Shown: one piece after another, positions 1 to 64,000 of the stretch | Layout of the letters: each line of letters opens with the position of its first letter | Numbering within the stretch: position 1 is the first letter of the stretch | From: Puniceicoccaceae bacterium | Lineage (GTDB): Bacteria > Verrucomicrobiota > Verrucomicrobiia > Opitutales > JAFGAQ01 | DNA: 64,000 nt | Direction of reading: 5' to 3' | Assembly (NCBI GenBank): GCA_028285755.1 | Contig: JANQOQ010000006.1 | Span: 248,001 to 312,000, forward strand | Notes under the pieces: model-generated | What the model saw: only the letters and a program-made list of their open reading frames with translations | Told to the model about the DNA's origin: nothing | Database searches by the model: none | Position numbers and translations under genes: made by a program

Positions 1-413
1 GTATGGGCTTTGCTCACAAGACGTGATAGATTTTGGTAGCCCTCGAAATCCTGGGCAAGGATCGTCTTATGGTGAATCTGATTTTTAGGGAAATCCGAAG
101 GCTGCAGCTGATAGTCTTCGGGTAAATCGCCGATATCATCTGTGCGTTTACTCTCACGCTTCGGGCGATCTGTCATCTTATGATCATACACCAGATAAAT
201 CTCGCAGCCGATGATCGGCTTGATCCCACGTTTTGTAGCAGCCGTGTAGAAATCCATGGCACCAAAGAGATTACCATGGTCCGTCATTGCAACAGCCGGC
301 ATTTCCAGCTCGAGGCAGCGATCCATCAAGCGGTCGATACGGCAGCAACCGTCCAGTAGACTGTAATCGGTGTGTAAGTGTAGATGAACAAATGAGTCCT
401 TTTTTGCGGCCAT
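1..413 (-). CDS. dnaE: DNA polymerase III alpha subunit, N-terminal part (runs off window)
   Basis: This is the first ~137 residues of the replicative polymerase catalytic subunit; the gene continues past the left edge. Translating the minus strand from the ATG at 413-411 gives a protein that starts MAAKKDSFVHLHLHTDYSLL, followed by DHGNLFG and IKPIIGCEIYLV. These are the hallmark PHP-domain motifs of bacterial DnaE (HLHTxYSLLDG, TDHGN). The reading frame stays open to base 1. It is separated from the downstream-coordinate lipoprotein hydrolase by 42 bases. I see no oddity in the visible part; whether the whole PHP domain is active cannot be judged from this fragment. Confidence 0.95.
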   Translation of the reverse strand, partial: MAAKKDSFVHLHLHTDYSLLDGCCRIDRLMDRCLELEMPAVAMTDHGNLFGAMDFYTAATKRGIKPIIGCEIYLVYDHKMTDRPKRESKRTDDIGDLPEDYQLQPSDFPKNQIHHKTILAQDFEGYQNLSRLVSKAH

Positions 414-455
414 ATTCTGCTTAAAGAAGTAGACTGTGCATTCAAAGAGGGTGGG

Positions 456-1337
456 TCAAGAACCCTCTTCAATCCCATCTATTTCATGCATCTCAAAAAT
501 CGCATCTTTTATTATTCGCGGGCGACTCCACGGGATAAAATGATTCAGTTGCGGATACATTTGCTTTTGGACTTCTGCATTGATCAGCTGCTTCTCCAGA
601 AAATCAGCGTTGCCGGGGGGCACCAACTCGTCCAGCTCGCCCTGCAGGATAATACTCGGTACGCGAATCCTGGGATAGTGGGGGATCAATCGCTCCAGCT
701 CAGCCTTTAGCGGCAGTATCTCTTCATTAGAGGCACGCCAAGATTTGGGGATCAACCACTTGATCGGGATCCATTGCGCAGGGATCTGAAACCATTTGGT
801 TTTTTCCAGCTCAGGATCCATGGAGCCCGCCACAAATACCAACCCTTTAATTCGCTCCGGATAATCCAGAGCCATCTGCGCAATCACCGGTCCACCCAGA
901 GAATGCCCGACCAGAATGATTTGCTGACCCTCGGGGATCCTGGTGAATATGTGCCCAATGATCCGTGATTGTTCCTCCAGCGAAGGTTCTGCCTTCCCCA
1001 TATCCGAAAATCCAAAACCGGGGCGATCCACGGATATTATACGGAAAGTCTCCTGAATTTCATTATCCTTAAAAAATCCTAAAAAGTTATCCCATGAACC
1101 GGGCGAACCATGTATAAAAACCAAGGGCGGCTTATCTGCTTGCCCGGTATCCACATAGCTGAAATTACGACCACTCTCATCTTTTAGAGGGTGAAATGAC
1201 AAAGGGTAGTCAGCCCCGAGCTCTGCACGGGCCTGCTCTTCATCCATCGCGTGAAACAGCATAATACAACCATTTAATAGGCCGCAAATCAGCAATAAGG
1301 GCAACAATGTGACAATTTTTTTCACGATTCTCGGCAT
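456..1337 (-). CDS. alpha/beta hydrolase, predicted lipoprotein
   Basis: A 293-residue alpha/beta-hydrolase fold protein. A hydrophobic N-terminal stretch ends in a lipobox (LLNGC, Cys24), so the enzyme is predicted to be a lipoprotein anchored in an envelope membrane. The oxyanion-side motif FIHGSPGSWD lies at about 74-83, the nucleophile elbow GHSLGG places Ser146, an acid candidate is in GELDELVPP near 237, and the catalytic His is in LNHFIPW near 268. Substrate cannot be told from sequence. It is divergent from rpsU, whose promoter must lie in the short gap, and lies just upstream (in transcription) of dnaE with a 42 nt gap, so the two may be co-transcribed. Confidence 0.85.
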   Translation of the reverse strand: MPRIVKKIVTLLPLLLICGLLNGCIMLFHAMDEEQARAELGADYPLSFHPLKDESGRNFSYVDTGQADKPPLVFIHGSPGSWDNFLGFFKDNEIQETFRIISVDRPGFGFSDMGKAEPSLEEQSRIIGHIFTRIPEGQQIILVGHSLGGPVIAQMALDYPERIKGLVFVAGSMDPELEKTKWFQIPAQWIPIKWLIPKSWRASNEEILPLKAELERLIPHYPRIRVPSIILQGELDELVPPGNADFLEKQLINAEVQKQMYPQLNHFIPWSRPRIIKDAIFEMHEIDGIEEGS

Positions 1338-1364
1338 TTTCCTGAGACGAAATGGAATTCACCC

Positions 1365-1393
1365 TTGACGGTGGACGAATTTCCGGTTTTATC
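1365..1393 (+). promoter_or_regulatory. candidate sigma-70 promoter of rpsU
   Basis: TTGACG at 1365-1370, a 17 nt spacer, then the weak TTTATC at 1388-1393. The predicted start of transcription is near 1400, only about 10 bases before the rpsU ATG. The bases before the ATG are A/T-rich with no Shine-Dalgarno, so the mRNA would have a very short, SD-less leader. The -10 match is poor (TATCAA two bases on is an alternative). Confidence 0.4.
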
Positions 1394-1409
1394 AATTCTT
1401 TTCAATATT

Positions 1410-1610
1410 ATGTCAATCGAAGTAAAGATCAGAAAAGGAGAACCTGTAGAAAGGGCACTACGTCGCCTCAAGAAACGTCTTGATCGCGAAGGTGTGATTC
1501 GTGATGTGCGCGCAAAGCGTTATTTTGAAAAGCCATGCGAAGTAAAACGCCGCAAAAATAAAGCAGCGAAGTTTAACAACTATCTCCGTCTGAAGCGAGA
1601 AAGCTACTGA
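1410..1610 (+). CDS. rpsU: 30S ribosomal protein bS21
   Basis: A 66-residue basic protein starting MSIEVKIRKGEPVERALRRL, with the bS21 core RxLKxRxxREG, then RDVRAKRYFEKP and a Lys/Arg-rich tail. It sits on the small ribosomal subunit near the 3' end of 16S rRNA and helps mRNA binding. The ATG at 1410 is chosen because the family begins at MS/MP just before the V(x)VRxGE strand; the longer frame from TTG 1365 would add residues with no homology and would use the likely -35 box as a start codon. No SD is visible. Its last 38 bases overlap the end of the convergent mutY gene. Confidence 0.93.
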   Translation: MSIEVKIRKGEPVERALRRLKKRLDREGVIRDVRAKRYFEKPCEVKRRKNKAAKFNNYLRLKRESY

Positions 1611-2595
1611 TCCATTTCCGGTGAGGACCGGATAACAATACCTTATCCAATTTCTTAAGCGGAACCCACTGGTGTTCCGCTTTTTTTGTGCCATTTAGCC
1701 ATGCATCATCAGTCGATTTGTAGATAATCTCCGTAATCCGTTCATTACCGATACCCCGTTTTTTGGTGGAGTAGGGGTTTTCATTCGATGGTAATCCATC
1801 CAACTCCGGGAGTTCCCAAATATCATCCAGACGCCTCCCGTTTGAAGATTTTGCTAATAATAATTTGCCTTTCTCAATAGCGTATAGGCGATGGATTGTC
1901 CGTTCGGTATATTTCGTTTTCTTAAATAATGGGATCTCTGATTCAATGCCCTGAATGCGGGCTTTGCAGGTTTTTTCCCAGGGGCACAGCAGACAAAGCG
2001 GTTTCTGCTTCTTGCATACAGTCGCCCCAAGCTCCATCAAGGCCTGATTGAAATCACCGCTACGGGCTTCAATCATAATATTCTGGGCAAGGGGTCGTAT
2101 CACCTTTACTGCAGTTGCAGCATCCTTAAACACTCGATTATCTGCAAACAAACGGGCGATTACGCGAATTACGTTCCCATCCACGACCACCTGGGTGTCT
2201 CCACCCTGGATACTACTGATCGCTGCAGCCATATAGGGGCCCACTCCCGGATAGGCCAGCCAATCATCATAAGTCACGGGTTTAGCATCAGCAGCCACAT
2301 ATTGCTGGGCCGTTTTGTGCAGATTACGGGCACGCTGGTAATATCCCAGCCCTTCCCATTGCTTTAGAATCTCCTCAATAGAAGCATTCGCCAATGCATC
2401 AAAGTCTGGAAATGTCTGTAACCAACGATCAAAGTAGGGGAGCACCGTTTTCACCTGAGTCTGCTGCAACATGAACTCAGAGACGACCGTCATGTAGACG
2501 CTGACTTCATCTCCTCGCCAGGGCAATTCGCGCTTCTCTCGATCATACCATTGGAGCAGCAAATCCCCAAGAGCGTCTGGATTCCCTACGGTCAT
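1573..2595 (-). CDS. mutY: A/G-specific adenine glycosylase MutY
   Basis: A 340-residue base-excision repair glycosylase that removes adenine opposite 8-oxoguanine. Visible are the catalytic Glu40 in SEFMLQQTQV, the helix-hairpin-helix YPGVGPYMAAA (115-125), the catalytic Asp139 in VVVDGNVIRV, and the [4Fe-4S] loop with Cys194, 201, 204 and 210 (spacing 6-2-5). The C-terminal third is the NUDIX-like 8-oxoG recognition domain, including the H-Q-W-V-P-L strand and a final basic helix. The ATG overlaps the stop of the kinase gene upstream (ATGA), so the two are translationally coupled. The 3' end overlaps convergent rpsU by 38 nt. Confidence 0.95.
   Translation of the reverse strand: MTVGNPDALGDLLLQWYDREKRELPWRGDEVSVYMTVVSEFMLQQTQVKTVLPYFDRWLQTFPDFDALANASIEEILKQWEGLGYYQRARNLHKTAQQYVAADAKPVTYDDWLAYPGVGPYMAAAISSIQGGDTQVVVDGNVIRVIARLFADNRVFKDAATAVKVIRPLAQNIMIEARSGDFNQALMELGATVCKKQKPLCLLCPWEKTCKARIQGIESEIPLFKKTKYTERTIHRLYAIEKGKLLLAKSSNGRRLDDIWELPELDGLPSNENPYSTKKRGIGNERITEIIYKSTDDAWLNGTKKAEHQWVPLKKLDKVLLSGPHRKWISSFLASDGDSC
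1657..1687 (+). terminator. rho-independent terminator of rpsU, inside the mutY coding region
   Basis: AAGCGGAAC (1657-1665) pairs perfectly with GTTCCGCTT (1674-1682) around an 8 nt loop and is followed by a run of seven T. It is 47 bases after the rpsU stop. The same bases encode the Glu-His-Gln-Trp-Val-Pro-Leu stretch of the MutY C-terminal domain on the other strand. On the minus strand the hairpin has A-runs before it and no good T-run after it, so it should act mainly on rpsU. Confidence 0.85.
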
Positions 2596-3476
2596 AAACC
2601 TCGCATTTCAATACTCCGAATCGCTTGTTCACAACTCCCCAGGTAGCCGCTTCCAAACAAATTCAGGTGATTCAGATAGTGGTATAGATTGTAGACGATC
2701 TTTCGTTCACTGTAGCCCTCATCGAAAGGATGAGCTGTTTGATAAGCCTCATAAAAGTCCCTGGGAAATCCGCCAAACACTTCCGTAAATGCAAGATCGG
2801 TTTCCCGGTCTCCATAATAACTTGCAGGATCATAAACGACCCCTTCACCCGTAGAAAGGCCTCCCGCATTCCCTCCCCATAAGTCTCCATGCAGCAAGGA
2901 TGCCTTCGGTAAATAACTGTCCATCAATCGTTTATAACCAATCTCGAATTTATTGCCACAGAACACCCCATATCCCTGTCTTTCAGAGAGTTCAAATTGG
3001 GGTACGAGTCGATACTCCCAAAAGAACTCTGTCCAATTCTCTGTCTGACTATTCTCCTGAGGCGTCGCACCGATATAATTATCCGCTTCAAATCCAAAAG
3101 GGGTGCCCTCATAGCGATGCAGCTGCGCCAGGGTCTCTCCTAAATGAGCCGCGGATTTACCACTCAGCCTCTGCAGCTCCAAATGCTCAAGCACCAGAAA
3201 AAATTCATCACCATGCTCTGCTTCCAGAATCACTTCGGGCACGCGGACGGTCTTCGATTTGCGCAGCTCTCGTAATGCCCTTGCTTCCGCGATCAGCATA
3301 TCCTTTTTCTCGCCGCCGCCTCGTTTTACGAAAAAACGATCCCTACTTGGATACTGCCATACACTTGAGTTGTGGATACAGCCACCCCCGGAACTGATCA
3401 CCTGAGGTAGCCCTGTCTGAGCAAGGGATTCAGTGATTTTTTCAGTTTTTTCCGAATGTGTGGGCTGTTTTGTCAT
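2592..3476 (-). CDS. fructosamine kinase / ketosamine-3-kinase family protein
   Basis: A 294-residue kinase of the aminoglycoside-phosphotransferase fold. The catalytic loop HGDLWGGN is at 196-203 and the metal-binding Asp is in YDPASYYGDRETDLAF (Asp217), both in the form typical of fructosamine-3-kinase relatives (bacterial YniA type). Members phosphorylate ketosamines on glycated amines or proteins so that the adduct breaks down. Length fits the family (about 290). It overlaps mutY by 4 nt and is in the same operon, which pairs a glycation-repair enzyme with a DNA-repair enzyme. ATG 3476 has no strong SD. The exact substrate is unproven. Confidence 0.88.
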   Translation of the reverse strand: MTKQPTHSEKTEKITESLAQTGLPQVISSGGGCIHNSSVWQYPSRDRFFVKRGGGEKKDMLIAEARALRELRKSKTVRVPEVILEAEHGDEFFLVLEHLELQRLSGKSAAHLGETLAQLHRYEGTPFGFEADNYIGATPQENSQTENWTEFFWEYRLVPQFELSERQGYGVFCGNKFEIGYKRLMDSYLPKASLLHGDLWGGNAGGLSTGEGVVYDPASYYGDRETDLAFTEVFGGFPRDFYEAYQTAHPFDEGYSERKIVYNLYHYLNHLNLFGSGYLGSCEQAIRSIEMRGL

Positions 3477-3534
3477 CTAATATGAGTAATCTCTTGAAAA
3501 ACCACTCCCGTAATATTCAATTCAAATATCTGAT

Positions 3535-4713
3535 TTGAAAAATAACAACTCTACAGATTGGTTTACGGTTCATTCTGAATCCCGGACCATGCAGATCATT
3601 CGCTGGGTGGTAGCCATCATAATCGCAGTATTGCTGAACCTTGCGTACGTAAGAGGAATACCGACTACACAGGCAACACTCGCTGATGACAATGGCGATG
3701 CCGAGGAGGAAACGACCTTTGACCTACAGCTGGTCGAAGACGACGATGAGTGGCAATACGTAGAAGCCAATCCGGACGCCCCCGAAAATGAGCCGGACGA
3801 TACGGCAAATATCAGCAACCGCAACCAGCAGGCCGCACAGGAAGAAGTAGCCAGTCAGGAAGACAGTCCCATGCCTTTCCTCGAAGGCGAGGAGGAGGAC
3901 TCACGCAAGATCGTCCAGGGCGAAATCCCTGTTGAAGAGCAGCAGACCACCCCCTCGGTCGCCGTTCAGGGGAGTCAGCCCACCGAAGCTCAGGAAGCAC
4001 AACAGGCCCAGGAGAGCAGCCCCACAGAGCAATCCATCGATGCACCCTTCTCAGAAAATTTGCCTGCTATTCCACCACCGCCTCCAACTCCGGATTTCAT
4101 TGAAGAAATCCAGTCGGATGACGAAGAAGGCATTGACTTGAAGATCATTGAAAACGAAACGGAGGTCTCGACACCCAATTCCGAATTCGACGACGATCAA
4201 CCCCTAAATATCAATATCCCCCCGAGCGTTGCGGAAATGCTCTCCAAACGGGCACAAAACCAAGAACAGCAATCTGTGCAGGATGCCGCGGCAGCCAATC
4301 CACAGCCTCTCCCGCGAAAACGGCTTTCCCCCGATGTTTTGCCCGGCCCACTGATGTTTTCACGTAATTATGCCGCCATCATGGGCCCCCTTGCGATGGA
4401 TTCCAAGTTTACGCAATTCGGTTACTACCTCAGGCGCATGTTCGATGCGATTCAGCTGCAATGGTATTCCCTGCTCGAAGATATAACCATAAGCCAAAAG
4501 GATCGCCCGGCATTCGTAGACGTAGAATACGTAATCAACTCGCAGGGCATTGTCACCCGAGCTACGGTAGTCAATACGGATGCATCCGAGCTCAGTGTAT
4601 TACTGTGTAAAGATTCCATCGAATCCCGCTCACCTTATGGACCCTGGACAGAGCAGATGATCGAAGAACTCGGGGATGAAACGACGATCACCGTGCGTTT
4701 CCGCTACTTGTAG
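3535..4713 (+). CDS. TonB/TolA-like energy transducer with acidic linker
   Basis: About 392 residues: one N-terminal membrane helix (IIRWVVAIIIAVLLNLAYV), a long low-complexity periplasmic linker (about 50-270) that is rich in Glu, Asp, Gln and Pro with one PPPPPTP stretch, and a folded C-terminal domain (about 285-392). That domain has the TonB_C/TolA style: a helix ending in a Trp (IQLQWYSLL), then V-x-V-x-Y-V-I-N-S-Q-G-I-V-T-R and a final FRYL strand. Such proteins pass proton-motive energy from inner-membrane motors to outer-membrane partners. The linker is acidic rather than the usual Pro-Lys type. Start is uncertain: TTG 3535, or ATG 3589 just before the helix. It is followed with no gap by the pseudouridine synthase. 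Confidence 0.7.
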   Translation: MKNNNSTDWFTVHSESRTMQIIRWVVAIIIAVLLNLAYVRGIPTTQATLADDNGDAEEETTFDLQLVEDDDEWQYVEANPDAPENEPDDTANISNRNQQAAQEEVASQEDSPMPFLEGEEEDSRKIVQGEIPVEEQQTTPSVAVQGSQPTEAQEAQQAQESSPTEQSIDAPFSENLPAIPPPPPTPDFIEEIQSDDEEGIDLKIIENETEVSTPNSEFDDDQPLNINIPPSVAEMLSKRAQNQEQQSVQDAAAANPQPLPRKRLSPDVLPGPLMFSRNYAAIMGPLAMDSKFTQFGYYLRRMFDAIQLQWYSLLEDITISQKDRPAFVDVEYVINSQGIVTRATVVNTDASELSVLLCKDSIESRSPYGPWTEQMIEELGDETTITVRFRYL

Positions 4714-5478
4714 ATGATTGATTCCCTGAGAGAACAACTGGGGAGGGGAGTAGAAATCCTCAAAGCAGACCCTTCTGGCATCATCGCGCTCAATAAACCC
4801 TCAGGCGTGTTATCGATGCCCAATAAACCATCCGATTTACCCAAATCACTACTGACAGCGAGCTACGATGATAAGAAACAAGCATACAAGCTCAGAGCTG
4901 CCTCAGGAATAGTTGAGTTTCACCTCTGCAATCGCCTGGACAGTGCCACATCGGGGATTATTGTGGGATCGCTTGAGCAGGAGTCAGCCGATGAGCTGCG
5001 AAAGCTATTTAAGCAGCGTAAAGTGACCAAAGTTTATCACGCCATCATCTCAGGAAAACCTTCCCGTAAATCAGAAAGCTGGGCAGACAAACTCCAAACT
5101 GAACGCAAAAACGGAAGACTTAGAACGGTTCGCTCCCAGTCAGGCCAAGCTTCGATCACGGAAATCAACGTTTTGGAAACTTTCAAGCGTCATCGAGAAT
5201 TCAGTCTTCTCGAAATGCGCCCCAAAACCGGGCGTACCCACCAGTTACGCATTCAGGCAGCATTGCGTAATTTTCCCATACTGGGAGATAAGACCTACGG
5301 TGATTTCAGCTTCAATCGCGATATGCAAAAGCGATTTGGTGCCAAGAGACTCTTTCTGCATGCCTCAAGCATTGAATTTAGACAGAGCGATCAGCCAGAG
5401 CCTTTTCGCTGTGACTGCGAAGTCCCTGCTGAGTTCACCGAATGGGTTGACTTGGCCACCCAAAGTCCTTCAGCCTGA
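4714..5478 (+). CDS. RluA-family 23S rRNA/tRNA pseudouridine synthase
   Basis: A 254-residue pseudouridine synthase. Motif I is IIALNKPSGVLSMP (23-36). Motif II is NRLDSATSGIIV (74-85), with catalytic Asp76; the usual His of HRLD is Asn here. Motif III is RPKTGRTHQLRIQ, followed by PILGDKTYGD. There is no N-terminal S4 domain, so it resembles the short RluA/RluC-like subgroup rather than RluD with S4. The ATG follows the stop of the TonB-like gene with no spacer. The target uridine cannot be told from sequence. Confidence 0.9.
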   Translation: MIDSLREQLGRGVEILKADPSGIIALNKPSGVLSMPNKPSDLPKSLLTASYDDKKQAYKLRAASGIVEFHLCNRLDSATSGIIVGSLEQESADELRKLFKQRKVTKVYHAIISGKPSRKSESWADKLQTERKNGRLRTVRSQSGQASITEINVLETFKRHREFSLLEMRPKTGRTHQLRIQAALRNFPILGDKTYGDFSFNRDMQKRFGAKRLFLHASSIEFRQSDQPEPFRCDCEVPAEFTEWVDLATQSPSA

Positions 5479-5483
5479 TTTGT

Positions 5484-6719
5484 ATGTCTTCGAACCGTCA
5501 GAAGTCGCTCGAGCTGTATGAGCGTGCCGTTTCCGTTATTCCGGCGGGAGTATACGGCCACACAAGCCCAGCAGCGACATTACCGATCGCATTTCCTTAC
5601 TATGCCGAAAGTGCGGAAGGTTGCACTTTTACGGATGTGGATGGCAACCGATACATCGATTTCATGTGTGCCTATGGGCCGATCCTATTGGGTTACAATC
5701 ATCCCGAGATCGAAGCGGCTGCCCGTGAGGAAAAGGCGAGGGGAGGCCTCTATAACCACCCCGCAAAGGTCATGGTAGAGCTAGCTGAGCTCCTGACAGA
5801 GCGTATCGACTTTGCGGACTGGGCGGTATTCGGCAAAAATGGCTCAGACATGACTACCTGGGCACTGCAGGTCGCCCGGCAACACACAGGCCGTAAGAAG
5901 GTCCTCACCGTTAAAGGCGCATACCATGGGGTGGATGCGTGGACCAACCCCTCACCCGGCGGCGTCATCGAGGAAGATCGCCTGCATATTCACCATTTCA
6001 GTTGGAACGACCTTTCGTCATTCGAACAACAGGTCAATCGATACCCGGGTGAGATCGCTGCAGTCATGCTCACTCCATTTCATCATCCCGCATTTGCAGC
6101 AAATGTATTACCCGGTGAAGGCTTCTTTGAGGGCATTCAAAAAATCTGCAATGCAAACGATATCTTGATCATACTCGATGATATTCGCTGTGGTTTCCGC
6201 CTTCACGAGGCAGGTTCTCACAAACGTTTTCCCATTGAGCCCGACATGTCATGCTACTGCAAAGCCCTGGGTAACGGTTACCCCATCTCAGCCACGGTCG
6301 GCAAAGATCATCTTCAGGCCGCGGCGGGCAAAGTCTTTTTGACGGGGAGTTACTGGAGTGATGCCGTATCCATGGCAACCGCCAAACGCTGTGTTGAGCT
6401 CGTCGCAGAGCTTAATATCCCCGAAAAGCTGAACACTCTCGGCAAACGCCTGATAACCGGTCTTGAAGAAGCGGCAGCCAACGCAGGACTTAAAGTCACA
6501 GGCCACGAACCCTATGCGATGCCTTATCTGACCTTTGAGGATGATCCCGATCTGCGAAAAATGCAGCGTTTCTCAGAAATCTGCGCGAATGAGGGCGTGA
6601 TTTTCCATCCCCATCATAACTGGTTCATCAGCGCTGCACATACAACGGAAGCGATTGATGATGCGATTGAAATCGCATCAAAAGCCTTTCAGGCAGTTGC
6701 GAGTGAGTTTAACTCATAA
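5484..6719 (+). CDS. class III PLP aminotransferase, glutamate-1-semialdehyde aminomutase-like
   Basis: A 411-residue fold-type I PLP enzyme. The phosphate-cup motif GKNGSDMTTWAL (117-128), the cofactor-stacking KGAYHGVDAW (144-153), the PLP-ring Asp in LDDIRCGFR (231-239) and the Schiff-base Lys260 in YCKALGNGYPISA are all present. The pattern is closest to glutamate-1-semialdehyde 2,1-aminomutase and related class III aminotransferases found in natural-product clusters. It is the first gene of a six-gene run with oleA/oleB-like genes, 5 nt after the pseudouridine synthase. Because it sits with lipid genes rather than heme genes, I infer it acts on a fatty amino or keto substrate. The native reaction is unknown. 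Confidence 0.85.
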   Translation: MSSNRQKSLELYERAVSVIPAGVYGHTSPAATLPIAFPYYAESAEGCTFTDVDGNRYIDFMCAYGPILLGYNHPEIEAAAREEKARGGLYNHPAKVMVELAELLTERIDFADWAVFGKNGSDMTTWALQVARQHTGRKKVLTVKGAYHGVDAWTNPSPGGVIEEDRLHIHHFSWNDLSSFEQQVNRYPGEIAAVMLTPFHHPAFAANVLPGEGFFEGIQKICNANDILIILDDIRCGFRLHEAGSHKRFPIEPDMSCYCKALGNGYPISATVGKDHLQAAAGKVFLTGSYWSDAVSMATAKRCVELVAELNIPEKLNTLGKRLITGLEEAAANAGLKVTGHEPYAMPYLTFEDDPDLRKMQRFSEICANEGVIFHPHHNWFISAAHTTEAIDDAIEIASKAFQAVASEFNS

Positions 6720-6732
6720 TAAGGTATTTCAT

Positions 6733-8175
6733 ATGACGCGCGAAAACCGCATGACTAGGGTTGATGATTATTACGATGTGGTCGTAATCGGCAGTGGACT
6801 GGGTGGCTTAACCGGAGCACACTGCCTGGCAAAAGAGGGGTATTCGGTCTTATTGCTGGAGCAACATTATCAGTTGGGCGGACTGGCTACCTGGTTTAAG
6901 CGCAGGGGAGGGCACACCTTCGATATATCCCTCCACGGTTTCCCTATTGGCATGATCAAATCCTGCCGTCGCTACTGGGATAAGGAAATAGCCGACTCGA
7001 TTATCCAGCTAAAGGACATTCGTTTCGTTAATCCTCAATTTGAAGTCGAAACCACCTTCGATCGAGAGAATTTCACAGAAATTCTGACTGAAAAGATGGA
7101 GGCTCCCGCTAAACAGGTAGAGGCTTTCTATGAGCGTATCAATAACCAGGAGTTCTTCATGGATAGCGATCAGACCACTGCTGAACTCCTCGAAGAGTAC
7201 TTCCCGGGTCGTAATGACATCAAACGTCTGCTTCTGGAACCCATCGCATACGCAAATGGTTCTACCGAGGATGATCCGGCACTCGTATACAGCATTGTCT
7301 TTTCAAACTTCATGAAGAAGGGTATCTACACGTTTCAGGGCGGAACGGATTTACTCATCCAAAAGATGGCCCGCCGACTCAAAGACAAAGGGGTCGTAAT
7401 CAAAAAGCGGGTCTCTGTAGATCGTATCTTAACCAATGGCAACCAGCAGGTCACCGGCGTGGAAGCCAATGGGCAAACTATCCGTTGTCGTGCAGTCCTT
7501 TCGAACTCAAACCTGAAGCACACCATCTTCGGGCTCATCGATAAACAAGATTACAGCGACCCCTCATTTCTGGAAGACGCTGAAAAAGTGCGCCTTAACT
7601 CAAGTTCCTGCCAGGTCTACATGGGTATCCGTGAAGGGGAAACTATCCCCAACGTAGGGGATCTCATATTTGTCTCCGATGCGGAGCACTTCAGCTCCGA
7701 TGAACTCAAATCGCCGGATACACTCAGTCGCACATTCTCATTTTATTATCCGGATATTCGCCCCCAATCCAAGAAACCCCGCTACAGTGTAGTCGCCTCA
7801 ACCAATGCAAATTGGGCTGACTGGCAATCCCTCAGCGACGAGGAATATGAAGCCAAAAAACAGGCTCTGATCGAAACCACATTAGCAACTCTCGAGCGCT
7901 TTATCCCGGATGTTCGCGATAAGATTGACCATATCGAAGCCGCGACCCCCCGCACCATACACCACTATACCCGACATCTGCGCGGAGCCTCCTTTGGAAC
8001 CAAATATGAAGGATTGAAAGTATCTCAAACGCTCCCTGAGAAGATCAAAGGCGCCTACCATGCAGGCTCCGTGGGTATCATCATGTCCGGCTGGCTAGGC
8101 ACCATTAATTACGGAGTGATCACAAGTGCAAAAGTCGCAAAATTTCTGCAGGATTCTACTCAAGAGTCAGCTTGA
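6733..8175 (+). CDS. CrtI-like FAD-dependent oxidoreductase (phytoene desaturase / retinol saturase type)
   Basis: A 480-residue flavoprotein. The dinucleotide-binding fold is at the N terminus (VVVIGSGLGGLTGAHCLAKE, about 17-36), followed by LLLEQHYQLGGLATWFKRRG as in phytoene desaturase and retinol-saturase relatives, and the C-terminal FAD contact is AGSVGIIMSGWLGTINYG. The start at 6733 is chosen because AAGG at 6721-6724 makes an SD 8 nt before it; a longer frame from 6655 would overlap the aminotransferase. Family members desaturate or saturate long conjugated or acyl chains. Its position between an aminotransferase and FabZ/FabI-like genes suggests action on a lipid chain. Confidence 0.85.
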   Translation: MTRENRMTRVDDYYDVVVIGSGLGGLTGAHCLAKEGYSVLLLEQHYQLGGLATWFKRRGGHTFDISLHGFPIGMIKSCRRYWDKEIADSIIQLKDIRFVNPQFEVETTFDRENFTEILTEKMEAPAKQVEAFYERINNQEFFMDSDQTTAELLEEYFPGRNDIKRLLLEPIAYANGSTEDDPALVYSIVFSNFMKKGIYTFQGGTDLLIQKMARRLKDKGVVIKKRVSVDRILTNGNQQVTGVEANGQTIRCRAVLSNSNLKHTIFGLIDKQDYSDPSFLEDAEKVRLNSSSCQVYMGIREGETIPNVGDLIFVSDAEHFSSDELKSPDTLSRTFSFYYPDIRPQSKKPRYSVVASTNANWADWQSLSDEEYEAKKQALIETTLATLERFIPDVRDKIDHIEAATPRTIHHYTRHLRGASFGTKYEGLKVSQTLPEKIKGAYHAGSVGIIMSGWLGTINYGVITSAKVAKFLQDSTQESA

Positions 8176-8636
8176 CTGGCACAACTCTCATAACAACACT
8201 CCTCAAAGTGCATTCAGTAAAGGACTACATCCCACACCGGGAACCATTTTTATTTGTGGATGAGATTCTGGATCTCTCAACAGAAAGCGTCACCACTCAG
8301 TTAACTCTACGAGAGGATTTCAGCTTCTTTCAGGGGCACTATCCCGGGAATCCCATCATGCCGGGAGTAATCATGTGTGAATCGGTATTTCAGACGGCTG
8401 CGATTTACATGACCCATCTGGCCCGGAGCGAGGGAAAACCCGAAGGAGAGGGCACTCCTCTGCTCAGTCGTATAAAAGGAGCCCGGTTCAAACGAATGGC
8501 AAAACCCGGGGATGTGCTTACGATCACCGTTAAACCATCAGGTCAGGAGGGTGGATTTGCATTTATGAATGGTAAAGTGACCAATGCCGATGGGCAACTA
8601 GTCGTCGGAGTCGACTTCGTCATCACCCAAAAATAA
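8172..8636 (+). CDS. FabZ/FabA-type 3-hydroxyacyl-ACP dehydratase
   Basis: A 154-residue hot-dog-fold dehydratase. The active-site helix reads GHYPGNPIMPGVIMCE, with catalytic His56 and Glu70, and the N-terminal YIPHREPFLFVDEI is typical of FabZ. It removes water from 3-hydroxyacyl-ACP. The frame opens at TTG 8172, overlapping the oxidoreductase stop by 4 nt (TTGA); GTG 8208 would also be a good start and would give a length closer to FabZ (about 142). A duplicate of the housekeeping FabZ in a lipid cluster suggests a dedicated chain-modifying role. Confidence 0.88.
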   Translation: MTGTTLITTLLKVHSVKDYIPHREPFLFVDEILDLSTESVTTQLTLREDFSFFQGHYPGNPIMPGVIMCESVFQTAAIYMTHLARSEGKPEGEGTPLLSRIKGARFKRMAKPGDVLTITVKPSGQEGGFAFMNGKVTNADGQLVVGVDFVITQK

Positions 8637-8638
8637 GT

Positions 8639-9445
8639 ATGGACCCACTGCAACTCAGCGGTAAGCACTTTTTGATTTTCGGCGTCTCCAATAAGCGCAG
8701 TGTAGCATGGTGCGTCGCAAAATCCCTAATGAGTCTCGGAGCAGAGGTTTACCTAAGCGTGCGTAATGAGCAGAGACGCGAGGAAGTAAAATCATTTACC
8801 AAGTGTGAAAACACTTATACCTGCGAAGTTGAAAATCTGGAGGAGATCAAAGCTCTTGCGCAACTATTTGCTGAAAAAGGCATAAAGCTGGATGGTATCG
8901 TGCACTCAATCGCTTTCGCAAACTATCGGGATGGCGTCCCCAAGTTTTATGAGACCAAGCGGGAGGATTATCTGCAGGCCACACAGATCTCCGCGTTCTC
9001 CCTGGTTGAAATCGCAGGATCCTTCAAATCCTCCCTTAACCCTCAAGCCTCAGTGGTGACTGTCGGCATATCTTCCACAGAGGTTACCGCCGAGAACTAC
9101 GGCTACATGGCAGCCGTAAAAGCTTCACTCAATGCAATGGTGCGCTACCTGGCAAAATCGTTCAGCAGCGACACAGAAGTACGCTTTAATAGCGTCGATG
9201 CAGGCCCTTTGAAGACGAAATCATCCGCCGGCATACCCGGATATCTCAAAAACTATCTGTATGCCGAGCAACTGACCTACCGCAAGCGTGCAATTAGTGT
9301 AGCCGAGGTAAGCAACACCATCCTGTTTCTACTGAGCCCACTCTCCAGTGGCATCAATGCACAAGGCATCGTAGTCAATGCGGGTATGGATTTTAACTAC
9401 TTTGACACAAATATTGTTGAAAAAGTCACCGACATAGACGGGTGA
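8639..9445 (+). CDS. FabI-like enoyl-ACP reductase / SDR, altered active site
   Basis: A 268-residue short-chain dehydrogenase closest to NADH-dependent enoyl-ACP reductase FabI. The cofactor loop is FGVSNKRSVAWCVAKSL (14-30; FabI has GVASKLSIAYGIA) and DGIVHSIAFAN follows. The catalytic pair Tyr154 and Lys161 in NYGYMAAVKASL is kept, as is AGPLKT. The second conserved FabI tyrosine, ten residues before the catalytic one (the SYLG position), is Ile144. This points to a changed substrate pocket; it could reduce an enone or ketone other than enoyl-ACP. It starts 2 nt after the dehydratase. Confidence 0.82.
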   Translation: MDPLQLSGKHFLIFGVSNKRSVAWCVAKSLMSLGAEVYLSVRNEQRREEVKSFTKCENTYTCEVENLEEIKALAQLFAEKGIKLDGIVHSIAFANYRDGVPKFYETKREDYLQATQISAFSLVEIAGSFKSSLNPQASVVTVGISSTEVTAENYGYMAAVKASLNAMVRYLAKSFSSDTEVRFNSVDAGPLKTKSSAGIPGYLKNYLYAEQLTYRKRAISVAEVSNTILFLLSPLSSGINAQGIVVNAGMDFNYFDTNIVEKVTDIDG

Positions 9446-9460
9446 TAGATTCTCGAGAAC

Positions 9461-10498
9461 ATGCAATTTACGAACGTAGTCCTGGAAAGCACCGCGCTTC
9501 ATCTGCCTGATGAAGTCTGGACGTCCGACGATATTGAAAATCAATTCAAACCCACTTACGACCGACTCAACCTTTCGGTAGGCCGCTTGGAGCATATGAC
9601 AGGGATTGCTGAGCGCCGGGTTTGGGAACCGGATTTTCTACCTTCACGAGAAGCGGCTAAAGCAGGCGAAAAGGCACTTGCCAGATCAAACATCAAACCC
9701 GAAGACATCGGCTTGCTCATACACTCGGGAGTATGCAGGGACCGATTGGAGCCCTCCACCGCAGCTTACGTCCATAAAAACCTGGGCCTGCCCGCAAATA
9801 CGCAGATCATGGATATCTCAAACGCGTGCCTGGGTTTCTTGAATGCCATGATCCACGCAGCCAGCATGATCCAAAACGGCATCATCAAAGCGGCCTTGGT
9901 GGTCACAGCCGAGAATAGTCGCACTTTGCTCGAGAATACGATCGAATCGCTCAAAGCACTCGATATAAATCGCAAGACGCTTAAGCCCTATTTTGCAAAT
10001 CTTACCATTGGCTCGGGAGCTGTAGCAGGCATTCTATGTCACAGCGATCTGACTGCTGAAGGGGCAAGTTTTGAGAGTTACAGCATCCATACAAACTCTG
10101 CTTACAATCACCTGTGTGAAGGCGGAGATGTCGCAGCTGGGCACGGTTACGAGATGCAGACCGATTCAGAAAAACTGCTTATCGCCGGTATCGATGTGGC
10201 CAAAAACGCTTGGAATGCCTTTAAGAAAGTAACCCACTGGACCAATGACAGCATCAACCACTACATTTGCCACCAGGTGGGTAAAATGCACCAGGCCGCT
10301 CTTTATGAGGGATTAGCCCTAAATCCACTGAAAGACTATTCCACTTATTCCTATTTGGGAAATATGGGTTCGGCGGCACTCCCGGGCACCCTTGCGCGTG
10401 CTTCGGAATCGGGCACCTTTCGTTCCGGTGAGCAGGTTGCCTTATTAGGCATCGGCAGCGGGGTGACTTCGCTCATGCTCGCCATGCGTTGGATCTAG
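9461..10498 (+). CDS. oleA: OleA-like thiolase-fold condensing enzyme (KAS III family)
   Basis: A 345-residue thiolase-superfamily enzyme that matches OleA better than FabH. OleA joins two fatty acyl-CoAs head to head into a beta-keto acid. The nucleophile is Cys123 in SNACLGFLNA. Glu97 in RDRLEPSTA lies 26 residues before it, the same spacing as Glu117/Cys143 in Xanthomonas OleA, and this Glu is a hallmark of OleA. HQV (near 268) and GNMGSAALP supply the His and Asn of the triad. The N terminus, including PTYDRL, also resembles OleA. The neighbour is OleB-like, but oleC and oleD are absent. The gene symbol is by similarity. Confidence 0.82.
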   Translation: MQFTNVVLESTALHLPDEVWTSDDIENQFKPTYDRLNLSVGRLEHMTGIAERRVWEPDFLPSREAAKAGEKALARSNIKPEDIGLLIHSGVCRDRLEPSTAAYVHKNLGLPANTQIMDISNACLGFLNAMIHAASMIQNGIIKAALVVTAENSRTLLENTIESLKALDINRKTLKPYFANLTIGSGAVAGILCHSDLTAEGASFESYSIHTNSAYNHLCEGGDVAAGHGYEMQTDSEKLLIAGIDVAKNAWNAFKKVTHWTNDSINHYICHQVGKMHQAALYEGLALNPLKDYSTYSYLGNMGSAALPGTLARASESGTFRSGEQVALLGIGSGVTSLMLAMRWI

Positions 10499-10502
10499 GG
10501 CA

Positions 10503-11402
10503 ATGAATGAGGCCGATTCACAGACGCTGGCGTCCGAATATCCCTTTGAAAGTCGCTACATAACAATCGATCATTCTCTGGAAGCAGGCCGGCGAAGCTC
10601 GAAAATTCACTACATTGATGAAGGAGTAGGGGAGCAGACTCTGCTCTTTATACATGGTAACCCTACTTGGTCTTACTACTTTCGACATGTCATAAAGGCG
10701 CTTAAAAACGACTTCCGGTGCATTGCGATCGACCACCTCGGTTGTGGTCTGTCAGAAAAACCGGCAAGCGGAACCTTCCTGCTAAAGGATCGCATCGATC
10801 TTTTAAAATCGTTCGTAAGCTCACTTGGTTTGGAACGTTTTTCTCTGGTCATGCATGATTGGGGAGGACCCATAGGCATGGGTTTGGCAACTCAAATGCC
10901 GGAACGTATCGATAAGCTCATTGTAACCAACACCATCGCATTTCGTTCCGACTGGATTGCCTGGCAGATCAATATGTGCCGACAACCGGTAATCGGCAAA
11001 ATCCTAAACTATTACGCTAATGGATTTCTGAGAGCGGCCATGCAAATGACCACTGTCAAGCCTTTGAAAGCCAATACAAAAAGGGGCTACCTGATGCCAC
11101 ACCGAAAGCCCAGCGACCGTTTATCGATTCACGAGTTCGTAAAGGACATCCCCATGAGCTCAAAGCACCGTAGCTATGATTCCATTCTGGATATCGAGAG
11201 TAAACTCTCGTTGTTTCGTGATGATCAGGTATCGATACTATGGGGCATGAAAGACTTTTGCTTCGCTCCCCGTTTCCTTAAAAATTGGGAAGCCATTTAT
11301 CCAAATTCTCCCCAACACTCATTCGAAAAAGCCGGGCATTTCTTATTTGAAGATGCACCTGATGAGTGCAGCACCATTATCCGGAATTTCGTCCGCGCTT
11401 AG
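10503..11402 (+). CDS. oleB: OleB-like alpha/beta hydrolase (haloalkane-dehalogenase family)
   Basis: A 299-residue hydrolase. FIHGNPTWSYYFR (49-61) and MHDWGGPIGMGLA (117-129) are the OleB/haloalkane-dehalogenase motifs: Asn53 and Trp120 for the leaving group, Asp119 as nucleophile, and a His in AGHFLFEDAP near 279. OleB decarboxylates cis-beta-lactones to cis-olefins in long-chain olefin synthesis. It starts 4 nt after the OleA-like gene, so an Ole role is far more likely than a dehalogenase role. The beta-lactone synthetase OleC is not in the window, so its substrate here is open. Its 3' end overlaps a convergent membrane gene by 26 nt. Confidence 0.8.
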   Translation: MNEADSQTLASEYPFESRYITIDHSLEAGRRSSKIHYIDEGVGEQTLLFIHGNPTWSYYFRHVIKALKNDFRCIAIDHLGCGLSEKPASGTFLLKDRIDLLKSFVSSLGLERFSLVMHDWGGPIGMGLATQMPERIDKLIVTNTIAFRSDWIAWQINMCRQPVIGKILNYYANGFLRAAMQMTTVKPLKANTKRGYLMPHRKPSDRLSIHEFVKDIPMSSKHRSYDSILDIESKLSLFRDDQVSILWGMKDFCFAPRFLKNWEAIYPNSPQHSFEKAGHFLFEDAPDECSTIIRNFVRA

Positions 11403-12231
11403 ATTTCTTAAATTCTGGATAGCATTCAATTGTGTCTCCGGCCTGCACTAACAATGGGCTTTGCTCTGCCCGTATTTGATCATTGATATATAAATCAAAA
11501 CTCAATTCATCAGAAGAAACATCGACGATGATCTCAAATTTTCCCACATCGAGCATATCCATTTTCTTACCTTCTTCCCAGGAGAGGGGAGCATCCCCAC
11601 GGATAAAAAGCTCATTATGATTACCAATAAAAGAATAAACCTGGATATGGGTAGGCAGATTAAACTCAGGAACCATATCCGCATCATCGATAAGCATCTC
11701 CTCTTCGCCTTCCGCTTCTTCCACCGGCTCAAAGCTTAGGAAAATCTGATTCTTATCCTCGGGAGTCTCCTGCATATCTACAGTTTCAGAAAGCTCCTCA
11801 GAATCCGCATCTTCCGTTCCCAAAGCGGCCGCTTTTTCCGCAAATAGCTTAAACGCTTCAACATTGGATGCATCCAGTTCCAGCTCAGCAAGGGAAAGCC
11901 CTGAAATTTGAGTAATCTTTTCTTCTAATTTTTGATTAACAACAACTTGCAGATCTTCCTGTCGCTCAAGAAGACGATTTATTGCTAGCGTATTTTCCTC
12001 TAATTGAATCAATTTTTGATGATAAATGATGAAAATAGGAGCAAAATAAGCACCAAGTAATTGAATCAAAGAAAGCCCGATGCAGCTCATATAAGCGACT
12101 ATTGCCGCAAAGCCCATAGGCTCTTTCGCCAAAAAAATAACCGCAATAGCTAATACAAAAAATACAAAACTACCAATATAAAGTGGTAATTGAATGCGGT
12201 TAAATGCCTGTGAATTCTCAGTTTTCGTAAT
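11377..12231 (-). CDS. membrane protein with C-terminal beta-sandwich-like domain; no NTG start
   Basis: About 284 residues, function not recognised. Two membrane helices at the N terminus (IGSFVFFVLAIAVIFLA, then a longer one ending GAYFAPIFIIY), a coiled-coil-like segment (LEENTLAINRLLERQED), an acidic linker, and a C-terminal domain (ELFIRGDAPLSWEEGKK to ECYPEF) that resembles E-set/starch-binding-like domains. The first NTG in frame (TTG 12130-12132) lies inside the first helix, so coding must begin earlier. Upstream codons are open back to the TAG that ends the HPt gene in the same frame. ATT at 12229-12231 or ACG at 12226-12228, behind an AGGAA, are the only plausible starts; stop readthrough is the alternative. 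Confidence 0.55.
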   Translation of the reverse strand: MTKTENSQAFNRIQLPLYIGSFVFFVLAIAVIFLAKEPMGFAAIVAYMSCIGLSLIQLLGAYFAPIFIIYHQKLIQLEENTLAINRLLERQEDLQVVVNQKLEEKITQISGLSLAELELDASNVEAFKLFAEKAAALGTEDADSEELSETVDMQETPEDKNQIFLSFEPVEEAEGEEEMLIDDADMVPEFNLPTHIQVYSFIGNHNELFIRGDAPLSWEEGKKMDMLDVGKFEIIVDVSSDELSFDLYINDQIRAEQSPLLVQAGDTIECYPEFKKSKRGRNSG

Positions 12232-12237
12232 TAATTC

Positions 12238-12645
12238 CTAAATGGTTCCACCCAATTTGGCAACTTCATTACGTAATTCTGCAACAAATGCATTCACATG
12301 CTGATTCAGCTCGGCAACAGGTTCAGTTAGTACAGACGGGGTAAAATCATCATCCTTATAGCAACTGTTATGCTCGAGATGTTTAGCATGCTCAGATAAT
12401 TGATCGCCTCCCAGCGACTTGGCAGTGGACTTCATGGAATGCGCCGATCGATTAAAAACCTCCCAGTCCTTTGTGGTAAACGAGTTATGGATCTCCGTGG
12501 ACAGTGCCTGGGTTTCGGTGACGCAGTCGCTTGCGATATCTACCAATATCTCTAGTTCGTTGTCACATACTTCGTCGTAAAACCGTCTGAGTATATCCGT
12601 ATCTATTACCTGCATTGAATCCCTTACTGTGTTTTGAGCCATCAC
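12238..12645 (-). CDS. HPt (histidine phosphotransfer) domain protein
   Basis: A 135-residue protein that is essentially one HPt domain, a four-helix bundle that relays phosphate between histidine kinases and response regulators. The phospho-accepting His69 lies in NRSAHSMKSTAKSLGG, the classical HPt signature, followed by the small-residue turn. No kinase or regulator is nearby, so it probably serves a distant hybrid kinase. Start may be codon 1 or 2 (MM). It ends in TAG, and the next gene continues in the same frame without an NTG codon. Confidence 0.87.
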   Translation of the reverse strand: MMAQNTVRDSMQVIDTDILRRFYDEVCDNELEILVDIASDCVTETQALSTEIHNSFTTKDWEVFNRSAHSMKSTAKSLGGDQLSEHAKHLEHNSCYKDDDFTPSVLTEPVAELNQHVNAFVAELRNEVAKLGGTI

Positions 12646-12750
12646 GATCTATAGTTATATCGGTAGCTCAAAACCGAACTTTACCTATAAAACATCTCCT
12701 ATCAAGTGAAAATACAAGCGCTACGTCTAACTATCAGATTCCATTATCCA

Positions 12751-14262
12751 TTAGTTACGACCGTATAAATCCGCTAGCTCACGCAGATAGGGAAGGGCCC
12801 CCTCAAACTGATTCAGTTGCTCCCAACTGCTTCGCCAACCCCAATTTCCCGAGGCAAGACCCGGCACATTCATGCGTGCGTGCTCATCAAGTGCTAAGAA
12901 ATCCTGAAATGGGATTATACAAAGATTGGCAACACTGCGGTATGCCGCACGGATGAGATCCCAGGAGACTTCATCACCACTGACCATTAGGTAGCGCCTT
13001 AGATGATCCCGTGTCTTATCGTCCGTCTGTTTATACCAGCCAAGTGACGTATCATTATCATGTGTACCTGTGCAGATCACAGTGTTCGGGCTGATATTAT
13101 GGGGCAGGTAGAAATTATCCGATTCTCCGCCAAATGCAAATTGCAGCACAGCCAACCCCGGGAAACCGGAATCCAGCTTCAAGTCCAGCACCTCGGGCGT
13201 AATTACCCCCAGATCCTCCACGATCAACTTTGCGTGGGGGAGTACCTGCTTCATAGCCTCAAAGAATGCGATACCAGGGCCTTTCACCCATTTACCTTCC
13301 TTGGCAGTCTCCGCCTTGTGCGGGATGGACCAGTATGCCTCGAGCGCACGAAAATGATCGAGCCGTACCACATCAAATTGCTCCAGAGAGTGCTTCAGAC
13401 GTCGCATCCACCAAGCAAAATTCTCCGTTTTCATGGCCTTCCAGTCATACAGCGGATTCCCCCAGAACTGTCCGTCCTCATTAAAATAGTCAGGCGGGAC
13501 ACCGGCGAGCCGGGTAGGGGTCAACCGTTTTCCATATTGGAATAATTCTACATTTGCCCAGGTATCCGCACTGTCTGCAGATACATAGATAGGCAAATCT
13601 CCAACGATTTGGATTCCCCGCTCATTCGCGTACTGCTTCAGCTGATTCCATTGGTGATAGAGTAGATATTGCTCAAATTGTACCGCCTTAAGCGCATCTC
13701 CATGCGTTTTTTGCAAATCCTTGATAAGTTCCGCAGAATAGGCCCTATGTGCTTTTTTCCACTCATACCAGACCTTATCCCTGTTGAGCGCCTTTAAGCA
13801 GATAAAGGCTGAATAATCGATAAGCCAATGGGAATTAGCCTCAACAAAAACGTTAAAAGGCTCCTTATGCGCCTCATCGGCCAATCCCGCAGTGATAGCT
13901 TTCTGATAGAGTGTCGGGTGTATGCCGCGAATGGCATCAAAGTCAGCAGAAGTATGTGATAATACTTTTAAAGGCAGTAAATCATGTTGAGTGATCCAGC
14001 CATAGCCCACAAAGGGGTTCCAATCAATCAACATACTATTCAGCGCAAAGCTACTGTACGATTGATAGGGCGAATTTCCATAACCCGTCGGGCACATCGG
14101 CAACACTTGCCAGTAGCGCATATGCCCTGCACTGAGCAGATCGATAAACTTATAGGCCGCTTCGCCCATATTCCCAATACCCGTACCTGAAGGTAGCGAT
14201 GTGATATGCAACAATGCGCCGCTGGAACGCTGGTTTAACCAATTAAAAAGTGGTTCATTCAT
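12751..14262 (-). CDS. malQ: 4-alpha-glucanotransferase (amylomaltase, GH77)
   Basis: A 503-residue GH77 enzyme that moves alpha-1,4-glucan segments between maltodextrins. LPSGTGIGNMG and the donor-site CPTGYGNSPYQSYS (58-71) are diagnostic, as is GDLPIYVSADSADTWAN (221-237). Catalytic residues are the nucleophile Asp302 in VVRLDHFRALEAYW, acid/base Glu349 in IVEDLG, and the stabilising Asp in GTHDNDTS (402 or 404). Length fits the family (about 500). It is a single gene with a 467 nt non-coding stretch upstream. It likely works with the GH13 enzyme at the right edge in glycogen use. Confidence 0.96.
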   Translation of the reverse strand: MNEPLFNWLNQRSSGALLHITSLPSGTGIGNMGEAAYKFIDLLSAGHMRYWQVLPMCPTGYGNSPYQSYSSFALNSMLIDWNPFVGYGWITQHDLLPLKVLSHTSADFDAIRGIHPTLYQKAITAGLADEAHKEPFNVFVEANSHWLIDYSAFICLKALNRDKVWYEWKKAHRAYSAELIKDLQKTHGDALKAVQFEQYLLYHQWNQLKQYANERGIQIVGDLPIYVSADSADTWANVELFQYGKRLTPTRLAGVPPDYFNEDGQFWGNPLYDWKAMKTENFAWWMRRLKHSLEQFDVVRLDHFRALEAYWSIPHKAETAKEGKWVKGPGIAFFEAMKQVLPHAKLIVEDLGVITPEVLDLKLDSGFPGLAVLQFAFGGESDNFYLPHNISPNTVICTGTHDNDTSLGWYKQTDDKTRDHLRRYLMVSGDEVSWDLIRAAYRSVANLCIIPFQDFLALDEHARMNVPGLASGNWGWRSSWEQLNQFEGALPYLRELADLYGRN

Positions 14263-14729
14263 TCTTGAACCCTGATATAGTTTTTCTACGCAAGGGTGCG
14301 AGGCCTTTTTTCAGGAAACGCAATTAAACTAGATTCAACCCTCTAAAAGATGTCTGGAGCCTCGTTTAAACTCGAGCCAATTATTTCGCACAATATATAT
14401 TATGTCTAATAATCGGAATCTAAGAGCCATATTGTCTATTGTAGAATTGTTTCCTCTAGCACCCTCTTACCCGATGGGACCCGTTAAAATACCCAAACAT
14501 CCGCCAAATCAGTTTCCGCCATTTTGCGCTTTCGCTCGGGTCGGGAATTTGTGTCATACGATAATGGAGATTTTGAAATTTACGAGGAGCGTCAATTAAT
14601 ACAGCAAGGCAGTACTCCGATTCAATAAAATACTATGGAAATTTTCTAGAGAATAATTAAGATCAAAAAAACATAGATATGAATCAGCTATTTTCAGCAT
14701 GTTAAAACAAAAAATGAGCTTACATAGAA
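14263..14729 (-). other. gene-free stretch upstream of malQ, including left edge of the AT-rich island
   Basis: 467 bases without a credible gene; a 65-codon open frame at 14402-14599 (+) has low-quality composition and no partner. The malQ leader should lie at its left end, but I see no convincing -35/-10 pair. The left copy of a 25 bp inverted repeat begins at 14384, and base composition drops to AT-rich from about there on. Confidence 0.5.
14384..14408 (+). repeat. left copy of island-bounding inverted repeat
   Basis: TTTCGCACAATATATA (14384-14399), three unmatched bases, then TGTCTA (14403-14408). The reverse complement of this string occurs at 17343-17367: 16 of 16 plus 6 of 6 bases match, with only the three central bases differing. 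The two copies face each other and bracket four unknown genes. Confidence 0.75.
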
Positions 14730-15257
14730 TTAATCTTTAGTAATACTATTAGTCTTATTCTTATTATTTTTTAGACTATCATCAAAATCGTAAGATTCAT
14801 ATTTTTCAATCTTATTCAGAATGAACATTAAGACTATTACCCAAAGAAAACCCGATATCGCAATTACAATTGTTGGAAAAAAATTAAATCGGTAACTTAT
14901 CAATGCTAGGCATACATTCACAATAAACCAACATACTGAAAGTATTATTGTCATTTGCTTCTTTAGGGAATAATTCAGTTTAAGATACTTTAGTTGACCT
15001 TTAAATTTAATATGATCTATTAATGCGTTTGCGTAATCACTTATCAGCTTTTCATTATTCTTATCTAAGCTCAAACTAGCTTTAATATACAATAGCCTAT
15101 ACAAAGAATCAAGTAACCATGATTTTTTAAAGGTTCCACTATAATTTTCTATATAACTCCTACTAAAACTAACAGTAATTCTAAAGTGATCTAATAATTC
15201 AAATATTAAACCATGTTCTTTATGCTTGCTTGAATCCTTGGATTTAGAAAAACTCAT
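14730..15257 (-). CDS. unknown membrane protein, two predicted helices
   Basis: A 175-residue protein I do not recognise. A polar, Lys/Ser-rich N terminus (about 1-100) precedes two adjacent hydrophobic segments (IILSVCWFIVNVCLALI, about 108-124, and FPTIVIAISGFLWVIVLMFIL, about 127-147), and the C terminus is charged and Asn/Lys-rich. Composition is strongly AT-biased, unlike the host genes. It begins 4 nt after the stop of the 120-residue membrane gene, so the two are made together. The layout (soluble part plus two close helices) is seen in some small membrane effectors, but no motif supports that here. Confidence 0.6.
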   Translation of the reverse strand: MSFSKSKDSSKHKEHGLIFELLDHFRITVSFSRSYIENYSGTFKKSWLLDSLYRLLYIKASLSLDKNNEKLISDYANALIDHIKFKGQLKYLKLNYSLKKQMTIILSVCWFIVNVCLALISYRFNFFPTIVIAISGFLWVIVLMFILNKIEKYESYDFDDSLKNNKNKTNSITKD

Positions 15258-15261
15258 ACAA

Positions 15262-15624
15262 TTAATCAGATTTCAATATAACCTTCCATGTTAAAGCTAC
15301 AATTCCTACTATATCAACGAACAATGCTGCTATTGCCGATTTCACTATATAAGAATCAAAATTATCATAGAAAATTATAATACAAGATGATGTTATCATA
15401 ATAGCTGCTAGCATTATTACTGATGTATAACCTAACGTTAGCTTTAAATAAAACCACCTCTTTATCCTATCAAGTTCCTGTTCAATTTCTTGATTATCTT
15501 TATCAACTACTGATTGTGCCTTATTTAATAAAACTGTGGCAAGTCGCTTTTTTTCAGTATCTTTCATGAGCGGAGTCATTAAAGATACTATCTCATCTAT
15601 TTCAGTAGTATTATCTTGTGACAT
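15262..15624 (-). CDS. unknown small membrane protein, partner of the next gene
   Basis: A 120-residue protein of unknown function. An acidic, helical N-terminal half (about 1-58, Gln/Glu/Lys-rich, possible coiled coil around DKDNQEIEQELDRIKRWF) leads into two hydrophobic helices (YTSVIMLAAIMITSSCIII and IVKSAIAALFVDIVGIVAL). It is the first gene of a two-gene unit with 14730-15257. Both are AT-rich and lie inside the inverted repeats. No SD is evident before ATG 15624. It could be a toxin-like or defence membrane protein, but nothing in the sequence proves this. Confidence 0.6.
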   Translation of the reverse strand: MSQDNTTEIDEIVSLMTPLMKDTEKKRLATVLLNKAQSVVDKDNQEIEQELDRIKRWFYLKLTLGYTSVIMLAAIMITSSCIIIFYDNFDSYIVKSAIAALFVDIVGIVALTWKVILKSD

Positions 15625-15692
15625 AATTGAGGAATATTTTGCATATGAACCATTTTTTATGTTAAAGACAAGTACTTTAATTAGGATCGTTT

Positions 15693-15717
15693 AACTTAAT
15701 TAGTCGCCAATTAAGTT
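15693..15717. repeat. perfect 9 bp inverted repeat upstream of the membrane-protein pair
   Basis: AACTTAATT at 15693-15701 and AATTAAGTT at 15709-15717 are exact reverse complements around a 7 nt loop. It lies about 70 bases upstream of the 15262-15624 gene, where an operator or the end of a transcript could be. Confidence 0.45.
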
Positions 15718-15770
15718 TCTATTCACTTTGTATTTGAAGGAACTGAAATATCATATTGCTTTTATTCATC

Positions 15771-15856
15771 TGTTCCCCTAGCGGGGCTTGGGGCGGCAAT
15801 GAGCCCCTACTCTATCCGGCCAACGGCAAATATTACCCCTTTACGGCGCAGCCGCA
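15771..15856. other. GC-rich, hairpin-rich patch in the AT-rich island
   Basis: Between the two gene pairs of the island lies about 85 bases of much higher GC content, with several small inverted repeats: CCCC-TAGC-type CCCCTAGCGGGG at 15775-15786, GGGGC/GCCCC at 15790-15794 and 15803-15807, and CGGC/GCCG at 15844-15847 and 15851-15854. No open frame explains it. It may be a structured RNA, a recombination site or a relic of host-like sequence. Confidence 0.35.
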
Positions 15857-15863
15857 TTATGTA

Positions 15864-15894
15864 TAAAAACCCAAAGCCTATAAGAAAGCTTTGG
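15864..15894 (-). terminator. rho-independent terminator of the 344-residue gene
   Basis: Read on the minus strand, CCAAAGC (15894-15888) pairs with GCTTTGG (15877-15871) around a 10 nt loop and is followed by GTTTTTA. The upstream arm lies in the last codons of the gene and the TAG stop is in the loop. Confidence 0.7.
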
Positions 15895-16912
15895 TTACCA
15901 TTTTTGTCATCTTTTCAATTTCAGTGTAATCAATTGGTTCACCTAAATAATCACATGCCTTATTTAGCTTTACTTCCTCCAATCTTTCAAGAATGTCTTT
16001 TGAATTATCTAAATTTTTTAATGAGTTTATAAGCATTATTTCGCTAATGTTTTTTGCTATTGAATCAAAATTGTAAATAACAATCGATTTTTCAGAACTA
16101 TATAGTAAATCGGAAAAGAGTTTAAATATTCCGCTTATAGCCTTAGAAGTAGAACTTTCCGATACATTTAAGCCTTTTAGAATATCATCGGTATTCTTGA
16201 TGGTATTAGCATATATGTTAGACATATTTAACTTTTGGTCGAAATTTTCAATTAGCGATGAGCATCTTTCTTTAACAACGTCTAGCAAAATATCTTGTGG
16301 AACACTAAAATTCCCTAATTCAGCTTGAGCTTCACAATACATCTCAAACCAAATGCTTTCAACAATTTCTAGTATCAACTTAAAATCACGTTCATGGATA
16401 ATAGATTTCGGTATAGAAGAACTAACAAACATAGAATCAATGTTCTCAACGAAATTTTTTACGGGAATCACAAATTCCAAAGGCAAGCTCTTTGAGAGAT
16501 TACTAAAATCAATAAGTGTATTGTGCTCTAACATGTTATTCCCAAATTCTAGCGAATCAGCTATACCCAATAAGTAATTACATAGCTTCACTTCATTATT
16601 GTATTTTGGGTTTTTAAAGAAGTTTTCTGGCAGAACTGATCTAAAGAAATCTAGTATTGCAAATGAGTTTCTATTTTTTAATGCCTCATACTGCTTTACC
16701 CTGTTAGCCAATAGGGCAGACTTATTAAACATATCAAATGCCAGATCAGGAACAACAAATTCTGTAATTCCGCATTGGATTACTGTTGCGGAAAAAGCAT
16801 TAAGGAAGCCTGCCTCTTTACCGCTTAATATTTCTGAACATATTGAAACTTCTTCACTAGTGCGATAAATCTGACCAGCAGTTAAGGGTGACAGGTAAAC
16901 TGAGTTTTTCAT
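15878..16912 (-). CDS. unknown 344-residue protein of the island
   Basis: I do not recognise this protein. It is a largely helical, soluble, Ser/Asn/Lys-rich protein with no signal peptide, no membrane helix and no catalytic motif that I can see. Codon use is AT-biased like the rest of the island. It follows the RHH-like gene (16926-17153) by 13 nt, so the pair is probably one transcript with the DNA-binding-type protein first, and it ends in a clear terminator. A two-gene layout of a small DNA-binding protein plus a larger partner fits plasmid-maintenance, toxin-antitoxin or phage-defence modules, but this is context only. Confidence 0.6.
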   Translation of the reverse strand: MKNSVYLSPLTAGQIYRTSEEVSICSEILSGKEAGFLNAFSATVIQCGITEFVVPDLAFDMFNKSALLANRVKQYEALKNRNSFAILDFFRSVLPENFFKNPKYNNEVKLCNYLLGIADSLEFGNNMLEHNTLIDFSNLSKSLPLEFVIPVKNFVENIDSMFVSSSIPKSIIHERDFKLILEIVESIWFEMYCEAQAELGNFSVPQDILLDVVKERCSSLIENFDQKLNMSNIYANTIKNTDDILKGLNVSESSTSKAISGIFKLFSDLLYSSEKSIVIYNFDSIAKNISEIMLINSLKNLDNSKDILERLEEVKLNKACDYLGEPIDYTEIEKMTKMVTKAFL

Positions 16913-16925
16913 AAGGATCTAAACC

Positions 16926-17153
16926 TTAAAACTTCTTATCCTGAATCTTCCCCATTACGACAAAATATTTCTCGGGGTCAACGTACTTCAGGCTCTCTAA
17001 CCAGTGCTTGGCAACCGTAGGTACTGGCATACTCAAGTAATCCGAATGCTCCTTTAGCGCTTCAAAGCACTCTGGACTTACGAATGGTTGCAGCTTGACG
17101 GAGGACATCGCTGGCCTACCCGCCTTTGGTTTACCTCTGCTTTTATCGCTCAT
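16926..17153 (-). CDS. small ribbon-helix-helix-like protein
   Basis: A 75-residue protein. After a basic, Gly/Pro-rich start (KSRGKPKAGRP) comes a strand-helix-helix pattern (SVKLQPFVSPECFEALKEHS, then PVPTVAKHWLESL) like MetJ/Arc ribbon-helix-helix DNA-binding proteins such as antitoxins or plasmid copy and partition regulators. It heads the two-gene unit with the 344-residue protein. Two inverted copies of AAAGGTTTTA upstream (17157-17166 and, reversed, 17262-17271) are candidate operator sites for autoregulation. The fold assignment is by pattern only. Confidence 0.5.
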   Translation of the reverse strand: MSDKSRGKPKAGRPAMSSVKLQPFVSPECFEALKEHSDYLSMPVPTVAKHWLESLKYVDPEKYFVVMGKIQDKKF

Positions 17154-17479
17154 TTAAAAGGTTTTACGTATTTTGATGCAAAAACACAACTTTTTGCCAA
17201 AAACAATCAAATATTCAAATTGAATGCATTAGTAGGTTTAATTTTAATAAATTCTGTCAATTAAAACCTTTACATCATTTCGAAATAATATATTAAAATA
17301 TTATAAAGCTAATATAAAACTTTTCGTACCTATTGCTTTTCCTAGACAGTCTATATATTGTGCGAAAACACAGAGATACTTAATAATATACCTTGCAATC
17401 AGATATTTCAGGTAATTCAAAGTGTGTTACTTTTTTGGAATAATCCAGTCAATTGTAGCTGCTTAGATATACTGGTTTC
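17154..17479. other. AT-rich intergenic region with candidate operators and right edge of the island
   Basis: 326 bases with no gene. It holds AAAGGTTTTA at 17157-17166 and its reverse complement TAAAACCTTT at 17262-17271, a related AGGTTTAATTTTAA near 17234, and the right island repeat at 17343-17367. Poly-A/T runs make promoter calling unreliable. Confidence 0.5.
17343..17367 (-). repeat. right copy of island-bounding inverted repeat
   Basis: TAGACA (17343-17348), three unmatched bases, then TATATATTGTGCGAAA (17352-17367): the reverse complement of the repeat at 14384-14408 with 22 of 25 positions identical. No direct repeat that could be a target duplication is visible just outside either copy. 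Confidence 0.75.
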
Positions 17480-17872
17480 TTACCAACTAATGATTTGCAA
17501 TTTGCGGATTTTGGCGGCTTCGTGGTGAATTTGCTGGAAGCTGACGAGCGGAACGCGGTTTTGTAGAGCCAGGGCCGCCACCAACAAGTCATCCATATGC
17601 TCGGTTTCATCGGAGCGTAGATCCCAGGCTAGTTGGAGTGCGATGCTCCAGGTGTTCTCTTTCATAGCTAGCATAGGTAGTGCCTCCAGACCATTGATTA
17701 ACTCGGAATGCAGTGCAGGTTCGTGAAAGGGTTTTAGTATATTGAATTTAATGGGTTCCGCGAGCAGCACTTCATACTCGTTTAGGTGTTCCTCGAGCTT
17801 GATCCTTGTTTTGTAAGACCCTGCATCGGTACGAAACGCATTCAGCCATATACTGGTATCGACAAGATACAT
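17480..17872 (-). CDS. vapC: PIN-domain toxin (VapC family)
   Basis: A 130-residue PIN-domain ribonuclease-type protein. The first metal Asp is in YLVDTSIWL (Asp5), Glu39 is in LLAEPI, and the third acidic site is HMDDLLVAALAL (Asp94/95). The fourth acidic position, usually in a T-x-D stretch, reads SFQQ here, so one metal ligand may be missing. The start at 17872 (MYLVD) is used because PIN toxins begin right at this strand; the longer frame to 17962 would run through the antitoxin gene. It is paired with 17883-18059. In this family the toxin cuts RNA and is blocked by its partner. Confidence 0.85.
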   Translation of the reverse strand: MYLVDTSIWLNAFRTDAGSYKTRIKLEEHLNEYEVLLAEPIKFNILKPFHEPALHSELINGLEALPMLAMKENTWSIALQLAWDLRSDETEHMDDLLVAALALQNRVPLVSFQQIHHEAAKIRKLQIISW

Positions 17873-17882
17873 AAAAATGCCC

Positions 17883-18059
17883 CTACTCTGATTTGAGCTC
17901 AAAATCGCCCTGCTTGATCTGTTGACCCAACTTAGCAGCCTTGTGGCGCTTGATAAACTCATCTACCGCACGAGCTACTGCGGGACTCATCTTGCGTTCA
18001 CCCGTAACCTCAAGTAGCTCCTTAAGGTTTTCCTCACTAATATCTACCGTAATCCTCAT
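17883..18059 (-). CDS. vapB: VapB-type antitoxin, 58 residues
   Basis: A short gene just before the PIN toxin. Translation gives MRITVDISEENLKELLEVTG and on through SPAVARAVDEFIKRHKA to a charged C-terminal tail, the ribbon-helix-helix pattern of VapB antitoxins followed by a toxin-binding tail. The stop is 10 nt before the toxin ATG, the usual antitoxin-first order. As an RHH protein it probably represses its own promoter. AGGA-like SD is not evident. The pair lies 120 bp to the right of the island repeat, next to menB. Confidence 0.85.
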   Translation of the reverse strand: MRITVDISEENLKELLEVTGERKMSPAVARAVDEFIKRHKAAKLGQQIKQGDFELKSE

Positions 18060-18126
18060 TTATTTTCGAATTATGATGAATTTTGAGGATTATGCAATGT
18101 ATTTATTACATCAAATAGCCCTATTT

Positions 18127-18966
18127 CTACGGTAACCAGGGGTATTTATTGAATTCAGGCTTCCGTTTTTCCAGGTAAGCATTCTTCCCTTCTGAACCTT
18201 CTTCACTGAGATAATAGAGTAAAGTTGCATTCCCTGCGAGCTCCTGCACACCAGATGCTCCATCCAGCACCGCGTTAAAGGCGGATTTCAAACAGCGAAT
18301 CGCCAGAGGGCTCTTCTCCATCACTTCGCGCGCCCACTGAATACCCTCTGCATCCAGCTGTTGAACCGGAACCACCGTATTTACCAGGCCGATTTCCAGT
18401 GCCTGCTCTGCATTATACTGACGGCACAGATACCAAAACTCCCGCGCTTTCTTCTGCCCCACACAAGCTGCCAAGTAAGATGATCCGAAACCCCCGTCAA
18501 AGCTGCCTACACGCGGCCCCGTCTGGCCAAAAATCGCATTTTCTGCGGCAATCGTCATGTCGCACATGACATGCAGCACATGCCCACCACCAATCGCATA
18601 GCCGGACACCAAGGCAATCACTACCTTGGGTATCGAGCGTATCAGCTTCTGCAGATCGAGCACATTCAGGCGAGGCACCCCTGCCCCATCGACGTAGCCT
18701 GCTTTTCCGCGAATGCTCTGATCACCGCCGGAACAAAAGGCATATTTACCGTCGGTATGTGGCCCAGCGCCAGTTAATAGAATCGCACCCACGGTGTCAT
18801 CTTCACGTGCTATGGTAAACGCATCATACATCTCCACCACCGTCTCTGGTCGGAAAGCATTGCGCTTTTCCGGGCGATTGATCGTGATTTTCACGATGCC
18901 CTCATCCCCCAACTTCTCAAAAAGGATATCCTGGTAATCTTTTATTTTTTTCCATTCAGCACTCAT
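18127..18966 (-). CDS. menB: 1,4-dihydroxy-2-naphthoyl-CoA synthase
   Basis: A 279-residue crotonase-fold enzyme that closes the second ring of naphthoate in menaquinone synthesis (o-succinylbenzoyl-CoA to DHNA-CoA). MenB marks are SGGDQS, the oxyanion loop [21 protein letters not shown], and [20 protein letters not shown] with the conserved Asp, and the C terminus FNKYPWLP. The start at 18966 ([14 protein letters not shown]) fits the family; the open frame runs on to 19062 inside menD. It is the last gene of the metG-menF-menD-menB run, 5 nt after menD. Confidence 0.95.
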
Positions 18967-18971
18967 AATAA

Positions 18972-20759
18972 CTAAATTGAGCTTAATTGGCTCGCGGCAT
19001 TGTTCAATACTTCGGACCTGAATTTGGCACTGCACTTGCGATTTGTGTGGATATGTAAGCAAAGTGCCCGACTCTCCGGGTTACTTAAAAATGACTGCAT
19101 CTGGCTCTTCATACCTGCAAAATCAGAAACCGACTGATAATTGAGTCCATAGGCTGTGCACAGTGCCCGCATATCAACGGCCTGCGGCGTCGTAAAGTAA
19201 GGCTCAAACGGATACTCCCACTGAGATATCGGCAAATGCTCAAATATGCCTCCTCCTTGATTATCCTGCACTATAAGTACGATACGCCCTTCAAAATGCG
19301 GGTTGCGCAGCAACGCCAATCCACCGACATCATAAAACAAACTGAGCTCACCCATAAGTGCGACCATTGGGATTTCAGATCGCGATGCACCAATGGCAGT
19401 TGAAACGAGCCCATCAATCCCATTTGCCCCGCGATTGGTAAAAACCTTCTGCACATGTTCGCTGCCTCGCCAGAAGAAATCCATATCGCGGATGGGCGTG
19501 CTGTTTCCAATGAAGAGATCTACAGGCTGTGAAATGTACTGATCAAGATTGTAGCTGATTAACGGCTCGAGCTGAATATCCGCCTGCTTCCCCAATTCGT
19601 GTTCCACCTGCGCATTCGCCACTTGATTCAATTCAAGCCAATCTTGGGTGTATTTTGATGCTTTTTCTTCTTCAGAAAGAGGATTGATTGCACTCAAGAT
19701 CATGTCAAAGCCCGCATAACATTTAACCGTTCGTGAATGTGTCGGGTCCCGGTTCTCGGGGGTCTGCGAGATGTGTATCATTTCACAGTCCCATCTACTC
19801 ATCGCCGCTCTTAAAGCCTTACTCGTTGGGAAATCCCCAAGCCACAGTACCAAATCGGGTTTGAGCTGCCCCACACAAGTGTCATTCCTCGAGATGACCT
19901 CAAACTGATCGATAAACGTTTCAACTCGTCTACGATTGCGTACCGAGCTCAGCGAATCCGCGATTACTGGAAGCTTCATTGAATTCGCCAATGCAACCAC
20001 GGCATCCACAAACCCATTTTCCGAATAGGTATTATCCGGCCCGGCAATAACTATCACATGCTCGCAATTACGGATTCGCTCAGTCAAAGAAGCTATATCA
20101 ATGCCGTTGCTAGGATGAGCTAAAACATCTGTAGTAATACCAATACCCTCTATGAATTCCTCAACTGCCTGATCCAAAGTAGCTTCTTCAGCAATAAGTT
20201 TTGTTGGCGCGAGCGGATCTTCAAAGGGCATATTCAGGTGAACCACTCCCCCGCCCTGCACAGCCGTATAGCCATAGGCATGCACCAATAATTGACGCAA
20301 GTATTTTAAATACTCCGTAGACGCCTTTGGGACTGATACTTCGGTTTGGTATCTAACAAAATGCGTGTAGATACCGCTCTGGCGGACGGTTTGCCCGGAT
20401 TGACAATCGCGCAGCTCAGGAGGACGATCGGCCGTTAGCACGATCAACGGCGTATGGCTATGGTGCGCTTCCATGATTGCAGGAAGGTAATTTCCCGTTG
20501 CAGAGCCCGAAGTGCATACGAGTACCACCGGCTTCTGTGTGCGCTTAGCAATGCCCACTGCAAAAAAGGCCGCACTTCGCTCATCCAGCACCGAATACAC
20601 TTTCAGCTTGGAATACCTCGCAAATGCAAAAGTCAATGGCGTGGAACGAGAGCCCGGCGAAGTCACCACCGCCTCGGTTCCCAATGCGCAAAGCGTAGCC
20701 GCAACCACCTTGCCACACAGCACATTGGGCTCATAGGCCTGTAGGTCAAAATCGTGCAT
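18972..20759 (-). CDS. menD: SEPHCHC synthase (MenD)
   Basis: A 595-residue ThDP enzyme that joins 2-oxoglutarate to isochorismate. Visible are [15 protein letters not shown], the cofactor-activating Glu in [31 protein letters not shown] and [11 protein letters not shown] in the N-terminal half, and the ThDP/Mg motif [13 protein letters not shown] with [13 protein letters not shown] in the C-terminal half. Length fits MenD (about 550-600). Its ATG overlaps the menF stop by one base (TAATG). Confidence 0.96.
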
Positions 20760-22201
20760 TAATCCGTTGATTGTAAGCTCTTTAGCATACTATCCATTTT
20801 TAAGCGAGTCTCGTTTAGCTCTGCCCCAGAGTCAGAATTCTCTACTATACCGGCTCCTGCAAACAAGGTCATCTCGTTACCCCGGAGTATACCGCAGCGA
20901 ATATTCACGATAAATTCTCCATCCCCAGCTGCGTTAAACCACCCGGTCAAGCCTGCATAAGGTCCCCGTTTGACCGGTTCTAATTCCGAAATATACTGGA
21001 GCGCTTTTTTGCGAGGATAGCCACCTAATGCGGGTGTAGGATGTAGCACTTCGGCAAAATCAAGCACATGGCGGTATTCAGCTCCCAGATTTGCGACTAC
21101 AGGGATTTTCAGGTGTTGGACCTGAGACGTCTGAAATACGCTGGGGCGTTTCGAGTAGGCGATTTCCACCCCCAGGGTTTTGAGCTTTTCCTCAATGTAG
21201 CGGATCACCCAACCATTTTCGCGTAAGTCCTTTTCACTGGTAAGCAGTGCCTTACTCAGCTGCGCATCTTCACGCATGGATGCACTGCGCCCAATACTAC
21301 CGGCAAGCGCCTCCGTGTATATTTTATTGCCCTCGATTTTCACGAGCCGCTCCGGACTTGCGCCTACTACAATCTCGCCACGTTCATTCTGAAAAGAAAA
21401 CGCATGGCAATTCACTTGTTGATAACGTAGGCGATTCAGCAAGTCAAAGACCGACAACTGATACTGGGTGCTCAATTTCTGTGATCGCGCAATAACTACT
21501 TTATCCACTTCACCGGATGCAATCTCATGGGTGATTCGCTCTACATTTTGCTTAAATTTCGCTTCATTTTCACCTTCAGGCTCCACCTGCCAAAGAGAAC
21601 CTTGGGAAACATCCGGCACTTCCCGAGTCTCACTATTAAAATCAAATGAACTGAATCGACTGTGCGCACGCCATATACCCATGAAAATCAGTTCAAGTGG
21701 GGAATCCTGATCGATAACGACGTTAGCAGTCGCACTGTAGGTATTATCATCCCAGCTCACTTGCCAACGCGGTATGAATACATAAGCCGGTGGCAAAAAG
21801 CCGCCCTCCTCCAACTGGTGTTCAAATGCAAACTGACAAAAAAAAGTAGGGCCTGCATCCGGTAGCTCCTTGTCCCCTACGAAGATCGAACGCTGCACCC
21901 ACTCATTGGCAAATGCCTTAGCTCTCTGGAAGCGGTCAGGGCCAGAAAAGGATGCGTTAATCACCGGCTCCGCACAAGCGATCGATGTATTACTCTCTCG
22001 CTTCTCAATATAGCAATGAGGCTGGTTGTTTTCATAAACCGACTCGAGCACTGCAAGTGGGTCCAGGAACTCACTGGGAATTGTAATTGAGGCAAGTATG
22101 GGATGGCCGGCCTTGATGGCCGTCGCCTGGCAGTATTCTAAAAATTGCTTTAAACCGGCTCCCGGGTCAGACCCGAAGCTTTCGATACTGATGGTCTCCA
22201 T
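20759..22201 (-). CDS. menF: isochorismate synthase
   Basis: A 480-residue chorismate-utilising enzyme. The conserved core is in the C-terminal half: GASPERLVKI, TEALAGSIGR, HPTPALGGYPRKKAL, RGPYAGLTGWF and LFAGAGIV with Glu and Lys ligands (ELNETRLK). Its place directly before menD argues for isochorismate synthase of the menaquinone route rather than a siderophore enzyme. It starts 2 nt after the metG stop, so quinone synthesis here is coupled to a tRNA synthetase gene. Confidence 0.94.
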   Translation of the reverse strand: METISIESFGSDPGAGLKQFLEYCQATAIKAGHPILASITIPSEFLDPLAVLESVYENNQPHCYIEKRESNTSIACAEPVINASFSGPDRFQRAKAFANEWVQRSIFVGDKELPDAGPTFFCQFAFEHQLEEGGFLPPAYVFIPRWQVSWDDNTYSATANVVIDQDSPLELIFMGIWRAHSRFSSFDFNSETREVPDVSQGSLWQVEPEGENEAKFKQNVERITHEIASGEVDKVVIARSQKLSTQYQLSVFDLLNRLRYQQVNCHAFSFQNERGEIVVGASPERLVKIEGNKIYTEALAGSIGRSASMREDAQLSKALLTSEKDLRENGWVIRYIEEKLKTLGVEIAYSKRPSVFQTSQVQHLKIPVVANLGAEYRHVLDFAEVLHPTPALGGYPRKKALQYISELEPVKRGPYAGLTGWFNAAGDGEFIVNIRCGILRGNEMTLFAGAGIVENSDSGAELNETRLKMDSMLKSLQSTD

Positions 22202-22203
22202 GA

Positions 22204-23739
22204 TTATTCCGGCCGCGGGAATAATATGACTTTTTCACCGACTTCTCTCCCGGTCATTTTAAATTCCCAAACGGGGGTTTCCTTAATGATAAGAGTTGCC
22301 AACTCCTCTGGAATTGCGAGATGTGCCTCCACTTTTTTAACGATTTCAGGCATGATCGGCCTCAAAAACAGTACTCCCAGGCGGATACCCTCAGCCATGT
22401 AGGCCAGAGATGTAGTGAGTAATTCACGATCTTCGGGTGCTTGCGATTTGGCAAGCTTCCAGGGAGCACGGGTTTCCGCATAGCGATTGATCGCTTTGAA
22501 GAAGGTAAATAAAGCATCCAGACCGACGCTGAATTGAAATGCATCAAATGCTTCGATGACTTTGGCCGCGGCATGGTTATACTCTTTTTTGAGCGTAGCT
22601 TCTGGCTCTGCTTCCATCGTTGCTTCGGGAATAATGCCCTCCGTGTAGCGCTGCGTCATATTTAGCACCCGGCTCAACAAATTGCCCAGATCATTGCTAA
22701 GCTCACCGGAATAACGGCTCATGTAGCGCTCATGGGAGAAATCGGCATCCTGCCCCACTGTCATCTCGCGCAAGACAAAGTAGCGAAAGGGATCGGGTCC
22801 AAATTGCTCTATGTAGTCGAGGGGATTCACCACATTCCCCAAACTTTTGGAGACTTTCTCTCCTGATTTCAGCCAGAACCCATGCACCAGAATATGCCTG
22901 GGCAACGGGATATCGCAGGCCTTGAGCATGATCAGCCAGTATATCGCATGTGCCGGCACCAAAATATCCTTACCGATCACATGATAATCCACTGGCCAGT
23001 ATTCCTCAAAATCCTCGGTCCCGTAGCCAATCGCGGAAATGTAGTTAATAAGTGCGTCGAACCAAACATAGGTTACATACTCTTCGTCAAATGGCAGGGG
23101 AATCCCCCACTCCAGGCGGCTCTTAGGGCGTGAAATACTCAACTCATTGAGCTCCTCCTTCAAAAACTCCAATACCTGCTTTTGGCGAAAGGAAGGCACG
23201 ACAAAATCTGGATTTTCCTCAAGAAATTCAATGAGCCAGCTCTGATACTTTTTAAGCGTGAAAAAGTAGTTGCTCTCCGTGATTTCGGTGACCTCTCCAA
23301 AGAGCTCCGGCCACTTACCATCCACCTTATCTTTTTCCTGGAGAAACTGTTCCGCCCGTTGGCTGTAGTAGCCCTTATATTCATCCAGGTAGATTTCACC
23401 TTTATCGAAGAGCTTTTGCTGAAGATCCCGAACCACCTCTTTATGGCGCTCTTCTGTGGTGCGAATGTAATCATCATAAGAGATACCCAGCTTCGCATAA
23501 AGTTCTTTGTAGACGACCGCCATGCGATCACAAAGCTCCTGCGGCGGAATATCCTGCTCAATAGCAGATTTTTGTACCTTTTGCCCATGCTCATCCAGAC
23601 CCGTGAGAAAATGCACCGACTCCCCTCTCTGTCGCTTGTAGCGGGCAATCGCATCGGTAAGGATTTTCTCGTATGCATGACCGATGTGCGGGGCGCCATT
23701 GGCGTAATCAATCGCAGTGGTTATGTAAAAGTGCTTCAT
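22204..23739 (-). CDS. metG: methionyl-tRNA synthetase, short form
   Basis: A 511-residue class I tRNA synthetase. The HIGH motif is HIGHAYEKI (18-26) and the KMSKS loop is KVSKSLGNVV (about 300). The knuckle region reads GYYSQRAEQFLQ with no zinc cysteines, as in the zinc-free MetRS subgroup, and there is no C-terminal tRNA-binding domain. The start at 23739 (MKHFYITTAIDYANG) is set by the family and by GGAG about 8 bases upstream. It heads the metG-menFDB operon. Confidence 0.95.
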   Translation of the reverse strand: MKHFYITTAIDYANGAPHIGHAYEKILTDAIARYKRQRGESVHFLTGLDEHGQKVQKSAIEQDIPPQELCDRMAVVYKELYAKLGISYDDYIRTTEERHKEVVRDLQQKLFDKGEIYLDEYKGYYSQRAEQFLQEKDKVDGKWPELFGEVTEITESNYFFTLKKYQSWLIEFLEENPDFVVPSFRQKQVLEFLKEELNELSISRPKSRLEWGIPLPFDEEYVTYVWFDALINYISAIGYGTEDFEEYWPVDYHVIGKDILVPAHAIYWLIMLKACDIPLPRHILVHGFWLKSGEKVSKSLGNVVNPLDYIEQFGPDPFRYFVLREMTVGQDADFSHERYMSRYSGELSNDLGNLLSRVLNMTQRYTEGIIPEATMEAEPEATLKKEYNHAAAKVIEAFDAFQFSVGLDALFTFFKAINRYAETRAPWKLAKSQAPEDRELLTTSLAYMAEGIRLGVLFLRPIMPEIVKKVEAHLAIPEELATLIIKETPVWEFKMTGREVGEKVILFPRPE

Positions 23740-23895
23740 GGGTAAGTCTCCAAAACCTTCAAGGCAATGCATATTGCATGGCTTAGCAAGAATCAAAATC
23801 CAATCCGGCAAATCTACCAAATAATAGTCCCGTCAACTACACTTTTTCATTCTTTTCATTGATTAATTGGCAAAGCTCGTTAGCCGTTAGCATTA

Positions 23896-24378
23896 ATGAA
23901 CTTTTGGTTGTTTAAGTCGGAGCCGGATAAATACTCCATTGAAGATCTTAAAAACGAGCCTGAACATACCGCATGTTGGGACGGCATACGCAACTATCAG
24001 GCACGCAACTTTTTACGTGATGAAGTGAAAATAGGAGATATGGTGCTCTATTATCATTCACGCTGTGAGCCTCCCGGAGTCGTTGGATTAGCAAAAGTTG
24101 TCAAAGAAGCCTATCCGGACGATACCGCCTGGGACCCTAAGGCCGATTACTACGATCCGAAGTCCAAGCCGGAAAACCCAACCTGGGTCATGGTGGATGT
24201 GCAATGGGTTGCGAACTTCCCGAATTTCGTCAGCCTTGCAGATCTCAAGGCCAATCCTGCGCTTGAAGGGATGCGTGTTATCATGCGAGGCCAGCGACTT
24301 TCGATTCAGCCCGTTGATAAAGCTCACTTCCAGGCAGTCCTCAAAATGGGTGGGCTCGATCCCAAAAGCTATCTTTAA
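23896..24378 (+). CDS. EVE-domain protein
   Basis: A 160-residue single EVE domain (thymocyte nuclear protein 1 / THYN1 type). It opens with NFWLFKSEPDKYSIEDL, and has WDGIRNYQARNFLR, GDMVLYYHS, GVVGLAKVVKEAYPD and a late VIMRGQRLSIQPV, the order seen across the family. EVE domains bind modified bases in DNA or RNA. It lies divergent from metG and 3 nt before a methyltransferase gene, but no restriction enzyme is fused or adjacent, so a defence role is not indicated. Length is usual (about 150-160). Confidence 0.93.
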   Translation: MNFWLFKSEPDKYSIEDLKNEPEHTACWDGIRNYQARNFLRDEVKIGDMVLYYHSRCEPPGVVGLAKVVKEAYPDDTAWDPKADYYDPKSKPENPTWVMVDVQWVANFPNFVSLADLKANPALEGMRVIMRGQRLSIQPVDKAHFQAVLKMGGLDPKSYL

Positions 24379-24381
24379 GCC

Positions 24382-25149
24382 ATGTCTCAAGAGAATATCT
24401 ACGAAACGGCCGAGCTTACCGGCCAATACATGCTCTTTCATTTTGCCGATGAGGAAACGCTGCTTCCCTTCCCTTTCGGACCACGCGAACATACCCAATT
24501 TCCCGTAAAAATCGTAGAAAACTACAGTCACCATTTTGACCTCATCGATTGTGAACGGGCTCTGGATCTGGGCTGTGCAGTGGGTCGCTCGAGTTTTGAA
24601 CTATCCAAGGATTTTGAAGAAGTCATCGGCATTGATTACTCAGCAGCTTTCATAGAATTGGCAAATGAGGTAAAATCAGCCGATACCCCCTACCCTTATC
24701 AATACAAGGTTCAGGGACATCGCTATGAATCTGCAAAGGTTGCTCTGGATGAAAACTGGAACCGCGACCGCGTACTATTTGAAACTGGCGATGCCATGAG
24801 TTTGCGGGAAGACCTGGGCAGCTTTGATCTGGTGGTCGCCTCCAACCTGATCTGCCGCCTCACCGAACCCATGAAATTTTTTAACCGCCTTCCACAACTG
24901 GTTCGGCCCGGTGGGTTATTCATCCTATCCAGCCCATTCACATACATGGAGGAATTTACACCATTGGATAACTGGCTGGGTGGCACGGATAAAACAGGCA
25001 CCGCATTTTCTAAGGTTAGTGAGGTACTCGATGAACATTTTGAAATGCTGGAGTATCAGGATATTCCGATGCTGATCCGTGAGCATGAACGCAAATATCA
25101 GTGGACTGTCTGTCACACCAGTTTGTGGAAACGCTTTGAAGACTCATGA
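24382..25149 (+). CDS. free-standing ovothiol-type mercaptohistidine N-methyltransferase
   Basis: A 255-residue class I SAM methyltransferase. Motif I is ALDLGCAVGRSSFELSKDF, followed by EVIGIDYSAAFIELA. This wording, with the N-terminal YMLFHF stretch and FP before the SAM fold, matches the C-terminal methyltransferase domain of the ovothiol synthase OvoA, which methylates 4-mercaptohistidine. Here it stands alone; the OvoA sulfoxide synthase part is not in the window. The last codons overlap the next gene (ATGA). Confidence 0.78.
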   Translation: MSQENIYETAELTGQYMLFHFADEETLLPFPFGPREHTQFPVKIVENYSHHFDLIDCERALDLGCAVGRSSFELSKDFEEVIGIDYSAAFIELANEVKSADTPYPYQYKVQGHRYESAKVALDENWNRDRVLFETGDAMSLREDLGSFDLVVASNLICRLTEPMKFFNRLPQLVRPGGLFILSSPFTYMEEFTPLDNWLGGTDKTGTAFSKVSEVLDEHFEMLEYQDIPMLIREHERKYQWTVCHTSLWKRFEDS

Positions 25150-25838
25150 ATAAAGAGAAGCTCATCGCTCTTTTAAAAGAACCCAAGCTGTGGATTGCTC
25201 TCGGTATCGCTGCTGTAGTAGGGATTATAGGACTCTATTTACTCTGGCAAAGTGGTTATACGCTGGATACCTTTAAGAGTCAGTTGGATACGCTAACCAG
25301 CACGATCGCCCAATACCCGGTAGCTATCTATATCGCGATCCTTCTGATCGGTGGGCTCCCGTTGCCCTTGAGCCCGGTGCTAATCATTGGCGGAGGTGTT
25401 TTTACAGAATTATACGGGCTACCGACCTCTCTGCTGATATGCTATTCGGCGATGGTTCTCAATATGCTTTGGACCTATGTCCTCGCCCGCTACCCACTGC
25501 GATCCCTTATAGCAAAGCTGATCTCTCGATTTTCGGATAAGATCCCGGAGCTACCGGATGAGCACAAATTCAAGGCTGCTCTAATTATCCGTATAACGCC
25601 GGGTATCCCCTTCTTTTTGCAAAATTATTTCCTGGGGTTCTCGGCGATCCCCTTCAAACAATACATCCTTATTAGTTGCTTGATTCAGGCATTCTACACG
25701 AGCGGTTTTGTAATTTCCGGAGGCGCAATTTTTGAGGGTAAAACAGGACTCGCCATTGCAGGAATCTCCATTTTAATCGTATTATCGCTGGTATTCAGTT
25801 GGCTTCGAAAACGTAATGCAGTCGCTGACCCCGCCTGA
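25146..25838 (+). CDS. TVP38/TMEM64-family (VTT domain) membrane protein
   Basis: A 230-residue integral membrane protein. Hydrophobic segments at about 17-35, 58-80, 85-112, 165-190 and 200-222 enclose the VTT core: GGLPLPLSPVLIIGGGVF (68-85), then a re-entrant region and RITPGIPFFLQNYFLG (149-164). The family (DedA relatives) is linked to lipid flipping and membrane homeostasis. Translation overlaps the methyltransferase by 4 nt. Substrate is unknown. Confidence 0.85.
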   Translation: MNKEKLIALLKEPKLWIALGIAAVVGIIGLYLLWQSGYTLDTFKSQLDTLTSTIAQYPVAIYIAILLIGGLPLPLSPVLIIGGGVFTELYGLPTSLLICYSAMVLNMLWTYVLARYPLRSLIAKLISRFSDKIPELPDEHKFKAALIIRITPGIPFFLQNYFLGFSAIPFKQYILISCLIQAFYTSGFVISGGAIFEGKTGLAIAGISILIVLSLVFSWLRKRNAVADPA

Positions 25839-25847
25839 TACTATCAA

Positions 25848-27218
25848 ATGGAGCACCCCACATCGAATAACATACTGACTGTCACCGAGCTCAATACGGA
25901 TATTAAGGCCCTGCTGGAAGGCAGTTTTCCATCCCTATGGGTAAGGGGAGAAATTTCCAATCTTCGCAGGCAATCAAGCGGGCATCTCTACTTCTCACTG
26001 AAGGATGCCAGTTCGCAAATCAGCGTGGTTATCTTCAAGGGAGACGCCAGCCGCCTGAGCCTACGAGTTGAAGACGGTATGCAGGTGATCGCCTATGGGA
26101 GCCTGAGCGTCTACACCCCGCGCGGCAACTATCAACTGATAGTGCGTGAACTGCTGGACGATGGCAAAGGCAATTTGCAACTGGAATTTGAACGGTTAAA
26201 AGCGAAACTCAATGAAGAGGGTTTATTTGCACCGGAGCGGAAAAAAGCAATTCCTCTCTTACCGTCCAAAGTCGGTTTTGTCACCTCACCCACGGGTGCA
26301 GCACTTCGTGATTTTTTGAGTATACTTAGGCGGCGTTCCTGGCAGGGCACGGTCATCGTTTTTCCCGCGGTCGTGCAGGGTAAGGAAGGGGCTGCCAGTA
26401 TTATTCGTATGATGGAGCTTGCAGACCAGATGGAAGATCTCGACCTTTTGGTGATTGGCCGTGGCGGTGGAAGCCTTGAAGACCTTTGGAACTTCAATGA
26501 AGAAGCCAGTGTTCGCGCAGTCGCCGGATTGAGAGTGCCCGTTATCTCCGCAGTTGGTCACGAGATAGACTTTGTGCTCACCGACTTTGCAGCGGACAAG
26601 CGGGCAGAAACCCCTTCTGCTGCCGCAGAGCTCATCTCCAGTGGGCAGATTGAAATCCAAAACCGTCTCAAAAACGCTACCCAGCAACTCGGGCAATCCC
26701 TCACACTCAAATTAGAACGCAAAAAGGCGGCGCTTGAACAAAATCGCCTTCAGATCGAACAGCATTCCCCTCTGCGCTATATTGAAACTGCAAACCTGCG
26801 TATCGATGAGCTGCAAGAACGACTTCAAGGTAAGCTTCGTGATAGCATGAACCGCCTTGAAACACAGTTTACCAGGCTTGAACAAGGTTTAAATGCCTAC
26901 CATCCTCAACCTCAGATTCAAAATTATCAACAACAGATCAACTCCCTAGAACAAACGCTCAAACAGGAGCATAGACATCAAAGCGATACTAAAAAGCAAA
27001 CGCTGAATACTTTGGAGCATCGCTTGGAAAACCTTGATTATAACAAGGTCATTCAGCGGGGATATGTGCTCATGCGCGATCGCAAGGGCAAGGTCATCAG
27101 TGAGTCCGAAGCGTTAAAGAATGCACAACGCATCAAAGGCCAATTCAAAGACGGTGAGGTCGAACTTGAAGTCATTAAAGACAATCAGCTTGATCTGATT
27201 AGCGATTTGTCTGAATAA
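25848..27218 (+). CDS. xseA: exodeoxyribonuclease VII large subunit
   Basis: A 456-residue nuclease subunit. An N-terminal OB-fold (LWVRGEISNLRRQSSGHLYFSL) is followed by the catalytic domain: VGFVTSPTGAALRDFLSIL, IGRGGGSLEDLWNFNEE and SAVGHEIDFVLTDFAADKRA with the active-site residues, then a long coiled coil (about 265-400) and a short C-terminal strand region. It degrades single-stranded DNA with the small subunit XseB; no xseB is adjacent. Starts 9 nt after the VTT gene. Confidence 0.95.
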   Translation: MEHPTSNNILTVTELNTDIKALLEGSFPSLWVRGEISNLRRQSSGHLYFSLKDASSQISVVIFKGDASRLSLRVEDGMQVIAYGSLSVYTPRGNYQLIVRELLDDGKGNLQLEFERLKAKLNEEGLFAPERKKAIPLLPSKVGFVTSPTGAALRDFLSILRRRSWQGTVIVFPAVVQGKEGAASIIRMMELADQMEDLDLLVIGRGGGSLEDLWNFNEEASVRAVAGLRVPVISAVGHEIDFVLTDFAADKRAETPSAAAELISSGQIEIQNRLKNATQQLGQSLTLKLERKKAALEQNRLQIEQHSPLRYIETANLRIDELQERLQGKLRDSMNRLETQFTRLEQGLNAYHPQPQIQNYQQQINSLEQTLKQEHRHQSDTKKQTLNTLEHRLENLDYNKVIQRGYVLMRDRKGKVISESEALKNAQRIKGQFKDGEVELEVIKDNQLDLISDLSE

Positions 27219-27233
27219 TCCGCATTTACAGAT

Positions 27234-27743
27234 ATGATAACGGATTGGCAGATACAATCATTCTCCCGACAGAGTGCACATACCGGCAAAGCCTTTGAAC
27301 CCGGAGATACGGTCATCTGCCTGCTGATCGAAGACCTTAAGGAAGGCATCTCGCGCGTGGATGTGCTGGAATCGGAAGTCGAGGCCTTTCAAATCAATCA
27401 AGGTGAAATCATAGGCCGATGGGTACGCACGATCAAAGACCCCGGCCAAGATAAAACGGATAAGAACGAAGAGCTGCAAACCACAGAAGAGCTGTTTATC
27501 TCATTGGCACAAAGTAAATCGGAAACGGATACCGAATCTACTGAAGACAGTAATGCCCTACTCTATTTGCTCGCATTGTTCCTTGAGCGTAAACGTGTCC
27601 TGAAGTCTAAGCGAGGTTCTAGGGCGGATAAGATACTATTCACGCATGTTAAAACCAAAGAAGACTATGCGATAAAATCCGTATCCATAACACCGGAATT
27701 GATGATACGTATCCAGGATTCCGTAGGGATGCTTGTTGCGTAA
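27234..27743 (+). CDS. conserved hypothetical protein
   Basis: A 169-residue soluble protein that I know only as a pattern: an N-terminal beta-rich half with FEPGDTVICLLIED and a late YLLALFLERKRVLK stretch, in a layout I associate with uncharacterised proteins in Verrucomicrobiota and Planctomycetota. No catalytic motif or signal peptide is visible. It lies between xseA and the M23 peptidase with 15 and 12 nt gaps, so it is co-transcribed. Confidence 0.6.
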   Translation: MITDWQIQSFSRQSAHTGKAFEPGDTVICLLIEDLKEGISRVDVLESEVEAFQINQGEIIGRWVRTIKDPGQDKTDKNEELQTTEELFISLAQSKSETDTESTEDSNALLYLLALFLERKRVLKSKRGSRADKILFTHVKTKEDYAIKSVSITPELMIRIQDSVGMLVA

Positions 27744-27755
27744 TCGGCAATCGAA

Positions 27756-28742
27756 ATGCGCCTTCCCTTTGCCAGTATAAGCGTTTTACTATTTAGCTTA
27801 ACTGTATCTGCCGGTGATCTCTACTGGCCTACCCCGAATGATTCGTTTTTAAAGGGTGAACCTCAGGAATTGTATCTGCAGCCTACTTCATCCGGCAGAC
27901 TCGAATCCGCGCTCTGGGGTTGCACCCGTAATGGTGGGGCAAGATTTCATGAGGGTATTGATTTAAAGGCGACCCGTTGGTCACGATCCGGCGAATCGAC
28001 GGATCCCATATTTGCCGCAATGGCTGGCGAAGTGGTGCATATCAATGCTATATCAGGCAAGAGCAACTACGGCAAGTATATGGTATTGAGGCACTTAAAG
28101 GCAGGTCTTGAAGTATATACACTCTACTCCCATCTCAGCAAAATCGCAGAAAATCTAAAAATCGGCGATAATGTCGTGGGTGGTCAGGAAATCGGGATCA
28201 TGGGTCGAAGCTCGGCTGGGTATCGTATCCCTAAAAGTCGCGCCCACCTACACTTTGAGATCGGTTTTCGTCTCACACGCAGCTTTGACAAGTGGTATCG
28301 CCAGCAGGATTTCACGACACCCAATGAGCACCGATCCTGGAATGGAATGAATCTCGTAGGATTGGATCCTATCGCATACTACGAACATTCTACCAATAAT
28401 CCAGATACCCGCATGCATGATTACCTGGCAAATGAAAATATAGCATTCACGATCCACGCATACTTCAAAAATTCTCCTGATTTCCTGAATCGTAATCCCT
28501 CATTCTTTTTAAACAATCCTTCTTCGAATGCGGATGCTCCCGCCGGATGGTATCGCATCCAGTTCACCTGGTATGGACTTCCGTTGCAATGGACATACCT
28601 GGGCAACCGGGAACCACAACAACCCCTAATAATCGAAGAAGTCATCGAAGATCGGCGTTGCCGGAACTTCATCTCAAGCGAAAACGAAAGCCCAAAGCCT
28701 ACCCGAAATCTCGAGCGGCTCATCGCTCTTCTACGCAGTTAA
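27756..28742 (+). CDS. M23-family peptidase (LytM-like)
   Basis: A 328-residue secreted zinc peptidase. A signal peptide (ASISVLLFSLTVSAG) is followed by the M23 domain: FHEGIDLKA with zinc ligands His65 and Asp69, VYTLYSHLSKI, and the third ligand in AHLHFEIG (about 169-173). The C-terminal 150 residues are a separate domain I do not recognise. Enzymes of this kind cut peptidoglycan cross-links. Its end overlaps the convergent MFS gene by 4 nt. Confidence 0.88.
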   Translation: MRLPFASISVLLFSLTVSAGDLYWPTPNDSFLKGEPQELYLQPTSSGRLESALWGCTRNGGARFHEGIDLKATRWSRSGESTDPIFAAMAGEVVHINAISGKSNYGKYMVLRHLKAGLEVYTLYSHLSKIAENLKIGDNVVGGQEIGIMGRSSAGYRIPKSRAHLHFEIGFRLTRSFDKWYRQQDFTTPNEHRSWNGMNLVGLDPIAYYEHSTNNPDTRMHDYLANENIAFTIHAYFKNSPDFLNRNPSFFLNNPSSNADAPAGWYRIQFTWYGLPLQWTYLGNREPQQPLIIEEVIEDRRCRNFISSENESPKPTRNLERLIALLRS

Positions 28743-29962
28743 TTCGAATCTAAGACACCACGCAAACGGGGATCATTGCGCATCGGGATATTGATAAACA
28801 AAGATATCAGTATCAAGAAGCCCGCGAACCAACCGACATTCGATGCACCCCACCAACCGATGAGCGCATACCCCAGGAATGGCGCGGCAACCCCCCGGAT
28901 GCCTGTCGCAGACGTGTGAATACTCATATAGGCGCTCGTTTTCTCTGGGGGCGCGATCTTCGTCACCCAAAGCATCCAAAGAATGCTGCCGCCCCCGCGA
29001 GCAAAACCTGCCAGTGCCCCTGATAACCCCATGAGATACAGATTCTGCGTATTAAAGAATAATACAATACTGATCAGAAAAAGTGTATTCAGGATTGAGC
29101 GCACCACCAATAGATTTAGGCGGTCAAAGAGGCTGCCCCATATACGAGTACTTGCCAATCCGCAGAGTGAAGGGATACCAACGAGGATTAAAGTTATGGC
29201 CTCATTGGACGCATTTATCCCATACTTCTCAGAGGCCATATACTCAATACGCAAGGGAATGGTCATGAGGTTACCCACCCCCATAAACATCCAGGCAACC
29301 ATGATCCAGCCAAACAGTTTATCCTTCCAGAGCAGTGAGATGTTTTCCCACGGATTGCCTGCGCTTTGAGGAGTCACCCTAGGGGAAGGGACCCGCACTA
29401 CCAAAAACGCACTGATAATCGCAGAAACTGCCAAGCCGACGATTACCCAACGGTACAGAAGGATGTCCTGATCCAGAAAATATCCTCCAACATAAGCTCC
29501 AGTCCCTCCAATCAGAGATGAAAAAATAAATATTGTGGACATGCGCTTGCCCCGCTCATCCGGTTTATAATTGTGAGCATACGTGGAGATCATCAGCGTG
29601 GGCACCATCGCAAGGCAAAACATACTCAACATCATAAAGATGACAAAAGGTCGCACCTCCTGCATCTGCGTGGAAATGAGCATAAATCCTCCACATGCCA
29701 GAAACAATAATGCCGCCCATTGAGTCGACCTTGCAGAAACCCGGGATATCAGAAAGATGAAAAGCGGGCTTAATATAAACCCAAGCGGCATCGAAGCCGG
29801 AATCAATGCCCGATAAAACGGCTCAGGATTAAAGACCTGAATCGTAATCAGCAAAGTGAATGTCGTAACCCCGGCCTCTAGTATCCCGGAGAATGGACTC
29901 CTGAACAGGTCGTATATAAATGTGGTCCTTGCCGCAGTCTTCGTTCCCTTTACTTGCTCCAC
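28739..29962 (-). CDS. major facilitator superfamily transporter
   Basis: A 407-residue membrane protein with about 12 predicted helices in two halves and a cytoplasmic loop near the middle (around 190-215). Visible are ISRVSARSTQWAALLF in loop 2-3, KPDERGKRMSTIFIFSS and the C-half equivalent SLFDRLNLLVVRS. Nothing shows the substrate. Its first codons overlap the end of nadA by 13 nt, so the pair is co-transcribed; a link to NAD precursors is possible but unproven. Confidence 0.82.
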   Translation of the reverse strand: MEQVKGTKTAARTTFIYDLFRSPFSGILEAGVTTFTLLITIQVFNPEPFYRALIPASMPLGFILSPLFIFLISRVSARSTQWAALLFLACGGFMLISTQMQEVRPFVIFMMLSMFCLAMVPTLMISTYAHNYKPDERGKRMSTIFIFSSLIGGTGAYVGGYFLDQDILLYRWVIVGLAVSAIISAFLVVRVPSPRVTPQSAGNPWENISLLWKDKLFGWIMVAWMFMGVGNLMTIPLRIEYMASEKYGINASNEAITLILVGIPSLCGLASTRIWGSLFDRLNLLVVRSILNTLFLISIVLFFNTQNLYLMGLSGALAGFARGGGSILWMLWVTKIAPPEKTSAYMSIHTSATGIRGVAAPFLGYALIGWWGASNVGWFAGFLILISLFINIPMRNDPRLRGVLDSN

Positions 29963-30936
29963 TCGAGCATCCTTTCCAGGGGTAGAAATGCCTTACTCCT
30001 CGTCTCTTCGGGGATTTCGATCACGGGCTTGAGGGTTTCCAGACAATTGTGCAACTTTTCCAGGGTATTCATTTTCATGAAACGGCAATCGTTGCAGGCG
30101 CAGGTTTCGGTAGGTCCGGCGATAAACGTTTTCTCGGGGACTTCCCGCTGCAGGCGGTGGATCATGCCCGTTTCGGTCACGATGATAAAAGCCTCCGCAT
30201 CGTGATTCCGGCAAAATCCGACCATCTTTTCGGTGCTGCAAACTTCGTCAGCCATCTCACGCACGCTTTCCACGCATTCCGGATGCGCCACAATAGGGGC
30301 GTTCGGATATTGCATGCGCACGCGTTCAATAATCTGGCGTGTAAAAAGCACATGCGCATAACAACTCCCCGGCCAGAGTTTCATTTTGCGGCCCGTCTGT
30401 TCAGCGACCCATTGTCCCAGGTTTTGATCGGGCACAAATAGTATTTCCTTATCTGCCGGGATTCGCTCGACGATCTTTACAGCATTACCGCTCGTGCAGA
30501 TCACATCTGAGAGCGCCTTTACTTCGGCAGAGCAATTGATGTAGGCAACGACATAGGTATCCGGGTTTTGAGCTTTGTATGCAGCGAGCTTATCTGCCGG
30601 GCAGGAATCCGATAATGAACAACCCGCCTTGAGGTCAGGCAAAATTACCCGCTTATTGGGATTCACAATTTTTGCGGTCTCCGCCATGAAGTGTACTCCA
30701 CAAAAGCAAATGACATCCGCATCTGTCTCAGCAGCCTTGTAAGAAAGCCCGAGTGAGTCCCCTACATAGTCGGCGACTTCCTGAATTTCTGCCACCTGAT
30801 AATTATGTGCGAGTATGATGGCATTCTTTTCCGCCTTGAGCTGAAGCACACGCTTCTGGAGCTGGCTCAACGGGCGGTTTCCGTTACCCAGAGGATCAAA
30901 GACCATCGGGCTGGGGGCATTTGCAATATCTATCAT
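29950..30936 (-). CDS. nadA: quinolinate synthase A
   Basis: A 328-residue iron-sulfur enzyme that condenses iminoaspartate with dihydroxyacetone phosphate in NAD synthesis. AIILAHNYQVAEIQEVAD, YVGDSLGLS and CFCGVHFMAETAKI are family marks. Likely [4Fe-4S] cysteines are in AGCSLSDSC (106 or 112), HPEC (221) and CACNDCRFMKMN (284). No nadB is adjacent. The ATG at 30936 lies 14 nt after the TPR gene. Confidence 0.95.
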   Translation of the reverse strand: MIDIANAPSPMVFDPLGNGNRPLSQLQKRVLQLKAEKNAIILAHNYQVAEIQEVADYVGDSLGLSYKAAETDADVICFCGVHFMAETAKIVNPNKRVILPDLKAGCSLSDSCPADKLAAYKAQNPDTYVVAYINCSAEVKALSDVICTSGNAVKIVERIPADKEILFVPDQNLGQWVAEQTGRKMKLWPGSCYAHVLFTRQIIERVRMQYPNAPIVAHPECVESVREMADEVCSTEKMVGFCRNHDAEAFIIVTETGMIHRLQREVPEKTFIAGPTETCACNDCRFMKMNTLEKLHNCLETLKPVIEIPEETRSKAFLPLERMLEWSK

Positions 30937-30949
30937 GTTCTAAATTTAT

Positions 30950-31321
30950 TCAATTTGCGCCGAGTTTTTTGCGTAGCTGTTCGATTAAATCCTGGAACTC
31001 AGTGTTATTCTGAAGGCTGACCAGATCCTCGTCTTTCAGCATCCATTCAAAATCAGTGTAGCCTAAAGATATGGCCTTATTTAAGGTATCGATCGCACTG
31101 GCATGTTCACCGACCAGGGCTTGGCTGCATGCAAGATTGTAGTGAATGGTTGCATTCTCGGGGCATAATTTAGACAAACGCTCGTCCACGCGCAGCCCCT
31201 CTTCGTTCTTACCGACCTTTGTATATAATTGTGCCAGCAGCTCCATTACGCGCTGATCATTGGGATCACGCTTATCGAGCCTTTCAAAAAACGAAACTTC
31301 AAATGTAAAATCGTCTGGCAT
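30950..31321 (-). CDS. small TPR-repeat protein
   Basis: A 123-residue protein made of helical repeats: VMELLAQLYTKVGKNEEGLRVD, then ATIHYNLACSQALVGEHASAI with the small-residue spacing of tetratricopeptide repeats. A C-terminal segment of the LQNNTEFQDLIEQL type is common after such repeats. It likely mediates protein contact; partner unknown. It lies between nadA and the Fur-like gene. Confidence 0.75.
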   Translation of the reverse strand: MPDDFTFEVSFFERLDKRDPNDQRVMELLAQLYTKVGKNEEGLRVDERLSKLCPENATIHYNLACSQALVGEHASAIDTLNKAISLGYTDFEWMLKDEDLVSLQNNTEFQDLIEQLRKKLGAN

Positions 31322-31375
31322 TTATCAATAATTATATTGTTACCCATGAGGAAATAAATCAAATGCTGGGTACCC

Positions 31376-31846
31376 TTATTGAGATGACGGCACTTCACGC
31401 GCCTCGATCTGAAGGCGCTGAGAGACCACTTCCATATTGAGTTTCTCAGCGACAGCCTTGCCATACCATTCCATAAACGGGGCATCGATTTCGATGATTT
31501 TATCCGTATCCACGTTGATCACCTGTGCCTTAAAAGTGGTCGCACCCTGGTTCGACATATAAAACTTATAATCCTTGCCAATATCCACTTCCTTGACCAG
31601 GCCACTTTCCGTTAAGATAGGGAGTGTGCGATAAACCGTGGCACGCGATACGGACTCATCCAACTTACGGGCCTCATCCAGCAAATCTTCAGCGGTGTAG
31701 TGATCTGATGAAAAATAGGCAGCCTGGAAGATTGCCAGCCGTTGCTGAGTGACTCTCAGGCCCTGTGCCGTCAAATACTCCCGAAAGGTTTTCCAGGATT
31801 CATGCTCCTCAATATTGGGAATAATTTTAGACGTATCGCCAGCCAT
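31376..31846 (-). CDS. Fur-family transcriptional regulator with degenerate metal sites
   Basis: A 156-residue Fur-fold regulator. The DNA-binding half is intact: [27 protein letters not shown] and the recognition helix [12 protein letters not shown] (67-78), including His49. In the dimerisation half the usual HHDHxxCxxCG segment reads [19 protein letters not shown], and the later H-x-L and C-x-x-C positions are also gone, so the standard regulatory and structural metal ligands are missing. It may sense something else or be constitutive. Start 31846 (MAGDTS) is preferred; an open frame runs on to TTG 31882. Confidence 0.85.
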
Positions 31847-31929
31847 GTTTATTGAGACTAAAATGATACTGGGTAATGTCAAGCAATGGTTACTTGCATT
31901 ACAAAATACCTTTTAAAGTCTCAATATTT

Positions 31930-34683
31930 CTATAGCAGCTCTCGTAAAACAAAGGGTAAGATTCCACCATTACGGTAATAATCCACCTCAATTGCGGTAT
32001 CAATACGCACTTTGAGTGTAATCGTCACTTGGGAGCCGTCTTTGCGCTTCACGGTTAAATCCATGGATTGACCAGGCTTCAGATCGTCGGTCAAACCGGG
32101 CAGATCAAAGATATCCTCACCCGTCAGGCCGAGCGAATCCCACCCGTCTCCCTCTTGGAACTGTAATGGTAGCACACCCATTCCAATCAGATTACTCCGA
32201 TGTATACGCTCAAAGCTTTGCGCAACAACTGCCTTAACCCCAAGTAATGCAGTGCCTTTGGCTGCCCAGTCCCGCGAGCTTCCCATTCCGTAATCCTGAC
32301 CTGCAAAAACAATGAGAGGCACTCCCCGCGATTTATAGACTTCACATGCATCATACACTGCTGCTTCCTCTCCTTCGGGAAAGATGGTGGTGTATCCGCC
32401 TTCTTTGCCCTTGGCCAATTTGTTTTTTATACGTACATTGGCAAAAGTACCGCGAGTCATAATCTGGTCGTTCCCGCGGCGAGACCCAAACGAGTTAAAC
32501 TGGGCTTTATTTACTCCCTTTGAGATCAGGAATTTACCGGCGGGTCCATAATCCGGAATCGCACCTGCAGGTGAAATGTGGTCAGTAGTCACGGAATCGC
32601 CAAAAGCCAGCAAAGGCCTCATTCCATGGATCGGCTCAATATTCCCGACTTCAGCGCCAAATTTCTCAAAGAAAGGAGGTTTTTGGATATAGGTGCTATC
32701 CTCGTTCCACACATATTGAGAACCTTCTGAAGACTGTATCTCATTCCACTCCTGATTCGCATCGTTTAATGTAGCGTATTTGCTAATAAATGCCTCGGGC
32801 TTAACCCCACTTTGCACGAGCGCATTCACCTCTTCGTTACTGGGCCAAATGTCTTTGAGATACACATCACTGCCATCGGCACCCTGCCCGATCGGCTCTT
32901 CGTCCAGATTGATATTCACCGTGCCCGCGAGCGCGTATGCGACCACCAGAGGAGGCGACATCAGGAAATTCGACTTTATGGAACCATGTACCCGGGCTTC
33001 GAAGTTACGATTGCCGGAGAGCACACTTGCTGCCACCAAATTTTTATCCTGGATTGCGGCCTCAATCGCAGGATCAAGCGGTCCACTGTTACCAATACAG
33101 GTCGTGCAGCCGTAGCCGACGAGATTAAACCCTAGCTCATCCAAATACTGAGAGAGTCCGGTAGTCTCGAGATAATCGGTTACCACCCGTGACCCGGGGG
33201 CGAGACTCGCTTTGACACTGTCATTCAGTTTGAGGCCCTTTTCAATCGCGTTTTTCGCAACCAAGCCAGCGGCGATCATCACATTCGGATTACTGGTATT
33301 CGTGCAGCTGGTGATCGCAGCTATTAATACAGATCCATTCGAAATCTCGGGTTTACCCTCTCCTGCCTTTTCATTCTTACGCGGGTAAAAGGAATCCGCT
33401 GAGAAATCAACCGTAGTTGCCTCATCCAGCTCATCACTGGATCGACCAAAACCACCCTCAGTCTGAGGAGCAGAGAACAGTCTTTTGAATGTCGACTTGA
33501 GTTCCGGTAGCTCGATGCGGTCCTGCGGCCGTTTCGGTCCTGCAACACTGGGTTGAATAGTCCCCAAATCCAGATCTACGACTTCAGTATAATCGATATC
33601 ACCCTTTTTGGGAATACCCCACATACCCTGAGCCTCAAAGTAAGCTTTTACCAGATCGCGCTTTTCATTATCGCGTCCCGTAATTTCCAGATAGTTAAGT
33701 GTATTATCATCCAGCGGGAAGAAACCCATGGTTGCCCCATACTCGGGAGCCATATTTGCAATGGTTGCACGATCCGAGAGGCTCAGCCTCTCCGTGCCCT
33801 CACCGATAAACTCTATAAACTTGCCAACCACCTTCTTCTCACGCAGTAGTTCGGTAACGCGTAGTGTAAGGTCAGTTGCCGTAACCCCCTCGCGCAGCTC
33901 CCCCGTAAGATTAACGGCGATTACCTCGGGAGTCAGGAAATATACGGGTTGACCTAGCATCCCGGCTTCCGCTTCGATACCGCCAACACCCCAGCCTACG
34001 ATTCCCAGGCCATTAATCATCGTGGTATGAGAATCCGTACCCACCAATGTATCCGGGTAGAGGATGTTGCCAGCCTCCGTTTCTTTGGAGAATACAACCC
34101 GTGCCAAATATTCCAAATTGACTTGGTGCACGATGCCGATAGCCGGAGGAACTACGCTAAAAGTTTCAAACGCCTGCTTGCCCCATTTGAGGAATTCGTA
34201 GCGTTCCTTGTTACGAGTGAACTCAAATTTTAAGTTGTTGGTGAATGCTTCAGCTGTTCCAGAACGATCTACCTGCACCGAGTGATCCACTACAAGATCC
34301 ACAGGAACGAGGGGTTCTATCTTGCTCGGATCCTTACCCTGGTCCGCCATGGCATCCCGCATAGCAGCCAAATCCACCAATAGAGGCACTCCCGTAAAAT
34401 CCTGGAGTACGATACGCGAAACCACGAAAGGAATCTCCTCTTTCACCGGCGATTTCGCGTTCCAATTCGCAAGTGTTTTTACGCTATCCTCAGTGATTTT
34501 CTTGCCATCGCAATTGCGTAATACCGATTCCAATACGATGCGTATGCTAATCGGAAGGCGCGAAATATTGCCAATCCCCTGCTCCTGCAGCTTTGGCAGA
34601 GAATATATTTTGCCCAGCGCATTACCGACCGGGCTTTGAATTTCTGTAAGTGTGTTAAACGGATCCGATAGTTGATTACTCAT
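31930..34683 (-). CDS. acnA: aconitate hydratase A
   Basis: A 917-residue TCA-cycle enzyme that isomerises citrate and isocitrate. [39 protein letters not shown] and [13 protein letters not shown] hold the substrate-binding residues and the [4Fe-4S] cysteines; the swivel domain carries [17 protein letters not shown]. Length fits the AcnA/IRP type. It lies 24 nt after the peroxiredoxin gene and is probably in its transcript, linking an oxidation-prone iron-sulfur enzyme to peroxide defence. Confidence 0.97.
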
Positions 34684-34707
34684 AACATAGTTTGAACCTG
34701 ACGGTGA

Positions 34708-35187
34708 TCAGGCACCTTTGAGGGCACTTTTAATGGCCTCAAAATCAGGTAGTTGTTTCGGGTCGTCCGAAGATTCGCTGTAAATGATTTCCCCGGACTT
34801 GTTGATTACGAAGGCTGAACGCTTGGCAACGCCTTTCATCCAACCAATAAACTCTTCAAAAAGTACATCATAAGCACTTGCAACCTCTTTATTGAAATCA
34901 CTCAAAAGCGGGAAGGTGATTCCATTCTGACTACCAAACGCCTGCAATGCATGCGGACCGTCTATGCTGATACCGTAGACTGCCGCATCCAGTGCGTCGT
35001 AGTCGGCAAGGGTATCACGAATACCACAAAGTTCATCCGTACAGATGCTTGAAAAAGCAAGGGGAAAGAAAAGGAGGACAGTGTTTGTCTTACCGAAATT
35101 ATCAGCCAACGAGACGTCTACGAGACCTTCGTCAGTCAGATGTTTAAGGGTGAATTCAGGTGCTTTGGTTCCTACTGTAAGTGCCAT
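34708..35187 (-). CDS. AhpE/1-Cys-like peroxiredoxin
   Basis: A 159-residue thioredoxin-fold peroxidase. PLAFSSICTDELCGIRD places the peroxidatic Cys at 49 and a second Cys at 54, and YGISIDGPHALQAF follows; the arrangement is that of AhpE/BCP-like enzymes. It reduces peroxides. AAAGGA is found 9 bases before the ATG, one of the clearest SDs in the window. It heads a peroxiredoxin-aconitase unit. Confidence 0.88.
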   Translation of the reverse strand: MALTVGTKAPEFTLKHLTDEGLVDVSLADNFGKTNTVLLFFPLAFSSICTDELCGIRDTLADYDALDAAVYGISIDGPHALQAFGSQNGITFPLLSDFNKEVASAYDVLFEEFIGWMKGVAKRSAFVINKSGEIIYSESSDDPKQLPDFEAIKSALKGA

Positions 35188-35232
35188 GATTTATTTTTCC
35201 TTTGAGGGATAATGTTAAGATTACTCACCTGT

Positions 35233-35261
35233 ATTATGAACAGCTTCAAGCATTTATTCAA
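35233..35261 (-). promoter_or_regulatory. sigma-70 promoter of the peroxiredoxin-aconitase unit
   Basis: On the minus strand TTGAAT (35261-35256), a spacer of exactly 17 nt, and CATAAT (35238-35233). The predicted start is about 40 bases before the peroxiredoxin ATG. Confidence 0.6.
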
Positions 35262-35307
35262 CTGAGGTGGGCTACAAAATAAGATTATGAATGCACCTAC
35301 ATAGCGG

Positions 35308-35322
35308 TATTATTGAATAATA
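35308..35322. promoter_or_regulatory. perfect 7-1-7 palindrome, candidate Fur/PerR-type box
   Basis: TATTATTGAATAATA is a perfect inverted repeat with a one-base centre, the geometry of PerR and Fur boxes. It lies in the divergent spacer between the peroxiredoxin gene and tyrS, about 47 bases upstream of the peroxiredoxin -35. AT-rich DNA makes chance palindromes more likely, so this is only a candidate. Confidence 0.35.
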
Positions 35323-35409
35323 TTTTCTTATGGTGCTGCTCAATGGCTTTGTTATTCATTGAGCCTTGATTCATTCTGCCCATTGCTTCAATTTAGGCAG
35401 TTTGAGCTT

Positions 35410-36597
35410 ATGAATGCAAAAGAGCAACTGGAGCAAATCAAACGCAATGTAGATACCCTCATCAATGAGGAGGAGCTGCTTGAAAAACTTTCGGAAAAAC
35501 GACCGCTTAGGATTAAGCTGGGTGTGGATCCTACCCGACCCGACCTTACATTCGGGCACCTCGTAGTGCTCAATAAACTACGCCTGTTTCAGGATTTGGG
35601 CCATGAGGCGATTCTCATTATCGGTGATTTCACAACGCTTATCGGTGATCCCAGCGGACGCTCCAATACACGCCCTGTACTCACTGAGACAGAAATCAAG
35701 GAAAACGCCGAAACCTATGTAGAGCAGGCATTTCAGATACTCGATAAGGAAAAGACCCGTGTGGTATTCAACAGTGAATGGTTCTCGAAGATGGGCTTCT
35801 CAGATTGCTTAAATCTAGCGCGTAAGATGACAGTCGCACGCATGCTTGAGCGGGACGACTTTGCAAAACGCCATAAAGAGAATTCCCCTATTTCGATCAT
35901 TGAGTTCCTCTACCCCCTTGTTCAGGGATACGACTCCTACATTTTGGATGCAGATGTCGAGATCGGAGGCACGGATCAACTCTTTAACAACCTGGTAGGC
36001 AGGACATTGCAAAAAGAGGCAGGCAAGCCCCAGCAAATTGTGATCACCATGCCCCTCTTGGTTGGGCTGGATGGAGTGAAAAAAATGTCCAAAAGCCAGG
36101 ACAATTACATCGCCTTCCGGGACACCCCGAAGGATATGTTTGGCAGGATCATGTCCATCAGCGATGATACGATGTGGGATTACTACCAACTGCTACTTGA
36201 ATATGCGGCCGATAAAATAGAGTCCCTAAAATCGGAACACCCGATGGCATGCAAGAAGCAGCTGGCCAAGCTATTAGTGAGTCGCTTTTACGATGAGGCT
36301 ACCGCAGAGCAAGAGCTGCAGCAATTTGAATCCGTATTTTCCAAGAACAAGCTACCCGATGATATGCCGGAATTTGCCTGGTCATCGATAACCGAAGGAG
36401 ACTCAGAGGGAATCCTGAATGTGCTGGCCGCTACTGGCAAATTCCAGAGTAAAAAAGAAATCGGACGTTTGATAAAACAAGGCGCCGTAAAAATGAACGG
36501 TGACCCGGTGAAAGAAACGAACCATTCAGTTGTTCGTTCAACGGAACCGATTGTTTTCCAGGCCGGTAAACGTATCTTCGTTAAGATTTTACCTTAA
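35410..36597 (+). CDS. tyrS: tyrosyl-tRNA synthetase
   Basis: A 395-residue class I synthetase. The HIGH equivalent is DPTRPDLTFGHL (40-51), KKMSKSQDN (224-232) is the second signature, and GGTDQLFN and SIIEFLYPLVQGYD bind tyrosine and tRNA. The C-terminal S4-like domain (KKEIGRLIKQGAVKMNGDPV) is present. The start at 35410 (MNAKEQLEQIKRN) is preferred over the longer frame from 35359. The 3' end overlaps the convergent rhomboid gene by 17 nt. Confidence 0.94.
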   Translation: MNAKEQLEQIKRNVDTLINEEELLEKLSEKRPLRIKLGVDPTRPDLTFGHLVVLNKLRLFQDLGHEAILIIGDFTTLIGDPSGRSNTRPVLTETEIKENAETYVEQAFQILDKEKTRVVFNSEWFSKMGFSDCLNLARKMTVARMLERDDFAKRHKENSPISIIEFLYPLVQGYDSYILDADVEIGGTDQLFNNLVGRTLQKEAGKPQQIVITMPLLVGLDGVKKMSKSQDNYIAFRDTPKDMFGRIMSISDDTMWDYYQLLLEYAADKIESLKSEHPMACKKQLAKLLVSRFYDEATAEQELQQFESVFSKNKLPDDMPEFAWSSITEGDSEGILNVLAATGKFQSKKEIGRLIKQGAVKMNGDPVKETNHSVVRSTEPIVFQAGKRIFVKILP

Positions 36598-37162
36598 CCG
36601 AAACGGGCTTCTGCTTGTCCTGCCAGAGGAAACCAAAGGCAGCCCCACAGAGTCCGCCGATAATGTGTGCCAACTGTGAAATATGGTCATTCTCAAATAT
36701 GCGGATGATCTCATTGCCCAAATAGATCGTGAATACGAGAATAAAGGTCAGCGGAATGTAGCCCTTGCGATTATTGGCGAATGAACCTGCAACCATAATC
36801 ATAAAGGCAACACCACTGGCTCCCATGAGTCCGGCCTCCGAAGTAAATATGTGGATCAAGCCCGTCGCAATTGCAGTGACAATGGTCATGAGCATCAGCT
36901 TAAAGCTGCCAAAGCTACTCTCCACCAGCGGACCGATTAATAATATGAGCGAAAAATTACCGGCAAAGTGAGCCCAGTTCGCATGCCCCATGACATGGCC
37001 CAACAAGCGCACATACTGCATTGGCTCCTGCCACTGAAAGGGCGCGTAAATACTGAAAAACCTTACCTGGGCAGCTCCATCGGTGAGGAATATCGCCAAC
37101 CCGGCAGCGGCTGACGCAAAGGTAAACGTCAGCACAAAGGGGGCATTAAATGCGATTCTCAT
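36581..37162 (-). CDS. rhomboid-family intramembrane serine protease
   Basis: A 193-residue membrane protein with six hydrophobic segments. The catalytic Ser is in MGASGVAFM and the catalytic His in LAHIIGGLCGAAFGF, with HANWAHFAGNFSLI in the earlier helix as in bacterial rhomboids. It cleaves substrates inside the membrane. The start at 37162 (MRIAFNAPF) avoids overlap with the antiporter gene, whose stop lies 10 nt before it; an open frame runs on to 37198. Confidence 0.87.
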   Translation of the reverse strand: MRIAFNAPFVLTFTFASAAAGLAIFLTDGAAQVRFFSIYAPFQWQEPMQYVRLLGHVMGHANWAHFAGNFSLILLIGPLVESSFGSFKLMLMTIVTAIATGLIHIFTSEAGLMGASGVAFMIMVAGSFANNRKGYIPLTFILVFTIYLGNEIIRIFENDHISQLAHIIGGLCGAAFGFLWQDKQKPVSVKVKS

Positions 37163-37172
37163 GGGCTCTAGA

Positions 37173-38729
37173 TTACAGAGCCATGAAGCAGAAGCCAATG
37201 ATTACCGTAGGAATAAATGCGCCGAGGAATAAGCCCAAAGGAGTAATCCCACCCGTGAAGTATTTGTTCAGGATAGACTGACCCGCCGGATTAGGCGCAT
37301 TCGCAATCACGGTGAGCCCACCCCCGGTCACTGCACCGGCAACGACCGCATGCTGAAGATTTTTGGCGATTTCAGCTTTTTCCAGTTCGCCCGCAGCAGC
37401 GAGGACACCCGCATTAAAGTCAGGAACCAATGAAGCCAGGAACGTAATCGCAGCATTATCGTTAAATGCGGTTAATGTCGCAGAGCCGATAAAAAGCGGC
37501 ACCTCACCCAGGCTACTCAAAACCGGAGCGATCCACCACTGCTGCAATGAACCGTGGGTAATCAGGCCGGCCAGGAAAAACCCGACCAAAAGCGGTGCCT
37601 TGATATCGACATCGTCCTGGTGATTCTGGGTTGCCACGGTAAAGGCCAGGAAGAACAAAAAACCGCCTACAACCATCGGGGGATGATGCAGCGTAAACAC
37701 CGTCCATGCCATGAACATCAGGTGAGTTACCGTAATCCAGGCAGGAATCGGAGTGGTCGCTTCATCGTCGACCATTTGTGCTTTGCGGGTCTCCTCCAGC
37801 TTCGCGAAGTCTTTGCGGAAAATCAGAGCATAGACAATCGTCGCAATTACAATTCCGAGCGCAGCATAGATACCAAAATTCATAAACATGAAGCCAATAT
37901 CCCAGCCCCAACGACCTGCGACCATGAGCACGGGCGGCGCGGCAAAATGCGTGAGTGTCCCTCCTACAGATATATTTACAAAAAGCAGACCCAAGGTCGC
38001 ATAAGCGAAAACAGCTCGTGGACGGAACTGGTAAAACTGTTTGCCCAAGAGCAATGCAGCAATCGTCATCGCAGCTGGCTCGGTGATGAAAGAGCCGAGT
38101 AATGGAGCCACAACCAGGATGGTCAACCACCATGAAAATACGTTGCCTTTACCGATGTTTGCAACTTGCTTCATCGCCATCTCCGAAAATTGAAGTATGG
38201 GCCGGGTGGATGCGATTGCCATAATCACGACCACGAAAATGGGCTCTGCGTATTTATTTACATAAAGATAATCAAAGTAGCTGGTTATGGTGCCCCAGGG
38301 ATACATAAAGAGGGCAGAAATGATGAGAGGCACCAGCCATATGCCGAAGATTGCTTCCACCTCACCGAGAAAGTGCATGATCTCCGCTTTAAAGCTAACG
38401 TTGTTTTTATCCTCGATACCCTGTGCCTTGAGCTTGGCTTCATGCTCGTGCGACCATTTATGGGCGAGCTTTAAGAATGTACTGGCCATGAAGGTATGCA
38501 TAATCGCCAATACAAAAATAAGCGTTGCTACCAAATTAAAGGGGTCGGCCTGAATGCGGTAAACCAGTTTACCCATGAGCCCCTCAATCTCTTCATCATG
38601 ATAATCCTCCAGCGGCATCGGGATCTTTGGGTAGTCTGAAGAGTGCCCTCCCCCACCTGCTGCATGTAACGCGCCGGTCAATACCGCGGTTAAAATAGTA
38701 AATAGGATTATACGCTGAATGACTTTCAT
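37173..38729 (-). CDS. putative Na+/H+ antiporter
   Basis: A 518-residue membrane protein with a signal-like N terminus and roughly 11-12 helices. The motifs FITEPAAMTIAALLLGKQF, ISVGGTLTHFAAPPVLMVA, FNDNAAITFLASLVPDF and VTGGGLTVIANAPNPAGQSIL are those of the putative sodium:proton antiporter group related to NhaD/ArsB permeases. An antiporter of this size fits a marine or salt-adapted host. It is co-directional with the rhomboid gene. Ion specificity is inferred from family. Confidence 0.82.
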   Translation of the reverse strand: MKVIQRIILFTILTAVLTGALHAAGGGGHSSDYPKIPMPLEDYHDEEIEGLMGKLVYRIQADPFNLVATLIFVLAIMHTFMASTFLKLAHKWSHEHEAKLKAQGIEDKNNVSFKAEIMHFLGEVEAIFGIWLVPLIISALFMYPWGTITSYFDYLYVNKYAEPIFVVVIMAIASTRPILQFSEMAMKQVANIGKGNVFSWWLTILVVAPLLGSFITEPAAMTIAALLLGKQFYQFRPRAVFAYATLGLLFVNISVGGTLTHFAAPPVLMVAGRWGWDIGFMFMNFGIYAALGIVIATIVYALIFRKDFAKLEETRKAQMVDDEATTPIPAWITVTHLMFMAWTVFTLHHPPMVVGGFLFFLAFTVATQNHQDDVDIKAPLLVGFFLAGLITHGSLQQWWIAPVLSSLGEVPLFIGSATLTAFNDNAAITFLASLVPDFNAGVLAAAGELEKAEIAKNLQHAVVAGAVTGGGLTVIANAPNPAGQSILNKYFTGGITPLGLFLGAFIPTVIIGFCFMAL

Positions 38730-38872
38730 TAGGTTGATTTGACTAGAGACTTCGGAATTTTACTTCAAGAGCAATTCTGCATTTCCGTCTATTTTTCAAA
38801 TGATTAATGATTCCACTAACCCCAAGAATACTTGCTAATCCACCCAAATAAACTTCATACTAAGTGTACAGA

Positions 38873-39667
38873 ATGAAAACGTATCTCGAGTTACTTAAGC
38901 AGGTCAAAGAAGAAGGCTCGCTGAAAAAAGACCGCACTGGTGTCGGCACGCTCTCTATCTTTGGTGCTCAAACCCACTACGACATTTCCAAGGATTTTCC
39001 CTTATTGACCACCAAGAAAGTTCACTTGAAGTCGATCATCTATGAGCTGCTCTGGTTTTTGAATGGGGATACCAATATCAAATACCTGAACGATAACAAG
39101 GTGACCATTTGGGATGAATGGGCCGACGATGAAGGTAATCTCGGTCCCGTTTACGGCTCGCAGTGGCGTAGCTGGCATGGAGCAGATGGCAGAACGCATG
39201 ACCAGATTCTCGCCGTTATTGATTCGATTAGGAACAATCCGAACAGCAGGAGGCATATTGTCTCTGCCTGGAATGTGGGCGAGCTCGACAAGATGGCCCT
39301 CCCCCCCTGCCATGCACTCTTTCAATTTTATGTAAATGAGGATGAGCTTAGCTGCCAACTTTATCAGCGGAGTGCCGATCTTTTTCTGGGGGTACCCTTC
39401 AATATAGCATCTTATGCGTTGTTGACGATGATGGTGGCTCAGATCTGCGGCCTGAAGGCGAGGAAATTTGTGCATACCTTCGGAGATCTGCATATATACA
39501 CGAATCACTTGGAGCAAGTGGAAGAGCAGCTCTCTCGTGAGCCCCGGGCGTTACCGCAGATGAAAATTAATCCAGACGTCAGGGAGATCGACGCGTTTCA
39601 ATACGACGACTTTGAGCTCGTAAATTATGATCCGCATCCGCGGATATCTGCACCGATAGCCGTTTAA
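38873..39667 (+). CDS. thyA: thymidylate synthase
   Basis: A 264-residue enzyme that methylates dUMP to dTMP using methylene-tetrahydrofolate. Catalytic Cys146 lies in [12 protein letters not shown], at the same position as in E. coli ThyA, with [18 protein letters not shown] before and [20 protein letters not shown] after. The C terminus APIAV is the conserved closing tail. The start at 38873 matches E. coli; a GTG at 38864 would add three residues. No dihydrofolate reductase is adjacent. Confidence 0.97.
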
Positions 39668-40192
39668 TTAGCGCCAGGCAGGCCCAGGTTGCCGCTGAAA
39701 AGGCAAACGGCTGTTACGATCCCGAAGCCAGTCATCCGAACGTTTTTTGCTATCCATATACTTAAGGAAACTCACGATGGCTTTTCGCTTTTCTATATCT
39801 GTTTTATTGGGAGTCCTCAGGTGCTCCCGAAGTTTTTCGGCAACCTGATCTTCATCCGTTCCCCGAAATGGTAAGGCTACCGCTTCATCCTGATCAGAGA
39901 CACTGGCATTCAGGAAAAGGTATACCCGGTCCCGCCCGAGACCACGCTTGTATTTCGTGGCGTCTTTGGCCCGTGCCGCTATAGGCTTTGAGAGCATGAT
40001 CGAATAGACAGTGCCCAGCCGATCAATAATCGTTAAGGAACGTTGTTGGGGCCCCTTCCGGCTTTCGATTATCTCCGTAAACGGCACCTGAAGCACTGAG
40101 AGTGCCTCCAGCTCACGCTCGACAGGATCGGTTTCCGCAGAAAGTAAAAAGCTAAACCCAAAGGCGAAAATCAAACTAAACAAGATGCGCAC
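39668..40192 (-). CDS. hypothetical secreted protein
   Basis: A 174-residue protein with a signal peptide (ILFSLIFAFGFSFLLSAETD) and a basic C-terminal tail. The middle part alternates beta-like strands (SLTIIDRLGTVYSIML) and charged helices. No family is recognised. It ends one base after the thyA stop on the other strand. It precedes the TonB receptor gene on the minus strand with a 46 nt gap after that gene, so it may be in the B12 receptor transcript. Confidence 0.6.
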   Translation of the reverse strand: MRILFSLIFAFGFSFLLSAETDPVERELEALSVLQVPFTEIIESRKGPQQRSLTIIDRLGTVYSIMLSKPIAARAKDATKYKRGLGRDRVYLFLNASVSDQDEAVALPFRGTDEDQVAEKLREHLRTPNKTDIEKRKAIVSFLKYMDSKKRSDDWLRDRNSRLPFQRQPGPAWR

Positions 40193-40238
40193 ACATCAAG
40201 CAGTTCGATTTCGCCGCTTGGGTCAAGTCAGCATTGAA

Positions 40239-42095
40239 TTAAAATCGGGCAGTCACACCACCGTAGAAGCTGAGCTCACGTGCCGGCAAAATGCCCTGGA
40301 ACGAAGAAGCGGTAATTGCAAATTCCTGATCAAACAAATTCTCGATGCGCGCATGAACACTCAAAGACTCGTTGATCTGATACTTCGCATAGAGGCGCGC
40401 CAGCGTGTAATCATCCACAGGAACAGCGCCAAAGGAGACCCGGTCCAATGCGATCAAAACATTGCCGCCAATAGTAAATTGCTCCGTTACTTTACTATTG
40501 ATGCCTATTGAGTATTGATAAACAGGCACGTTGGGCTGTCGCATTATGGATGTCTCGTTATCAATCTCATTATCGATGTAGGTTGCGCTCAGGTATGCAG
40601 TCGTAGATTCTGCTAATTGATAATTAAACTGCAGTTCTACACCCGTTACGTCGTATTGATTGCGGTTAACAAAGGTCCCTGAAAAACCGCCTGTGGACAC
40701 AAAGTCGATCAAATCCTCAGTGCTCGACTGAAAGACAAAGGCTGTTGCATCCCACTTGGCATCCGGTGAGTAGTAGACTAACCCCACGTCCCATCCGTAG
40801 CCATACTCATTTTTGAGGTCAGGATTACCGGCTGCAAAAAAGGATTCTGAAAATATGCGGAATATTGCAGGTGCGCGGAAAGACGTTCCGAAATTCCCCT
40901 TCAGGTAGAGGGATTCCGACAGTTCATAGCTACCGGAGAGACGGTAAGTCACATCGCCACCTCCAAACTCATAGTCATCATACCGAATACCTGCGCTTAA
41001 TTCTGTGCGCTCATCCGGGTTGTATATTCCCTGAATATAGACTGCATAATTATCCGCCTCAACTGCGGAAGACATACTGCTGTCAATGCCTTCTTGTTGC
41101 TCAAGCATTAAACCTGCGCTGAGTTGAAACTCGTCGTTGATAACAAAGTCATTTTGCCAATCGAGTGTGAATTGGTTGGAAACTCCCGTATAATCAAAGT
41201 TTTGCTGGGTGTAATCTTCTTCGAGATAACCAATCAACCACTTTGAGTACCAGTTTTCACTTGAGCTGAACTCTGCAAAGGCAGTCGCCAGGTAAGCTTC
41301 ACTCTGAATGGTCGCTGAGCCGAAGGTATTCAGATTCCCCCCAGGATTGGCAAAATCCACTTTATTATATCGTAAAGTACCTCCGATATCCCACTGCTCA
41401 TTGATCGCATAATCCAATCTCAAAGAAGCCGCTGTGCTTTCTCCGATATCCTCTGTAAGAATATTTTCTTCTTCCTGATAGGACGCAGAAGCTTTATAGC
41501 GAAACGCATTAACTGAGCCCTCGGTGCTAACTGCACCCACAAAACTCTCATGCGAACCGTACTCCAGATTAAGCCGTGAAATGGCTTCGTCGCTGCCTGG
41601 TAATGAGCTCACCAGAAGGACACCCCCGATCGAGTTGGTTCCATAAATGGCGCTTTGCGGACCCCGGATCAGCTCGATACGGTCGACTTCCCAGGCGTCC
41701 AGACCATGAATGAAACGTCCTCCGGTGAAGATTGATGTATTCGTGCGAATGCCATCCACAACGACTGAGCTGCGTGTAGGCGCTTGCCCACGGATGTAGA
41801 TTTCTTTATTGGCCCCTTCATCGCCGGCAATGGTCGCCGTAATGCCAGGAAGCTGGTTAAGCGCCTGCTCGATATCCACATACAGGCTACCCGTCAATTC
41901 GGATGCCGTCAGGTAGGAGACGGCGACCGGCGTAGATCGCACATCGGATAATTGCCGGTAAGCCCCTTCAATTAAGTAAGGCTCCAGCTGGAGGAGTTCA
42001 TCATCCGAACGCTCATTACTCTGGGCATTAGAGAACGCGCTAATGATCAAAGCAGTGAATGCTGAGATGAATTTAAGTTTATGATTTAGATGCAT
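40239..42095 (-). CDS. btuB: TonB-dependent receptor, BtuB-like (vitamin B12)
   Basis: A 618-residue outer-membrane receptor. A signal peptide (FISAFTALIISAFSNAQ) leads to a plug domain with IEQALNQLPGIT, YIRGQAPTRSSVVVDGIR and IELIRGPQSAIYGTNSIGGVLLV, then a beta-barrel ending in an aromatic (GGVTARF). A cobalamin riboswitch upstream and a divergent btuFCD set support B12 uptake. Size fits BtuB (about 600). The start at 42095 (MHLNHKLKF) is placed directly before the signal peptide. Confidence 0.87.
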   Translation of the reverse strand: MHLNHKLKFISAFTALIISAFSNAQSNERSDDELLQLEPYLIEGAYRQLSDVRSTPVAVSYLTASELTGSLYVDIEQALNQLPGITATIAGDEGANKEIYIRGQAPTRSSVVVDGIRTNTSIFTGGRFIHGLDAWEVDRIELIRGPQSAIYGTNSIGGVLLVSSLPGSDEAISRLNLEYGSHESFVGAVSTEGSVNAFRYKASASYQEEENILTEDIGESTAASLRLDYAINEQWDIGGTLRYNKVDFANPGGNLNTFGSATIQSEAYLATAFAEFSSSENWYSKWLIGYLEEDYTQQNFDYTGVSNQFTLDWQNDFVINDEFQLSAGLMLEQQEGIDSSMSSAVEADNYAVYIQGIYNPDERTELSAGIRYDDYEFGGGDVTYRLSGSYELSESLYLKGNFGTSFRAPAIFRIFSESFFAAGNPDLKNEYGYGWDVGLVYYSPDAKWDATAFVFQSSTEDLIDFVSTGGFSGTFVNRNQYDVTGVELQFNYQLAESTTAYLSATYIDNEIDNETSIMRQPNVPVYQYSIGINSKVTEQFTIGGNVLIALDRVSFGAVPVDDYTLARLYAKYQINESLSVHARIENLFDQEFAITASSFQGILPARELSFYGGVTARF

Positions 42096-42199
42096 TGTAT
42101 AGTGTTTCCTTGCTGCCACACTTCCAAAAGGCAGGGAAACTCATTTCCATTGAATACAATGCAATTGGCCCACATGGTTAATACAAGCTAACCAAATAG

Positions 42200-42366
42200 A
42201 CGCCTGGGTTCCAATTCCCTTCGTTCGTGCGACAAAGTTTGTCAGAGTATGGCCTTCGCAGGCATACTGTCTGTTTTCCCGTTCAGCATTAGGACTTCTC
42301 TGTCTTGGCAGAGTAACCTCAGCGCGACTGTCGCCGATTCTCACGGCGTTTCCTCAACGGAAAAAT
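42200..42366 (-). ncRNA. cobalamin riboswitch
   Basis: Read on the minus strand, the leader of the TonB receptor gene has the adenosylcobalamin-box core: GAGGAAACGCCGTGAGAA, then TCGGCGACAGTCGCGC (42355-42322), then a small hairpin with CTCTG/CAGAG and AAGTCC. A long stem formed by 42356-42365 and 42274-42283 encloses the core. A GTATGCC/GGCATAC hairpin at 42247-42267 follows. A TGGTTA/TAACCA hairpin at 42175-42194 may be part of the expression platform. In this class ligand binding shuts off the downstream gene. Confidence 0.75.
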
Positions 42367-42388
42367 CGTTATATTTAGTTTAAAGAAC

Positions 42389-42426
42389 AAATTGCTCGAG
42401 GTTATTGACCCCGAACAATTTTTGAG
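42389..42426. repeat. inverted repeat with T-run in the btuB-btuF divergent spacer
   Basis: AAATTGCTCGAGG (near 42390-42402) and CCCCGAACAATTT (near 42409-42421) form an imperfect stem (G-U and one mismatch) with a T-rich tail on the + strand. It lies between the divergent transcripts and could be an attenuator before btuF or an operator; its role is not clear. Confidence 0.4.
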
Positions 42427-42491
42427 ATTGGAATGTTCCCATTTTTTAGCAAGACCTTATTCACAAAGTTCCTCACTCAGTAGTCACCATA

Positions 42492-43601
42492 ATGTTATAT
42501 ATACTAAAAAGTTATCCGAACCGTATATACTTACTTAACTTAATTCTGGTCATTTCAATTTCGCAGATTTCCAACACAGTCGCCATCGGAGGGAACACAT
42601 TTGCAGAGCACTTCCAAATTATCGATGAGTCTGAATCTCAAATCATCAAACTTCATTGGAATGATCCGGAAACTGATGCTCCTCAATCATTTAGCTACTC
42701 ACTTACCGGTAAAGAGCCACAGCGCATGATTGCCTTATCCACGACCTTCCTGGCCCATATCATCGCTCTCGAGCTCCACGAGAAAGTCATTGCTGTGGAC
42801 TCTACCCAGTTTGCATACGATCCAAGGATACGGAACCGTTTTGAGGATGATTCAATCGTTGCGGTGGGTTCTTTCCAGACCATGGACCGCGAGGTGCTCT
42901 ATGCGTTAAAACCGGATATCGTGTTTATCAGTGCAGGCGCTTTCACCAATACAGCAAAGGTGAATGCCATCCAAAACATGGGTATAGAAGTGTTTCCCAT
43001 TGCGGATTATCTGGAAGATCATCCACTGGGGCGCGCAGAATGGATAAAGTGTTTTGCGGCCATCTGGGGACTGGAAAAACAAGCAAAAGCCTTGTTTTCA
43101 GAGACCGCAAAAAATTATGAATCGATCAAGCAACAGGCAGCCCAAATAACATCAGATCAAAATCGGCCGACCGTTTTACTGGATAATCCCTACAATGGCA
43201 TCTGGTGGCTCACTCCTAGTAGCAGTTACATTATTCAAATGATTGAGGATGCAGGCGGACGGTTCGTTTTCAGCGATCAGCAAAATGAGCACGCGAGTCC
43301 ACGCGACCTCGAATGGATGCTAGCAAATGGGGCAGATGCGGATATTTGGCTCAATGTGGGAAACTACGGAACGCTTGATTCATTACTCCAGGAAGACCGT
43401 AGGTTTCGATTGTTTAAGGCGACCGAGACCGGAAGTGTTTTTTCCAACTTCAAGCGCAGAAATAACCTGGGCGGAAACGATTATTTTGAAAGCGGCGTTG
43501 CTTATCCGGATCGTATATTAAGGGACTTATTCATTCTACTGCATGGGTATTCGGGAATTGAAGATGCGGAGAAGCTTACTTACTATTACCCGCTTAAATG
43601 A
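42492..43601 (+). CDS. btuF: ABC-type B12/iron-chelate substrate-binding protein
   Basis: A 369-residue periplasmic binding protein of the TroA/BtuF fold: signal peptide (LNLILVISISQISNTVA), then RMIALSTTFLAHIIALEL, VAVGSFQTMDREVLYALKPDIVF, and a late MIEDAGGRFVF. It delivers the ligand to the permease 43598-44605, whose start overlaps its stop by 4 nt. Divergence from a riboswitch-controlled receptor supports B12 as ligand; a siderophore is the alternative. Confidence 0.83.
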   Translation: MLYILKSYPNRIYLLNLILVISISQISNTVAIGGNTFAEHFQIIDESESQIIKLHWNDPETDAPQSFSYSLTGKEPQRMIALSTTFLAHIIALELHEKVIAVDSTQFAYDPRIRNRFEDDSIVAVGSFQTMDREVLYALKPDIVFISAGAFTNTAKVNAIQNMGIEVFPIADYLEDHPLGRAEWIKCFAAIWGLEKQAKALFSETAKNYESIKQQAAQITSDQNRPTVLLDNPYNGIWWLTPSSSYIIQMIEDAGGRFVFSDQQNEHASPRDLEWMLANGADADIWLNVGNYGTLDSLLQEDRRFRLFKATETGSVFSNFKRRNNLGGNDYFESGVAYPDRILRDLFILLHGYSGIEDAEKLTYYYPLK

Positions 43602-44605
43602 GCCAGAAATACCATATATTGACTATCGCTGCGATCGCAGTCGGGTTAATTTTGCTCTTTTTGGCTCTGCTACTTTTTGGGAGTGTGCCGCTGTCTTTGA
43701 ATCAGTTACTGAATGGCCTAACAAATAGCACGGAGTCCATTGAGCGTAGCATTATTCTGGAATTGCGTTTACCCTATGCGGTTACGGCTGCGCTAACCGG
43801 AATCATGCTCGGGCTTGGGGGGCTAGTCATGCAAAGTCTACTGCGCAACCCTTTGGCAGAGCCCTATATTCTGGGGTTAAGCTCGGGAGCGAGCCTGGGA
43901 ATTGTATTGCTAAACCTCGGGATGTTCGCCGGCGCATTATCCATGCAGGTACCGGTATCCTCGGTAGTTGCAGCCTTTGCCGGCTCGATGGTGATTCTCG
44001 TAATTGTGCTCTCACTCGCTAATAAGGCGCAGGATACCACGCTGCTCATCTTTGGGCTGATGGTCAGCTATTTTACTTATTCGGTGGTCAGCTTGTTGGT
44101 CTTTTTTAACTCTCCGGAAGCGCTGCGACGCTACTTTGTCTGGAGCATGGGAAGCTACGCGAACACGACGTGGATCGAGGTATTAATACTCACGGTAACT
44201 GCCATTATCGGAGTAATATACATTCTTAGCCGGGCAAAGGCCCTAGATGTTTTGTCTATGGGTAGCCACTACGCTGCAAGTGTAGGTTATGCTCCAAAGC
44301 GAGAGCGCTGGCTCTTACTACTCACCGTCGCACTGATGGCCAGTGTGTGTACCGCTTACTGCGGGCCTATCGCATTTCTGGGCATCGCAGCCCCCTACCT
44401 TGCAAAAACACTTTTTAGAACCAGTAGTCACCGCATCATAATCCCTGCCGTTATATTGACAGGTTCCTTTTTGTCACTGCTTGCGGGATTGATTGCCAAA
44501 GCTCCGTGGTCTGCCGCCACCCTGCCCTTTAATGGAGTCGCCGCACTCTTTGGTGCACCCATCGTGGCATTTATGCTTTTAGCAAGGAACCGTAGAATCT
44601 TATAG
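43598..44605 (+). CDS. btuC: ABC transporter permease, BtuC/FecCD family
   Basis: A 335-residue permease with about ten helices. RLPYAVTAALTGIMLGLGGLVMQ and NPLAEPYILGLSSGASLGIVL are the canonical FecCD/BtuC stretch, and YCGPIAFLGIAAPYLAKTL is the coupling-helix region that contacts the ATPase. It is translationally coupled to btuF and followed 3 nt later by the ATPase. Confidence 0.9.
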   Translation: MSQKYHILTIAAIAVGLILLFLALLLFGSVPLSLNQLLNGLTNSTESIERSIILELRLPYAVTAALTGIMLGLGGLVMQSLLRNPLAEPYILGLSSGASLGIVLLNLGMFAGALSMQVPVSSVVAAFAGSMVILVIVLSLANKAQDTTLLIFGLMVSYFTYSVVSLLVFFNSPEALRRYFVWSMGSYANTTWIEVLILTVTAIIGVIYILSRAKALDVLSMGSHYAASVGYAPKRERWLLLLTVALMASVCTAYCGPIAFLGIAAPYLAKTLFRTSSHRIIIPAVILTGSFLSLLAGLIAKAPWSAATLPFNGVAALFGAPIVAFMLLARNRRIL

Positions 44606-44608
44606 ATC

Positions 44609-45406
44609 ATGTCTCAGTCGGAAGCATTTGAAATCAGTCTTGAGTCCCTGAAGCTGGGATACCCTCAAAAAGGAATGAGTGGATGGAGCTCTGATTTTGA
44701 AATTTCGCTCAATATCCAAGCGCCTGCATTCATCTGTCTAATTGGGCCAAATGGCGCCGGTAAAAGTACCCTACTCAAAACTCTCGGAGGTTTCATCGAG
44801 CCCATATCAGGTAAGATCGCATACAACGGGACTAACATCCACGACCTGTCTTATAAACGCCTCGCTACTCAACGCAGTTTCTTAAAGGCAGAGAGCTGGC
44901 GCCCTGCGTGGACTCAGGCGTATGACTGGGTTGCCCAGGGGCGCAGCCCGTATCTCGGCTGGAGTGGCAAACTCACTAAAAAGGATCACAAAGTCATTGA
45001 TGAGTCGCTCGAACTGGTGAATGCAGCCCATCTGAAGGCTGTTGAAGTTGACTCCTGCAGCGATGGTGAGTTTCAGCGACTAAATATTGCACGCAGCCTT
45101 AGCCAGCAATGCCCGCTCTTATTGCTGGATGAGGCGATGGCCCATCTGGATGTTACGCAACGCGTGGAAATCATCAGCCGCCTGAAGGACTATACCCGGG
45201 CGCAAAACCGCATAACGATCATCAGCATCCACGATCTAGCACTCGCCTTCGAATACGCGGACCAGATTTTTTGCGTTCAGCAGCCCTCGATCTTTGAATG
45301 CGGTACAGCAGATGAACTGATTCAACGTAACTGCATCTCACAGGTGTTCGATAGTGAAGCCGTAAAGTTTGATGTAGAATCCGGGCAGTTCCGCCACATC
45401 CAGTAA
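44609..45406 (+). CDS. btuD: ABC transporter ATP-binding protein (BtuD-like)
   Basis: A 265-residue ATPase. Walker A GPNGAGKST (46-54), signature and Walker B SDGEFQRLNIARSL and LLLLDEAMAHLD, and the switch His in ISIHDLALAFEYAD. The signature is SDGE rather than the standard SGGE, and the D-loop neighbour is DEAMAHLD rather than DEPTxxLD. SDGE is known in some FecE-like ATPases, so this is a variant and not proof of inactivity. It is the last gene of the B12 import operon. Confidence 0.88.
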   Translation: MSQSEAFEISLESLKLGYPQKGMSGWSSDFEISLNIQAPAFICLIGPNGAGKSTLLKTLGGFIEPISGKIAYNGTNIHDLSYKRLATQRSFLKAESWRPAWTQAYDWVAQGRSPYLGWSGKLTKKDHKVIDESLELVNAAHLKAVEVDSCSDGEFQRLNIARSLSQQCPLLLLDEAMAHLDVTQRVEIISRLKDYTRAQNRITIISIHDLALAFEYADQIFCVQQPSIFECGTADELIQRNCISQVFDSEAVKFDVESGQFRHIQ

Positions 45407-45411
45407 AACGA

Positions 45412-45975
45412 TCAGCTCTTGAAATGCTCGCTCACGGCCTGGCAGATGATCTCGACACTCGCCAGCTTGCCCTTCCCTTCATAACCGCAGGCAAGCATCC
45501 CGATATCCGGCTCAATGAAGCTGTGGCCTCGTTGCTTTAAAGTCGCGATATTTTGCTGAGTGACCGGATGGTCCAGCATCTTGCCATTCATGGCCGGTGC
45601 GATCATGACAGGTGCAAGCGTTGCCAGGTAAATATTCGACAATAAGTCAGGTGCAAGCCCATGGGCAAACTTCGCCAGGGTATGAGCCGTTGCAGGAGCT
45701 ATCAGCAAAAGCTCGGCACTGTCCGCAAGGTCGATATGTCCGGGCTCCCACTTTTCTTCGACCTCCCACATATCCGTTGAAACCGAATTCCGGGACATCG
45801 TCTGCAGTGTGATCGGCGCGATAATTTTAGTCGCTTCAGAAGTCATCACTACGTGCACATCTACTTCCCATTTAACCAGTTGAGAACAAATATCAGCAGC
45901 CTTATAGGCGGCTATGGAGCCAGAGACTCCAAGGACGACTCGCTTTCCTTTAAGATGCGCGTATGACTCACTCAT
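45412..45975 (-). CDS. coaC: phosphopantothenoylcysteine decarboxylase (free-standing CoaC)
   Basis: A 187-residue flavoprotein of the HFCD family that decarboxylates phosphopantothenoyl-cysteine in CoA synthesis. LGVSGSIAAYKAADICSQLV binds FMN, HIDLADSAELLLIAPATAHTLAKFAHG holds the catalytic His, MIAPAMNGKML is the PAMNxxM loop, and MLACGYEGKGKLAS the substrate clamp with the redox Cys. There is no fused CoaB ligase domain, unlike the usual CoaBC. It is convergent with btuD, 5 nt apart. Confidence 0.92.
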   Translation of the reverse strand: MSESYAHLKGKRVVLGVSGSIAAYKAADICSQLVKWEVDVHVVMTSEATKIIAPITLQTMSRNSVSTDMWEVEEKWEPGHIDLADSAELLLIAPATAHTLAKFAHGLAPDLLSNIYLATLAPVMIAPAMNGKMLDHPVTQQNIATLKQRGHSFIEPDIGMLACGYEGKGKLASVEIICQAVSEHFKS

Positions 45976-46225
45976 AATAAATTAACTTATTTGGAATCGG
46001 CTCACTGTAAAGCTCTTAGAGCTCGAAGCTTTACTTGACTTCAACTCTGTCGATATATGTTATTAAGAAACATGGATCATTTAATTACACAGAATCTACT
46101 GGCGACCCTACTCCCCATGGGGGGATAAGTCATATACCTGTGTACCGATTAATAACGCGTTGATTTAAACTAAACGCTCCTCTTCAAAACCAAATTTAAA
46201 TGATCAGATAATTCTTTCGAATACC

Positions 46226-47908
46226 ATGTCCCAAATAGATATTTCACGTAAGTATAAGCCGTTTAACCGCATAGACTTACCTAATCGTAGCTGGCCGGAT
46301 AATGAGATCACCCAGGCCCCGATCTGGACAAGTGTTGACCTGCGTGACGGCAACCAGGCCTTGCCCAATCCCATGAATCTTGAGCAAAAAACGGAGCTTT
46401 TCGATTTATTGGCGGAGATCGGTTTTAAGGAAATCGAGGTGGGTTTCCCTTCGGCTTCCGATACCGAGTTTGCGTTTACGCGTAAGCTGATTGAAGAAAA
46501 CCGTATCCCTGATGGCACTGCCATCCAAGTGCTTTGCCAGGCACGCGAGCACTTGATCAAACGCAATTTCGAATCTCTTCAGGGTGCAAAAAAGGTGATC
46601 TTTCACCTCTATAACTCCACGTCCCCGTTACAGCGACGCATTACCTTCGGTATGGATCGCGAGCAGATCAAGGCCATCGCTGTTCAGGGCACGCGTTGGA
46701 TCAAGGAGCTGCGACCTACTCTGCCGGATACTGAGTTTATCTTACAATACTCGCCGGAGAGCTTCTCCGATACTGAGGTCGATTACGCACTGGAGGTGTG
46801 CGAGGCAGTCATGGATGTCTGGGAGCCGGACACTGAAAACAAGATAATCCTGAACCTGCCTGCAACGGTAGAGATGTCCACTCCGAACATCTATGCAGAC
46901 CAGATCGAGTGGTTTTGCCGAAATATGAAGCAACGGGATCACGCGATCATCAGCCTGCATACGCATAACGACCGCGGCACGGGCGTAGCAGCTACTGAGT
47001 TGGCCTTGCTTGCCGGTGCTGATCGGGTGGAAGGCACCTTGTTTGGCAATGGTGAGCGCACCGGGAATCTGGACATTATCACGGTTGCATTAAATATGTA
47101 TTCGCAGGGCATCGATCCCGAATTAGATTTTAGCAACATTCCGAAAATCACGGATGTTTGCGAACGCTGCACCGGTTTACCGGTTCCACCACGGCAACCC
47201 TATGGGGGCGAACTGGTATTCACTTCGTTCTCTGGATCTCACCAGGATGCGATTAAAAAGGGAATGGATGCCCGCAAGCAGACCGGAGATGATCTCAACG
47301 CTCCGTGGGCAATCCCCTACTTACATATCGACCCGACAGATGTTGGCAGGACGTATGAGGCGATCATCCGTATCAATAGCCAGAGCGGCAAAGGTGGCGT
47401 CGCCTATATTTTGGAGAAGGAGTATCATTTCGATCTGCCCAAGGCCATGCACCCGATCGTCGGAAAATACGTGAACGATGAGGCCGATCGTCAACAACGG
47501 GAGCTCACCAATGATGAAATCTATCGAATATTTAAGGCAGGCTTCATCAATCTGGAGGCTCCTTTGCAGCTCATTGCTTACGATATCCACCGCGACAAGG
47601 AAGATACGCATTTGTTTCACATAACAGGATCGCTTGCGCTGAACGGTGAGCACCGTGAATTCTCAGGCGAAGGTAATGGCCCGATCAATGGATTTACCAA
47701 TGCACTGGAAAAAATGGGAGCCAAGGACTTTAAGCTGCTCGACTATCGGCAACACGCCGTCGGCAGTGGCTCGGCTACGCAGTCCGCCGCCTACATTCAG
47801 ATTCAGACTGACCAGGGCTCGACCTTCTGGGGATGTGGAGTCGATACGAATATCGAATTGGCAGGGTTGCTCGCGCTGACCTCAGCCTACAATCGATCCA
47901 AGGCATGA
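46226..47908 (+). CDS. leuA: 2-isopropylmalate synthase (long, LeuA type 2)
   Basis: A 560-residue enzyme for the first committed step of leucine synthesis. WTSVDLRDGNQALPNPM holds the catalytic Arg-Asp, HTHNDRGTG the metal His, and LFGNGERTGNLDI follows. It opens with KYKPFNRIDLPNRSWP, typical of the fungal-type long IPMS, and has a C-terminal regulatory domain (from about 430) that binds leucine. The 250 nt upstream stretch shows no attenuator I can recognise. Its stop overlaps the SUI1-like gene start (ATGA). Confidence 0.95.
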   Translation: MSQIDISRKYKPFNRIDLPNRSWPDNEITQAPIWTSVDLRDGNQALPNPMNLEQKTELFDLLAEIGFKEIEVGFPSASDTEFAFTRKLIEENRIPDGTAIQVLCQAREHLIKRNFESLQGAKKVIFHLYNSTSPLQRRITFGMDREQIKAIAVQGTRWIKELRPTLPDTEFILQYSPESFSDTEVDYALEVCEAVMDVWEPDTENKIILNLPATVEMSTPNIYADQIEWFCRNMKQRDHAIISLHTHNDRGTGVAATELALLAGADRVEGTLFGNGERTGNLDIITVALNMYSQGIDPELDFSNIPKITDVCERCTGLPVPPRQPYGGELVFTSFSGSHQDAIKKGMDARKQTGDDLNAPWAIPYLHIDPTDVGRTYEAIIRINSQSGKGGVAYILEKEYHFDLPKAMHPIVGKYVNDEADRQQRELTNDEIYRIFKAGFINLEAPLQLIAYDIHRDKEDTHLFHITGSLALNGEHREFSGEGNGPINGFTNALEKMGAKDFKLLDYRQHAVGSGSATQSAAYIQIQTDQGSTFWGCGVDTNIELAGLLALTSAYNRSKA

Positions 47909-48297
47909 GTCGCAAAAAACAGAACCGCATCGATACCGGCGGAGACAATCGCTCACTGGAAAACAATCCTTTTGCATCTTTGAACATGGGTGCAGATCTA
48001 CCCGCCGGGAGCGTAAAACCAAAGGTAAATCCACCTGCTAAAAAGCCCAAAAAAGGTATGCGGCTGGACGTACGGCTCGAGAAAAGTGGACGGGGTGGCA
48101 AGATCGTTACCGCAGTCTATGGAGTAGCCCCCCTCGGGGATACCCGCAAAAAAGAAATATTACTGAAGCTCAAAAAGAAGCTAGGCACTGGTGGAACCAT
48201 TAGCAGCAATAGCCTTGAAATACAGGGCGATAATTTGAGCTCCGTAATGGAGCTCTTGGAAAAAGAAGGATTTCAACCGGTTAAAACCGGTGGCTGA
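47905..48297 (+). CDS. SUI1-domain translation factor (YciH-like)
   Basis: A 130-residue protein: a basic, Pro/Lys-rich N terminus (about 1-52) and a C-terminal SUI1/eIF1 domain with EKSGRGGKIVTAVYG, LKLKKKLGTGG and SLEIQGDNLSSVMELLEKEGF. Bacterial YciH proteins of this kind affect initiation fidelity under stress. The start at 47905 is chosen because it couples to the leuA stop; an open frame upstream lies inside leuA. Its stop is adjacent to that of convergent tatA. Confidence 0.88.
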   Translation: MSRKKQNRIDTGGDNRSLENNPFASLNMGADLPAGSVKPKVNPPAKKPKKGMRLDVRLEKSGRGGKIVTAVYGVAPLGDTRKKEILLKLKKKLGTGGTISSNSLEIQGDNLSSVMELLEKEGFQPVKTGG

Positions 48298-48579
48298 TTA
48301 ATCAGCGGTAGGAGCGGTCTTTGCGACTTCCGGCTCTTTCTTGGGAGCTTCTTCACGCGCAGCGGTTTGCGGAGGTGTAGTCACCTTCTTAGGCTCTTCA
48401 TCCATCGCTGAGCGAATATCCTGCTCCACTTCAGTGGTAGCCTTTTTAAACTCTTTGATCGATTTACCAAAAGAGTAAAACAAGTTGGGGAGTCTCTTAG
48501 CGCCAAAGAAAATCAGAACGACAAAGAAAATAATTACCAGCTCCATCGGGCCGATATTTTGTATAAATGCAAGATTCAT
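48298..48579 (-). CDS. tatA: twin-arginine translocase subunit TatA/E
   Basis: A 93-residue protein: one N-terminal helix (PMELVIIFFVVLIFFGAKRLP), then an amphipathic helix (LFYSFGKSIKEFKKATTEVE) and an acidic, Pro-rich tail. The F-G-x-x-R-L-P hinge is diagnostic. It forms the Tat export pore with TatC, which is not in the window. Its stop abuts the end of the SUI1-like gene. Confidence 0.93.
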   Translation of the reverse strand: MNLAFIQNIGPMELVIIFFVVLIFFGAKRLPNLFYSFGKSIKEFKKATTEVEQDIRSAMDEEPKKVTTPPQTAAREEAPKKEPEVAKTAPTAD

Positions 48580-48655
48580 AAGGGTTATACTGATAAATTA
48601 ATGTTTCAGATACAATAAAATTAATAGGCTGATACGATTTGTCAAAGGGGACTGC

Positions 48656-50497
48656 TTAGTTATGCGAGTCTGTAGAGAGTTTGACGGCGTTTTGCGACCC
48701 TTGTTCACCTTCGATGAAGCCATGCAACTGGCGGATGCGGGTTGGGTGCCGCATTTTGCGCAATGCCTTAGCCTCGATCTGGCGGATACGCTCCCGGGTG
48801 ACCTTAAACTGACGTCCGACTTCTTCCAGCGTACGGCTGTAACCATCGGTTAGTCCAAAACGCAGAGATAGTACGCGACGCTCGCGCTCATGCAGAGAAT
48901 CCAGGACATCCACGATCTTCTCACGCAACATACTATAGGCGGTCATATCGTAGGGATTTTCAGCTCCCTTATCTTCGATGAAATCACCAAAATTCGTGTC
49001 ATCACTATCGCCTACCGGGCTCTGAAGGCTGATCGGTTGTTGCGCCATTTTCATAATGGTCTGCACCTTATCGATGGGGAGCTGCATTTCATTCGAAACT
49101 TCCTCTGCAGTCGGCTCGTGTCCAAGCTCCTGAAGCAGCTGCTTTTGCACCTGGATAACCTTATTAAGCGTCTCGATCATGTGCACGGGGATACGAATCG
49201 TGCGCGCCTGATCCGCAATCGAGCGGGTGATTGCCTGGCGAATCCACCAAGTTGCATAAGTCGAAAACTTATAACCACGGCGATACTCAAACTTCTCAAC
49301 CGCCTTCATCAGCCCCATATTCCCCTCCTGGATCAAGTCGAGGAAAGATAATCCACGGTTCGTATATTTTTTGGCGATACTGATAACCAAGCGTAAGTTT
49401 GCCTCCACCATTTCAGTACGGGCATTGTGCGCATCGCGCATTCCTTTGCGCACATCGCGGATCACACGTGCGAGTTCCAGTGCAGGGATGCGCCAGTTCT
49501 TCTCGATTACATCCAGTTGCGCATTCAACGCATCCACATCGATGTTCTGGTGCTTGCGCGTGATTCCCCGTTCGGCGAGCTTGAGTTGCTCTTCAATATC
49601 TTCGATCTCCTTTACAAACGGATCGAAAGTATTCAGCAGCTCTTCAAATATCTTCAGTTTGAAGCAAAATTTCTTATGAATGGGTCGCAGGGATTCTTCA
49701 TACTTGCGGTAGCGGGTCTTCGCACGCTTGCGGCTGGCTTCCAACTCATTGCGGTAAGTATCATCCCATGCCTTGTCCAGTTTTTCCTGAATAGCTTCCG
49801 CCTGCTCGATAAGCTCAGGTAGACTGTTAAAATACTGCTCGCGGCTCTCGATTTTTTTATCCAGTACCACCTGGTCAAAACGCTCTTCGCGCTTCAACAG
49901 CTTCCTGGCAAGATTGATTTGGAAAGTGTTGGTGATCGCATACTGGAATAGGACCGACTGCGCATTCTGCTCTGCCCGTTCTATCTTTTTGGAAATCGCG
50001 ACTTCCTGCTCGCGGGTAAGCAAGGGGACCTGCCCCATCTGCTTGAGATACATGCGAACGGGGTCATCCAGAATGTCTGACTGTTGGCCCTTGACGCTCT
50101 CTTCATGCTCAAGCACTTCTTTCTTACGCTTCAGGGTCTCTACTTCACCCGTATCCAGAATCTTGAGCTCCAGATTATTGAGAATGGTGATAACGTTCTC
50201 AATCTCCTCGGGATTACTGGCACGCTCGCCGAGTGCCTTATTAATTTCCTTGTAAGTTACGTGCCCTTGCTCCTTTGCAAGCCGGATCAGGCTGCGTACT
50301 TTTTCATTAATTTTTTTACTAGCCCGGCGTCGACGACGTTTCTTGGGCTGCTCATCGCCTTCAGTAACTTCTTCTTCGATTTCCAGATCGTCCAATCCTT
50401 CAACGGATTCAAGGACTTCTTCTTCCACTGGATCTTTGGTTTCGGTTTTCTTCGATTTAGGTGATGACTTGGTACTTTTAGCTTTAGATTGAGCCAT
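48656..50497 (-). CDS. rpoD: RNA polymerase primary sigma factor (sigma-70)
   Basis: A 613-residue group 1 sigma factor. After an acidic and basic N-terminal segment (about 1-70) come region 1.2 ([20 protein letters not shown]), a non-conserved insert (about 190-335), region 2 ([51 protein letters not shown]), region 3 and region 4 ([36 protein letters not shown]). It recognises housekeeping promoters. It follows dnaG, a remnant of the classical rpsU-dnaG-rpoD operon; rpsU is elsewhere in this window. Confidence 0.97.
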
Positions 50498-50535
50498 GTG
50501 TTGAACGAGAAATGGTGGTGGTCTGGACAGTGCTT

Positions 50536-50580
50536 AAAAAAACCCTCTTGAAATACTATTTTGAAGCAGGAAGTCAAGAG
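50536..50580 (-). terminator. hairpin with T-run between dnaG and rpoD
   Basis: On the minus strand CTCTTGA (50580-50574) pairs with TCAAGAG (50551-50545), then GG and seven T follow. It lies 6 nt after the dnaG stop. TTGACT in its 5' arm could also be the -35 of an rpoD promoter (TTGACT, 16 nt, TATTTC), so the site may both weaken read-through and start rpoD. The 22 nt loop makes it a modest terminator. Confidence 0.5.
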
Positions 50581-50585
50581 AATTA

Positions 50586-52412
50586 TTAGGTAAGGGAGTG
50601 CAATTCTACCCGCTTTGCAATCTTTATTTGCAATTCTTTTTTTTCATTAAGCAATGCTAATTGCTGATCGATCGCATCGGGCTGCATCTGATTAATCTTT
50701 CGCTCCAGGCTTCTAAGCTGCCTTTTGTCACGACGATGCTGCAACCGGGCAATACATAACCGGAAACTTTGGTCCTTATCATCGTAGTTAGGTTCGCGTG
50801 CCAGCACCTTATATAAATAGTTAATTTCTTCATCGGTCTCAGCTACCATTCCATTGTCCTGATTGGGGTCCCATTCAGGATTTTCCATAAGCTCAATGGC
50901 AATACGGTTCAGTAAACGCCCATTGAGATCATCTTCATTTACGAGTGAATCGATTTCAAACAGTGCCTCCTGCCTGCGTAGCTCCGGGTAATGCAGGATC
51001 AAATGCAGTAAGTCCGACTCTGAGGTGGTTAACTTGCTGTTCAGTACAGGCATTTCACTAGATGCTGTATTCAAATCGTTCGGTCGTGTTTTTCTTCGGC
51101 TCCATCGTTGGTAATCCTCACGTATTGCCGATAAATCAATGTTCGTTAGGCTTGCGAGACGTTCAAGCAGTCCGCCCACGATCACTTGGGAAGGGCTCTG
51201 ATTAATGGCTTCAAAGCACTCCTCAAGCGCCCTCGCCTTTTGTTCCGGATTCGATGCTTCAGCGAAGGACGACTTCACTAAAAATTGCACTACGTCTACC
51301 GCGTCTTTTTTGAGTTCCTCAAAGCCCTCCTTCCCCTTGTCCTTCAAGAATAAATCCGGGTCATCGCCTTCTGGAAGTAGTATGAAATGCACTTCCAAAC
51401 CTACCGAAAGCGACATCGCCACAATTCGGGATGCTGCTTTAAAGCCGGCACTATCCCCATCCAGGAAGCAAATCATGCTCGGGTGGTAATTCTTCAGTTT
51501 CGCCAGCTGATTTTCTGTAACCGCAGTACCCTGAGGTGCAACTGCCTGATCTATGCCCACCGACCAGCAGCGCATGGCATCCAGCTGCCCCTCGACCATC
51601 ACAAAGGGTAATCCTTTACCCACATATTGCCGGGCATGATGCAGCCCAAAGAGCACGTTGCTTTTATGGAAAATCAGGGTCCCCGGTGAATTTACATATT
51701 TTGCCTCGTGGGCGGGATCATCCTTGGGCGTCGTCGGCATCTTGCGGGCCGTAAATGCGATCACCTTTCCGTTTATTTCACGAATGGGGATCATCAAGCG
51801 CCCCCGAAACCGTGCGAACGGGCGAAACGTCTCTGAGTTTCCCCGAGAGAAAAAGAGCCCGCTTTCCTCGATCATCTTATCTGAAAATCCTTCCGATTTG
51901 AGCAACGGAAATAACCCCTTACCCTCAGCAGGGGCATACCCGATTTGATGTTCCTTTGCGAGCTCACGACTGAATCCCCTACCCGACTCCCAATACTCCA
52001 GGGCTTGCCGGGATTCCGGATTATCTTTGGTAAGTTCTTGAGCAAAATAGCGTGAGGCGATTTCATGGAGCTTGAGCAGGTCCCGGCTTCCGCCCGCAGG
52101 TCGTTTGGCGCCGGTGCTGCTCTCATACTCCAGGCGCACATTAAAGCGCTCTGCAATATGCTCTACCGACTCCACGAAGGTGAGATTTTCCTTAAGCTGG
52201 ATAAAGCGTATCGCATCTCCCCCCTGTGACGTGCTGAAACAATAGAAAAATCCTTTTTCCGGATAAACATAGAACGAAGGGGTCTTCTCCTGTGAAAACG
52301 GGCTGAGCCCTTTCCAGGAATTGCCCGCACGACTTAAGGTCACATAATCAGAGACGACCTGGTAGAGATCGACCTGCTGCTTTAAGTTTTCGATGGATTC
52401 CCGCTTAATCAC
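50586..52412 (-). CDS. dnaG: DNA primase DnaG, zinc-finger ligands replaced
   Basis: A 608-residue primase that makes RNA primers at the replication fork. The N-terminal CHC2 domain keeps its shape (GLSPFSQEKTPSFYVYPEKG, then YCFSTSQGGDAIRF), but of the four zinc ligands only Cys58 remains: positions 37, 40 and 61 are Ser, Ser and Thr, where E. coli has Cys40, His43 and Cys64 at the same spacing. The TOPRIM core is intact (VMVEGQLDAMRCW, LDGDSAGFKAA, DDPDLF). The C-terminal helicase-binding part is divergent. It lies 27 nt after the TPR lipoprotein gene. Confidence 0.94.
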   Translation of the reverse strand: MIKRESIENLKQQVDLYQVVSDYVTLSRAGNSWKGLSPFSQEKTPSFYVYPEKGFFYCFSTSQGGDAIRFIQLKENLTFVESVEHIAERFNVRLEYESSTGAKRPAGGSRDLLKLHEIASRYFAQELTKDNPESRQALEYWESGRGFSRELAKEHQIGYAPAEGKGLFPLLKSEGFSDKMIEESGLFFSRGNSETFRPFARFRGRLMIPIREINGKVIAFTARKMPTTPKDDPAHEAKYVNSPGTLIFHKSNVLFGLHHARQYVGKGLPFVMVEGQLDAMRCWSVGIDQAVAPQGTAVTENQLAKLKNYHPSMICFLDGDSAGFKAASRIVAMSLSVGLEVHFILLPEGDDPDLFLKDKGKEGFEELKKDAVDVVQFLVKSSFAEASNPEQKARALEECFEAINQSPSQVIVGGLLERLASLTNIDLSAIREDYQRWSRRKTRPNDLNTASSEMPVLNSKLTTSESDLLHLILHYPELRRQEALFEIDSLVNEDDLNGRLLNRIAIELMENPEWDPNQDNGMVAETDEEINYLYKVLAREPNYDDKDQSFRLCIARLQHRRDKRQLRSLERKINQMQPDAIDQQLALLNEKKELQIKIAKRVELHSLT

Positions 52413-52439
52413 AATTGCAAGGAACAGGAACTATAGCGA

Positions 52440-54080
52440 CTACTCAACAAATGCAATCTCTTCCCTCACTTGGGCTGCCAGCTCACTATCGGGTGTGAGC
52501 TCCAGAAACTTACGATAAAGGGCATGTGCGTTTTCCGGATCGTTCTTAATACGTGCGTAGCTCCGCGCCAACGCGAGGATCAATTGGGGCTCCCGAGGAA
52601 ATTTACGATAGAGATTCAGCGTTTCTTCATGAAAGCGGGATGCATTTTGACTCCGCTGAATCACACTGAGGTAGTGCATGGCAATCAGTCGGTTATGGGG
52701 GTTCAACCGCATGGCCTCAAGTGCGGCCGTTTCGGCATTCAAAAATTGACCAAAGCCCGCATACGCATACGACAGGTAAAACCACGCCAGTGGATTTTCC
52801 CGTTCGAGATTCACAGCATCCCAACTGAATCGGATAGCCGATGCATAATCATCCTCACGAATCGATTGCCGGGCATTGGCAATCAAGGCATCGACGGCAT
52901 CTTCTGGTAGAATTTCCTGATATTCTACAGGTATTTCTTCAACTGTGTCCATGTTCTCAATCGCTTCTTCCTGATCCTCAGTGATCGCAATGACCTCTTC
53001 AGTTTCCTCAAGCTCCTCTATGACAGCTGAGTCTGCGATCTCCGGTTCCTGGGCTTCCTCGTCAATCGAAGCCGGTATATCCAGCGATGCGATCTCAGTA
53101 TCCGCTTCGTCCGCAGGCTCCATTACTTCCTCAGCTATTTCAGGCTCAACTACCTCTAAGGGTGTATCTTCAATAGCCTCTTGATCCATTACTTCTGCTA
53201 CCTCCTCTGCTTCTACCAGAGGCTCTTCTACGTCTGCAATCTCATCAGTATTTTGATTTTCGGCTTCCTGAATTTCATCCTGGGTAGTTGCAAGGCTGTC
53301 TATGGCATCTTTACCCCCTGCGATCGCTACCCTTAAAACCGAGATATCTTCCTTAGACTCATCAGCAATGGTTCCATCATAACGCTTAAGAAATACATCA
53401 GCCACCTCCCAGTCCCGCTGCTCAACACTCGAGCGAATCAGCCCCAGCAAGGCCGTTGCCGTCTGCTCATCGCTTTCCGCATTGTTCAGTATCCAGTTGA
53501 GATGGTAATCCGCCTGAGAGAAATTCTTGGCCTTCACGTAAAGCTCAGCCAATCTCAGGCGCTCAGCAGTGAGCTCTGCCGGATTTGAGGATAAGCTGAA
53601 GCCTCGCTCAAAAGCAGAAATAGCCAAATCATGCTCTTCCAAATCGAAGCGCAGGTTAGCAAGCTGTATCCAGGTTTCCACATCATCCGGAAAATGCCTG
53701 AGATAGTTATCAATACGGTTGGCAGCGTTTTCAGGTTGTTCCGCCCTCAACAAATATTCCGCCGAGTTGAGTAGCAAATTCCGCTTTTCCGGCGAGAGCC
53801 GTGCCGCTTTTTGAAAATAATTAGAAGCCAACAGATAATTGCCACGCAAACCATAGACGATTCCCAGACCCTCTGCTACAAACGGATCATCCGGGTGGGC
53901 ATCCTGGAGGTTTTCAAGTTTGTTGATGGCAGCGGAAACATCCCCGTTCTGAGCTTCCAATATGGCATCTTCCACCTGCTGATCTTTCCTGAATGACTGT
54001 AAGCCACAGCCAGCCAGGAACATTAGACCCAATATCAGCGATATGTGAGTCAGCAACTGCCTAATAGTGCGAGAATTCAA
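52440..54080 (-). CDS. TPR lipoprotein with acidic low-complexity linker
   Basis: A 546-residue predicted lipoprotein: signal peptide with lipobox LAGC (Cys25), TPR helices at about 30-235 (VAEGLGIVYGLRGNYLLASNYFQKAARL and following), a long acidic Glu/Ala/Ile-rich linker (about 255-395), then more TPRs to the end (LAWFYLSYAYAGFGQFLNAE). Such proteins act as envelope scaffolds. Partners are unknown. It heads a minus-strand run with dnaG and rpoD. Confidence 0.8.
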   Translation of the reverse strand: MNSRTIRQLLTHISLILGLMFLAGCGLQSFRKDQQVEDAILEAQNGDVSAAINKLENLQDAHPDDPFVAEGLGIVYGLRGNYLLASNYFQKAARLSPEKRNLLLNSAEYLLRAEQPENAANRIDNYLRHFPDDVETWIQLANLRFDLEEHDLAISAFERGFSLSSNPAELTAERLRLAELYVKAKNFSQADYHLNWILNNAESDEQTATALLGLIRSSVEQRDWEVADVFLKRYDGTIADESKEDISVLRVAIAGGKDAIDSLATTQDEIQEAENQNTDEIADVEEPLVEAEEVAEVMDQEAIEDTPLEVVEPEIAEEVMEPADEADTEIASLDIPASIDEEAQEPEIADSAVIEELEETEEVIAITEDQEEAIENMDTVEEIPVEYQEILPEDAVDALIANARQSIREDDYASAIRFSWDAVNLERENPLAWFYLSYAYAGFGQFLNAETAALEAMRLNPHNRLIAMHYLSVIQRSQNASRFHEETLNLYRKFPREPQLILALARSYARIKNDPENAHALYRKFLELTPDSELAAQVREEIAFVE

Positions 54081-54303
54081 AATGAGCGATTGGTAAGTTA
54101 TTTAACTATACGGAGTTATTAGCGATTTGCCTTGGACTTTTCAAATCAAATTAACGGCTATTTTGTTAAACTCTCATGAAATACAAGTTTTCCAATAGAT
54201 AACTTGATCTCAACTGCTTTATGGATTGGATTATAAGGCTTGGTGTAAGTGAAATTATCGCTCATAATTGAATCTTTATTCGTGGAAATACTCTAAGTTC
54301 TTA

Positions 54304-55392
54304 ATGCAGTTCAGGTTGATAAGGGCATCACTAAAAATATTAGTCTCATGTGCATGTACGGCAATATGCATGGTTTCGGCACCTTCATTTGCCCAGGACA
54401 ATTTTATCTATGATAAGGCTTTGGATAAGATATGGATGTATCACTTGGAAGGATTTAGTGTTACAGAGTATCAGGATGCTATTGAACGGCTTATCCCCTC
54501 CTATGAACAGGCAATCAGCCGTAATCTGAAGCCCGGAGATAAGCAACGGGTGGGCATCAAAGTGTATACGAATTCGGGAGCAGGCATCACAACTCCGCTC
54601 AATTTGGTTGAAGCGACCATTCTCTTTTTGGAGAGCCGGGGTTATAAAAGGAATCAGTTGTTCCTCATCGATTTGAAGAGTGACAAGCTCTGGCAAGGAG
54701 GCTTCATCGGCTCCCGTTCATTGCTGAATAAAGAGTTTAAGGGTGTACCCGTTTACGCGTTGGATGATGGTGATTTTTACGATCCGCTCTGGTTTTATGA
54801 TAGTCCCCTGCCCTCTCAATACGTACCTGGCATCAACCTGCATGATATTAATGCCATTAATTTGACGGACTACAGTGTGCTTGACGATGGTCGCAAAAGC
54901 TTCCTGCCTACGGTATTACTCCATGATGTAGATTTTTGGATTAACCTGCCCGTGGTGACCGATCACCCTTCACTGGGTCTCAACGGAGTACTCGCAAATG
55001 CCACTCTCTGGAACATCAGCAACCATTATCGTTTTCTGGATAATATCGCAGGAGCCTCTGCTGCGATTGCTGAGATAGCAGCCATCCCGGAGCTCAGCCG
55101 CACGCTCGTTTTTTCACTGGTTTCGATGGAGAAGTTCCAATTCATGGGAGGGCCGTCATTCAATGCTCACTACGTACGCTCTCAACAGGAGCTCTACCTG
55201 AGTGGCAATCCGGTTGGGCTGGACTTTTTGTTTCTGGAGAAACTCAATAGAGCGCGATTTTCAGAGGGCTTTGCGCCGATCCCCACTGAACTGCCCGTAT
55301 TTGAGTATTCGCGATCTCTGGGGCTTGGCGATTACCAGCGTGACCTGCTGGACATTATCGAAAAAAAAAGCTACCCCGCAAGGGATAGCTAA
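54304..55392 (+). CDS. secreted DUF362-like protein
   Basis: A 362-residue protein with a signal peptide (LKILVSCACTAICMVSAPSFAQ). KQRVGIKVYTNSGAGITTPLNLVEATI and a late FWINLPVVTDHPSLGLNGVLANATLWNISNH resemble the DUF362 fold, in which a phosphate-like loop and an Asn-rich stretch recur; the ferredoxin part of some members is absent. Function is unknown. The start at 54304 (MQFRLIRASL) gives a normal signal peptide; TTG 54268 would add 12 residues. Its last codons contain the rpmB terminator on the other strand. Confidence 0.6.
   Translation: MQFRLIRASLKILVSCACTAICMVSAPSFAQDNFIYDKALDKIWMYHLEGFSVTEYQDAIERLIPSYEQAISRNLKPGDKQRVGIKVYTNSGAGITTPLNLVEATILFLESRGYKRNQLFLIDLKSDKLWQGGFIGSRSLLNKEFKGVPVYALDDGDFYDPLWFYDSPLPSQYVPGINLHDINAINLTDYSVLDDGRKSFLPTVLLHDVDFWINLPVVTDHPSLGLNGVLANATLWNISNHYRFLDNIAGASAAIAEIAAIPELSRTLVFSLVSMEKFQFMGGPSFNAHYVRSQQELYLSGNPVGLDFLFLEKLNRARFSEGFAPIPTELPVFEYSRSLGLGDYQRDLLDIIEKKSYPARDS
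55361..55390 (-). terminator. rho-independent terminator of rpmB, inside the convergent gene's coding end
   Basis: Read on the minus strand, AGCTA (55390-55386) with CCC (55384-55382) pairs with GGG/TAGCT (55377-55369) around a 4 nt loop and one mismatch, followed by nine T. It lies 25 nt after the rpmB stop and overlaps the last codons (Lys-Lys-Ser-Tyr-Pro) of the + strand gene. Confidence 0.8.
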
Positions 55393-55414
55393 TATTGAAA
55401 AAATTCTCTGGAAT

Positions 55415-55645
55415 TTAAGCCTTCTGGATCTTACCAGCCTTAATTGCCTTTACCGATACCCACATACGCTTAACCGTGCCATTTGGCAAACGAACGCGTA
55501 CGCGTTGCAAATTTGGGCGAAAAGTGCGTTTGTTCTGCTTCACCAACTGAAGTCCAATGCCTCCACTCTTTTTACTTTGCCCCTTATGAATGATGCGGCC
55601 GCCGGTAACCGGACGTTTGCCTGTAACTGCACAAATTCTTGCCAT
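55415..55645 (-). CDS. rpmB: 50S ribosomal protein bL28
   Basis: A 76-residue basic protein: MARICAVTGKRPVTGGRI, NKRTFRPNLQRVRVRLPNG and KRMWVSVKAIKAG are the bL28 pattern. Zinc-type cysteine pairs are absent. It is a single gene with its own promoter and terminator, divergent from the MscS gene. Confidence 0.95.
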   Translation of the reverse strand: MARICAVTGKRPVTGGRIIHKGQSKKSGGIGLQLVKQNKRTFRPNLQRVRVRLPNGTVKRMWVSVKAIKAGKIQKA

Positions 55646-55684
55646 AACGATCTAAAAAAAGTGATAACATGACATCCCTCGGAA

Positions 55685-55712
55685 ATTTTACAAGCAATTT
55701 TTAGCAATTCAA
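55685..55712 (-). promoter_or_regulatory. candidate promoter of rpmB
   Basis: On the minus strand TTGAAT (55712-55707), 16 nt, TAAAAT (55690-55685). Transcription would start near 55678, about 30 nt before the rpmB ATG. The -35 is only 4 nt from the divergent MscS gene start, so the two promoters must overlap. Confidence 0.5.
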
Positions 55713-55716
55713 ACAA

Positions 55717-57018
55717 ATGATCACTCTTCAAGATAACGCCAATAACCTGACAGAGCTTTGGGCAAATACCTTCATTTCTTATGGATGGAGTGAGACCTTA
55801 GCCTGGCTAACCAGTTTCTCCATTTCTCTAAGTTTATTCGTCTTTACGGTCCTGTTGGGGATTTTTATCAGGAAGCAATATCTTGAGAAAATCAGTGCAC
55901 GCATTGTTGAACGCACTGCAGTAACCTGGGACGATAAACTTAGGGAACACGGCGTATTTCGCCGCACCTTAAAGTTAGCGGTCGCGGTGTTTTTTGTATT
56001 CCTCTCACGCACACTATTCGAAAACCTCGAATACCGGGGAATCGAGCTCGGGGCATTTCTTATCTCTGCCTCTTACATTTATGTGGTGCTTAGTGGCCTA
56101 TTCCTAATCGATGCCACACTCAACGGGATGTACAGCTTTTCCCAACAACTCCCCTATGCCCGCAATGTGGGATACAAAGGATTTGTCCAGGCCATCAAGC
56201 TGGTCTTCTACCTCGCGGGTATCATCATTATTCTATCCATCGTACTGGATCGCAGCCCCGTTTATTTTCTATCGGGTCTGGGTGCGATTACAGCGGTGCT
56301 GTTATTGGTATTTAGGGATGTAATCCTGGGTTTCGTAGCGGGTATTCAAATAACGGCCAATAACATGCTTAAAGAGGGGGATTGGATCGAGATGCCCAGC
56401 CACCAGGCAGATGGCGATGTGATCGATATCTCGCTGACGACCATCAAAGTCCAAAACTGGGACAAAACCATTACAACTATCCCGGCCTATGATCTGATTG
56501 CGAACCCATTCAAGAACTGGGAGGGTATGTCCAAAAGCGGGGGCCGCAGAATCAAGCGCGCGCTGATGATCGATATGCAGACCATTCGCTTTGCCGACCA
56601 GGAGCTCATTAAGGAGTTTCGCAAAATCGCATTGCTCGAGGATTATCTGGAGAAAAAAATCCGGGATATCGAAGAACACAACTCTTCTTTGAAAGTGCAG
56701 AATCAGGAACTAATCAATCAACGGCGCTTAACCAACATCGGCACTTTCCGCGCCTATTGTGAGGCCTATCTGCACTCACTTCCTCACATTTCGGATGAGA
56801 TGACATTTCTCGTTCGACAATTGGCCTCGGGCCCTAATGGTCTGCCCATCGAGATTTACGTTTTCAGCACGGACAAACGTTGGGTGCAATATGAAGCGAT
56901 CCAGTCTGACATTTTCGACCACCTGCTGGCTGTATTGCCGAGCTTTGGACTGAAAGTATTCCAGGCCCCATCGGGTAATGATTTGAGCCAACTCAATTTC
57001 CCGGAAACGCTTAGTTGA
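55717..57018 (+). CDS. MscS-family mechanosensitive channel, YbdG-like
   Basis: A 433-residue membrane protein with about five helices (to about 205), the MscS pore and beta-domain core (GLGAITAVLLLVFRDVILGFVAGIQITANNMLKEGDWIE) and a C-terminal extension with RRLTNIGTFRAYCEAYL and YVFSTDKRWVQYEAIQSDIFDH, as in E. coli YbdG. It likely opens on osmotic down-shock. Starts 72 nt from divergent rpmB and overlaps the convergent yqgE end by 8 nt. Confidence 0.9.
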   Translation: MITLQDNANNLTELWANTFISYGWSETLAWLTSFSISLSLFVFTVLLGIFIRKQYLEKISARIVERTAVTWDDKLREHGVFRRTLKLAVAVFFVFLSRTLFENLEYRGIELGAFLISASYIYVVLSGLFLIDATLNGMYSFSQQLPYARNVGYKGFVQAIKLVFYLAGIIIILSIVLDRSPVYFLSGLGAITAVLLLVFRDVILGFVAGIQITANNMLKEGDWIEMPSHQADGDVIDISLTTIKVQNWDKTITTIPAYDLIANPFKNWEGMSKSGGRRIKRALMIDMQTIRFADQELIKEFRKIALLEDYLEKKIRDIEEHNSSLKVQNQELINQRRLTNIGTFRAYCEAYLHSLPHISDEMTFLVRQLASGPNGLPIEIYVFSTDKRWVQYEAIQSDIFDHLLAVLPSFGLKVFQAPSGNDLSQLNFPETLS

Positions 57019-57577
57019 GTGAGGGATCTTCGGGAAACCGGAAATCGCCAAAGTTTTCACTGCCTGCAAGATTCTGCCAAGCGTTCAGGTCGTTTTTGAG
57101 GTGCTTTATCGTGTTCGGCTTCAAACCCACCTGAGTCCACGCATGCTGGCTGATTTCATCCTCCAACTGCCCGGCAGCCCATCCGGAATAGCCTAGATAC
57201 GCCCGCACCTCATACTCGGGATGCTGGCTAATCAACTTGGTAGCATTTTGATCATTCATCCCGAAATAGATCTTAAATTCTCGGGCATCATCGGTAATGT
57301 GCATACCTGCCAGCAGAATCTGATTTGAACTTACCGGGCCTCCATAATACACCTTTATTTTGGATAGTTCCGTATCTGCAAACTGATCATTGAGCTCTCC
57401 CAGCTCACAATCCAGGGGACGATTGTATATAATACCCAATGCGCCCTCCTCTTTGCTTTGCTGAACCAGTAAAACCACGGTTTTTTCAAAATGGGCATCC
57501 TGAAGGCTGGGAGTTGCAACTATCAATGAGCCTGCAATGTTTGCATCTTCGGATTTAAATGAATCTCGGTGTTTCAT
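57011..57577 (-). CDS. yqgE: YqgE/AlgH-family protein
   Basis: A 188-residue soluble protein of the YqgE/AlgH family: AGSLIVATPSLQDAHFEKTVVLLVQ, GALGIIYNRP, VYYGGPVSSNQILL and YLGYSGWAAGQLEDEI are its signature blocks. Biochemical role is unknown; in Pseudomonas AlgH influences alginate and virulence regulation. The start at 57577 (MKHRDSF) directly follows the HDAC-like gene stop (TAG then ATG with 1 base between), so they are coupled. Confidence 0.93.
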   Translation of the reverse strand: MKHRDSFKSEDANIAGSLIVATPSLQDAHFEKTVVLLVQQSKEEGALGIIYNRPLDCELGELNDQFADTELSKIKVYYGGPVSSNQILLAGMHITDDAREFKIYFGMNDQNATKLISQHPEYEVRAYLGYSGWAAGQLEDEISQHAWTQVGLKPNTIKHLKNDLNAWQNLAGSENFGDFRFPEDPSLN

Positions 57578-57578
57578 A

Positions 57579-58553
57579 CTAGGCTGGCGTCTCCTGAGGT
57601 GCAGAATCATCAACACCCCTCATTGCTAATAAATGCGAGTATACCGACTTTGCAAGCGCATCCAGGTGGTACCCCCCCTCGAGGAGTGACACTACCCTGC
57701 CATCGCATACTTTTTGTGCAACCCGCACGATCCCAGAAGTTAACTCGTAAAAATCCTGCTCGGTAAGCTCGATGTTTGCAAGCGGGTCGAGCCTGTGTGC
57801 GTCAAAACCCGCAGAGATCATAATCAGATCAGGCTCATAGGCGATGACTGAGGGTATTATCACGTTGCTGAATGCATCTCGGTAGGTTTCTATATCCGAC
57901 CCCGCCGTTAACTGAATGTTTATGTTGTAGCCTTCTCCACGCCCTATACCCCTCTCGAGGGGGCTACCCGTACCCGGAAACAGTGGGCTTTCGTGCAAAC
58001 TGATAAAGAGCACCTGATCATCCTCATAAAAGCTATCCTGCGTCCCATTGCCATGATGCACATCAAAGTCAATAATCGCCACTTTTTTAACCCAGCCATT
58101 CTTGATGGCAGCCTTGGCAGCGATTGCTACATTATTCAAAAGACAAAATCCCATTGCGTGGCTACTCGTTGCATGATGGCCCGGTGGCCTGACTGCGGCA
58201 AAGGTTCGCCTGTATGGGCCCTTGGTCACCAACGATACCGCTTCTATCGCAGCACCGGCACCGAGTAAGGCAACTCGGTAGGAATCCTTAGAAACCCGGG
58301 TATCTCCATCATCCAGCAGGGCCTCCCCCTTTTTACAAGTTTCTTCAAGATACCTTACATATTCTGGATCATGATTGAGGTAAACATCCTCCAACTCGGC
58401 GGATTCAGCCAAAATCCAATCTAACTGCGGATTCAGGTCGGACTGTTTCAAATACCCATAGACGCGGCTAATCCTTTCGGAAGTCTCAGGATGTGAGGCA
58501 CCGGTGGAATGTAGAAGAAAATCCTGGCTGAATATAACTCCGACCTTATCCAT
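57579..58553 (-). CDS. histone-deacetylase-family amidohydrolase
   Basis: A 324-residue zinc amidohydrolase of the HDAC/acetylpolyamine deacetylase superfamily. VRPPGHHATSSHAMGFCLLNN holds the His pair (126, 127), VAIIDFDVHHGNGTQ the zinc ligands Asp164 and His166, and MISAGFDAHRLDP the third Asp. The late LEGGYHLDAL is the conserved glycine-tyrosine. Substrate (acetyl-lysine, acetylpolyamine or other) is not decided by sequence. Confidence 0.92.
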   Translation of the reverse strand: MDKVGVIFSQDFLLHSTGASHPETSERISRVYGYLKQSDLNPQLDWILAESAELEDVYLNHDPEYVRYLEETCKKGEALLDDGDTRVSKDSYRVALLGAGAAIEAVSLVTKGPYRRTFAAVRPPGHHATSSHAMGFCLLNNVAIAAKAAIKNGWVKKVAIIDFDVHHGNGTQDSFYEDDQVLFISLHESPLFPGTGSPLERGIGRGEGYNINIQLTAGSDIETYRDAFSNVIIPSVIAYEPDLIMISAGFDAHRLDPLANIELTEQDFYELTSGIVRVAQKVCDGRVVSLLEGGYHLDALAKSVYSHLLAMRGVDDSAPQETPA

Positions 58554-58564
58554 AGATTTAATAA

Positions 58565-58595
58565 CAAAAAACCCAACCTCATCGGAGAGATTGGG
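58565..58595 (-). terminator. rho-independent terminator of gap-pgk-tpiA
   Basis: On the minus strand CCCAA-T-CTC (58595-58587) pairs with GAG-G-TTGGG (58580-58572), with one internal mismatch and a 6 nt loop, followed by six T or more. It lies 30 nt after the tpiA stop and closes the glycolytic operon. Confidence 0.85.
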
Positions 58596-58625
58596 TCGAG
58601 ACTAAAAAGTAAACAGATGCAAAGT

Positions 58626-59390
58626 CTAACTTTTACTAATAGCAGATTCCACCAGTTGAATAAAGGACTGTGCCTTCAGGGACGCACCTCCAATGAGTCC
58701 TCCATCGATGTCTGCCTGAGCAAGCAAATCATCCGCATTTTCAGGCTTCATGGAGCCACCGTATAGAATCTGAATACCATTCGCAGCGTCCGCTCCGAAT
58801 AAATCAGTCAGTATTTCACGAATCTTTTGATGAACTTCCTGGGCCATCTCGGGCGTTGCGGTTTTACCCGTGCCGATTGCCCAAACCGGCTCGTAAGCAA
58901 TCACCAGGTTTTCAGCATTCTCAGCAGTCACACCTTTTAGCCCGTCGTTGAGTTGAGTAGTTACCACGCTAATGGTTTTGTCCGCTTCACGCTCTTCAAT
59001 GGTTTCCCCCACGCACAATATGGGCTTCAGGTTGTTCTCGAAAGCTGCCAGTACCTTCTCGTTAATAAACGCATCCGTTTCACCGAACAGTGTACGGCGC
59101 TCGCTATGGCCAAGGATCACATAAGAGACATGTAAATGCCTCAACATGCTTGCAGCCACTTCACCGGTGTAGGCTCCTGCAGCAGCCGGGTGCATATTCT
59201 GCGCGCCCAACTCAATTTCGTTATCCGAAACGCTTTTACTGGCACTCTCGAGGCCCGTGTATGGAGGGCATACGACGACATCCACATCCGTTTGTTTACC
59301 TACCGCGAGTGCGATATCTGCAATCAGACTTTCACCCTCTGCGGCGTCTTTATTCATTTTCCAATTACCTGCAATTAAGTATTTTCTCAT
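58626..59390 (-). CDS. tpiA: triosephosphate isomerase
   Basis: A 254-residue TIM-barrel enzyme interconverting dihydroxyacetone phosphate and glyceraldehyde 3-phosphate. Asn9 and Lys11 are in AGNWKMN, His95 in ILGHSERR, and catalytic Glu167 in IAYEPVWAIGTG with loop 6 following. The phosphate loop GGSMKPEN and GGLIGGASL are intact. It is 19 nt after pgk and ends the gap-pgk-tpiA operon. Confidence 0.97.
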   Translation of the reverse strand: MRKYLIAGNWKMNKDAAEGESLIADIALAVGKQTDVDVVVCPPYTGLESASKSVSDNEIELGAQNMHPAAAGAYTGEVAASMLRHLHVSYVILGHSERRTLFGETDAFINEKVLAAFENNLKPILCVGETIEEREADKTISVVTTQLNDGLKGVTAENAENLVIAYEPVWAIGTGKTATPEMAQEVHQKIREILTDLFGADAANGIQILYGGSMKPENADDLLAQADIDGGLIGGASLKAQSFIQLVESAISKS

Positions 59391-59409
59391 AATCGTTAGG
59401 ATTTAAAAA

Positions 59410-60609
59410 TTAAGCTTTATCCAAAACAGCAACTCCCGGAAGTTCCTTACCTTCAAGAAACTCAAGGCTCGCTCCCCCGCCGGTGCTCATAAAGGAAACA
59501 CTGTCAGAGTAACCGCTCTTTTTAACCGCTTTAACCGAATCGCCACCCCCAATGATGGAGATCACATCCGATTCAGCAATCGCTTTTGCAACCGCAAAGG
59601 TGCCAACGGCAGATTCCTTGATTTCGAAGATGCCCATGGGGCCATTCCAAAGCACAGACTTGGAGTTGCGCACGACATCTTCAAAAATAGCCGTGGTCTT
59701 GGGTCCGATATCGACGCCTTCCCAACCATCGGGGATATCCCCTTCGACTACTTTGGTTTCGCCCAGTGCTTTATTATCAAAATCGATGCTATTGGTGATC
59801 AAATTGTCTACGGGTAAGAGCAACTTAACCCCAAGCTTTCCAGCCTTCTCGATAGCACTCTTGGCAGTTTCGATTTTATCCGGCTCACTGAGACTGTCCC
59901 CTACTTTTTTGCCCAGTGCCAGTGCAAATGTGTAGGCCATCGCACCGCCAATGATCATCGTATCGCACTTATCAAGCAGCGCATCAATGACCGTGATCTT
60001 ATCACTCACTTTTGCACCCCCAAGTATTACGGTAAAGGGTTTCTCCGGATTCGCGGTTTTATCACCCAGGTATTCGAGTTCCTTTTCGATGAGTAAGCCG
60101 GCAACCTTGGACTCAACATAATCGGCTATCCCTGCGGTTGATGCATGCGCACGGTGAGCGGTTCCAAAGGCGTCATTCACAAATGCATCTACATTTTCCG
60201 CGAGCTTTTTGGAGAACTCAGGATCATTTTTGGTCTCCTCGTTATAGTAACGCATGTTTTCAAGCAATAGGATGCTGCCCTCACCCAGCCCGTTGATAGC
60301 AGTCGCAACGTCATCGCCAATTGAGTCTTCCACAAACTGAACCGGCATTCCGATTAGCTTGGAAAGTTCTGCTGCTACGGGTGCCAGGGTAAGCTCAGGC
60401 TTACGCTCACCTTTCGGACGTCCCAAGTGGCTCGCGAGTATCACTTTTGCACCCTGCTCCACCAAGTGCCTTATCGTTGGGATCGCCGCATTGATCCGGG
60501 TGTTATCCGTAATCACTCCCCCATCCTCAACGGGAACATTAAAATCTACACGCACAAACACACGCTTTCCCCCCAGGTCCACGTCTTTAATCGTTTTTAC
60601 TTTTTCCAT
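59410..60609 (-). CDS. pgk: phosphoglycerate kinase
   Basis: A 399-residue kinase. VFVRVDFNVP and ASHLGRPKG bind 3-phosphoglycerate, AFVNDAFGTAHRAHAS is in the hinge region, GGAKVSDKI and NGPMGIFE follow, and the C-terminal GGGDSVKAV and STGGGASLEFLEG bind nucleotide. It yields ATP from 1,3-bisphosphoglycerate. It is preceded by a strong hairpin after gap. Confidence 0.97.
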   Translation of the reverse strand: MEKVKTIKDVDLGGKRVFVRVDFNVPVEDGGVITDNTRINAAIPTIRHLVEQGAKVILASHLGRPKGERKPELTLAPVAAELSKLIGMPVQFVEDSIGDDVATAINGLGEGSILLLENMRYYNEETKNDPEFSKKLAENVDAFVNDAFGTAHRAHASTAGIADYVESKVAGLLIEKELEYLGDKTANPEKPFTVILGGAKVSDKITVIDALLDKCDTMIIGGAMAYTFALALGKKVGDSLSEPDKIETAKSAIEKAGKLGVKLLLPVDNLITNSIDFDNKALGETKVVEGDIPDGWEGVDIGPKTTAIFEDVVRNSKSVLWNGPMGIFEIKESAVGTFAVAKAIAESDVISIIGGGDSVKAVKKSGYSDSVSFMSTGGGASLEFLEGKELPGVAVLDKA

Positions 60610-60641
60610 CGAAAAATTGTTAGATAGGTTTTTATAAAAAT

Positions 60642-60666
60642 GAAGGCGAGCAAAACACTCGCCTTC
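60642..60666 (-). terminator. strong intercistronic hairpin between gap and pgk
   Basis: GAAGGCGAG and CTCGCCTTC form a perfect 9 bp stem around a 7 nt loop, followed on the minus strand by ATTTTTAT. It lies 22 nt after the gap stop and 33 nt before the pgk start. It can act as a partial terminator or as an mRNA-stabilising end that lets gap message outlast pgk-tpiA. Confidence 0.7.
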
Positions 60667-60688
60667 AATGGTTAAATACTAATTCAAA

Positions 60689-61705
60689 TTAGAGAGCTAC
60701 GACCTTCTTAAGAAGATCGACGCAGCGGTTACTGTAGCCCCACTCGTTATCATACCAGGATACCAGTTTGAAGAAGGTATCTGAAAGTCCAATACCGGAT
60801 CCTGCATCGAAGATAGAAGAGCTCGCACAGTGGATGAAGTCAGAAGATACGACTTCGTCCTCTGTGTATTCGAGGATACCCTTCAATGGGCCTTCAGCGG
60901 CCTCTTTCATCTTCTGGCAGATTTCTTCGTAAGAAGTAGCCTTTTCAGTTTTTACGGTCAAATCCACAACGGATACGGTCGGTGTTGGCACTCGGAAAGC
61001 CATACCGGTGAGTTTGCCTTGAACTTCAGGAAGCACTAAGCCTACTGCCTTCGCAGCACCCGTGGATGCCGGAATGATGTTCAATGCGGCTGCACGTCCA
61101 CCCTTCCAGTCCTTCATTGATGGGCCATCTACAGTCTTTTGAGTTGCCGTGTAACTATGTACGGTGGTCATTAAACCTTCCGCAATTCCGAAATTGTCCA
61201 ATACTACCTTGGTCATGGGTGCCAAACAGTTGGTAGTACAAGATGCATTGGAGATGATCGTGTCTTCAGCAGTCAGTGTTTCATCATTTACACCGATCAC
61301 CACAGTCTTCACTGCTCCCTTAGCCGGAGCTGATATGATTACCTTCTTTGCTCCTGCATCAATATGCCCTTGAGCCTTTTCGCTATTGGCCCACAACCCG
61401 GTAGACTCAATAACAATATCCACTCCTAGCTCGCCCCAAGGAATATCTTTTGGCTCAACCCTTAAGGCCAGGCACTTGATCTCGCTGCCATTAACGATGA
61501 TTTTATCGTCAGAGCTCTCTACGGTTCCATTGAAACGCCCTTGAATGGAATCATACTTTAAAAGGTATGCCAAATTGTCAGCAGGCACGAGGTCGTTAAT
61601 TGCAACGACTTCGAATTCTTTTCCAAGAAGACCCTGGTCTACTAACGCTCTGAAAACAAGGCGGCCAATGCGGCCGAATCCATTAATCCCAATCTTTGTC
61701 GCCAT
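60689..61705 (-). CDS. gap: glyceraldehyde-3-phosphate dehydrogenase, type I
   Basis: A 338-residue NAD-dependent enzyme. [14 protein letters not shown] binds NAD; Asp38 in VAINDL indicates NAD rather than NADP preference. Catalytic Cys156 is in [13 protein letters not shown], and [14 protein letters not shown] and [12 protein letters not shown] follow. It begins the gap-pgk-tpiA run. A clear SD (AAGGA, 61717-61713) lies 7 nt before the ATG. Confidence 0.97.
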
Positions 61706-61712
61706 CTGCGAT

Positions 61713-61734
61713 TCCTTTTCTTTAGTTAATTATA
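61713..61734 (-). promoter_or_regulatory. gap -10 element and ribosome-binding site
   Basis: On the minus strand a perfect TATAAT (61734-61729) is followed by the SD AAGGA (61717-61713). No good -35 is seen 16-18 nt upstream. If this -10 is used, the leader would be about 20 nt, fitting a highly expressed gene. Confidence 0.5.
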
Positions 61735-61872
61735 ACTTTTGTTTTTCAATTTTAGTTGATTATGCCGGGAGAAGATAAATGAAACTTATCCTAGCACATC
61801 CGTTTATTCGGAGATTTTCTTGGAGAAATCAAAAAGAAAATTAAATAAATCTGTCCTATTAGAATTACTAAT

Positions 61873-64000
61873 TTATAGAATCATTTGCCACAGACCGCAG
61901 GAGAGCCCAGGCAGTATCAATTGATCCCCTTGACTCATATGCATTGCGACTTCCAACCCCTCAGCAGCAAATCGATTGTGATCCGCAATCTGTCTGTAAC
62001 GTTCCAGATCAAACTCCGGGATTTCGATCTCCACGGTATGCAATTCCGGATTAATGGCGTAGAGTAATTGTTCAGAACCCATGCTGTAGTCCGCATTATA
62101 AAGCACAGCGAATGCTCTCGCATTGGGCGAATAAAAGAACTGCATGTAGCCTTCTTTCGGAGGGAATTCCAATCGAAATAGATGTCCTGCCGCTGAACGT
62201 CTGAAATTAATCCAGTTTCGGAAATACTCATGCGTTTGGCTGAAGGTGATCATCCGGCTATAGTCGAGGGCATTGATATCCCCTTTTTGATAGGTATTGC
62301 GAATACCGAATTTGCTGCGATTGAAATCCTGACCGGCTGAGATCATGGGTATCCCAAGTGATACCATCAGCAACGAGAGCATCAGATGATTTCTGCGGAT
62401 ATCGTTAAGCGTCGGATGCGAACCGTCCCGATTTTCATTTTCGGTGATTAGATCCAGAAAGGCGTAATCATCATGTGACTCCGAGTAATTGACCGTCTGG
62501 GCAGGAAAGCGCGTAAATCCCACCGGAGAGCCTTTCATATAGTATTCGAGCTCCCGCGGATCGCCATTATTACGTAGATAATGCACGAAGAAATCCCGAT
62601 AGCGGTCATTCCACGAGCTGAAACCCGTCACCCTCAACTTGTCGGCGATATGCCCCCGAAAACTCCAGGGCTCCGCTATGAGGATAACAGAGGGTTTCAC
62701 CTTTTTGAGTGCACGTTCGATTTCAATGAGCACATCCCGGCCAATAAGCTCAGCCAGATCAAAGCGAAACCCATCTACATTGTATTTTTTGATGAGAAAA
62801 GTAAGGCTATCAATGATAATACGCTTCATCATGGGTGCTGAGCAGCGCATATCATTACCTACCCCACTCCAATTGCTCAGGTTGTAATTGGAATCGAGCT
62901 CAAAGTAATAGTGCTTATCGATACTGAACAATGGATTCGGCGAGCCCAGGTGATTATAGACGACATCCAGAATCACTGAAAATCCTTCGTCATGACAGGT
63001 CCGGACGAGCTCGTGAAATTCTTCCACCTGCTTTGCCTTTTCACGATTACTACCGAATGCACTGGAAACACTGAAGTAATTAACCGGCATATAACCCCAG
63101 TGATACTCATTGGGGTCATTATATTCAAATTCCTGAATAGGTTGCAATTCGATGGCATTCACCCCGAGAGTTTTCAGGTAAGACTGATGGTGCCTCACCC
63201 ACTTCGTAACGCCCTTGAAGCCCTGCCTCTCGGAAACCTCAAGCTCAATAGGCGCCTTGGCCACGAGGTCACGCACATGGGCTTCAACTATAATCAAATC
63301 ATGCCAGAGCGGCGGATGAAAGATATCCCCATCGGTATTTAGCTCATTATCATCGATAATAATGCCGGGTCCAGATGGACTATACATAGCCTTGGCGTAC
63401 GGGTCTACAAGCGGCTGAGTATAGTCAAAAAAGGTGGAGGCATCACGATTCATCCCATCTACGTAATAATAGTAATAGGAACCCAAATAACTTCCACTCA
63501 GCTTTAATTCCCAAAGGCCATTGTTCTTTTTTTCCAGCTCATGAAATGCCTTATCACTGCCATCCAGCTGCGTGAAAAGTTCGAGCGTCACGCGTGTTGC
63601 CCGGGGCGCAAACAAGCGAAATACGGTGGATTTCATGCGCTGGATCACCCCCATATCCGCCTTGGTCTGCATCGAAAGGTAAAATTCGGATGCGGATACC
63701 AGTATTTTCTCTTCGAAGGCGACATCTTTCCAGCATAGGATCAGGTTTGAATCCAGCGAGTTTTCGGTATCTGTAATGATGCGAAACACATGACGCCCGC
63801 TTTGCCTGAGGCTCAATGAGAAATCACTGCCCTGATACTTACCGGGCACCCAGTTAGGTGCATTGTCAGGAACGTTTACCCACAGTTTATTACGCGTTAC
63901 AAATCGAAAGGTTGAGCTGAATTTACCCGCCAACAGCTCAATCGGTACACTCGCACGTATCAGCGACTTGCCCTGCCATTTAAAAGGTTTGAGCCTGAAT
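61873..64000 (-). CDS. GH13 glycogen-debranching/pullulanase-type enzyme (5' end outside window)
   Basis: The frame is open to the right window edge, so the true start is outside; the 686 residues counted from TTG 63933 are a lower limit. N-terminal beta-sandwich modules are followed by a CBM48-like part (STVFRLFAPRATRVTLELF) and the GH13 barrel: VILDVVYNHLG, nucleophile in DGFRFDLAELIG, acid/base in ILIAEPWSFRG and YSESHDDYAFLD. The YNxxGG-type region and a C-terminal beta domain fit type I pullulanase or glycogen debranching enzyme. With malQ it would process glycogen or maltodextrin. Confidence 0.85.
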   Translation of the reverse strand, partial: FRLKPFKWQGKSLIRASVPIELLAGKFSSTFRFVTRNKLWVNVPDNAPNWVPGKYQGSDFSLSLRQSGRHVFRIITDTENSLDSNLILCWKDVAFEEKILVSASEFYLSMQTKADMGVIQRMKSTVFRLFAPRATRVTLELFTQLDGSDKAFHELEKKNNGLWELKLSGSYLGSYYYYYVDGMNRDASTFFDYTQPLVDPYAKAMYSPSGPGIIIDDNELNTDGDIFHPPLWHDLIIVEAHVRDLVAKAPIELEVSERQGFKGVTKWVRHHQSYLKTLGVNAIELQPIQEFEYNDPNEYHWGYMPVNYFSVSSAFGSNREKAKQVEEFHELVRTCHDEGFSVILDVVYNHLGSPNPLFSIDKHYYFELDSNYNLSNWSGVGNDMRCSAPMMKRIIIDSLTFLIKKYNVDGFRFDLAELIGRDVLIEIERALKKVKPSVILIAEPWSFRGHIADKLRVTGFSSWNDRYRDFFVHYLRNNGDPRELEYYMKGSPVGFTRFPAQTVNYSESHDDYAFLDLITENENRDGSHPTLNDIRRNHLMLSLLMVSLGIPMISAGQDFNRSKFGIRNTYQKGDINALDYSRMITFSQTHEYFRNWINFRRSAAGHLFRLEFPPKEGYMQFFYSPNARAFAVLYNADYSMGSEQLLYAINPELHTVEIEIPEFDLERYRQIADHNRFAAEGLEVAMHMSQGDQLILPGLSCGLWQMIL

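What the first reader, a model, noticed from the sequence alone, without database searches (positions are those of the whole stretch)
11377..12645. Membrane gene with no NTG start lies in frame directly behind the HPt gene's stop
The frame of the membrane protein runs back without break to the TAG that ends the HPt gene. Its first NTG codon is in the middle of the first membrane helix, so translation must begin earlier. In the 35 codons after the TAG there is no ATG, GTG, TTG or CTG. Options: an ATT (12229-12231) or ACG start behind AGGAA, TAG readthrough giving a membrane-anchored HPt fusion, or a sequence error.
Basis: seen in the sequence. Interest (0 to 1): 0.6.

Follow-up and report, generated by a model that had tools for sequence, protein, structure and literature searches.

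The report
Conserved AUU/AUC start behind HPt gene
A membrane-protein gene in a Verrucomicrobia-type bacterium (order Opitutales) has no ordinary start codon, and its nearest relatives also lack an ATG there and carry ATT or ATC at the same spot just after the preceding gene, so it most likely starts at this weak codon using ribosomes finishing the neighbour.

Summary
On the minus strand the membrane-protein frame is open from the HPt gene's TAG (12240-12238) and has no ATG, GTG, TTG or CTG for 35 codons; the first, TTG 12132, is the last residue of the first predicted membrane helix. It is not a sequence error. The HPt-membrane pair occurs in three other genomes of the same GTDB family, none with an ATG at the equivalent start. 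Instead ATT (window), ATT (G004) and ATC (G002) align at one codon, followed by ACG-AAN; G001 has ATT-ATC there. Distance and frame between HPt stop and this codon vary (6, 8, 10, 9 nt; frames 0, +2, +1, 0), and G004 has an in-frame TGA 3 nt upstream, so TAG readthrough or a conserved fusion is ruled out as a shared mechanism. Distant homologues elsewhere in Opitutales, not behind HPt, start with ATG at the equivalent position. The genome hardly uses Shine-Dalgarno sequences, so 'AGGAA' is unconvincing. Best reading: a family-wide AUU/AUC start codon served by termination-reinitiation after HPt, giving low, HPt-coupled synthesis. The start position is well supported; coupling and IF3 control are inferred. 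Two of the four genomes (G002, G001) offer alternative NTG starts.

The parts
12238..12615 (-). HPt (histidine phosphotransfer) gene, likely start ATG 12615; stop TAG 12240-12238
   Evidence: Pfam Hpt E 1.2e-6, 29.1 bits over cut-off 24.6; orthologues 60-66% identical begin at this ATG
12229..12231 (-). Proposed start codon ATT of the membrane gene, 6 nt behind the HPt stop
   Evidence: aligned to ATT in G004, ATC in G002 and ATT-ATC in G001; the only invariant column among the first 23
11377..12231 (-). Membrane protein gene: about 8 residues, helical hairpin, coiled coil, acidic linker, C-terminal beta domain
   Evidence: open frame, coding signal, matches in 34 of 52 genomes searched, model topology (low confidence)
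12130..12207 (-). First predicted membrane helix; TTG 12132-12130 is its last codon
   Evidence: secondary structure of the low-confidence model H9-34; sequence
12232..12237 (-). 6-nt intercistronic gap GAATTA; no conserved SD
   Evidence: gaps of 6, 8, 10 and 9 nt in the four genomes; anti-SD duplex -4.2, -2.2, +0.1, -0.8 kcal/mol
12256..12270 (-). AATGAAGTTGCCAAA at the HPt 3' end: conserved at synonymous sites, possible cis element or coincidence
   Evidence: 4 of 5 codons identical in all four genomes versus 5 of 52 other invariant degenerate columns
12268..12273 (-). CGUAAU, complementary to AUUACG of the proposed start (12231-12226); in window and G004 only
   Evidence: single-strand folds; no conserved structure in the alignment

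Best explanation
The membrane protein is translated from a non-canonical AUU start codon (12231-12229). This start is inherited within its bacterial family (AUU in the window and G004, AUC in G002, AUU/AUC in G001). The codon lies 6-10 nt behind the HPt stop and has no conserved Shine-Dalgarno sequence. The most likely route is termination-reinitiation: ribosomes that finish HPt find the AUU/AUC close by and load initiator Met-tRNA at low efficiency. The membrane protein is thus made in limited amounts and only when HPt is translated. Shown: the lack of NTG, the aligned ATT/ATC, coding conservation from this codon on, changing frame and gap to HPt, ATG in distant homologues not behind HPt. Inferred: initiation itself, coupling to HPt, IF3 sensitivity and the resulting stoichiometry.
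For: No NTG for 35 codons. ATT/ATT/ATC align at one codon followed by ACG-AAN; Ile is the only invariant residue in the first 23 alignment columns. In G004 the frame has TGA-TTT-ATT, so no upstream start is possible. Codons 1-16 of G004 versus G002 differ mostly at third positions (3, 4, 10) and keep S-L-K-x-F-P-x-G, so the part before the first NTG of G004 is translated. The gap before ATT/ATC varies in length and frame, so conservation of reading frame begins at this codon. Homologues outside the family start with ATG about 8-11 codons before helix 1, the same distance. AUU/AUC-type starts are established elsewhere: infC and, as GTC, sigR (PMC5472188), AUU of cvfC1 and AUA of ccpN (PMC13009471). 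Short stop-start distances favour coupling (PMC12548453).
Against: No protein or ribosome data. Only four genomes, of which two are strictly forced: G002 has in-frame ATGs inside the HPt gene (for instance 1459) and G001 has TTG 707 at the helix edge. ACG at the next codon is shared by three of the four and cannot be excluded. The known conserved AUN starts I could check come with strong SD sequences; this one has none, so efficiency should be very low unless coupling helps. RNA folds show no conserved structure.
Confidence: 0.72

Rival explanations
1. TAG readthrough gives a membrane-anchored HPt fusion.
For: In the window and G001 the membrane frame is in phase with HPt.
Against: In G004 and G002 the frames are +2 and +1; G004 and G001 stop HPt with TAA; G004 has TGA in the membrane frame before ATT. 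No suppressor-type tRNA among the tRNAs found in 2.3 Mb of the genome (incomplete).
Confidence: 0.03
2. Start at ACG 12228, the codon after ATT.
For: ACG follows ATT/ATC in three of the four genomes.
Against: Not at this place in G001 (ATC AGG GAA ACG, three codons later). ACG is generally held to be a weaker start than AUU in bacteria (general knowledge). The invariant codon is the Ile one.
Confidence: 0.07
3. Start at TTG 12132 or other internal NTG; the upstream part is untranslated.
For: TTG is an ordinary start; G004 and G001 have TTG near the helix start.
Against: It would remove helix 1 in the window. The TTGs are not at equivalent positions. Codon-wise conservation lies upstream of the G004 TTG. 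Homologues with ATG start 8-11 codons before the helix.
Confidence: 0.05
4. An out-of-frame mini-ORF starting at the ATG inside the HPt end (12269-12267, ATG AAG TTG CCA...) brings ribosomes to AUU: in the window it ends at UAA overlapping AUU (UAAUU), in G004 at UGA 3 nt before AUU; in G002 the same ATG is directly in frame.
For: ATGARGTTGCC is present in all four genomes with unusual synonymous conservation.
Against: In G001 this frame runs on past the site. The ATG arises from the conserved Asn-Glu pair, and AAT is the Asn codon at all three invariant Asn positions.
Confidence: 0.07
5. Sequencing or assembly error, or a decaying pseudogene.
For: Single draft genome read on its own.
Against: Three other genomes share the missing ATG and an open frame (G001 cut by its contig end); third-position excess of changes.
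Confidence: 0.03

Closest known systems
E. coli infC (AUU) and its AUC (Streptomyces) / AUA (S. aureus) counterparts
   Same: A conserved AUN start other than AUG in a chromosomal gene
   Different: infC encodes IF3 and is autoregulated; in this order infC begins with ATG in the genomes read. The gene here is a membrane protein and has no SD
E. coli pcnB (AUU; Binns and Masters 2002, known from the reference list of PMC13009471)
   Same: Low expression through an AUU start is the proposed effect
   Different: A different gene, not known to me to be coupled to an upstream stop (from memory)
S. aureus cvfC1 (AUU) and ccpN (AUA), PMC13009471
   Same: Conserved non-canonical starts; reporters gave about 10% of AUG in poor medium
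   Different: Those sites have extended SD pairing; here there is practically none
Streptomyces sigR GTC start, PMC5472188
   Same: Conserved non-canonical start in a regulatory two-gene unit where the ratio of products matters
   Different: sigR is the upstream gene and has a strong SD; here the downstream gene bears the odd codon
Termination-reinitiation in closely spaced gene pairs (PMC6728339, PMC10666635, PMC12548453, PMC2268962)
   Same: Short stop-start distance, same strand
   Different: The pairs described there, as far as read (abstracts and passages), use ordinary start codons

Membership tests
Genes with conserved non-NTG (AUN) start codons | No NTG start compatible with the conserved coding region | tested here: met
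   window and G004 forced; G002 and G001 have possible alternatives
Genes with conserved non-NTG (AUN) start codons | Same AUN codon position conserved in orthologues | tested here: met
   ATT, ATT, ATC, ATT/ATC aligned; only four genomes
Genes with conserved non-NTG (AUN) start codons | Strong SD before the weak start (usual in described cases, not strictly defining) | tested here: not met
   duplex energies -4.2 to +0.1 kcal/mol versus -8.8 for a standard SD; genome SD-scarce
Genes with conserved non-NTG (AUN) start codons | Initiation with Met shown experimentally; IF3-sensitive | not testable with these tools
   needs peptides, profiling or reporters
Termination-reinitiation (translationally coupled) gene pairs | Same strand, short stop-start distance kept in orthologues | tested here: met
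   6, 8, 10 and 9 nt
Termination-reinitiation (translationally coupled) gene pairs | Downstream synthesis depends on upstream translation | not testable with these tools
   reporter experiment needed
Stop-codon readthrough fusions | Downstream frame in phase with the upstream gene in orthologues | tested here: not met
   frames 0, +2, +1, 0; in-frame TGA in G004
HPt domain proteins (upstream gene) | Profile match and phospho-accepting His | tested here: met
   Pfam Hpt 29.1 bits over cut-off 24.6; invariant His69 in AHSMKS

The most novel reading that the evidence does not exclude
In an SD-scarce bacterial lineage, a gene placed directly behind another lost its ATG in a common ancestor and has since kept AUU/AUC as its start, with the ribosome supplied by reinitiation instead of a Shine-Dalgarno sequence: a start codon tuned weak to set the ratio of a membrane protein to its HPt partner.
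Probability: 0.5. Interest if true: 0.6.

Novelty: new variant of a known kind. Interest (0 to 1): 0.47.

Why it matters
Conserved AUU-type starts are known for only a handful of bacterial genes, and those I could check come with strong SD sequences. Gene finders do not usually consider such starts, so this gene would tend to be annotated truncated, without its first membrane helix. If confirmed, it shows that reinitiation can replace both AUG and SD, and gives a naturally repeated case (several genera) to test how far IF3 discrimination applies to reinitiating ribosomes.

Tried and rejected
TAG readthrough and frameshift fusion: rejected by frames and the in-frame TGA in G004. SD-driven AUU: AGGA not conserved, genome SD-scarce. 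Conserved RNA structure around the start: only a 3-pair hairpin without covariation; pairing of AUUACG with CGUAAU occurs in the window and G004 only. AUU as autoregulated infC-type start: infC has ATG here. Domain assignment of the membrane protein: no Pfam or NCBIfam family above cut-off, no PDB sequence match for the C-terminal domain; structure prediction was poor (mean pLDDT 47.7), so no fold search was made. 16S rRNA was not found in the assembly, so the anti-SD could not be read. The remaining 45% of the genome could not be fetched.

Full report
What is there. On the minus strand, malQ (12751-14262) is followed by an HPt gene and then, after TAG 12240-12238, by a membrane-protein frame that ends at 11377. 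From the TAG the frame reads GAA TTA ATT ACG AAA ACT GAG AAT TCA CAG GCA TTT ... and has no ATG, GTG, TTG or CTG until TTG 12132, 35 codons on. The predicted first helix covers residues 9-34 counted from ATT, so TTG is its last residue (the model is poor, but the topology agrees with the hydrophobic stretch). The frame has strong coding statistics, also in the part before TTG.

Relatives. Five genomes of its GTDB family are held; four have the HPt gene and the membrane gene directly behind it, with malQ upstream in the window, G004 and G002. HPt orthologues are 60-66% identical to the window's, membrane proteins 18-32%. None has an ATG at the equivalent start. G004: HPt TAA, CTGATTTT, ATT ACG AAT AAG GAT ... 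with TGA-TTT directly before ATT in frame. G002: HPt TAG, ATGCATTTCT, ATC ACG AAG AAC GAT. G001: HPt TAA, GTCATTCCC, ATT ATC AGG GAA ACG. The Ile codon is the only invariant column among the first 23 of the protein alignment.

Where translation begins. G004 and G002, the closest pair, differ in codons 1-16 at 3, 4 and 10 first, second and third positions and share ITxxDxxSLKxFPxG; before ATT/ATC the gap changes in length and phase. Coding constraint therefore begins at or very near the ATT/ATC codon. In the window and G004 no NTG can serve. In G002 ATGs inside HPt are in frame, and in G001 TTG 707 is possible; these two are compatible with, but do not force, ATC/ATT.

Before and outside this family. 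Homologues in other Opitutales families have the same build (short N-terminus, helix, coiled coil, conserved C-terminal domain with RGDGPGLSW...GKW). In the cases inspected they are not next to an HPt gene and have ATG about 8-11 codons before helix 1, which is the distance of ATT/ATC from helix 1 here. The simplest history is that ATG was replaced by AUU/AUC in the ancestor of this family, where the gene sits behind HPt.

How it may work. In this genome SD-like tetramers are not enriched before ATG starts, and anti-SD pairing there is weaker than inside genes; this fits reports of SD-scarce Verrucomicrobia (PMC10783764). The AGGA of the window is not present in the other three genomes. With a gap of 6-10 nt in all four, reinitiation by the ribosome that ended HPt is the likeliest supply; a review finds that coupling is most efficient at short distances (PMC12548453). 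Reinitiation without SD is inhibited by excess IF3 in E. coli (PMC2268962), and IF3 represses odd start codons (PMC5472188), so synthesis should be low and IF3-sensitive. This part is inference. Low synthesis relative to HPt would be the effect; that the membrane protein anchors or partners HPt is a guess from co-location only.

Rarity. In 2.34 Mb of the genome the screen of 1838 gene-like ORFs gave 42 flags, most of them ordinary genes with chance open frames upstream. Reviewed by eye, the real special cases were prfB (frameshift), dnaX (frameshift) and this gene, so the screen finds known recoding, and start-less frames of this kind are not common here (genes with an NTG soon after a non-NTG start would be missed). 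An earlier 800-kb screen also pointed to a glycosyltransferase whose frame has only CTG or ATT before its conserved start.

Other signals. The last codons of HPt (AAT GAR GTT GCC AAA) are almost identical in all four genomes (4 of 5 codons versus 5 of 52 elsewhere). This may be a cis element or chance. No conserved RNA structure was found. In the window and G004 the start AUUACG can pair with CGUAAU in HPt, which would fit unmasking by HPt translation, but G002 and G001 lack the pairing.

Comparison. Known conserved non-canonical starts are infC, pcnB, cvfC1 and ccpN, and sigR; for those checked in papers (sigR in PMC5472188; cvfC1, ccpN and S. aureus infC in PMC13009471) a strong SD is present. 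This case shares the conserved weak codon but lacks the SD and sits behind a stop codon, so I call it a new variant of a known kind, pending experimental proof.

Noticed in passing
G000 contig C15:545233-546198 (+), outside the window (L091): Glycosyltransferase-like (GT2) gene whose frame has no ATG/GTG/TTG for 39 codons; CTG GAT ATT AAA ... PKISIIVPSYNQ, with the upstream gene's TAA overlapping ATT. Possible second non-canonical start.
   Followed up: partly
G000 contig C2 about 367.2-367.6 kb: dnaX-like gene with a run of ten A (AAAAAAAAAAG) just before its stop, and a 103-codon frame continuing beyond: likely programmed frameshift for tau/gamma.
   Followed up: partly
G000 contig C2:328047-329183: prfB with the usual frameshift site (GGAGGTATCTTTGAC), a rare strong SD-like element in an SD-scarce genome.
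   Followed up: partly
window genome as a whole: SD motifs not enriched upstream of starts; G depleted and A-rich positions at -14, -11, -8, -4 and -3, resembling Bacteroidetes leaders.
   Followed up: partly
window 12256-12270 (-): Burst of synonymous-site conservation at the 3' end of HPt in four genomes.
   Followed up: partly
window 6655-11402 (+): Apparent run of FAD oxidoreductase, FabZ-like dehydratase, enoyl-reductase-like SDR, ketosynthase III-like and alpha/beta hydrolase genes (only the hydrolase was tested by profile; the others judged from sequence), convergent with the membrane gene; the last two are also next to it in G004.
   Followed up: no
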